Shown: positions 1 through 34,529 of the stretch, in pieces
Layout: each line of letters opens with the position of its first letter
Numbering within the stretch: position 1 is the first letter of the stretch
DNA from: Bacteroidia bacterium
GTDB taxonomy: Bacteria; Bacteroidota; Bacteroidia; AKYH767-A; OLB10
Reading direction: 5' to 3'
DNA: 34,529 nucleotides
Assembly (NCBI GenBank): GCA_016788185.1
Contig: JAEUTF010000120.1
Coordinates: forward strand, 1 to 34,529
Program-made: the position numbers and the translations under genes
Notes under the pieces: model-generated
What the model was told of the DNA's origin: nothing
Seen by the model: only the letters and a program-made list of their open reading frames with translations
Database searches by the model: none

Positions 1-812
1 CCGATCACCAGGAATTGTGAGGCACGCGGACCCGCGCCCCAGCTGAGGTACTCGTTGGTAACAGCCGCCGCATGGGCGGTATTGGGTCGTGTCCGGGAGG
101 CCAGGTTCACCGCAAAATGCAACACATTGTCGGGAACAGGAATCCGTCGAACCAGTTGCTGAAAATAACTGATCTCCTCGCCGGTGAGAATGGTTTTCAG
201 TTCAGGATTGTACTGGCTGGTGGTGTTTTTTACAACGAGTAATTCTTCTTCAATGCTGGGGTAATCGAGGGTGACATTGAACATAAAGCGGTCCAGCTGC
301 GCTTCCGGCAGGGGATATGTACCTTCCTGCTCAATCGGGTTTTGTGTGGCCAGAACGAAGAAGGGAGAAGGCAGCTCATAGCGCTTGCCCGCAGCGGTAA
401 CGGCCCGCTCCTGCATGGCTTCCAGCAGGGCCGATTGTGTTTTCGGCGGCGTGCGGTTGATTTCGTCGGCCAGAATGATGTTGGCAAACAGCGGACCTTT
501 CACAAAACGGAAATGACGGCTTTCATCGAGTATTTCCGTTCCGATGATATCGCTGGGCATCAGATCGGGGGTGAACTGGATGCGGTTATAGCTTAAGCCC
601 AGTACCCTGGCAATGGTATTCACCAGCAGGGTCTTCGCCAGTCCGGGAACACCCACGAGCAGACAATGTCCGTTGCTGAAAATCGAAATGAGGGAATCCT
701 TAACGACCTGGTCCTGGCCGATGATGACTTTACCGATTTCTGCACGCAACTCGTGATAGGCATCGCGCAAACCGTCAACGGCAGCGACATCGGAGGAATA
801 TTTTTGATTCAT
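1..812 (-). CDS. MoxR-family AAA+ ATPase (C-terminus cut by window edge)
   Basis: A cytoplasmic AAA+ ATPase of the MoxR family, which is generally thought to act as a chaperone that remodels or inserts metal centres into partner proteins, often of the VWA/DUF58 type. The first 270 residues are visible. The Walker A motif GVPGLAKT is at residues 54-61, Walker B (ILADE) at about 113-117, and a sensor-like ATQNP at about 156-159. The protein starts MNQKYSSDVA at base 812, and the reading frame is open to the left edge, so the C-terminal lid domain and the stop lie outside the window. It starts 20 bases after the stop of the upstream SurA-like gene, which suggests it is the fourth gene of the foldase operon. 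Family assignment is firm. A role in envelope biogenesis is inferred only from the operon. DUF58 or VWA genes would be expected just beyond the left edge. Confidence 0.93.
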   Translation of the reverse strand, partial: MNQKYSSDVAAVDGLRDAYHELRAEIGKVIIGQDQVVKDSLISIFSNGHCLLVGVPGLAKTLLVNTIARVLGLSYNRIQFTPDLMPSDIIGTEILDESRHFRFVKGPLFANIILADEINRTPPKTQSALLEAMQERAVTAAGKRYELPSPFFVLATQNPIEQEGTYPLPEAQLDRFMFNVTLDYPSIEEELLVVKNTTSQYNPELKTILTGEEISYFQQLVRRIPVPDNVLHFAVNLASRTRPNTAHAAAVTNEYLSWGAGPRASQFLVI

Positions 813-832
813 AGTGTTGGGCTGAAAGGTCT

Positions 833-2212
833 TTACTGCGTGATCCAGTCGGACAGCAGCGGACAATGTTTATACTCTTCGGCGATCCGTATATACGTCA
901 GGTTCTTTTTTTTGTTCCGCCATTGCTCGAGTACCCGGTTTTGCTTGTCGCTCTGCGCCAGTTCCTGCAATCGCTGGTAATCGTCTTTGAGGTTCAGGCG
1001 GTGGGGGAGGGTCCGGTTTTTCAGGTACAGAATACGATACGCCTGATCGCCTTCGCGGGTGCTGCTGAGAATGGGATTTGAAATTTCTTCCTTTTCCATT
1101 TTATCCAGCTGAAACAGCACCGCGGGATCCACCTGGTCGGCTTCAAAGCGGGAAGATCCGGAGGACGGATTGATCACCAGCCCGCCGTTCATCCGGGTGT
1201 CTTTGTCATCGGAATATTTTTCGGCGGCTTCGGAAAATTTCATGGTTCCGGCACGCAGCATCCTGGCCACGCTATCCATCTCCACCTGTGCTTTTACCAT
1301 GTCCTCCGCCGTTACCTTCGGATGAATCAGGATGTGCCGGCAGTTGATGCGTTCTCCGCGGCGTTCGATCAGCTGGATGATGTGAAAGCCGAATTGTGTT
1401 TCCACGACCGGGGAAATGTCCACCACATTCTTCAGCCGGAAGGCCGCGGCTTCGAATTCCGGAACGAGGTCGCCCCGGTTCACGAAACCCAGTTCGCCGC
1501 CCTGCTTGGCGCTCTCCTTGTCCTGCGAGTACAGGATGGCCAGGGTGCTGAATTCTTCACCCTTCAGAATGCGATCGCGCAGCGTTTCCACCTGCTGGCG
1601 GGCGGCCGCTTTTTCTTCGGCGCTGACCGGAACCTTGCGGAGGATTTGAGCATATTCCACTTCCGCATTGATCAGGGGTAAACTGTCTTTCGGAATGTTG
1701 TCGTAAAAGGTTTTAACGTCGGCGGGTGAGGCGTTGATGTCGCCGGTCACCTTGCTCTGCATCTGCTGAATCAGCAATTGGTCGCGGATCACCGGCGTAA
1801 ATTCCTCTTTTAACTCGGCAATGGATTTACCGTAATATTTCTCCAGTTTCTCGGCGGAGCCCAGCTGCTGGATGTAATACGACATGTTCTGGTTGATTTT
1901 CTGTTCCACCTGGTCGTCGCTGACGGTGACACTGTCAACCCCCGCCTGGTGCAGCAACAGTTTGTTGAGCAGGAACTGGTCGAGAATCTTACAGCGTAGT
2001 TCTTCGCCTCGAAGGCTGGTCTGGCTGAGCAGTTGCTGGTACTGCGCTTCGATGTCGGAGAGCAAAATGATGTTGTTGCCCACCACCGCAGCCACCTGGT
2101 CCACCACCTTCTCCTGCCCGGGCTGAGCGTTCAGGGGCTGAATCCAGAGAGCAAGGAGGAAAATACTAAGGATTGGAAATCCAGTTTTCAATTTCTTGTT
2201 TTTGTAATGCAT
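833..2212 (-). CDS. SurA-like periplasmic chaperone / peptidyl-prolyl isomerase with two parvulin domains
   Basis: An exported 459-residue protein that resembles the outer-membrane-protein chaperone SurA. A signal peptide spans about residues 1-29, with cleavage likely after LNA. A SurA-type N-terminal chaperone region (about 33-175) follows, then a canonical parvulin domain (about 184-285, containing GGELGF and TQFGFHIIQL) and a second, divergent parvulin domain (about 289-395, with NGGL but a poorly conserved core). SurA folds nascent beta-barrel proteins in the periplasm, and the same role is inferred here. The start at 2212 lies 47 bases inside the end of the upstream lipoprotein gene. 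It is preferred because its lysine-rich N-terminus makes a normal signal peptide and no later Met does so. The overlap points to translational coupling. The gene is followed after 20 bases by moxR. Confidence 0.9.
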   Translation of the reverse strand: MHYKNKKLKTGFPILSIFLLALWIQPLNAQPGQEKVVDQVAAVVGNNIILLSDIEAQYQQLLSQTSLRGEELRCKILDQFLLNKLLLHQAGVDSVTVSDDQVEQKINQNMSYYIQQLGSAEKLEKYYGKSIAELKEEFTPVIRDQLLIQQMQSKVTGDINASPADVKTFYDNIPKDSLPLINAEVEYAQILRKVPVSAEEKAAARQQVETLRDRILKGEEFSTLAILYSQDKESAKQGGELGFVNRGDLVPEFEAAAFRLKNVVDISPVVETQFGFHIIQLIERRGERINCRHILIHPKVTAEDMVKAQVEMDSVARMLRAGTMKFSEAAEKYSDDKDTRMNGGLVINPSSGSSRFEADQVDPAVLFQLDKMEKEEISNPILSSTREGDQAYRILYLKNRTLPHRLNLKDDYQRLQELAQSDKQNRVLEQWRNKKKNLTYIRIAEEYKHCPLLSDWITQ

Positions 2213-3062
2213 CTTGGTAGGCGTCTTTTTCCATCTCGCTGATCAGGTCCAGTTTCCTTTTGTTCAGTATCAGGTTGCGGATGTTATCCCTTTCAAAGCT
2301 CAACGGGGAGAGACTTTCTTTTATTTTAAACCCCTGGATATTGACAAAGAAAATACTGTTTGAATCGGGTATCTCAATGAAGCGGTTGTTGCGAAGATAA
2401 TGTTCCTGGTCATAGGCCTCGATGGGTACTTTCTTCAGGAGTTCGTCAAAGAGCAGCCATTCTTCGTCGTTGAAGTAATAATCGCTGGCGAACTGGTAAC
2501 AATATTCCTCCAACTGTTTCCGGTCCTTTTCCTGCCCGCTCTTGTACCAGTTTTTTACCTTGTCAATTTTGGGAGCGGTGCGGGGCAACTTGAAATACAG
2601 TACGCGGATGATATTGTTCTTTAACTGGAAGTTGTTCTGATGATCGTTGTAGTACTTTTCGATTTCCTCATCGCCGATGGCGGTGTCGAGTTTCTGCTTG
2701 ACCAGTTCGCTCTCGTAAATGTAAGTGATCAGGGAGTTCCTGTACTCTTCCAGCTGACGGTCTACGTTTTTTCTCTCATCATCGAGGTTGTCCTCCGCAC
2801 GCCGGAGCACCGATTGTTGCTGGATCCAGTTTTGTACATAAGACCGGATGATCGTCAGGCTGTCGTTTTTTGAAGTCCCTCTGGGCACGATGTTCCGGAG
2901 ATCCTCTGCGTAGAGGTATTTGTCATAGACCCGGGCCACCACCTTTTCGGATACGGCTTCCTGACGGGCTTGTTTTTTGCACGATACCAGCAACAGCACC
3001 AGGCACAGTCCTGCCAGGAGAGGGGGGATGGCGGTAGATCGGCTGCCGGATGGATGCGTCAA
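2166..3062 (-). CDS. SurA-N-like foldase lipoprotein lacking a parvulin domain (probable TTG start)
   Basis: A 298-residue predicted lipoprotein. A hydrophobic signal segment ends in a lipobox LVSC with the lipidated Cys at residue 28, followed by KKQ. The mature part resembles the helical N-terminal and C-terminal chaperone regions of SurA/PpiC proteins (for example VYDKYLYAEDL and IGDEEIEKYYNDHQ). It shows no parvulin signature: there is no GGxLG or FGYHI motif. I place the start at a TTG at 3062, 10 bases after the upstream stop. The nearest in-frame ATG (3122) lies inside the upstream gene and would give an over-long 47-residue leader. The end overlaps the next gene by 47 bases. It sits between two parvulin proteins, so it probably cooperates with them as a non-catalytic holdase at a membrane. 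That role is inference. The start codon is less certain than the gene. Confidence 0.8.
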   Translation of the reverse strand: MTHPSGSRSTAIPPLLAGLCLVLLLVSCKKQARQEAVSEKVVARVYDKYLYAEDLRNIVPRGTSKNDSLTIIRSYVQNWIQQQSVLRRAEDNLDDERKNVDRQLEEYRNSLITYIYESELVKQKLDTAIGDEEIEKYYNDHQNNFQLKNNIIRVLYFKLPRTAPKIDKVKNWYKSGQEKDRKQLEEYCYQFASDYYFNDEEWLLFDELLKKVPIEAYDQEHYLRNNRFIEIPDSNSIFFVNIQGFKIKESLSPLSFERDNIRNLILNKRKLDLISEMEKDAYQDALQKQEIENWISNP

Positions 3063-3072
3063 AACAGTCCGC

Positions 3073-5142
3073 TTACTTAGTCCACATGGTTTGCAACACC
3101 GGCTCGTTGACCTGCACGGCATACTTGGCGCGCAGGGATTCGATCCATGTTTTTTCAAGATGGGTCTGGTAGTCGGCCGTGATCACCCCCTTGGCTTCGT
3201 CAAGTGTCTTGGGCATCACCGGAAGGATGTTTTTGATGTCGACAATGACCACCTGATTGTTTTTGTTGATGTCGGCGCTGAGCCCCTTTTTCCATCCCGC
3301 GGCTTCAATCAGTTCGTTCTCGCCGTGTGCATAGCGTCCTTCCCTGGTGCTGATGCCGTTGGGTGTGGTTTTGTTGATAGCACTGATAATTTCAGAGGCC
3401 GGTTTCTTTCCTTTGTTGATCGCTTTACGGAAATCAGCCGCCGCTTTCGAATTGCTGCAGGTATAAATGACTGCATCGCAACGCTCACCCCAGAGATAGT
3501 TGTTTTTGTTGGCCTGGTAATATTCCTGCAAGCCGGCTGTATCCTTCACCGCCTTGCTCCATACCATTTTGTCGGTGAGGTCGAAGAGCAGAATACCATC
3601 ACGGTATTCACGCATCAGATTTTTGAAATCGGGGTAAATAAGGTCCAGGCGCTCTTCGAGGTATGAAAGGCAGCTTTCACCGGTCCACTGCTCAAACATG
3701 GAGTAACCGATGGCCTGAGGATTGTTTCCGCTGCGCTTGGTTTGATGCGTACTGATGTATTTGGCAAAATCCTGCTGGGTAAATTTGCTGACAACCCCCA
3801 GGGTGTCAGTCAGGGTGAAGATGGTTTTTTCAAATTTTTCAGCCTGGTTCAGGTCCCATTCCCCTTCCGATAAAGAACTGTCGAGGGCATTGATCAGCTC
3901 CTCTTTCACTTTCGGAATTTCAGTGTACTTGTATTTCTTCTTGATCCGGGCAATCATGCTCTGTTTGCTGGCTTCATTGCGGCTGTCGCGGGCAATCATC
4001 TGTTTGAGTTCAGCTTTCTTCTCTTCAAAGGGAGGAATACCTCTTCGCTCCAGCAAACGGATGATGTGATAGCCGTAGGAGGTCTTAACGATGCCGCTCA
4101 AATCCCCGTTGTTTTTCAGTGCGAAAGCCGCCTTTTCAAATTCAGGTACCATACGGCCGGTGCCAAACCAGGGGAGTTCCCCGCCTTTTTTAGCGGAGCC
4201 TTTGTCTTCGCTGTACCGGGCTACCGCAGTATCCCAGGGTAGACCATTTTTGAGTTGCTGCTCCACTTCCCGGATACGGGCATCGGCGGCTTTGAGTGCG
4301 CTGTCATTGGCCTCTTTGGGCGTACGGATCATGATGTGGGCGGCATGGATTTCACCTTGTGCCTGGCGGATATCGTGTACCTTGATGATATGGTACCCAA
4401 AGCGTGTGCGTACCGGCATGGAGATGGTGCCGGGCTTGGTAGTGAAAGCCGTACTTTCAAAGGGATATACCATTTGCATGCCCGTGAAATAGCCGAGATC
4501 GCCGTTGTTGTCTTTCGCGGAAGGGTCTTCGCTGGAGTCGCGTGCCACCTTTCCAAAATCGGCCCCTTTCAGGATCATGTCGCGGATCTTGAGAATGCGG
4601 TTATACGCCTGTACGGTGTCCCGGGGAAGTGCGTCCTGGGCTACTTTTAACAGAATGTGGCTGGCTTTCACATCTTTGCCAAGTCGTTCGTAGGCCTCGC
4701 GGATGAGACTTTCGCTCACCTCCTTGTCGGTCAGATAGGGCTGTGCCAGCTGCTTTTTATAGCCTGCCAGTTCGGATTTGAAGTTTTCGCTGGTATCCAT
4801 TTGCATGGTTTCAGCTTCCTTCACCTTGAGTTTGTAATTGATGTACAGATCGAGGTACTCCCGGACAGAGGCTTCGGTGAATACGGAGTCACGGTTGTTT
4901 TTGCGGAAAACACGATCGAATTCAGAACGGTTAATTTGCTCCCCGGCGATGGTCATCAGGATGGGATCCTGCTGTACAGTTACTGCCGGGCTTGCTGGTT
5001 TTGAGGGCTTTGCAGGAGTACTGGCGGCCCTTGCAGGTTTTACCGGAGTGGCGGCCGCTTTGGCAGGTTTCGTCTGGGCAATTGCGCTGCCCGATACAAG
5101 GAACAGGGAGACAAAGAGGGAAGAAATAATGGCTTTTTTCAT
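3073..5142 (-). CDS. Periplasmic double-parvulin peptidyl-prolyl isomerase with long C-terminal extension
   Basis: A 689-residue exported PPIase. The order is: signal peptide 1-22 (ending AIAQ), an Ala/Pro/Lys-rich low-complexity linker (about 24-55), a SurA-like N-terminal region (56-155), parvulin domain 1 (about 158-258, with SHILLK, NGDLGYF, TRFGYHIIKV), parvulin domain 2 (about 264-367, with AAHIMI, GGELPWF, TSYGYHIIRL), and a C-terminal part of about 320 residues. That last part contains degenerate PpiC-like segments and has no assigned function. The start is set at 5142 (MKKAIISS) rather than an in-frame ATG at 5169, because that earlier codon lies within a TAnnTTTG -7 promoter element. 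It is the first gene of a four-gene operon with the lipoprotein, the SurA-like protein and MoxR. The likely role is folding or quality control of envelope proteins. Confidence 0.92.
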   Translation of the reverse strand: MKKAIISSLFVSLFLVSGSAIAQTKPAKAAATPVKPARAASTPAKPSKPASPAVTVQQDPILMTIAGEQINRSEFDRVFRKNNRDSVFTEASVREYLDLYINYKLKVKEAETMQMDTSENFKSELAGYKKQLAQPYLTDKEVSESLIREAYERLGKDVKASHILLKVAQDALPRDTVQAYNRILKIRDMILKGADFGKVARDSSEDPSAKDNNGDLGYFTGMQMVYPFESTAFTTKPGTISMPVRTRFGYHIIKVHDIRQAQGEIHAAHIMIRTPKEANDSALKAADARIREVEQQLKNGLPWDTAVARYSEDKGSAKKGGELPWFGTGRMVPEFEKAAFALKNNGDLSGIVKTSYGYHIIRLLERRGIPPFEEKKAELKQMIARDSRNEASKQSMIARIKKKYKYTEIPKVKEELINALDSSLSEGEWDLNQAEKFEKTIFTLTDTLGVVSKFTQQDFAKYISTHQTKRSGNNPQAIGYSMFEQWTGESCLSYLEERLDLIYPDFKNLMREYRDGILLFDLTDKMVWSKAVKDTAGLQEYYQANKNNYLWGERCDAVIYTCSNSKAAADFRKAINKGKKPASEIISAINKTTPNGISTREGRYAHGENELIEAAGWKKGLSADINKNNQVVIVDIKNILPVMPKTLDEAKGVITADYQTHLEKTWIESLRAKYAVQVNEPVLQTMWTK

Positions 5143-5166
5143 AGATGCACTGAATTTACAGGGAGG

Positions 5167-5174
5167 CAAATGTA
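5167..5174 (-). promoter_or_regulatory. -7 promoter element of the foldase/moxR operon
   Basis: The minus strand reads TACATTTG, an exact match to the Bacteroidota -7 consensus TAnnTTTG. It lies 24 bases before the chosen start of the first foldase gene. No convincing -33 TTG was seen. It supports the downstream start at 5142, since transcription should begin after this box. Confidence 0.6.
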
Positions 5175-5338
5175 ATAAAGTCCCCGGCTAAATAAGAGGG
5201 AAAAAGGCTGTAAACGATGAAATTAAAGTGAAATCAGCCGCCTTCCGGCCTTCTGCAACGGAGCCCGGGCATCCAGCGCGGGTCAGCTTAACGGATAAGG
5301 TCCCGGAGGGAGAATAAACCAGGCCTCAGCAGTCTGTT

Positions 5339-6868
<1,530 letters not shown>

Positions 6869-7000
6869 TCAAATTGAACCGGAACAGCAAGTGCGACCGG
6901 CGGGAAAAGACCAGTACCGTTGGCGATATTTCAGGAAGACACGGGTAATCTGGTTTTATGAAGTACACGTTGATTCCGGCTTTTGGTTGAGGTACGATGC

Positions 7001-7034
7001 AAAAAAGAGCCCCTCAACAGGGTGAGGAGCTCTT
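7001..7034 (-). terminator. Rho-independent terminator after the 761-residue secreted protein
   Basis: On the minus strand an 11-bp stem with one mismatch (AAGAGCTCCTC / GAGGGGCTCTT, bases 7034-7024 and 7015-7005) with an 8-base loop runs directly into six T residues. It sits 26 bases beyond the stop of the secreted-protein gene at 7060, so it separates that gene from guaB. Confidence 0.8.
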
Positions 7035-7059
7035 CGAATCTGCATGGAATTAAAATGAC

Positions 7060-9345
7060 CTATTCAACCAGCAATTTCAGGGTATGATCCTGATCTTCCG
7101 ATTTCAGTTGTACAAAATAAACTCCGGAAGCGAAGTTTTCAATGTTTATTTCATGGCGGTTACTTCCTTCTCTGGTAGTGCCGCTGAAAGAATATACGAT
7201 GCGTCCGCTCAGATCCAGAAGTTGAAGGGTATAGGCTACTTTTTCGCGGCTTTCAAAACCGATCAGTACATCCGTACTGGCCGGGTTGGGATACAAACTT
7301 AACGGCATTGCTGAACCCTCGTCACCCAGGCGGATGCAATTCAAGGGGTCGATGCTGATGCCGTTTAAAACCCTTGGACTGCTGGCGCCGCAGGCATTGG
7401 AAGTAATGACGGAAACCTGCTGGCCGGAGGCGCTGATGGCTCCCCAGTTCACAAAGATTTCCTTAAAGCCCTGTGGTGAAATCAGGGTAGCTCCGGCCGG
7501 TATACTCCACTGATAACTGGTGGCTCCTGCTACAGTAGTGACTTCGTACTTGACATTGCTTTGCCCGTTGCATATGCTCACATCGCCGCTGATGGGGCCG
7601 GCTGGAGCCGGCGCTCCTTTCACGGCCAGACTTCTGGACGATCCCGATCCACAGGAATTGGAAGCGCTCACACTGATCGTGCCATTGGCAAAACTGCCAA
7701 AATCAACAAGGATAGCGTTGCTGCCCTGTCCGTTTACGATGTTAGCTCCCGCAGGAACGTTCCAGGTATAGCTCAGCGCATTGGGTACAGCAGGAATTGA
7801 ATACGATACCCCCAGTGCTTCACAAAGTCCGCTGCTAGCCCCGCTGATAGCGGCCGGTGTGGCAGGAAGATTTAATCCTGTACTCCGGGTTCTCACCGGA
7901 CTGGCACCGCAAACATTGACGGCACTGCAGGAAATGCTTCCTCCGGCAAAGAGATTGTCGGCACTCACCTGGATAATATTGGTACCCGCCCCACCGGTAA
8001 TGGTCAGGCCTGCAGGCAAGACCCATTGATAGGAGGAGGCACGGGCTACGTCGAGCACAGAATAGGTTCCGTTATCACCCGGACACAACCTGGCGGGTCC
8101 GGAAATCGAAGACGGACGAACAGGCGCTGCGTAATTGATATCGAGACTCAGCGAAGAAGCCTGTCCGGTTCCGCAATTGTCTACCGGTGCAACCGTAATG
8201 GCATCCAGGATGCCATCGTGCGCGGCCGCAGGCGACCATGAAACAAAAATGGATGTGGTTCCCTGCCCCGTTAAAATGGTCATGCCGGCCGGTACTGTCC
8301 AGAAATAACTGCTGGCTCCCGGAACAGAGGAAGTACTAAAGGTGGCCGAACCGGTGGTGACGGGTACACATTGGGAAGAGGGTCCGCTGATGGGACCGGC
8401 AACCAAAACATTACCCAGATCCGTAGTACCGTCGCAATCGTCATCGATCCCGTTACAAACTTCGATGGCTCCCGGGTAAACATTGCCGTTCGCATCGTTG
8501 CAGTCGGTGTTGTCGCTTACATAACCGGGGAGGGTAAGATTACAGCTGCTGCTTGAAACCAAAGGATCACCATAGCTGTCGCCATCGGTATCGGCGTAAA
8601 AAGTGTTCAAGGTCAATCCTTCATCCGTCAGTCCGTTGCAGTTATCATCAAGGCCATTGCACACCTCGGTGTTGTTGCCATTATCGGTGACATTCACATC
8701 GTCAATCAGCAGGAGGAATTGGTCGTTGGAGTTGTTTCGGAACGCGATATACACCGACTGGCCGGCAAAGGAACTCAGCGAAATGCTGCGTGCCGTCCAA
8801 CTGGTATTCTCGGCGGCTATATTGAATACTTGTGTGGAATTGCTGACCATGTTTCCGAGGTTTCCGGCACTGCCGGTGGGAGGGCCGGAAGAAACGGGCA
8901 TCACTCTCACTTCGTATCCATCCGGGTACAAAGGATCATAGGTCAGGGCATTCCAGTTGAGTACGGTGTTGGCGGTGATGGGACCGATGGCAGGGGTCCA
9001 GGCCCAATCGTCGGAGGCATTAACAGGGTTATACCATGAAGTACTGAACATCGCCGAATCCGTTACATTGTTGGCAAAATCTTCCCGGCGTTCCCAGGCA
9101 TCATTCACATAACCAACGGCAACTGCAGGAACATGGTTATCTACATTGACCAGTGTCCATCCCGCAGGGAAGTTATAAGTACCGGCTCCCCCGGCAGTAC
9201 TACCCGGGATGTTGTCAAAACTTTCGTTGAAAAGGGTAACAGGTGGGCATTGTGCCTGACTTAATACTGACCAAAGCATCAGTAAACTGAATGCTGTTGT
9301 TACCCGTACATTTTTTTTCAAAGGTCGGAGTACATTTTTCATCAT
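7060..9345 (-). CDS. T9SS-secreted multidomain protein (choice-of-anchor J-like, MopE-type motifs, PKD-like repeats, type A sorting tail)
   Basis: A 761-residue exported protein of unknown activity. The signal peptide is about 1-32 (ending SQAQ). A jelly-roll-like domain resembling choice-of-anchor J / cleaved adhesin follows (about 38-220; ESFDNIPG, FPAGW, LLIDDVNV). Next is a MopE-type putative metal-binding region (about 228-306; CNGLDDNCNG, YADTDGDSYGD, TDCNDANGNVYPGA, CNGIDDDCDG). Four PKD-like repeats of about 80-85 residues occupy 316-402, 411-493, 497-575 and 580-662, each with a xISGP start and an SYxWxxPAG core. The C-terminus (about 683-761; SLYPNPAS, DLSGR, SGVYFVQL) is a type A T9SS sorting domain that directs secretion across the outer membrane and surface anchoring. 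Two adjacent ATGs (9345, 9342) are possible starts. It is probably a surface adhesin or structural protein; ligand unknown. Confidence 0.9.
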   Translation of the reverse strand: MMKNVLRPLKKNVRVTTAFSLLMLWSVLSQAQCPPVTLFNESFDNIPGSTAGGAGTYNFPAGWTLVNVDNHVPAVAVGYVNDAWERREDFANNVTDSAMFSTSWYNPVNASDDWAWTPAIGPITANTVLNWNALTYDPLYPDGYEVRVMPVSSGPPTGSAGNLGNMVSNSTQVFNIAAENTSWTARSISLSSFAGQSVYIAFRNNSNDQFLLLIDDVNVTDNGNNTEVCNGLDDNCNGLTDEGLTLNTFYADTDGDSYGDPLVSSSSCNLTLPGYVSDNTDCNDANGNVYPGAIEVCNGIDDDCDGTTDLGNVLVAGPISGPSSQCVPVTTGSATFSTSSVPGASSYFWTVPAGMTILTGQGTTSIFVSWSPAAAHDGILDAITVAPVDNCGTGQASSLSLDINYAAPVRPSSISGPARLCPGDNGTYSVLDVARASSYQWVLPAGLTITGGAGTNIIQVSADNLFAGGSISCSAVNVCGASPVRTRSTGLNLPATPAAISGASSGLCEALGVSYSIPAVPNALSYTWNVPAGANIVNGQGSNAILVDFGSFANGTISVSASNSCGSGSSRSLAVKGAPAPAGPISGDVSICNGQSNVKYEVTTVAGATSYQWSIPAGATLISPQGFKEIFVNWGAISASGQQVSVITSNACGASSPRVLNGISIDPLNCIRLGDEGSAMPLSLYPNPASTDVLIGFESREKVAYTLQLLDLSGRIVYSFSGTTREGSNRHEINIENFASGVYFVQLKSEDQDHTLKLLVE

Positions 9346-9370
9346 GAATAGAGGTTGATTGGTTGAGTCA

Positions 9371-9378
9371 GAAATGTA
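9371..9378 (-). promoter_or_regulatory. Possible -7 promoter element of the 761-residue secreted protein
   Basis: The minus strand reads TACATTTC, one base off TAnnTTTG (C for the last G), 25 bases before the start, behind a T-rich tract. The rest of the gap between the two secreted-protein genes holds only the terminator of the upstream gene. Confidence 0.35.
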
Positions 9379-9488
9379 GAAATAAAAAAAACATACCATG
9401 ACAATTGCCTGCAAAAAAATATTCCCAAATGTGAATGAAATACAGTGTGCCGGGATCATGAGGAGCGGAACCATTCCTCAACGCCTGT

Positions 9489-9521
9489 AAAAACGGAGGC
9501 CGCCCATCCCTGAGCGGCCTC
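9489..9521 (-). terminator. Rho-independent terminator after the giant repeat protein
   Basis: The minus strand has a perfect 8-bp stem GAGGCCGC / GCGGCCTC (bases 9521-9514 and 9503-9496) with a 10-base loop, followed after two bases by five T residues. It lies 20 bases past the stop at 9541. Confidence 0.75.
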
Positions 9522-9540
9522 ACCACGCGTTGACCGGAAT

Positions 9541-12500
9541 TTACCGCAACAGAGTCACGGATCCGCTCTTCTCAATCTCCTGACCATTGGTTCCGAAAAT
9601 ACGAACGGTGTACACATAGGTACCCTCAGGAGCGATTTTGCCTTCATACGTACCATCCCAGCCTTCACCGGGCATACGTGTTTCATATACTTTTTGTCCC
9701 CACCGGTTAAAGACCACGAAGAAGTAGTTCTTAGCGTCGATGTAAATAAATTCCGGTTTAAATATCGGGTTTTTTCCGCCAGGTGTGAACGCACTGGGAA
9801 TAAATAAATGGGGTTCCTGTACCAGGCAGAAGATATTGGACTGGCTGGTATCTGCAAAACCATAACTGTTCCCCGGTCCTTCATAGGCGTCAATGCGGTA
9901 GCAGAAACGGCCTGAGTAGTTGGGGTACTGGTAAAGCGCAGCCACGTCATCATTGTACTCGAGAATTCCGTTGTTTACGGTGACGATGGGTGTCGGGCTC
10001 CAGACGCCGTCCACACTCCGGAACAGTGAATACCTGCTGACATCGCCCAGCCACTCTTCGTAGAAATTCCATTTCAGTTCATTCACCAGGTTGAATTCAG
10101 GCTGCCCGGTGAGGAGAATGGTCCGTCCCAGGTTGCTGATTAACACATCGTTTCCACAGGAATCCACCGTGATCACCCGGTAATAATAACTGTATTGATC
10201 GGTTCTGGCCGAGAAATCATTGAAGGTGATGATGGGCTGCCCGGTATAAGCGAGCGCCCCAACCGTGATAAAGGGACCAGTCTTATCAAAGGCCCTTTGC
10301 AGCTTGTATTTGGAGACGTCGGGGTTGTTGGCGGTATCGACCAGGCATTCTACAATGACCCGGCGAAGGTCAATCACGGTGGCCTTTTTAAGGTAACTGA
10401 AGGTGGGCAGGGTAAGCAGATTGGCTATTTCACAGGCCTGGTTGGACGAGGCGGTTCTGCTGCTGGTCACGCCCTGGGCTTGTACATAGTAGCAATATTC
10501 TGAGCCGTTGGTCAGGGTGGTATGGCTGTAGGTTACGTTGTTGCCGGGTACGGAAGCCAGGAACGTGAATGGTCCGCCATTTTCACTCACGTAAACGTTG
10601 TACTGAGCCACACCGTTCACCATGTTGATGTAGGGATTCCAGCGGAGATCGATGGCACTGCGGCAGATATCGAGTTTGGCCGTGATGAACAAGGTGTTTT
10701 GGCTGACACCGATGTTGCTGATATTTCTGCAACTGTCATAGGCGGCGATGCTGTATCGCTGAGGTCCGAATTCGGCAGCCGGGTTGTTGTGCAGGAAGTA
10801 ACTGGCATTGATGCCGGTCACGCTGCCTACAGAATCCCACGAAGCGCCGTTGAACTGGTAAATGATGTATCCAACAACATCTCCCGACGGGCTGGGCAGC
10901 CAGCTGACACTTACCTGCGAAGGGTTGAAAGGATCAAGGCTGGCCGTATCCAGAAGGGCTACGGTGGGCCGTGTTACATCACGGAACAGATCCCCATCGG
11001 TAGAGGACATGCTGAAACATCCCAGTTGATCGCCGGTCTCCACTTTGTAATTGATCACGGCTTCACATACATTGATGGTATCAAACCACTGGTACACCGG
11101 TGCGGTGGTTGAGCCAATGGTATTCCAGATGCCGGTAGGATATTCTTTGTAAACCGTATAGTTCAGACTGGCAGTGGCCAGCTCGGGGTTGTGCAATGGA
11201 TTCCAGGTAATGACCGCTACCCCGTTGTTGTTGAATACATCCACTTTGATGGTTTGCAGGGTATCTGATCCCGGTGAAACTTCACCGCCGCAGGCCGTTT
11301 GTGTGGTCATGAAATAATACATGGATGCCGCCTGTGCGTTGGCACCTGCATCGGTATAGCTGGTGGTACCGTAATTGGTAATAACGGCTACAGGAGCATA
11401 GGGACCACTGAGCGAAGCGGAACGGTAAATGGTATAGTTTGCAAAACGCATTCCGGTATCAACGGGCGCTACCCAGGTCAGTACGACCTGTCCGTTAGGT
11501 TGTACCGAAGCGCAGCGCGGTGATGGAGCAACCGGTACGGTATGGTCCACAAAAACTTCACCGTCAACATTCGACACCGAACTGCATCCGGCCGCGTCGG
11601 CAATGCTGACTTTATAATTTATAGAATCAATACAGAGTACCAGGTTTTCCTGCCAGCTGGTGGTATTCACGTTCGCGACCACCGACCAGTTGCCCGAACC
11701 ACCCGGGTTTTCTTTTTCAATGATATAGGTGGCGGCCGACGTGGGGAGTAAGGGATTGCTGACCGGATTCCAGTTCAGTGTAGCCGTCGTGGTGTTGCCA
11801 CCGCTTACGGTGAGGAAAATGGTGCTCAGTGTATTTCCATTCGCGGCACCGCCGATGGCAGAGGGGTCGGTCTGACCGCTGCAGCCCGACTTGGTTTGCA
11901 GATAATAACTGATAGAACCGGCGTTGCCGTTGGCTCCGGCATCAAGATAGGTGCTGATGCTGTTGGATTCGATGGAATCGATCAGCACAAAACCTGAGCC
12001 TGTATTTCTCCACAGGTTGAATTGATTGAAATCATCCCAGGTGGCAGGAGTGGGATTTACCCAGGTCAATTGCACCTGACCATTGGGCAGCACGCTGGCA
12101 CAGCGTAATTCGGGGTGATCAATCACATTACCAATGTACGTAAAGGTATTGGTGTCGATGTTGGAGATGCTGAAGCAGCCGGAATTGTCCTGTACCTGGA
12201 TGCGATGGAGCAGGGTGGTATCGCAATCGTTGATGACCTCGTTGGTAGTCAGGCCAGGGGTGCTGGTGAGCAAGGACCAGGGATTGCCGGTGATGTAGCT
12301 GGTTTGTACATCGTAACCGGTGGCCGCCGATGAAGGCAAAAGGGGCAGGGCATTCCAGTTCATGGTGGCCTGTCCGAGAACACCGGTAGAAGTAAGGTAG
12401 ATAGAATTCAGCGTGGCGCTGGTGGTTCCGTTATCAACCTGGCCGGTACAACCGCTCTGTGAACGCATGTAATAACTGTACGACTGCGCATTGCCGTTGG

Positions 12501-15500
12501 CATTGACATCGATCCAGCTGACCTGGTTGAAATTGCTGACGGAATCGTAGAGGACGAAACCGGCGCCGCTGTTGCGGTAGATTTCAAACTCGTTGAAATT
12601 GTCATTTGAACTGGCTGGCGTGAGCCACTCGAGCTGTATCTGTCCATTGGGCAAAACGCTGACGCAACGCAGATCCGGATTATCCACCACATTTCCGAGA
12701 TAGGTAAAGGTATTGGTGTCGATGTTGGAAATGCTGAAGCAGCCTGAATTGTCCTGTACCTGGATGCGGTGGAGCAGGGTGGTATCGCAATCGTTGATGA
12801 CTTCGTTGGCGGTCAGGGCCAGGGTGCTGGTGAGCAAGGACCAGGGATTGCCGGTGATGTAACTGGTCTGTACATCGTAACCGCTAGCCGCCGAGGAAGG
12901 CAGGAGGGGCAGGGCATTCCAGTTCATGGTGGCCTGTCCGAGAACACCGGTAGAAGAAAGGTAAATGGAGTTCAGCGTGGCACTGGTGGTTCCGTTATCA
13001 ACCTGGCCGGTACAACCGCTTTGTGAACGCATGTAATAACTGTACGACTGCGCATTGCCGTTGGCATTGACATCGATCCAGTTGACCTGGTTGAAATTGC
13101 TGACGGAATCGTAGAGGACGAAACCGGCGCCGCTGTTACGATAGATTTCAAATTCGTTGAAGTTGTCATTGGAACTGGCAGGCGTGAGCCACTCGAGCTG
13201 TATCTGTCCGTTGGGCAAAACGCTGACGCAACGCAGGTCCGGATTGTCCACCACATTGCCGAGATAGGTAAAGGTATTGGTGTCGATGTTGGAGATGCTG
13301 AAGCAGCCGGAATTGTCCTGTACCTGGATGCGGTGGAGCAGGGTCGTGTCGCAATCGTTGATGGCTTCGTTGGCAGTCAGGCCAGGGGTGCTGGTGAGCA
13401 AGGACCAGGGATTGCCGGTGATGTAGCTGGTCTGCACATCGTAACCGGTGGCCGCCGAGGAAGGCAGCAGGGGCAGGGCATTCCAGTTCATGGTGGCCTG
13501 TCCGAGAATACCGGTAGACGTAAGGTAAATGGAGTTCAGCGTGGCGCTGGTACTGCCATTGTCCAGTTGGCCGGTACAACCGCTTTGCGAACGCATGTAA
13601 TAACTATACGACTGCGCGTTGCCGTTGGCGTTGACATCGATCCAGCTGACCTGGTTGAAATTGCTGACGGAATCATAGAGGACGAAACCGGCGCCGCTGT
13701 TGCGGTAAATTTCGAACTCGTTGAATTCATCGTTGGAGCCGCCGGGACTAAGCCATTCGAGTTGGATTTGTCCGTTGGGCAATACGCTGACGCAACGCAG
13801 GTCCGGATTGTTGACAATGTTGCCGGTAAACGTGTAGGTGTTGGAGGCAATGTTGGATCGTGAGAAGCAGCCGAGCTGATCCTCCAGGTAAACCTGATGG
13901 CTGATCAGTGTATCGCAATCCAGAATCGGGTGGGAGTACACCAGTTGCACCGTATCTCCGATCCATTGGAGCGTACCCGCCACATTGTAGGTGGATGTAA
14001 CATTGTACTGGCCGCCTACGGTCGTGGCGGGCAAGGGGGAGGCCAGCGCGGTCCAGTTGAGGTTGGCCTGCCCGAGCACACCGGCGGTGGTCAGGAAAAT
14101 GGAGCTCAGGGTGTTTCCTGTTGCGCCGTTGGTGGCCTGTCCGGTGCAGCCGCTTTGCGTAACGAGGTAATAGCTGTACGGCTGTGCGTTACCGTTAGCA
14201 GTGATGTCTGTATAGGTGAACTGGGCGTTGTTGCCTGTTGAATCCAGAAGTACAAATCCGGCTCCTGAATTCCTCCAGATTTCATATTCGTTAAAGTTGG
14301 TAAAACTGGCCGGGGCGGGATTCTCCCAGGTCAGCTGAATGTTCCCGTTCACCTGTACATCCACACACCGCAGGATGGGGTTGCCGATGATATTTCCTAC
14401 ATAGGTAAATACATCGTTGTCGGCCGAACTGATGGACGTGCAGGGTGCATCGTCGTCCAGTTCAATCCGGTATTCATACGGAACGTTGCAAATGTCGATG
14501 GTATCCCTGTAGGTAAGGTTCGCGGTGGTTCCGAGCTGAATATAAGCTCCGACACCGGTACTGCGTCGCATCACCCGGTAAGGACCGGGGGCGGTACCCA
14601 GCATCGGACTGTGCATCGCATTCCAGTTCAGGTCTGCAAATCCGAGCGCCGCATTGCTGACATTTAAAAGCATGGTGGCCAGTGTATCGCTGGTGCTTCC
14701 ATTGGTCTGAAGGCCATCACAGCCGGAAAGGGATTTCAGGTAATAATATTGAATAGCATTGTTGGCATTGGCACCCACGTGGAGCCAGGTTGTGGTCAGG
14801 TAATTGGTTACTGTACCAACCAGTGTATACGGTCCGGCGGCAGAAGTACTGTGATAAATTTCAGCGCCTGCAAAGAAGGTGTTCGGATCGTTGGGAGCCA
14901 GCCAGCTGAGCTGAACATCACCGTTGGCTTGCACGGCAAGGCAGCGGAGATCCGGATTGTCGATGATATCGCCCAATGAGGTAAACTGGTCCTGGTCAAC
15001 AGATGATTTGGAGAAACAGGCGGAAGCATCACCGATGTCCACACGGTATTGAATCAGGGTATCGCAGAGCACAATGGTGTCGCGGTAGGTGGTATCGGTC
15101 GTGTTGCCGATGATCGCCCAGGCCCCGGGAGGTATTCTTCTGTTGATGATGTAGGAACCTGTACTGGTGGCCGGCAATGGATTCCGCAGCGAATTCCAGG
15201 CCAGATCAGCAAAGCCAATGCTGGCATTGTTGAGCGAAAGCAACATGGAGGCAAGCGTGTCGCTGGTGGCGACATCGGTTTCGTCAAGATTGGTGGCATC
15301 ACATCCAGCAACCAGGGTCAGATAATAGTAATTCACCTGGTTATTCGCATTGGCGCCTGCATGGGTGTAAGCGTTGGCTGAATAGACAGAAACCGAACCG
15401 ATTTTGGTGTAGGGTCCTGCTTTACTCAGAGAATGGTAGACTCCGTACTCCGAAAAGTACTGTGCGGTGTCTATACTGCCTACCCAGCAAAGGGCCACAT

Positions 15501-17535
15501 CGCCGTTGGCCAGGACTTCGGTTGATCGCAAAGAGGGCGCCGTGATGTTGGGAAGGGTACTTTGCAACTGGGCGCCGTCAATGTTGGACCGTGACACGCA
15601 ATTGGCAGCAGAGGTGTCAACTACATGTATTCTGTAATTGATGGAGTCGTTACAGACAAAAACTGGATCCAGGTACGAGAGGGAGGTGGTGGAATCCAGG
15701 AGGACCCAGTTTGCCGATCCCGCCGGCGGCTGTTCACGATAGATATAGTATTGTCCGGTGGTACTCGCACCCAGTGGGGTCATTAAAGGTGTCCAGGTGA
15801 GCGAAGCATCGGTGCCGACCTGCGATACCTGCAGGTGAATGGTACTGAGGGTATCGCTGATTTCCCTCGGAAGGAGGTCACAGCCTGAACGGGTGGTGAT
15901 GTAATACGATACCGGTCCGGAATTGGCATTGGCCGTGGCATCGAGATAGGTCAATACGGTATCATAATTGGTGATTTTAAATCCTTTGAGGCTATCCAGC
16001 AAACTGAATGGTCCGGCGGGTCCGGTCAAGGACCGGTAAATGTAAAAGGCTTTGAAAAACTGATTCGTATCCGATTCGCCGGTATCCACCGGGGGCAGGA
16101 AAGTCAGGTTGACGGTACCATTGGCCAGCACATCGGCGCATTTGAAACGGGCGGCCCCAACAGGAGGTGGAGCCAGTACCACAATCGTGAGCGTATTGAA
16201 ATTTACGGCGGGGGAAGGACAGAAGTTGTCAAAAACCTTTAACACGAAGTTGTAGGTACTCGACAGGTTGACACATCCCAGGTTTTTCGGCAGATGATTG
16301 CAGTCGGTAATCCAGAAGAAACGCGTTTGAAGGGTAAGGGGATAAAATAAGGTCTGGATAGGAGGGACCGTGTCAATCAACGGAGGGTCCAGGGTGGCAC
16401 AGGGCGGGAAGGGGCATCCGGCGCTCGCATTGGTGAAATTGGTACCGAACTGAGAGCCGGTGGCGGACAAACTCAGGCTCTGCGGCCCACCCCCCGCGTT
16501 GGCCGGCAGCGCTTCAAAATCGAAGGCGACCAGCGTGATATCAACCGTATCTCCGGCATACACCGTATCAATGATCTGGTTGAGGGGGTTTCCTAAAAGG
16601 TCCTGAACATCCGGAGGGGTATTGTATACGGTGGTCGGACTGGCTGGAGGTTGCGTGATGATGCAATTGTTGAGCAGCGCAATCTGAATTTCCCGGTAAA
16701 TTTCAGCCACTTTGATGTTGCACTTGTAGGCCGTAACTTTCGTCACAGTCACAAAGGCGCCGGGCGTGTAGGAGGTAAAAGTTACCACCCCGGTTGCCGA
16801 ATTCATGGTAGCGGCCACATTCAATGGGTTTTGGGCCGGGCCCGGCAAGGGGCTGCTGGCCGAATACCCTCCTGCGAAGGGGTAATTGGTACCCGGATAA
16901 CCGTTCTGAAGGGGATTTCCCCAGGAATAAACCAGCGAGTCGAGTTCAAGGTCAATCGCGTTGTGGTTGTAAGAGGTCTGGTTCCGGGTGCAGGTTCCTA
17001 ACTGGGGCTTTTCAGCAAATTGGGGAGATGAATCGAAACAGGGATTGGTGTTGGTCGCATTGTAGGGGTACATCACCGCTCTCAGGGTGAAATCACCGGC
17101 GCCGGCGCCCAGGTTGGTGATGGCTGCATTGCGGCAACAGTCATTGTAATAAAAATACCAACCCGTTACAGGAGGAACTCCGGTAATGAAAATCGGGGCG
17201 GACCGGTAAACGAATTCTTCAACCGCATTGGCATATCCCATGGGGTTGGCACAGGTCGGACACCCCGGCCCTACAGGTGAAATGTCGGTTTGGGAAATCA
17301 GGGTACAGACAATTCCGCCGGCCCATCCGGTAGCATTGGTGGTCAGGGTAACCGAGTTGGGGCCAGGAATACCGTTGCAGTCACGGTAAAGTTTAACCGT
17401 AAATATAAATCTGCCTGTATTGGGTCCGGATTTGACACAATCCCAGGTAACTTCGCCCCCCATGAGGTGGGACGCATGGGTGGCCGTACTCCCGATGGTA
17501 ATCAGGAATAACAGCAAGGATAAAATTCTTTTCAT
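9541..17535 (-). CDS. Giant repetitive surface protein with gliding-motility-type (type B) T9SS C-terminal domain
   Basis: A 2664-residue exported protein. The signal peptide ends around THA (residue 21). The mature N-terminus starts SHLMGGEVTWDC, an opening often seen in large Bacteroidota secreted proteins. About 450 residues without an assigned fold follow. The middle is a chain of about nine units of roughly 190 residues. Each starts near LRCxxVxxNGxxxLxW and looks like two fibronectin-III-like beta-sandwiches carrying YxIYR and SYYxxxxSGC signatures. Three units (about residues 1240-1803) are nearly identical. The last 88 residues (HLFIPSAFTPGG, FNRWGQKVYE, WDGTYEGK, PEGTYVYTV) are a CHU_C / gliding-motility-associated C-terminal domain, a T9SS type B signal. 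It is likely a cell-surface filament or adhesin of the SprB class in general design. The start at 17535 is chosen because an in-frame ATG at 17565 lies in the promoter box. No PorP/SprF-like gene adjoins it. Confidence 0.93.
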   Translation of the reverse strand: MKRILSLLLFLITIGSTATHASHLMGGEVTWDCVKSGPNTGRFIFTVKLYRDCNGIPGPNSVTLTTNATGWAGGIVCTLISQTDISPVGPGCPTCANPMGYANAVEEFVYRSAPIFITGVPPVTGWYFYYNDCCRNAAITNLGAGAGDFTLRAVMYPYNATNTNPCFDSSPQFAEKPQLGTCTRNQTSYNHNAIDLELDSLVYSWGNPLQNGYPGTNYPFAGGYSASSPLPGPAQNPLNVAATMNSATGVVTFTSYTPGAFVTVTKVTAYKCNIKVAEIYREIQIALLNNCIITQPPASPTTVYNTPPDVQDLLGNPLNQIIDTVYAGDTVDITLVAFDFEALPANAGGGPQSLSLSATGSQFGTNFTNASAGCPFPPCATLDPPLIDTVPPIQTLFYPLTLQTRFFWITDCNHLPKNLGCVNLSSTYNFVLKVFDNFCPSPAVNFNTLTIVVLAPPPVGAARFKCADVLANGTVNLTFLPPVDTGESDTNQFFKAFYIYRSLTGPAGPFSLLDSLKGFKITNYDTVLTYLDATANANSGPVSYYITTRSGCDLLPREISDTLSTIHLQVSQVGTDASLTWTPLMTPLGASTTGQYYIYREQPPAGSANWVLLDSTTSLSYLDPVFVCNDSINYRIHVVDTSAANCVSRSNIDGAQLQSTLPNITAPSLRSTEVLANGDVALCWVGSIDTAQYFSEYGVYHSLSKAGPYTKIGSVSVYSANAYTHAGANANNQVNYYYLTLVAGCDATNLDETDVATSDTLASMLLSLNNASIGFADLAWNSLRNPLPATSTGSYIINRRIPPGAWAIIGNTTDTTYRDTIVLCDTLIQYRVDIGDASACFSKSSVDQDQFTSLGDIIDNPDLRCLAVQANGDVQLSWLAPNDPNTFFAGAEIYHSTSAAGPYTLVGTVTNYLTTTWLHVGANANNAIQYYYLKSLSGCDGLQTNGSTSDTLATMLLNVSNAALGFADLNWNAMHSPMLGTAPGPYRVMRRSTGVGAYIQLGTTANLTYRDTIDICNVPYEYRIELDDDAPCTSISSADNDVFTYVGNIIGNPILRCVDVQVNGNIQLTWENPAPASFTNFNEYEIWRNSGAGFVLLDSTGNNAQFTYTDITANGNAQPYSYYLVTQSGCTGQATNGATGNTLSSIFLTTAGVLGQANLNWTALASPLPATTVGGQYNVTSTYNVAGTLQWIGDTVQLVYSHPILDCDTLISHQVYLEDQLGCFSRSNIASNTYTFTGNIVNNPDLRCVSVLPNGQIQLEWLSPGGSNDEFNEFEIYRNSGAGFVLYDSVSNFNQVSWIDVNANGNAQSYSYYMRSQSGCTGQLDNGSTSATLNSIYLTSTGILGQATMNWNALPLLPSSAATGYDVQTSYITGNPWSLLTSTPGLTANEAINDCDTTLLHRIQVQDNSGCFSISNIDTNTFTYLGNVVDNPDLRCVSVLPNGQIQLEWLTPASSNDNFNEFEIYRNSGAGFVLYDSVSNFNQVNWIDVNANGNAQSYSYYMRSQSGCTGQVDNGTTSATLNSIYLSSTGVLGQATMNWNALPLLPSSAASGYDVQTSYITGNPWSLLTSTLALTANEVINDCDTTLLHRIQVQDNSGCFSISNIDTNTFTYLGNVVDNPDLRCVSVLPNGQIQLEWLTPASSNDNFNEFEIYRNSGAGFVLYDSVSNFNQVSWIDVNANGNAQSYSYYMRSQSGCTGQVDNGTTSATLNSIYLTSTGVLGQATMNWNALPLLPSSAATGYDVQTSYITGNPWSLLTSTPGLTTNEVINDCDTTLLHRIQVQDNSGCFSISNIDTNTFTYIGNVIDHPELRCASVLPNGQVQLTWVNPTPATWDDFNQFNLWRNTGSGFVLIDSIESNSISTYLDAGANGNAGSISYYLQTKSGCSGQTDPSAIGGAANGNTLSTIFLTVSGGNTTTATLNWNPVSNPLLPTSAATYIIEKENPGGSGNWSVVANVNTTSWQENLVLCIDSINYKVSIADAAGCSSVSNVDGEVFVDHTVPVAPSPRCASVQPNGQVVLTWVAPVDTGMRFANYTIYRSASLSGPYAPVAVITNYGTTSYTDAGANAQAASMYYFMTTQTACGGEVSPGSDTLQTIKVDVFNNNGVAVITWNPLHNPELATASLNYTVYKEYPTGIWNTIGSTTAPVYQWFDTINVCEAVINYKVETGDQLGCFSMSSTDGDLFRDVTRPTVALLDTASLDPFNPSQVSVSWLPSPSGDVVGYIIYQFNGASWDSVGSVTGINASYFLHNNPAAEFGPQRYSIAAYDSCRNISNIGVSQNTLFITAKLDICRSAIDLRWNPYINMVNGVAQYNVYVSENGGPFTFLASVPGNNVTYSHTTLTNGSEYCYYVQAQGVTSSRTASSNQACEIANLLTLPTFSYLKKATVIDLRRVIVECLVDTANNPDVSKYKLQRAFDKTGPFITVGALAYTGQPIITFNDFSARTDQYSYYYRVITVDSCGNDVLISNLGRTILLTGQPEFNLVNELKWNFYEEWLGDVSRYSLFRSVDGVWSPTPIVTVNNGILEYNDDVAALYQYPNYSGRFCYRIDAYEGPGNSYGFADTSQSNIFCLVQEPHLFIPSAFTPGGKNPIFKPEFIYIDAKNYFFVVFNRWGQKVYETRMPGEGWDGTYEGKIAPEGTYVYTVRIFGTNGQEIEKSGSVTLLR
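12127..13818 (-). repeat. Three tandem 564-bp near-identical repeats inside the giant surface-protein gene
   Basis: Copies lie at 12127-12690, 12691-13254 and 13255-13818 with an exact 564-bp period (188 codons). I checked this by the recurring string cattccagttcatggtggcc, which begins at 12351, 12915 and 13479. Copies differ at scattered bases only. At the protein level the copy at 13255-13818 has SPGGSNDE where the other two have TPASSNDN. Sequence outside the array keeps the domain pattern but diverges abruptly, for example at 13819. The unit spans two beta-sandwich domains and stays in frame, so copy number can change without breaking the protein. Confidence 0.95.
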
Positions 17536-17562
17536 TGGTTTGGATGGATAACGCGTGAGGTC

Positions 17563-17593
17563 CAAACTTAATAATAAAAATGGTATCCCGCAA
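17563..17593 (-). promoter_or_regulatory. Promoter of the giant surface-protein gene (-33 TTG, -7 TAAGTTTG)
   Basis: The minus strand has TTG at 17593-17591, a 20-base spacer, then TAAGTTTG at 17570-17563, matching the Bacteroidota -33/-7 layout. The -7 box ends 27 bases before the start codon. The promoter lies in the short gap after the M16 peptidase operon, so the giant gene probably has its own transcript. Confidence 0.65.
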
Positions 17594-17597
17594 TGGC

Positions 17598-18881
17598 TTA
17601 TTTGCCAACAACTATTTCCGTTAGGTCACCCTCCTGAAAATAGAGGTTAGCACAATCTTTGATCTCCGCCGCACTTACCTGCTCAATGGCCGCCAGGTAC
17701 TCTTTTAAGTAACTTGTATTCAAATTGTTAAGGCAAAGCATCTTGTGTTTGTCCGCCAGGGCAAAGGGGCCGTCGATGCTGCGCTGAAAAGCGCCGGTGA
17801 GATAGTTTTTAACAAGCCGTAACTCCTGCGGAGATACCAGTTCTTCGCGCAGCTTTTTTAACTCCAGATAAATTTCATGGATGGCCGCTTCCCGTACTTC
17901 TGCCCCTACCTCAGTGCTGATGAAGAAATAGCCTTCCTGGTCCTGGCTGACCAGGCCCGAGCCGATGCCGTAGGTGTAGCCTTTGTCTTCACGTATATTG
18001 CTCATCAGCCGTGATCCGAAATAGCCGCCAAGAATGGTGTTGAGCACGCTGAATTTGAAATAATCCGGATGATGCCGGGTGAACAAACGTCTTCCGATGC
18101 GTATGGCCGATTGAAGGGCATCGGTTTTTTCACTGAACTGTTTGCTGGTTTCCGGAAATATTCTTTCCGCAGCGGGGAGACTCCCGCTTTGCAGTCCACT
18201 TTCGTCGATGGCTTTGAGGATGGCGGAGATACTTTCTTCCGATGCCTGCCCTGCTATGAAAACGGCTCTTAAGCCATTCAGATACCCTGACTGGTGATAC
18301 TTTTTTAAGGCTTCCGTAGAGAGTTGATCGTAATCTTCCGGCTTGATGATTCGCCCATACGGGTGTGCTTCTCCGAAAAGTGCCTGAATAAATTTTCTTC
18401 GAGCTAAAAAGTCAACTTTGGTGAGGTTCACCGCCAGTCTTTGTTTCCCTTGTTGCCGGTAGGTCCTGATTTCCTGTTCGGGAAAGGCAGGCGCACACAC
18501 CAGTTCCATGAGAAAAGGCAGCGTTTTTTGAGAGAATTTGCTCAATGTGAAGAGCGTCACACTCGACCAGTCCGCGCCACTTTCCGACTCCAGGTAGGCT
18601 CCGAAATAATCCAGGGCCTCGGCCAGTTCAGCCGAACTGTACTTGGCTGTTCCTTCGTCCAGAAGATCATTGGTGGCCGTGGCCAGCAAGGGAACCGGAG
18701 CCGCCATGTTTCCGGCAGCAAAAACGAGTTCGGTCTTCAGTACTTCCTGTGTACCGGAACGAAGGATATAAACCGGAACACCAGCTCGGGTTTGTCTGAT
18801 TTCAGGTTCCTGAACGTTCAGGTCGGCGGCTGTTTTGATGTCGGGGGCTGTATGTCTGTTTAACATTTCAGGATTTGGCAT
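17598..18881 (-). CDS. M16-family peptidase-like subunit without the zinc motif
   Basis: A 427-residue M16 (pitrilysin/insulinase) family protein lacking the inverted zinc motif HxxEH. The equivalent segment reads NDLLDEGT. The substrate-binding signature of the family's second half is kept (GSRLMSNIREDKGYTYG, with the Arg/Tyr pair). This is the pattern of the non-catalytic partner in bacterial M16 heterodimers. It directly follows, with a 14-base overlap, an M16 gene that does have the zinc motif, so the two probably form one enzyme. A second Met at 18866 is an alternative start without overlap. No signal peptide is seen, so it is likely cytoplasmic. Confidence 0.9.
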   Translation of the reverse strand: MPNPEMLNRHTAPDIKTAADLNVQEPEIRQTRAGVPVYILRSGTQEVLKTELVFAAGNMAAPVPLLATATNDLLDEGTAKYSSAELAEALDYFGAYLESESGADWSSVTLFTLSKFSQKTLPFLMELVCAPAFPEQEIRTYRQQGKQRLAVNLTKVDFLARRKFIQALFGEAHPYGRIIKPEDYDQLSTEALKKYHQSGYLNGLRAVFIAGQASEESISAILKAIDESGLQSGSLPAAERIFPETSKQFSEKTDALQSAIRIGRRLFTRHHPDYFKFSVLNTILGGYFGSRLMSNIREDKGYTYGIGSGLVSQDQEGYFFISTEVGAEVREAAIHEIYLELKKLREELVSPQELRLVKNYLTGAFQRSIDGPFALADKHKMLCLNNLNTSYLKEYLAAIEQVSAAEIKDCANLYFQEGDLTEIVVGK

Positions 18882-20103
18882 GATAGCGAAGGATGGAACA
18901 ATTTTCGTCGCGCAGCACGTCTGTGGCTACGCGCATGATGTCCTCTTTGGTGACGCTGTTGTAAGAGGATGACTGAAGGTTGCAAAGTCCGGCGTCGCCC
19001 AGCATTTCAAAATAGGCCAGGTGGAGGGCTTTGTTGGCAATGCCCATTTCTGAAAACTCCAGTGACGATTCCGCCTTGTGGCGAACTTTCCCGAGCTCAC
19101 GGTCGTCTATATCCGATTTTACCCTTTCCAGTTCCTCCAGCAAGGCCTTTTCGGCTTCTTCCATGGAGACGCCGTTTACCAGTTTTCCCTCAACGTAAAG
19201 CAGACTTTTGTCCAGATCCCCCAGCATGTAGGCGCTGACTTCAGTGAATACAGGCCGTTGCTTGACCAGTTTTTGGTACAATCGCGATGACTTTCCCCTC
19301 GAAAGGATGTCGCTCAGCAGGTCGGTGGCGAAAAATTCATGCTCATGCCTGGCGCAGCAGTGCCAGACCATATAAAGATGTGAATGCGGGACATCTTCGA
19401 AGACTTCTTCCGTTCTTTTTTCATTTTGGACAGGCTCCTGCGGGAGATGACGGGCCGGAACATCGGCGGCCGGGATCGGTTCAAACCATTTCACGGCAAG
19501 CTCCCGGGCCCGTTCCAGCGTACAGTTTCCGGCAATGCTCAGGATGGCGTTGTTGGGCGCATACCACTTTTTGAAAAAGGATTTGACATCCCCGAGAGAA
19601 GCGTTTTCAATGTGTGAAAGCTCTTTTCCGATGGTGGCCCAACGGTACGGGTGAACTTTGTAAGCCAATGGGCGAAGCTTCAGCCATACATCACCGTAAG
19701 GTTGGTTCAGGTATCGTTGCTTGAACTCCTCCACCACCACCGATCGTTGTACCTCGAGGCTTTTTTCCGTAAATGCCAGACTCAGCATCCGGTCGCTCTC
19801 CAGCCAGAAACCGGTTTCAAGATTCTGGGAGGGAATGGTTAAATAATAATTGGTGATATCGTTGTTTGTAAAGGCATTGTTTTCGCCCCCGGCTAGCTGC
19901 AGGGGTTCGTCGTAGCTGGGAATGTTCACCGATCCGCCAAACATCAGGTGTTCGAACAGATGGGCAAAGCCCGTTTGGGATGGATCTTCATCCCGCGCCC
20001 CGACTTTGTACAGGATGTTCATGGCAACCAGGGGGGTTGAATGGTCTTCGTGTACAATGACCGTTAGTCCGTTTTTCAGACTGAATTTTTCAAACTTGAT
20101 CAT
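18868..20103 (-). CDS. M16-family zinc metallopeptidase, catalytic subunit
   Basis: A 411-residue M16B peptidase. The inverted zinc motif HLFEH is at residues 48-52 inside the usual context GFAHLFEHLMFGG. The downstream glutamate ligand lies in VVVEEFKQR (E125/E126), at the family's normal spacing of about 75 residues. No signal peptide is visible, so cytoplasmic degradation or processing of small peptides is likely; the substrate is unknown. It starts 5 bases after the nitronate monooxygenase-like gene and overlaps the zinc-less M16 gene by 14 bases. The arrangement indicates an operon and a heterodimer of active and inactive subunits. Confidence 0.93.
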   Translation of the reverse strand: MIKFEKFSLKNGLTVIVHEDHSTPLVAMNILYKVGARDEDPSQTGFAHLFEHLMFGGSVNIPSYDEPLQLAGGENNAFTNNDITNYYLTIPSQNLETGFWLESDRMLSLAFTEKSLEVQRSVVVEEFKQRYLNQPYGDVWLKLRPLAYKVHPYRWATIGKELSHIENASLGDVKSFFKKWYAPNNAILSIAGNCTLERARELAVKWFEPIPAADVPARHLPQEPVQNEKRTEEVFEDVPHSHLYMVWHCCARHEHEFFATDLLSDILSRGKSSRLYQKLVKQRPVFTEVSAYMLGDLDKSLLYVEGKLVNGVSMEEAEKALLEELERVKSDIDDRELGKVRHKAESSLEFSEMGIANKALHLAYFEMLGDAGLCNLQSSSYNSVTKEDIMRVATDVLRDENCSILRYHAKS

Positions 20104-20108
20104 AGCGC

Positions 20109-21065
20109 TCAGTTGAAATCTGCCTGGATCGAGCAGATTCGCATTTTTTCTTCTTTAAATTCATTCCAGATCTCCTTCACAATTTCTCCGGCAGGCATAA
20201 TCGTACGGATGGAGGAGGCTACCTGTCCGATTTCCAGTTCTCCTTCGTCCAGATCGCCTTCAAACATGCCTTTTTTGGCACGGGCGCGACCCAGTATCTG
20301 TTTGAGTTCATCGGCGCCGGCACCCCTGGCTTCTGCCGCTGCGATCTCCTGGTAAAATCTGTTTTTTACCAGTCGTACCGGGGTGAGTTGTTTGAGCGAC
20401 AGTTGGGTGTCGCCTTCGCGGCTGCTGATCACCACCTTTTTGAAATTTTCATGGGCGGAGGATTCATCGGAAGCGACAAAGCGGGAGCCGATCTGGACGC
20501 CTTCCGCGCCCAGGGCAAAAGCGGCGAGCATGGCTTTGCCACCGCCGATTCCGCCGGCCGCGATCAGGGGGATCGTGACGGCTTCACGGATGAGGGGAAT
20601 CAGGCACATGGTGGTCGTCTCTTCACGGCCGTTATGCCCTCCGGCTTCAAATCCCTCGGCTACAATGGCATCCACACCGGCTTCCACCGATTTTATGGCG
20701 AAACGGGTGTTGGCAATGACGTGCACCACCTTGATGCCTTTTTCCTTCAGTTTCGCGGTCCAGGTAGCGGGGTTGCCCGCCGACGTGAAAACAACAGGGA
20801 CCTGTTCCTCCACGATGGTGTGTATGTGCTCCTCAATATTGGGATAAAGCAGGGGGAGATTCACACCGTAAGGGGCCGCGGTGGCCGCCTTGCATTTTCG
20901 GATGTGTTCTCTCAGAACGTCCGGGTACATGGAGCCTGCACCGATCAGCCCCAGACCTCCTGCGTTACTAACGGCACTGGCTAGCCTCCATCCGCTGCAC
21001 CAGATCATGCCGGCCTGTACAATCGGGTATCTGATGTTGAAGAGCTGCGTGATTCTGTTTTGCAT
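20109..21065 (-). CDS. Nitronate monooxygenase / 2-nitropropane dioxygenase-like FMN enzyme
   Basis: A 318-residue FMN-dependent TIM-barrel protein of the nitronate monooxygenase/FabK-like group. Visible hallmarks are the N-terminal RYPIVQAGM, GGLGLIGAGSM, the catalytic-histidine loop AEGFEAGGHNG, and the phosphate-binding segments AAGGIGGGKAM and GAEGVQIGSRF. These enzymes oxidise alkyl nitronates; FabK relatives are enoyl-ACP reductases. The AGGHNG loop fits both, so the substrate is not settled by reading. It begins one base after the stop of the SanA-like gene and is followed 5 bases later by the M16 pair, so it is surely cotranscribed. No functional link with the peptidases is evident. 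Confidence 0.88.
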   Translation of the reverse strand: MQNRITQLFNIRYPIVQAGMIWCSGWRLASAVSNAGGLGLIGAGSMYPDVLREHIRKCKAATAAPYGVNLPLLYPNIEEHIHTIVEEQVPVVFTSAGNPATWTAKLKEKGIKVVHVIANTRFAIKSVEAGVDAIVAEGFEAGGHNGREETTTMCLIPLIREAVTIPLIAAGGIGGGKAMLAAFALGAEGVQIGSRFVASDESSAHENFKKVVISSREGDTQLSLKQLTPVRLVKNRFYQEIAAAEARGAGADELKQILGRARAKKGMFEGDLDEGELEIGQVASSIRTIMPAGEIVKEIWNEFKEEKMRICSIQADFN

Positions 21066-21066
21066 G

Positions 21067-21684
21067 TCAGTATTCTGTTTCTCTTTTGTGTTTCATCCAG
21101 CCCCATATTTCAAGCCTTGCTTTCACCCGGGCTCCGAATTCTCTCACGTAAAACCAGCGGGGTGTTCCCCCTGGGTAATCTCCCGCTTCGTGCCCCCATG
21201 CTGTTATTCCGAACCTGGAGGCCAGCCACAAGGCACGGTGCAAATGTAGCCGCTGGGATACAATGATCACCGGTGTTTCCCCGTATTGCCTTTTGTAAAA
21301 TTGCAGGGACTCAAAGGTGTCCGCGCTCGATTTATCAAGGAGGCAGGCACTGTCCGGAACTCCTCGCAAAGTAAGGGCTTCCAGCATGTCATGGGGTTCG
21401 TGGTACCATCTGCCGTCGTCGTATCCGCTGAGAATCAGTTTTATGTGAGGGTGCTTTTGCCAGAGGGCGGCGGCACTGTCCATCCGGCCAAGAAAAGCAT
21501 AATTGGGGTTGGGGCTGCTTGGATAATTCCGTCCGGCGCCCGGCACCAGTACATAGGGGATGGAACCGGCATCGGCATCACGGGCCAGGTGTGTTTTTCC
21601 GAAATAGTAGATATCAAGATAATTGAACCAAACAATAAGAAGGAGGAGGGTAGCAAAGAGAACCGCCTTTACAAGAAACTTCAT
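21067..21684 (-). CDS. SanA/YdcF-like membrane-anchored DUF218 protein
   Basis: A 205-residue protein with one N-terminal membrane segment (about residues 6-21) and a DUF218 domain outside the membrane. Family signatures are YVLVPGAGR near the domain start, IKLILSGYDDG, DKSSADTFES and SQRLHLHRALWLASRFG, which resemble SanA of enterobacteria, a protein linked to envelope permeability and vancomycin sensitivity. The biochemical activity of this family is not well defined. The start at 21684 is preferred over an in-frame ATG at 21747, because a -7-like box lies just before it and the hydrophobic segment then sits at the N-terminus. It is the first gene of the operon running through the NMO-like and M16 genes and is divergent from the nucleotidyltransferase gene. 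Confidence 0.85.
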   Translation of the reverse strand: MKFLVKAVLFATLLLLIVWFNYLDIYYFGKTHLARDADAGSIPYVLVPGAGRNYPSSPNPNYAFLGRMDSAAALWQKHPHIKLILSGYDDGRWYHEPHDMLEALTLRGVPDSACLLDKSSADTFESLQFYKRQYGETPVIIVSQRLHLHRALWLASRFGITAWGHEAGDYPGGTPRWFYVREFGARVKARLEIWGWMKHKRETEY

Positions 21685-21690
21685 GGCCTG

Positions 21691-21698
21691 CGAAAATA
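21691..21698 (-). promoter_or_regulatory. Possible -7 element of the SanA-like/M16 operon
   Basis: The minus strand reads TATTTTCG, one base off TAnnTTTG, only 6 bases before the start codon at 21684. If real, the transcript would be leaderless or nearly so. Confidence 0.35.
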
Positions 21699-21793
21699 CG
21701 GATAACAGCGCAATGAAGGGCCGCGATTTTGTGCGTCGGTCGGTCATATTTTATGCTTTTGAATAAATGCCATGTTACTTCCATCTAAACCTT

Positions 21794-21801
21794 TACTTTT
21801 A
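21794..21801 (+). promoter_or_regulatory. Possible -7 element of the nucleotidyltransferase-glyA-porQ group
   Basis: The plus strand reads TACTTTTA, one base off TAnnTTTG, 7 bases before the ATG at 21809. The divergent gap contains no other clear signal. Confidence 0.35.
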
Positions 21802-21808
21802 CAGCGCC

Positions 21809-22804
21809 ATGAAAATAATTATTCCGGTAGCCGGTATCGGCTCCAAACTCAGGCCGCATACGCATACACAACCCAAGGCGCTGGTTCCGGTCGCGGGGAA
21901 ACCGATCCTTTCTCACATCGTGGATTATTTGATCGCCGGCGGATTTAATGAGTTTGTTTTTATCATCGGATACCTCGGAGATAAAATCGAGGATTATGTG
22001 AAATCAAAGTACCCGAAACTGAAGGCTTCTTTTGTCATCCAGGAACCGCGGGAAGGAACCGGTCATGCCGTATGGCTCGCCCGCGACTATGTTCAGCCGG
22101 ATGAAGAACTTCTCATCGTTTTAGGCGATACCATCATCGACTTTGAACTGGGTGAACTGATGAAAATGCCCTATTCAGCACTGGGTCTTCAGAAAGTGGA
22201 TGATCCCCGTCAGTTTGGCGTGGCCGAAGTGGACAAGGAAGGATTCATTACGCGGCTGGAGGAAAAGCCGGTGATACCCAAGTCCAACCAGGCCCTCGTC
22301 GGTATTTACCGGATTAAGGAAGCCGGCAAACTGATGGATGCGCTTGATTACATCATACGGAACAACGTACGCCACCACGGCGAATTTCACCTGACTTATG
22401 GCATTCAGCGTATGATCAGTCAGGGTGAAAAGGTCAGTACCTTCCGTGTGGGCAACTGGTTCGACTGCGGGAGCAAGGCGAACCTTCTTGAAACGAATGC
22501 GGTGTTGTTGAGAAAACATACAGATTCACCGCAACGGAAATACAATTTCCACAATACCATTATCATTCCGCCTGTCAGCATTGCAGAGCATTGTGATATC
22601 AGTGATTCCATCATCGGGCCGAATGTATCGATCGGGGAACACACCATCATCCGTCATTCCATCATCCGCGATTCCATCATCGGTGCCTATGCCCATCTTG
22701 AAACGGCGATTCTTCATCACAGCATTGTGGGAAGTGATGCTTTTCTGAAAGGCCTGAGTCAAAGCCTCAACATCGGCGACAGCACAGAGATCGACTTTAG
22801 TTAA
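21809..22804 (+). CDS. Sugar-phosphate nucleotidyltransferase with left-handed beta-helix tail
   Basis: A 331-residue NDP-sugar pyrophosphorylase-like enzyme. The N-terminal nucleotide-binding signature is [17 protein letters not shown] (residues 9-25; a Ser-Lys variant of the usual GxGTRLxPxT...PK), then [16 protein letters not shown]-like [12 protein letters not shown], and EKP in RLEEKPVIP. Residues from about 250 on carry hexapeptide-like repeats ([34 protein letters not shown]) typical of a left-handed beta-helix. It should transfer a nucleotide onto a sugar-1-phosphate for surface glycan or cell-wall precursors. The exact sugar and nucleotide cannot be read off. The start at 21809 (MKIIIPVAG) begins right at the Rossmann strand; an ATG at 21767 would add an unrelated leader. 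It is followed 13 bases later by glyA. Confidence 0.92.
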
Positions 22805-22817
22805 ACGCAACATAATT

Positions 22818-24089
22818 ATGATCCCGAAAGATACAGAGGTATTCAAACTCATCAAACAGGAACTGAAAAGACAACGTCACGGCATTGAGCTGATTGCTTC
22901 AGAGAATTTTGTTTCCAAGCAGGTCATGCAGGCCATGGGCTCCTGCCTCACCAATAAATACGCGGAAGGGCTGCCGGGCAAACGTTATTACGGCGGCTGT
23001 GAAATCGTGGACCAGGTGGAACAACTCGCCATCGACAGGGCCAAAGCTTTGTTCGGGGCGGCCTGGGTAAACGTTCAGCCGCATTCCGGGGCTCAGGCCA
23101 ATGCAGCGGTGATGCTGGGGGTCTTGAACGCCGGTGACAAAATCATGGGCTTCGACTTATCGCACGGTGGCCACCTGACGCATGGTTCGCCGGTGAACTT
23201 CAGCGGCAAACTCTATGTGCCCTGTTTTTACGGCGTGGAGAAGGAAACCGGCCGGATCAATTACGATAAGGTGGAAGTCCTGGCCAAAAAGGAAAAACCA
23301 AAACTGATCATTTGCGGCGCCTCCGCCTATTCACGCGACTGGGACTATGCACGGCTCCGGAACATCGCCGACAAGGTGGGCGCATTGCTGCTGGGCGATA
23401 TTTCTCACCCCTCCGGACTGATCGCGAAAGGAATACTCAATGACCCGCTTCCTTATTGTCATATCATCACCACCACGACGCACAAAACGCTGCGCGGTCC
23501 CAGAGGAGGCATGATCCTGATGGGAAAGGATTTCCCGAACCCCTTCGGCTTAAAAACCCCGAAAGGAGAACTGCGGATGATGTCTTCTGTACTGGATTCG
23601 GCCGTTTTCCCCGGTACGCAAGGCGGGCCACTGGAGCATGTCATTGCTTCCAAGGCCATCGCTTTCGGAGAGGCCCTGACGGATGATTTTCTGAAGTATA
23701 CCATCCAGGTGGTGAAGAATGCAAAGGCCATGTCGGCTGCGCTGATGAAGAAGGGGTATGAGATCATATCAGGTGGTACCGACAATCACATGATGCTGAT
23801 TGATCTCCGGAACAAAAACCTGAGTGGAAAGCAAGCCGAGAACGCCCTGATAAAGGCCGACATCACCATCAATAAGAACATGGTGCCATTCGACGATAAG
23901 AGCCCCTTTGTCACCTCCGGGATTCGTGTAGGAACTGCTGCCCTGACATCGCGAGGACTGAAAGAAGCTCATATGAAAAAAGTGGTGGCCTTTCTGGATA
24001 AAGTTTTGATGAATCCCGACGATGAGAAGGTCATCAGGAAGGTCCGGGCGGAAGTCAATGCGTTTATTGAAAAATTCCCCTTGTACTGA
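22818..24089 (+). CDS. glyA: Serine hydroxymethyltransferase
   Basis: A cytoplasmic PLP enzyme that interconverts serine and glycine with tetrahydrofolate, supplying one-carbon units. The 423-residue length is normal. Visible motifs are [40 protein letters not shown], the substrate loop [11 protein letters not shown], the PLP-contacting [10 protein letters not shown], and the Schiff-base lysine in [14 protein letters not shown] (Lys223), followed by FPGTQGGP and [10 protein letters not shown]. It sits 13 bases after the nucleotidyltransferase and 32 bases before porQ, all on the plus strand, so the three are probably cotranscribed. Confidence 0.98.
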
Positions 24090-24121
24090 TGCCCGCAATA
24101 GAACCAATGGTTTGGCGTTAA

Positions 24122-25177
24122 ATGTCCGGAATGAAAAACACTGTTTTCCTGATCATCTTCTTCCTGGCAGGGCTTGGAAATTCATGTTCGCTGGCCCAGA
24201 GCGGCGGCAACAATACTTTTGAATTTCTGAACCTGGTGGCTCCCGCCAGAGCTGCGGCCCTTGGAGGAAATGCCATCGCCACCCGGAGCGATGACATCAC
24301 CCTGACGGCGCAAAATCCGGCTTTGTATGATCCCGAAATGGACCAGCAAGTGTCCCTCAGTTACGTAGCCTATCTGGCCGGCATCAGGTATGGGAATGTC
24401 ATGCTGGCCAAAGATTTTTCTGCTGCCGGGACTTTTGGATTTAACCTGCAATACATCAGTTACGGAGAATTTGAGGAGACCTCCGTTACTTCTGAAAAAA
24501 CAGGCAGTTTCAGCGCCGGAGAATATGCCTTCAATGTAGGCTGGAGTAAAGCGCTTGACAGTGGTCTTTACATCGGTGCCAACGTGAAATACATTACCTC
24601 CTCCTTTGGCGATAACCATTCGAACGGGCTGGCAGCCGATCTGGGTCTTAACTGGTCCGACAGGGAAAAGTTCTGGAGTGCTTCCCTGGTGCTCAAAAAT
24701 GTGGGCCGGCAACTGAAAGCCTATGAAGGCGCGGAACGTGAAAAACTGCCTTTTGAAATTCAGGCGGGGGTGGCCCGGCAATTGCCCAAAGCGCCATTCC
24801 GGTTTTCACTGATAGCACAGCACTTGCAGACTTTTGACATCACCTATACCGACCCTTCTCAGGCAGGCATTGATCCTTTGACGGGTGAAAGCAAGAGCGA
24901 TAAAATCAATACTTTCGATAAAGTGGTGAGGCACCTGGTGTTCAATGTGGAGATTTTGTTTTCCAAAAATTTCAATGCACGGCTGGGCTATAATTTCCTG
25001 CGCAGAAATGAATTGGGTTTCCCTGAGAAAAAGGGCATGAGCGGGATGAGCCTGGGTCTTGGTTTCAAGGTAAGTAAGTTTAATTTCAGCTATGCCCACA
25101 GCATTTTCAATACTGCAGCCGGCAGCAATCATTTTACCGTGACCACCAACCTGAAAAACTTCGCGGGCAGGGATTAA
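24122..25177 (+). CDS. porQ: Type IX secretion system protein PorQ
   Basis: A 351-residue exported outer-membrane beta-barrel-type protein recognised as PorQ. Landmarks are a signal peptide ending near SLAQ, then GGNNTFEFLNLVAPARAAALGG, a stretch resembling TAQNPALYDPEM, VSLSYVAYLAGIRYG, LQYISYGEF, and repeated beta strands with alternating hydrophobic residues up to a strand-like C-terminus (HFTVTTNLKNFAG). In Porphyromonas PorQ belongs to the attachment complex with PorU, PorV and PorZ, which cleaves sorting tails and attaches cargo to the cell surface. Here it could serve the type A cargo encoded at 7060-9345. A second Met at 24131 is an equally good signal-peptide start. It is the last gene of the plus-strand group and converges on smpB; the 75-base gap holds only a weak 4-bp hairpin followed by TTTT at 25196-25210. 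Confidence 0.88.
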   Translation: MSGMKNTVFLIIFFLAGLGNSCSLAQSGGNNTFEFLNLVAPARAAALGGNAIATRSDDITLTAQNPALYDPEMDQQVSLSYVAYLAGIRYGNVMLAKDFSAAGTFGFNLQYISYGEFEETSVTSEKTGSFSAGEYAFNVGWSKALDSGLYIGANVKYITSSFGDNHSNGLAADLGLNWSDREKFWSASLVLKNVGRQLKAYEGAEREKLPFEIQAGVARQLPKAPFRFSLIAQHLQTFDITYTDPSQAGIDPLTGESKSDKINTFDKVVRHLVFNVEILFSKNFNARLGYNFLRRNELGFPEKKGMSGMSLGLGFKVSKFNFSYAHSIFNTAAGSNHFTVTTNLKNFAGRD

Positions 25178-25252
25178 TTTTACCTTTCCTGAAATCTCCG
25201 ACGGAGTTTTAAGCCATCCGTACGAAGGGATCCCGCGATGGATAAAAAACAA

Positions 25253-25717
25253 TCATCTCGAATTTTTCATGACACGGCCAAGTTCACGTTTGGCTTCAGC
25301 GTCTTTGATACTGTCGCGTTTGTCGTAAAGCTTTTTTCCGCGTGCAAGACCGAGTTCAACTTTGGCAAACCCTCTTTCGGCAATGTATAGCCTCACCGGA
25401 ATCAGGGTGACCCCTTTTTCCTTCAGCTTGGCCTGCAAACGACGCAACTGGTAGCGATGCAGAAGGAGCTTACGCTCCCGTCTGGGGGCATGATTGCTGT
25501 AGCCGCCGTGTTCGTAGGCGCTGATGTGCAGATTCTTGATCCAGAGATCCTCGTTTTTAAAAAAGCAATAGGCATCCGTCAGGTTGGCTTTGCCTTCGCG
25601 TACCGCTTTGATTTCAGTTCCGGTCAGGACAATGCCAGCCTCCCAGGTGTCGCTGATGAAGTAATTAAAGCTCGCCTTCCTGTTGACAATATTAACGGTC
25701 GCCGCAATTTTGGTCAT
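25253..25717 (-). CDS. smpB: SsrA-binding protein SmpB
   Basis: A 154-residue RNA-binding protein that partners tmRNA in ribosome rescue (trans-translation). Its hallmarks are NRKASFNYFI, the core GIVLTGTEIKAVREGKANL, DAYCFF, and LYIAERGFAKVELGLARGKKLYDKRDSIKDAEAKR, whose basic C-terminal tail lies along the mRNA channel in known structures. The start is set at the ATG at 25717 (MTKIAATV); an upstream TTG at 25726 overlaps the promoter box. It is a single gene between porQ (convergent) and mntH. Confidence 0.97.
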   Translation of the reverse strand: MTKIAATVNIVNRKASFNYFISDTWEAGIVLTGTEIKAVREGKANLTDAYCFFKNEDLWIKNLHISAYEHGGYSNHAPRRERKLLLHRYQLRRLQAKLKEKGVTLIPVRLYIAERGFAKVELGLARGKKLYDKRDSIKDAEAKRELGRVMKNSR

Positions 25718-25723
25718 GCAGTG

Positions 25724-25731
25724 CAAAAGTA
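25724..25731 (-). promoter_or_regulatory. smpB -7 promoter element
   Basis: The minus strand reads TACTTTTG, an exact TAnnTTTG match, just 6 bases before the smpB ATG. This spacing would place the transcript start at or next to the start codon. Confidence 0.55.
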
Positions 25732-25808
25732 GTGAATAAGCGCATCTTACTTCCCGAAGGGAATCAGGATACGTTCACTATGCAGTGAGCAGCAGAATCA
25801 TCACTTCA

Positions 25809-27707
25809 CTACTCCTTGTTTTGATTTTTTGTCACCACCAGTACCGGAATTTTAATCCGGTGCCGGACGGCATCCACCGTGGATCCCAGAATGAAATCCA
25901 TGAGTGCTTTGTGACCGTGCGCTCCCATCACCAGAAGATCGGCCTCGGCTTCATTTACCAGTTGAGGGATAGATTTTCGGGGGTTGCCAAATCCCAGTCT
26001 GGTTTCACAGGTATATCCCTGATCAGCCATGAAGGCGGCATACTGATCCAGGGTTTCCTGATCACGGCGGCTTTCCAGATCCCTTGCATCGGATCCCAGC
26101 CACAGGGCTCCCGCGCTTTCGGTGATATGCAGTAAAATGTAACTGGCATTTTTCCCTCCCTGGTCAATGGCGCTTTGCAGCGCCACCTGGTCCATACTGC
26201 CAAAGTCAAGGGTGATGGCGATCCGTTTGCTTTTTGTTTTTTCCTTCACTTCCATTTCCATGAAGCTTCCGTGTGGCAAAGTGAGATCTTTTTCTCGGAA
26301 TTTCTTTACGAAGGGGGAGAAGGTGATGTACAACAACATAAGTCCGGCAAAAATGCAAAAGGGCAATACCAGCAGGCGCAACCATAAACTGTCGCTGGCC
26401 TGCATCCAGTCATGCAACTGTCCGAATACCATTCTGACATTGAGGCCCACAATGATAATGGCACAAATCCAGGCGGCGAATTTTGTCTTCGCTGAAATTG
26501 CGAACTTGCCCATTTTGCTACGGTCACTTACAAAGTGGATCAGGGGTATCACCGCGAATCCCAGTTGAAGCGATAAGATCACCTGGCTCAGAATCAGTAA
26601 ATCACCGGTGGCGGATTCTCCGAAATACCGGATGGTGAGGACCGCCGGTACGATGGCGATCAGGCGGGTAATGAGCCGGCGTATCCAGGGCGCAATCCGA
26701 AGATTGAGGTAGCCTTCCATCACAATTTGTCCGGCCAGTGTTCCGGTTACGGTGCTGCTTTGTCCGGCACATAACAGCGCAATGGCAAAGAGTGTTGGGG
26801 CCAGGTCGTTCCCCACCAGCGGTGCCAGGAGTTTGTGGGCGTCCATGATATCGGCCACATCGTACATACCGGCCTGGTAAAAGGTACTGGCTGCCAGAAT
26901 CAGAATGGCCGCATTGACAAAGAAGGCCGCATTCAGGGCGATGGTACTGTCGAGTATGTTGAATTTGATGGCGCGTCCGATTTCCTTGTCCGTCCGTTCA
27001 ATTTTACGTGTTTGTACCAGGGCAGAGTGCAGGTAAAGATTGTGAGGCATCACGGTGGCGCCTATGATACCAATGGCAATGTACAGGGCTGTTTCATTCA
27101 TGGCACTGGGAATAAAACCGCCCATCACATCGCCCATATCGGGTTTGGCAAACACCATTTGTGCCACAAATGCCAGACCGATGGTGGCCACCAGGCTGAT
27201 GATGAAGACCTCCATCTTCCGGATGCCGTGGTTCAGCAGGAACAGCAGAATGAAGGTGTCCAGAGCGCAGATGACCACCCCCCAGATGAGGGGTATGTCG
27301 AAGAGCAGGTACAATCCAATGGCCATCCCCAGTACTTCGGCCAGATCACAAGCCGCAATGGCCACTTCGGCCAGTACGTAGAGGAAATAGTTGACAAAAC
27401 CGGGGAACATTTCGCGGGATGCTTGTGCCAGGTCGCGTCCGCGTACAATGCCCAGTCTCGCGCTCAGGCTCTGGAGCAGGAGGGCCATCAGATTCGACAT
27501 CAGCAATACCCAGATCAGCGAATAGCCGAAACGGCTTCCGCCGGCAATGTCCGTGGCCCAGTTTCCGGGATCCATGTACCCGACACTGACCATGTAGGCA
27601 GGACCCAGAAAGGCCAGCAGTTTGCGCTTGAAGCTCATTTTACTGTCAACCGGTACACTGCCGTGTACTTCCGACAGGGAGGTGTAGGAGGGTGAGTCTT
27701 TATGCAT
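25809..27707 (-). CDS. mntH: NRAMP-family Mn2+/Fe2+ transporter fused to a universal stress protein (USP) domain
   Basis: A 632-residue inner-membrane protein. The N-terminal ~460 residues form an NRAMP divalent-metal/H+ symporter: the TM1 metal motif DPGN is at 46-49 and the TM6 motif MPHN at 220-223, with about eleven hydrophobic segments. After a charged linker (about 470-493) the C-terminal ~139 residues form a cytoplasmic USP domain with the nucleotide-binding pattern G-x2-G-x9-GS (GAHGHKALMDFILGS) and the closing strand IPVLVV. The USP domain may sense ATP or stress and adjust transport; that is inference. Its ATG overlaps the mntR stop by 8 bases, so the two are translationally coupled, and the Mn-regulator neighbour supports manganese as substrate. 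Confidence 0.94.
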   Translation of the reverse strand: MHKDSPSYTSLSEVHGSVPVDSKMSFKRKLLAFLGPAYMVSVGYMDPGNWATDIAGGSRFGYSLIWVLLMSNLMALLLQSLSARLGIVRGRDLAQASREMFPGFVNYFLYVLAEVAIAACDLAEVLGMAIGLYLLFDIPLIWGVVICALDTFILLFLLNHGIRKMEVFIISLVATIGLAFVAQMVFAKPDMGDVMGGFIPSAMNETALYIAIGIIGATVMPHNLYLHSALVQTRKIERTDKEIGRAIKFNILDSTIALNAAFFVNAAILILAASTFYQAGMYDVADIMDAHKLLAPLVGNDLAPTLFAIALLCAGQSSTVTGTLAGQIVMEGYLNLRIAPWIRRLITRLIAIVPAVLTIRYFGESATGDLLILSQVILSLQLGFAVIPLIHFVSDRSKMGKFAISAKTKFAAWICAIIIVGLNVRMVFGQLHDWMQASDSLWLRLLVLPFCIFAGLMLLYITFSPFVKKFREKDLTLPHGSFMEMEVKEKTKSKRIAITLDFGSMDQVALQSAIDQGGKNASYILLHITESAGALWLGSDARDLESRRDQETLDQYAAFMADQGYTCETRLGFGNPRKSIPQLVNEAEADLLVMGAHGHKALMDFILGSTVDAVRHRIKIPVLVVTKNQNKE

Positions 27708-28362
27708 GGCTTTTTATTAAAATATTCCTGGAAACTTCTTTACTGATGTAGGTGGATTTTCTGTTTTGAAATTCAATGTGCATGCTGTGGTCAAATCCGT
27801 CAATCTCCATGATGCTGAATACGGTGCCGGGGACCAGGCCTTTTTTCTCCAGGAACTGAAGGAAGGCCGGACTATGATCGTTGACCCCGCTGATTACATA
27901 GGTGCCGGTGCTGGTCATTTCTGATAACAACTGCTGACCGTTCGCAGGTACTTTGCCGTTAGTGTCCGGAATGGGATCGCCGTGCGGGTCGAACTTGGGA
28001 TAGCCCAGATACGAATCCAGCCTTTTCACCAGTTCATCGGAACTCACATGTTCCAGTTCTTCGGCCATGTCGTGCACCTCATCCCATTTGAATTTCAGTA
28101 CATCGGTCAGAAAAACTTCCCACAGGCGATGACGGCGGATGATGCTCAGCGCCACTTTCTCTCCCTTTCTGGTGATGCGGACCCCTTTGTAGCGTTCATA
28201 TTCCACCAGGTTCTTATCCGAAAGTTTCTTCAGCATATCGGTCACCGAGGCCGATGTGGTGGAAAGGGAACCCGCAATTTCCGAGGTAAGAACGGATTTC
28301 TGATGCCGGCTGCTGAGGTGATAAATCGCCTTCAGGTAATTTTCTTCAGTGGTGGTGGTCAT
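27700..28362 (-). CDS. mntR: MntR/DtxR-family metal-dependent transcriptional repressor
   Basis: A 220-residue metalloregulator with the DtxR layout: winged helix-turn-helix (about 5-68; VLTSEIAGSLSTTSASVTDMLKKL), dimerisation and metal-binding domain (about 70-130; RRHRLWEVFL, VHDMAEELEHVSSD), and a FeoA/SH3-like C-terminal domain (about 145-217). At the position of DtxR Cys102 it carries Glu (E101 of E101/E104/H105), as MntR proteins do, which favours Mn over Fe. By family, the metal-bound dimer represses metal uptake genes. It overlaps mntH by 8 bases and probably represses its own operon through the site at 28396-28414. Confidence 0.93.
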   Translation of the reverse strand: MTTTTEENYLKAIYHLSSRHQKSVLTSEIAGSLSTTSASVTDMLKKLSDKNLVEYERYKGVRITRKGEKVALSIIRRHRLWEVFLTDVLKFKWDEVHDMAEELEHVSSDELVKRLDSYLGYPKFDPHGDPIPDTNGKVPANGQQLLSEMTSTGTYVISGVNDHSPAFLQFLEKKGLVPGTVFSIMEIDGFDHSMHIEFQNRKSTYISKEVSRNILIKSHA

Positions 28363-28378
28363 GCCTGTTATTGATCGA

Positions 28379-28386
28379 CAAATATA
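28379..28386 (-). promoter_or_regulatory. mntR-mntH -7 promoter element
   Basis: The minus strand reads TATATTTG, an exact TAnnTTTG match, 16 bases before the mntR ATG. The DtxR-box-like site begins 9 bases upstream of it. Confidence 0.6.
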
Positions 28387-28395
28387 AAAATAAAA

Positions 28396-28414
28396 TTAGA
28401 TTAGTCTAAAATTA
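28396..28414. promoter_or_regulatory. Candidate MntR/DtxR operator upstream of mntR
   Basis: The plus strand reads TTAGATTAGTCTAAAATTA. It matches the classical DtxR/IdeR box (TTAGGTTAGCCTAACCTAA) at 14 of 19 positions and contains the inverted repeat TTAGA-TTAG-TCTAA. It lies just upstream of the mntR -7 box, across the region where a -33 element would be, so binding should block RNA polymerase. It also lies about 30 bases upstream of the possible pyrD -7 box on the other strand. Assignment rests on resemblance and position only. Confidence 0.6.
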
Positions 28415-28443
28415 GAATTCGAATGATAAAATATTTAATTTGT

Positions 28444-28451
28444 TAATCTTG
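28444..28451 (+). promoter_or_regulatory. Possible pyrD -7 element
   Basis: The plus strand reads TAATCTTG, one base off TAnnTTTG, 4 bases before the pyrD ATG, in an AT-rich divergent gap shared with mntR. Confidence 0.35.
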
Positions 28452-28455
28452 CAGC

Positions 28456-29469
28456 ATGTACAAAAACCTGGTTCGCCCCTTGCTTTTTTTATTGCAACCC
28501 GAAACGGCTCACCATCTGGTTTTTAATTTCCTTCAGATCGCATTTAAAGTTCCTGGTATTCATTGGCTTGTATCTAAATTGCACCGGGTTAACATGCCGG
28601 GTCTGAGCCGTGAAATCATGGGCATCCGCTTTCCCAACCCGATCGGTCTGGCCGCTGGATTTGATAAGGATGCGAAGCTTTTCAAAGAGCTTTCGGCCTT
28701 CGGTTTCGGTTTCATCGAAGTGGGAACGGTAACCCCTTTGCCTCAACCCGGAAACGACAAGCCGCGCATGTTCAGGCTTCCGGCCGACCAGGCTTTGATC
28801 AACCGGATGGGCTTTAACAACGAAGGGGTGCAGGCTTTGAAACAGCGCCTGAAAAATCGTCCTCCGGGCCTGATTGTCGGAGGCAATATCGGAAAGAACA
28901 AAGTGACGGATAACGAAGATGCCGCCAGAGATTATACGATCTGTTTTACAGAGATGTTTCCCTATGTGGATTACTTTGTTGTGAATGTGAGTTCTCCCAA
29001 CACACCGGGATTGCGTGCATTGCAGGAGAAAGAACCGCTCACCCGTTTACTGACCGGACTCATGGAACTCAACAGAGCGGGAACCCCGAAGCCGGTACTC
29101 CTTAAAATTGCACCGGATTTAAGTTCCGGTCAGTTGGATGAAATCATCGAAATTGTGACATCCACGGGCTTGCAGGGCATCATCGCGACCAATACCACCG
29201 TTTCACGAAGCCACCTGAATAGTGAAGGCGCCGTGGTGAATGAAGCCGGTGGCTTAAGTGGTAAACCGGTAAAAGACCGGAGTACGGAAGTGATCCGTTA
29301 TCTAAGAGAGAAGGCCGGTAAGGACATGGTGATTATCGGAGTGGGTGGCGTGTTTACGGCGAAGGATGCGAAGGAGAAACTGGATGCGGGTGCGGATTTG
29401 ATCCAGGTGTACACCGGCTTTATTTACGAAGGCCCGGGCATGATCAGGCAGATTTTGAAGGGCCTTTGA
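28456..29469 (+). CDS. pyrD: Dihydroorotate dehydrogenase (quinone), class 2
   Basis: A membrane-associated FMN enzyme that oxidises dihydroorotate to orotate with quinone in pyrimidine synthesis. The 337-residue length and the N-terminal amphipathic extension (residues 1-40, with PETAHHLVF) are typical of class 2. Motifs present are [41 protein letters not shown], the catalytic serine loop [14 protein letters not shown] (around Ser179/180), KIAPDLS, TNTTVSR, GGLSG and GVGGVF...[13 protein letters not shown] for FMN phosphate. It is divergent from mntR. Confidence 0.98.
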
Positions 29470-29552
29470 GCACCCTGGTGCCCGGTAAAATACTGTGTTT
29501 TTTGATTGAGCGGGAGGATCGGTCCAATAACATCACCCTCAAGGGTAAACAA

Positions 29553-29582
29553 TTGAAATTCAAAACATTGAAAATTTCAATG
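29553..29582. promoter_or_regulatory. Twin inverted repeats upstream of the DUF4920 lipoprotein gene
   Basis: Two perfect palindromes with a central A lie side by side: TTGAA-A-TTCAA (29553-29563) and CATTGAAA-A-TTTCAATG (29566-29582). They share the half-site TTGAA(A), and their centres are 16 bases apart. They are about 60 bases upstream of the -7 box at 29643. They look like operator sites for a dimeric regulator. The remainder of the 202-base gap after pyrD shows nothing else clear. Confidence 0.4.
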
Positions 29583-29642
29583 CTCCACTTTTATTGTTGG
29601 TAAATACAAGCCGGCCGGGAGCAGAAATCCCCTCTCATTTTC

Positions 29643-29650
29643 TAATTTTG
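29643..29650 (+). promoter_or_regulatory. -7 promoter element of the DUF4920 lipoprotein gene
   Basis: The plus strand reads TAATTTTG, an exact TAnnTTTG match, 21 bases before the ATG at 29672. An upstream in-frame ATG-like start at 29594 would lie before this box and gives no signal peptide. Confidence 0.6.
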
Positions 29651-29671
29651 CATGAAATACATCCAATCGAT

Positions 29672-30175
29672 ATGAAAAAAGTAATTGTACTGGGCGCCAT
29701 GGTAGTGGCTCTTGCTTCCTGCGGAAATTCATCTGAACACGAAGGCCATGATCATGCCGCAGCGGACTCAAGCGCTGCCACTTCTGGCAGTTTCGGTTCT
29801 AAAATTGATGAAAGCGGTGTCATCAGCATGGATTCACTCCTCGCCATGGTAAAGTCAGGCCAGTCAGACATCAGCGGCATTAAAGTGGAAGGTAAAGTAA
29901 CCGAAGCCTGTCAGGCCAAGGGTTGCTGGATGCAGATTGACAAGGGTGACGGTACCACCATGCGTGTAACGTTCAAGGATTACGGGTTTTTTGTACCGAA
30001 AGACTGTGCGGGTAAATCAGCCATCATGCTGGGGCATGCCTACATGGATACCACTGCCGTAGAAGATCTGCGACATTATGCAGAAGATGCGGGAAAGTCG
30101 AAAGAGGAAATTGAAAAGATCACCGCTCCTGAAGTAGAACTTGCTTTTGAGGCGGAAGGAGTGATCATTAAATAA
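29672..30175 (+). CDS. DUF4920-family lipoprotein with His-rich N-terminus
   Basis: A 167-residue predicted lipoprotein: MKKVIVLGAMVVALASC with the lipobox Cys at residue 17. A short His/Glu-rich stretch (EHEGHDHA) and a Ser/Ala linker follow. The rest matches DUF4920, with VEGKVTEACQAKGCWMQI (the conserved Cys pair in CQxxGCW), MRVTFKDYGFFVPKD and LRHYAEDAGKSKEEI. The family is found widely in Bacteroidota and has no settled function; an OB-like beta-barrel is plausible. The His-rich segment may bind a divalent metal. It is followed by a hairpin terminator, so it is probably a single-gene transcript. Confidence 0.88.
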   Translation: MKKVIVLGAMVVALASCGNSSEHEGHDHAAADSSAATSGSFGSKIDESGVISMDSLLAMVKSGQSDISGIKVEGKVTEACQAKGCWMQIDKGDGTTMRVTFKDYGFFVPKDCAGKSAIMLGHAYMDTTAVEDLRHYAEDAGKSKEEIEKITAPEVELAFEAEGVIIK

Positions 30176-30194
30176 TTATTCGGGAGGAAACAGG

Positions 30195-30222
30195 GAACCC
30201 GTCTGTCAGGACGGGTTCTTTC
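30195..30222 (+). terminator. Hairpin terminator after the DUF4920 gene
   Basis: A perfect 9-bp stem GAACCCGTC / GACGGGTTC (30195-30203, 30210-30218) with a 6-base loop is followed by a weak T-rich tail (TTTC). It lies 20 bases past the stop and just before the HMG-CoA lyase start. Confidence 0.6.
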
Positions 30223-30229
30223 ATTGATA

Positions 30230-31102
30230 ATGGAAAGGGAAAAGATAGAATGGGTGGAATGTCCCAGAGATGCCATGCAAGGCCTCTCCTGGTATATTCC
30301 GGCCGAGGTGAAAACGCATTATCTCAACACCTTGTTGAAGGTGGGTTTTGATGTCATTGATTTCGGAAGTTTTGTTTCACCCAAAGCGATACCGCAGTTA
30401 CGGGATACGGCCGAAGTATTGTCAGGACTGGAGGTAACACCTTCCACAAAGCTTCTGGCCATAGTCGCGAATGCCAGAGGGGGGGAGACAGCCTCCTCCT
30501 TCGATGAAATCACTTACCTGGGATTTCCTTTTTCCATCTCCGAAACCTTTCAGCAAAGAAATACCAACAGCAGCATCGAAAATGCACTGTCTACGGTTGA
30601 GACTTTACAGCATCTTTGCCTCAGGCGGAACAAGGAACTGGTGGTATACATCAGCATGGCTTTCGGAAATCCATACGGAGATCCCTGGAGCGATGAGATT
30701 GCGGTGAAGTGGACACAGAAAATTGCAGGCCTTGGCGTGAAAACCATTGCCCTTTCGGATACGGTGGGGCTCGCCGATCCGGCTCATGTAGGAGCGATCT
30801 TCCAGGCGGTAATTCCGGCTTTGCCGGACGTGAAATTTGGTGCCCATTTGCATTGCACACCTGACAACTGGAGAAAAAAGGTGAATGCGGCCTGGTCGGC
30901 AGGATGCCGGCGCTTCGATACAGCCCTGAAGGGATACGGGGGCTGTCCGATGGCGGAAGATGAACTGGTCGGGAACCTGGCATCGGAAAAACTTTTGCAG
31001 TTTCTGGATGAAAATAAGGTGACCAGCTGTATTGATAAAGATAAATTTGGCCTGGCTCTTGCAGAGGCCGCCTCCGTATTTACAGAACCACTGACAACAT
31101 AA
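30230..31102 (+). CDS. Hydroxymethylglutaryl-CoA lyase
   Basis: A 290-residue cytoplasmic TIM-barrel lyase (DRE-TIM family) that splits HMG-CoA into acetyl-CoA and acetoacetate, a late step of leucine breakdown. Recognisable features are the N-terminal catalytic ECPRDAMQG (Arg13, Asp14), DFGSFVSPKAIPQ, SMAFGNPYGDPW, ALSDTVGLADP, the metal-binding HLH (H206, H208), and the active-site Cys loop GYGGCPMAEDELVGN (Cys239). The loop diverges from the animal form but keeps Cys and Asn. The ATG at 30230 is chosen over an in-frame TTG two codons earlier. No other leucine-degradation gene is adjacent. A close homologue with another acyl-CoA substrate is a possible alternative. Confidence 0.9.
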   Translation: MEREKIEWVECPRDAMQGLSWYIPAEVKTHYLNTLLKVGFDVIDFGSFVSPKAIPQLRDTAEVLSGLEVTPSTKLLAIVANARGGETASSFDEITYLGFPFSISETFQQRNTNSSIENALSTVETLQHLCLRRNKELVVYISMAFGNPYGDPWSDEIAVKWTQKIAGLGVKTIALSDTVGLADPAHVGAIFQAVIPALPDVKFGAHLHCTPDNWRKKVNAAWSAGCRRFDTALKGYGGCPMAEDELVGNLASEKLLQFLDENKVTSCIDKDKFGLALAEAASVFTEPLTT

Positions 31103-31169
31103 ACCGGGAATATCCGTTAAAAGACCGATGAATATTTTTAAAATAGAATCAACTCCCTTGCTAAAAAAA

Positions 31170-33014
31170 ATGACTTCAAAAAACTGGCTGTTCCTTGTGT
31201 GCTGTATCCTGATTTCCGGTGCAAGCATGGGCCAGCAGCCGGGCTACCTGGAATTAATCGGGAACGTCCAGCAGGATGGAAAGGGGCTGGAAGGAGCAGA
31301 AATCAAAGTGATGAAAGGAAGCGAGAATGCCGACAATCTGCTTACTTCCGCGCAGGGTAAATTCATTTTTAACCTTGATCTGGGGCATTCATATACCATC
31401 GTCTTCTCGAAAAACGGCAGTATCACCAAATCGGTTTTGGTGGATACCAAAGTACCGGAGCAGTACAATAGCCAGATTTTCAGTTTTAAGTTCAAAATAG
31501 ATTTGTTCAAAGCGCCGGAAGGACAGGAACCTCCCAAGGAAGCCGCACCTCCGGTGACGAAGCTGGCCTATAGCGATGTGTATGAGGATTTCGATTACGA
31601 TCCCGAATATTCCAAATCACGCAAAGCGGAAATGGAGGTGGTGAAACAGAAAATGGCCATTGAAGTCGCCAAACAGGATGCAGTGAAAAAGGCAGCTTTG
31701 GAGAAAGCCAGGCAGGACTCTCTGGCAGAAGCCCGGAAAGTTCAACTCGCACAGGAAAAAGCCAGGCAGGATTCACTCGCGGAAGCAAAGAAGATTCAGC
31801 AGGCACTCGAAAAGGTACGTCAGGATTCGCTGGCCCGCGAGCGTGAGAAGCAAAGACTGGAGGCTCTGGCACGTGCCGAAGCGGAGAAATTGGTGCAGGA
31901 CTCCCTTGCCAGGGATAAAGAAAAGCAACGGGCAGAAGCTGCTATGATCGCTGCCCGTGAGAAGTCAAAACAGGATAGTCTGGTCGCCGTGGAAAAGGCA
32001 AAACTGGCAGCGGAGGCAGCCGAGAAGGCCAGGTTAAAAGCGTCGCAGGATTCACTCGCCAGAGTATTGGATAAACAGCGGCAGGATTCTTTGGCTTTAG
32101 CAAAAGAAAAAGAGCGTATCGCCAAACTGGCTTTCGAGAAGGCCCAGCAGGATTCCATCGAAACCGCACGTGAAAAAGCCCGCATCGCTGAAATCGCACG
32201 GAAAGAAAGGGAGAAAATTACAGCGGATTCCCTGGCCGCGGAAAAGGAAAAAGCGCGTTTGGCGGAGTTGGCCAGGCAGGCCCGTGAAAAAGCGGTGGCG
32301 GACTCTTTGGCGGTCGAGAAGGAGAAAGCGCGTCAGTCGGAACTGGCACGTCTGGCCCGCGAAAAAGCGGTGAAGGACTCCCTGGCTGCCGAAGAAGAGA
32401 AAGCACGTCAGGTGGCCCTCGCAGCGGCTCAGGAAAAGGCAAAACAGGAAGAGTTGGATAGAATCACAAGGGAAAAAGCCAGGCAGGAAGAACTGGCCAA
32501 AGCCAGGGAAAAATTCAGGCAGGATTCCCTTGCCGAGGCGAAGGAGAAAGCACGCAAACTTGAATTTGAGCGCGAAGCCAGAATACAGGCACAAAAGGAT
32601 TCGATCGATAAAGTAAAACGTCAGCAAGAAGAAGAAGCTTCACGAATCGCCGCGGAAATGAAGCGCAAACAGGAGGAAGAAGCAGAGCGAAAGCGGCAGG
32701 AAGAAATAGAAGCGAAGAAGAAAGCCCTGGCCGGATCGCAGCAGACCACCCCGAAGAAACCGGCAGCCGACATCAGCGCCTACAAATTTGATTTCGATAA
32801 ACAGTTCATCGCGGAGGGCATTACCCAGGATACGATTACCGAGAGCAACCGCGTCATTTTACGTTCCATCGTGAAGTCGAAGGCGGTACAGGCTACCTAC
32901 CTCCGGGTAACCTACAGTTATGGAGGGGTCTTCTATTTCAAGAACAGCCAGAGCATCACCGAGAATACCTACAACCAGGAAATGGATGCTCACCGTAAGA
33001 CATTGCTGAAATAG
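31170..33014 (+). CDS. Exported long-helix protein with DSL repeats and an N-terminal carboxypeptidase-regulatory-like domain
   Basis: A 614-residue exported protein of unknown function. The signal peptide is MTSKNWLFLVCCILISGASMGQ. A beta-sandwich resembling the carboxypeptidase regulatory-like (transthyretin-fold) domain follows (about residues 25-100; LIGNVQQDGKGLEGAEIKV, GKFIFNL). A ~350-residue Lys/Glu/Ala/Arg-rich segment then carries about 14 copies of DSL/DSI, mostly 25 residues apart, predicted to be one long alpha-helix or coiled coil. The last ~70 residues (from AYKFDFDKQF) form a compact C-terminal domain I cannot assign. The design recalls periplasm-spanning proteins such as TolA, but no homology is claimed. 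An in-frame ATG at 31128 would add 14 residues before the signal peptide and is an alternative start. Confidence 0.85.
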   Translation: MTSKNWLFLVCCILISGASMGQQPGYLELIGNVQQDGKGLEGAEIKVMKGSENADNLLTSAQGKFIFNLDLGHSYTIVFSKNGSITKSVLVDTKVPEQYNSQIFSFKFKIDLFKAPEGQEPPKEAAPPVTKLAYSDVYEDFDYDPEYSKSRKAEMEVVKQKMAIEVAKQDAVKKAALEKARQDSLAEARKVQLAQEKARQDSLAEAKKIQQALEKVRQDSLAREREKQRLEALARAEAEKLVQDSLARDKEKQRAEAAMIAAREKSKQDSLVAVEKAKLAAEAAEKARLKASQDSLARVLDKQRQDSLALAKEKERIAKLAFEKAQQDSIETAREKARIAEIARKEREKITADSLAAEKEKARLAELARQAREKAVADSLAVEKEKARQSELARLAREKAVKDSLAAEEEKARQVALAAAQEKAKQEELDRITREKARQEELAKAREKFRQDSLAEAKEKARKLEFEREARIQAQKDSIDKVKRQQEEEASRIAAEMKRKQEEEAERKRQEEIEAKKKALAGSQQTTPKKPAADISAYKFDFDKQFIAEGITQDTITESNRVILRSIVKSKAVQATYLRVTYSYGGVFYFKNSQSITENTYNQEMDAHRKTLLK

Positions 33015-33113
33015 ATTTTCTTCGATTGAAAACGTTTACCCTCTGGGAGATTCAGCATCGCCGGAACTTGAATACATGAGGTTGGGTTTTACCATGCGAT
33101 CCTTATAACCTGG

Positions 33114-33151
33114 TTTCCCGCTCAGACCACTGAAATAAAAGGTCTGGGAAA
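33114..33151. other. Hairpin in the convergent gap between the DSL-repeat protein and the permease
   Basis: Arms TTTCC + CAGACC (33114-33118, 33123-33128) pair with GGTCTG + GGAAA (33141-33151) around a 12-base loop with a 4-base bulge. It touches the permease stop. There is no T-tract on either side, so a bidirectional terminator is possible but unproven. The rest of this 137-base gap shows nothing else. Confidence 0.3.
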
Positions 33152-34510
33152 TCAGGCCGTCGTTTTATCCGTTACAGGCCAGTGTTTTTCCGACCGGGCT
33201 TTGATGAGAAAAGCAAGGAGTCCGGCACCGATCACGGTGAGCCCGGCGAGCATGAAAGAAAGTCCCGTAGCATAGAAGACCCAGAACCAGATGCCCACGG
33301 CCAGGATCACCGGCAGAGGATACAAGGGCATTTTATAGGGTAGACCCCGGCTGCCTTTTCTGCGCCGTAATAGCACTACACCGATGGCCTGTCCCACAAA
33401 CTGGATCAGGATCCGCATGGCCAGGATGGCCGTGATGACCTCAGAAAGCTTAAACAGCAGTGAAAAAATGAAGGCCGTGAGTCCGAGGCCCAGCAAGGAT
33501 ACATGTGGAAAATGTTTGGTAGGATGCAGTTTGGAGAAGACGCGAAAAAACTCGCCTTCGGTGGCCGCAGCATAAGGAATGCGCGAATAACCCAGCATCA
33601 CGGCGAAGAGACTCGCAAAGGCCACCCACAACACCATCAGGGTAGCCCAGTTGGCCGCCGTACTGCCATACAGTTTTTCAATGAAGGTGCTCACAATAAA
33701 TTCAGAATGCATGGCTTCCTGCCATGGAATCACGCTCGTTACACTGATGTTCAGCAACAGGTAGAGAATAGCAATGCCGGCCACCGACAAAAACATGCTG
33801 CGTGGAATGTTCTTTCCGGGATTCCGGATTTCCCCACCCAGGTGGCAGACATTGTAATAGCCCAGGTAGGAATAAATGGTCTTAATCATGGCGGCCCCGA
33901 AGCCGGCGCTCAGCACCAGCGATAGTTCGGCGCCTTCCAGCATACCTTGCACCGGAACCTGCATGTTTCCATGCGAGACACCGCCCCAGACAATCCAGCC
34001 CAGCGTACCGATCACACCGGCCCAGAGCAGCACACTGATCCTGCCAATCGTTTCGATTTTTCGGTACAGCAATAACGTGAGTGAAATGACCACCGCCCCG
34101 GATACTATTTTATGGCTGATTTCGTCCAGCGGAAAAAGATAACCGGCATATTGCGAAAATCCGATGGCGCCGCTGGCCACGACGAGAGGAGCCTGAATCA
34201 GTGTTTGCCAAACGTACAGAAATGAAAACATCCGGCCCCATTTTTTATTCCCATAGGCTTCGCGAAGAAAATGAAAACTGCCGCCGGCTCTGGGATAGGC
34301 CGCTCCAAGCTCCGACCAGATCATGGCATCAATAAAGGATAGTACCGCACCGGCCACCCAGGCCCATAGAAAAAGCGGCCCGCCAATCATCGTGATCACC
34401 AGTGGCAATACCACAAAAGGGCCGATACCCACCATGTCGATCATGTTAATGACCGTGGACTGAAACAATCCGAGTTTGCGGTCAAGGTGGGCCTTGTCCG
34501 TTTGATTCAT
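33152..34510 (-). CDS. APC-superfamily amino-acid permease
   Basis: A 452-residue inner-membrane transporter with about twelve hydrophobic segments and the APC layout (amino-acid permease 2 type). The helix 1 region reads INMIDMVGIGPFVVLP, the unwound-helix glycine stretch of the family. AAYPRAGGSFHFLREAYG in the helix 2-3 loop is a strong family marker, and YSYLGYYNVCHLGGEIRNPGKNIPRS near helix 6 is the usual 'E(I/V)RNPxKNIPR' signature. It likely imports or exchanges amino acids or related amines; the substrate cannot be read off. The start at 34510 is preceded by a -7-like box and the gene is transcribed towards the DSL-repeat gene. Confidence 0.93.
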   Translation of the reverse strand: MNQTDKAHLDRKLGLFQSTVINMIDMVGIGPFVVLPLVITMIGGPLFLWAWVAGAVLSFIDAMIWSELGAAYPRAGGSFHFLREAYGNKKWGRMFSFLYVWQTLIQAPLVVASGAIGFSQYAGYLFPLDEISHKIVSGAVVISLTLLLYRKIETIGRISVLLWAGVIGTLGWIVWGGVSHGNMQVPVQGMLEGAELSLVLSAGFGAAMIKTIYSYLGYYNVCHLGGEIRNPGKNIPRSMFLSVAGIAILYLLLNISVTSVIPWQEAMHSEFIVSTFIEKLYGSTAANWATLMVLWVAFASLFAVMLGYSRIPYAAATEGEFFRVFSKLHPTKHFPHVSLLGLGLTAFIFSLLFKLSEVITAILAMRILIQFVGQAIGVVLLRRRKGSRGLPYKMPLYPLPVILAVGIWFWVFYATGLSFMLAGLTVIGAGLLAFLIKARSEKHWPVTDKTTA

Positions 34511-34514
34511 ATTC

Positions 34515-34522
34515 CGAAGATA
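34515..34522 (-). promoter_or_regulatory. Possible -7 element of the permease gene
   Basis: The minus strand reads TATCTTCG, one base off TAnnTTTG, 4 bases before the ATG. A -33 element would lie at or beyond the window edge. Confidence 0.3.
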
Positions 34523-34529
34523 CTAAGTT

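Follow-up and report, generated by a model that had tools for sequence, protein, structure and literature searches.

A lineage-specific triplicate in the probable stalk of a predicted type IX-secreted surface protein from uncultured Bacteroidota

A very large surface-protein gene in the draft genome of a Bacteroidia bacterium carries three consecutive units of exactly the same length, 564 bp, in the middle of a longer array, which raises the question of what these copies are, when they arose, and what they do for the protein that contains them. The window analyzed here, 34,529 nucleotides in length, is the whole of contig C251 of this draft genome (G000; 3.2 Mb in 282 contigs). Our preferred reading, to which we assign a probability of roughly 70%, is that the triplicate is a set of copies, specific to this lineage, of a stalk unit from the centre of the array, itself a pair of FnIII domains, in a type IX surface protein with a fixed frame and a centre that gains and loses units.

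A nine-unit array between a conserved head and a secretion tail

The surface-protein open reading frame (ORF) (9541..17565, minus strand) spans 2674 codons counted from its first TTG. The true start is likely to be the ATG at 17535 (codon 11), judging from the sequence and from the MKK or MKR starts of its relatives, and a signal-peptide-like stretch lies directly after this candidate ATG. It is followed by a conserved N-terminal head (16156..17475, minus strand, about residues 31-470) made of several Ig-like beta sandwiches, which is 45-68% identical across the nine relatives aligned and single copy in all nine. No Pfam family matched the head, and no relative of it was found when solved structures were searched by sequence. 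The AF2 model of the head was of moderate quality (pLDDT 69, pTM 0.69), and a Foldseek search with it returned generic Ig-like matches only, with a TMq of 0.20 or less among the 50 matches listed.

At the other end, a C-terminal stem and a type IX secretion sorting domain (together 9544..10980, minus strand; sorting domain at residues 2589-2672) are conserved in 10 relatives. The CHU_C profile scored 45.4 bits on this tail against a cut-off of 27, and TIGR04131, the type B tail model, reached 34.0 bits, just below its cut-off of 35. Profile searches of the genome detected SprA, in two pieces that both scored over the cut-off, along with five PorP-family genes over the cut-off and one below it, indicating that a type IX export route exists in this genome. 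With the tail, the machinery, and a PorP-type barrel all found at the sequence level, the protein can be regarded as a predicted type IX secretion substrate with a type B tail, which would be exported and anchored at the outer membrane. In being a very large type B tail protein it resembles SprB, the gliding adhesin of Flavobacterium johnsoniae. However, SprB adjoins a PorP-like partner gene, SprF, according to the available part of the source (PMC9143113), whereas the six PorP-family matches of the genome all lie outside contig C251 and no adjacent PorP/SprF gene was found.

Cutting the protein at a conserved unit start yielded nine units of 185-205 residues each behind the head, all encoded on the minus strand. 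Unit boundaries and the tree described below define five of them as frame units, namely, u1 (15547..16161; a positional ortholog), u2 (14968..15546), and u3 (14392..14967) on the head side and u8 (11536..12126; penultimate) and u9 (10981..11535; last) on the tail side, the latter being of the type retained in one-unit forms of the gene. Between them lie u4 (13819..14391), a unit of central type A that pairs with u4 of the related genome G002 (UFBoot 100), and the triplicate itself, composed of u5 (13255..13818), u6 (12691..13254), and u7 (12127..12690), each exactly 188 codons long. The recomputed protein boundaries thus match exactly the span, 12127-13818, in which the initial annotation had placed three in-frame units of 564 bp (188 codons). 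Its description of the other six units as diverged also holds, neighbouring units outside the triplicate sharing about 35-51% of their amino acids, as does the observation that the two copies at the 12127 end, u6 and u7, share TPASSNDN; these two are the closest pair (UFBoot 100).

When calculated per 48-nt segment, identity at a lag of 564 was mostly 0.8-0.98 over the array only, against a background of about 0.27. Direct repeats of at least 100 nt formed a single family in the entire window, with three copies at spacings of 564 and 564. The array escaped Tandem Repeats Finder, which handles periods of up to 500. A tblastn search of phage records found no relative of the array.

The fold of the repeat was then addressed with a model of the u6-u7 pair, built from an alignment with 21 other unit pairs taken from the window and from the loci of relatives. 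This model contains four FnIII domains (pLDDT 91.7, pTM 0.72). Its top Foldseek match was a four-domain fibronectin fragment (E 1e-12), and VIA-align against the FnIII pair of integrin beta4 gave a Z of 11.3 and an rmsd of 6.2 with 177 residues aligned. Based on these fibronectin and integrin beta4 matches, one unit corresponds to two FnIII domains, and each unit of the array is accordingly read as an FnIII pair. The Pfam fn3 profile had no match in the array and a single stretch behind it, at 2299-2367, and a search of solved structures by sequence with the units gave titin and Fn3-like matches that were only weak (E 0.066 and 0.22). A match to DUF3172 (2.1e-14, best stretch 1755-1822) was set aside, since its score may be inflated by repetition and the fold search gives FnIII. 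Each unit contains exactly four cysteines (36 over the nine units), whose places match except for the first of u2; one disulphide per FnIII domain may be formed.

Age of the triplicate and exchange between its copies

The initial annotation described the three copies as differing by few bases and attributed them to recent amplification or ongoing gene conversion. The first description is not borne out by the counts, as the three pairs of copies differ at 60, 62, and 35 of 564 nt (counted in a register shifted by 9 nt from 12127-13818), mostly at third codon positions. Nucleotide identity among the copies is 89-93% and protein identity is 92-96%. In the 12127-13818 register, the three pairs have dS values of 0.42, 0.51, and 0.28 and dN values of 0.040, 0.033, and 0.016. 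The low dN/dS between copies (0.05-0.10) indicates that every copy is under purifying selection.

Large synonymous divergence had been named beforehand as an observation that would speak against recent amplification, and by that rule a dS of 0.28-0.51 is substantial. These values fall inside the range observed between positional units of two species, G018 and G014 (0.17-0.92), and the triplication is not young in absolute terms. In contrast, nearly every comparison of frame units with those of same-genus species gave a dS outside what the method can measure, which places the triplication after the split from the nearest species compared. The tree does support a lineage-specific amplification, with the copies grouping together to the exclusion of those from the nearest species compared and the flanking units being orthologous by position, but the word "recent" finds no such support.

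Gene conversion among u5, u6, and u7 fared no better, with silent-site run tests giving p values of 0.43-0.83 and silent-site clustering tests p values of 0.011-0.44 (raw, three pairs). The run test over all sites reached a raw p of 0.010 in one of the three pairs; this came with no matching silent-site run signal, and gene conversion in G000 was dropped as a candidate. Low raw p values were also obtained in relatives, for silent-site clustering in G018 (u4-u5, 0.0018; u5-u6, 0.0016) and for the silent-site run test in G020 (u5-u6, 0.0047). Since many pairs were tested there (3 in G018, 6 in G020, 15 in G007, 15 in G022, and a further 15 in a G007/G022 set), single low values are leads only, suggesting partial exchange in G018 and G020, unlike in G000. 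Array similarity tapers off over a distance of about 60 bases from the conserved inter-unit junction, a pattern that would suit exchange at this place.

Positional frame units and lineage-specific central units in relatives

A whole-protein search of 100 related genomes gave matches in 96. Of the window's own family, 24 genomes from 10 genera were covered, and 20 stretches from 18 of these genomes were examined. At least two units are present at the gene in 11 of the 24 (G000, G002, G003, G004, G007, G009, G010, G014, G018, G020, and G022). Complete genes contain 9 units in the window's own genome, 7 in G003, 8 in G018, 9 in G020, 11 in G007, 11 in G022, and 4 in G004, all counts being drawn from draft MAG assemblies with one genome per species. 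The variable protein length expected in the initial annotation is thus seen between species (4 to 11 units). In G010, six full units are followed by a seventh broken by TAA. For G002, G009, and G014 the contigs break off within the array, and that of G023 begins inside the last unit. Seven genomes (G005, G006, G008, G011, G012, G015, and G016) have the head and then one recognised unit, which in G005, G012, and G016 is followed by other repeats. G013, G017, and G019 were judged solely from match tables, and G001 and G021 gave weak matches only.

The surroundings of the gene were compared as well. Two upstream M16 peptidase-like genes (17598..20103, minus strand) are conserved neighbours according to Pfam and synteny, with an M16 homolog lying close to the surface-protein gene in 16 of the 20 stretches; three of the misses start inside the gene, and the remaining one, G004, has no such homolog. 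A homolog of IMP dehydrogenase (IMPDH) is present in 11 of the 20 stretches. Three of the stretches without it end inside the gene, and in G004, G006, G008, G010, G011, and G015 it is absent from the examined stretch. A distant Bacteroidales locus (L063) encodes a protein of 1153 residues with a head, one unit, and a tail, located between M16 homologs and IMP dehydrogenase, and many genomes outside the family have a frame of about 1100 residues. These arrangements are most simply read as growth, within this family, of a gene that started with one unit and about 1100 residues.

Two kinds of units are told apart in a maximum-likelihood tree with UFBoot support, built from 86 units of 11 genomes. 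The u1, u2, u3, penultimate, and last units are each monophyletic by position (UFBoot 99-100), and for these three head-side and two tail-side units the match by position extends across two genera and to fragments from a third genus. Central units group by genome in the window's own array (u5-u7), in G002 (u5-u6), and in G003 (u4-u5), each with UFBoot 100, and by lineage for u4-u9 of G007 and G022 (99), for G018 with G014 (78), and for all of genus g5 (89), so that support for the central grouping in genus g5 is moderate (78-89). The same sets were recovered in a FastTree protein tree of 94 units. In the FastTree codon tree of 94 units u1 was not monophyletic, and in neither FastTree tree, protein or codon, were the central units of G020 alone monophyletic. 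Taken together, the lineage-clustered centre of the relatives and their positional flanks indicate repeated amplification of a central zone inside a frame that stays fixed. The array is stable in G007 and G022, given that both carry 11 units at a dS of about 0.8 (0.6-1.0) between these species and that their u4, u8, and u9 units pair by position; their u5-u7 units do not.

Concerted evolution acting on an old array could also produce such lineage clustering. Among the copies of the window's own array, silent-site tests show no tracts.

A candidate stalk of variable length and competing explanations

In the model that we favour, the head, u1-u3, u8-u9, and the stem with its secretion tail would constitute the fixed frame, and the central zone would gain and lose units. 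The most likely mechanism, which is also the minimal one, is unequal homologous recombination, in which neighbouring units exchange by way of the conserved junction and whole units are added or removed in register. Such amplification would change the length of the array. The FnIII array could act as a stiff stalk that keeps the head away from the cell; most likely, the conserved head is displayed at the tip of this stalk, whose length is set by the number of central units. A self-limiting design is a tentative extension of this model that we hold to be rather doubtful. Here, the five frame units would be too unlike the centre to recombine with it, and the reused central zone would tune the reach of the head while the head-proximal and anchor-proximal parts stay untouched.

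The same arrays could also result from neutral birth and death of units, in which the centre simply duplicates more easily than the ends and length has no function. We consider this a credible explanation, if not the favoured one. It is known from domain repeats at large that expansion often takes place in mid-array and adds several domains in one step, as described in the available part of a survey of 24 proteomes (PMC1553488), and the unit numbers, 7 to 11, show no visible trend. The strong purifying selection on every copy and the retained reading frame speak against pure neutrality, although what they show is preservation of the fold and not any importance of length. FnIII domains are able to bind ligands, and the units might themselves be adhesive, in which case amplification would raise avidity and not reach. 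A survey of fibrillar adhesins, in its available part, doubts a strict boundary between stalk and adhesive repeats (PMC8286594). However, a conserved head kept in single copy in all nine aligned relatives fits a binding head on a stalk, and we regard adhesive units as quite improbable.

In a strict Periscope Protein, the copies would still be exchanging sequence and unit number would vary today between strains or within a population, which seems unlikely for this gene. Periscope Proteins were found by searching for tandem repeats of more than 50 residues with at least 80% identity (PMC8201768, available in part), and the 188-residue units, at 92-96% protein identity, lie above both values. The tracts suggested at silent sites in G018 and G020 point in the same direction, as do the G014 contigs, whose ends lie within a central unit and overlap by 61 bp. 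On the other hand, the own copies have diverged to a dS of 0.28-0.51 with no significant silent-site run, and G007 and G022 have kept the same 11 units at a dS of about 0.6-1.0. An origin or miscount of the triplicate during assembly is extremely improbable, even though the genome is a draft in 282 contigs and contigs of three relatives end inside the array. The copies differ by 35-62 bases, mostly at silent positions and without loss of frame, which is the pattern of sequence that has evolved, and the same architecture occurs in independent assemblies of relatives. Furthermore, no exact direct repeat in the array exceeds 65 bp, so longer k-mers or reads would separate the copies, making a simple collapse or duplication artefact unlikely. 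Exact repeats found no support as the cause of the contig ends in G002 and G009, where the within-contig overlap is 0; only G014 overlaps (61 bp).

The protein is best read as a Periscope-like stalk. As far as the available parts of the two source articles describe them (PMC8201768, PMC9704523), it has in common with the Periscope Proteins SasG, Rib, Sgo_0707, and CdrA an N-terminal head, tandem folded domains of high similarity, predicted Ig-like beta-sandwich stalk domains, and a variable number of units. It differs from them in that its unit is an FnIII pair, that anchoring would occur via the type IX system, and that unit-number variation is seen between species only, whereas variation between strains is the core criterion of the class. 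The term "Bacteroid" is absent from the main text of both articles. Stalk repeats combined with a CHU_C tail are also shared with fibrillar adhesins of Bacteroidota, of which the available part of the survey reports 134 FA-like proteins (PMC8286594), but the head of the present protein has no recognised adhesive domain. The protein was not named in the titles and abstract openings returned by our literature searches, which is not proof of its absence from print. Length-variable stalks have so far come mainly from sortase-anchored and autotransporter proteins of cultured bacteria; if our reading is correct, they would extend to uncultured Bacteroidota and to a protein secreted by the type IX system. 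Unlike the proteome survey mentioned above (PMC1553488), the present case concerns one orthologous bacterial gene with mid-array expansion in several lineages. Since phylogeny can separate the frame from the amplifying units in this gene, selection on stalk length would become testable across species.

Repeats behind the shared head in relatives

The head of the giant surface protein, encoded by the open reading frame (ORF) at positions 9541-17565 on the reverse strand, is also found in three loci fetched from related genomes, L034 (G005), L042 (G012) and L046 (G016), where it is followed by a different repeat. The repeat of G005 showed a lag of 624 with an identity of 0.87 in the best window, and those of G012 and G016 shared a lag of 630 with identities of 0.75-0.77. 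As assembled, the ortholog of the giant gene in another relative, G010 (locus L040), is interrupted by a single TAA that breaks its seventh unit. Three stretches of the giant protein itself matched Pfam DUF3172 (E 2.1e-14), the best of them spanning residues 1755-1822, and this match is possibly inflated by repetition.

Type IX secretion-related genes on the contig

In the window, the gene at 7060-9474 (-) sits between the giant gene and the IMP dehydrogenase gene. It encodes a type A protein of the type IX secretion system (T9SS). PKD_6 matches four stretches of this protein, which also carries a choice-of-anchor J domain and has a MopE-like metal motif. A search of loci L031-L066, 36 in all, returned no homolog of this protein at an E value of 1e-20. 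The same contig as the giant gene also carries a type IX secretion relative, a PorV-family outer membrane protein encoded at 24122-25177 (+) (32.3 bits, cut-off of 27).

A protein rich in coiled-coil-like repeats

A further repeat-rich protein, for which a Pfam search returned no match, is encoded at 31128-33014 (+). Its many repeats are charged, alanine-rich and coiled-coil-like; the repeat units are 54 and 75 bp long, with matches of 74-75%.
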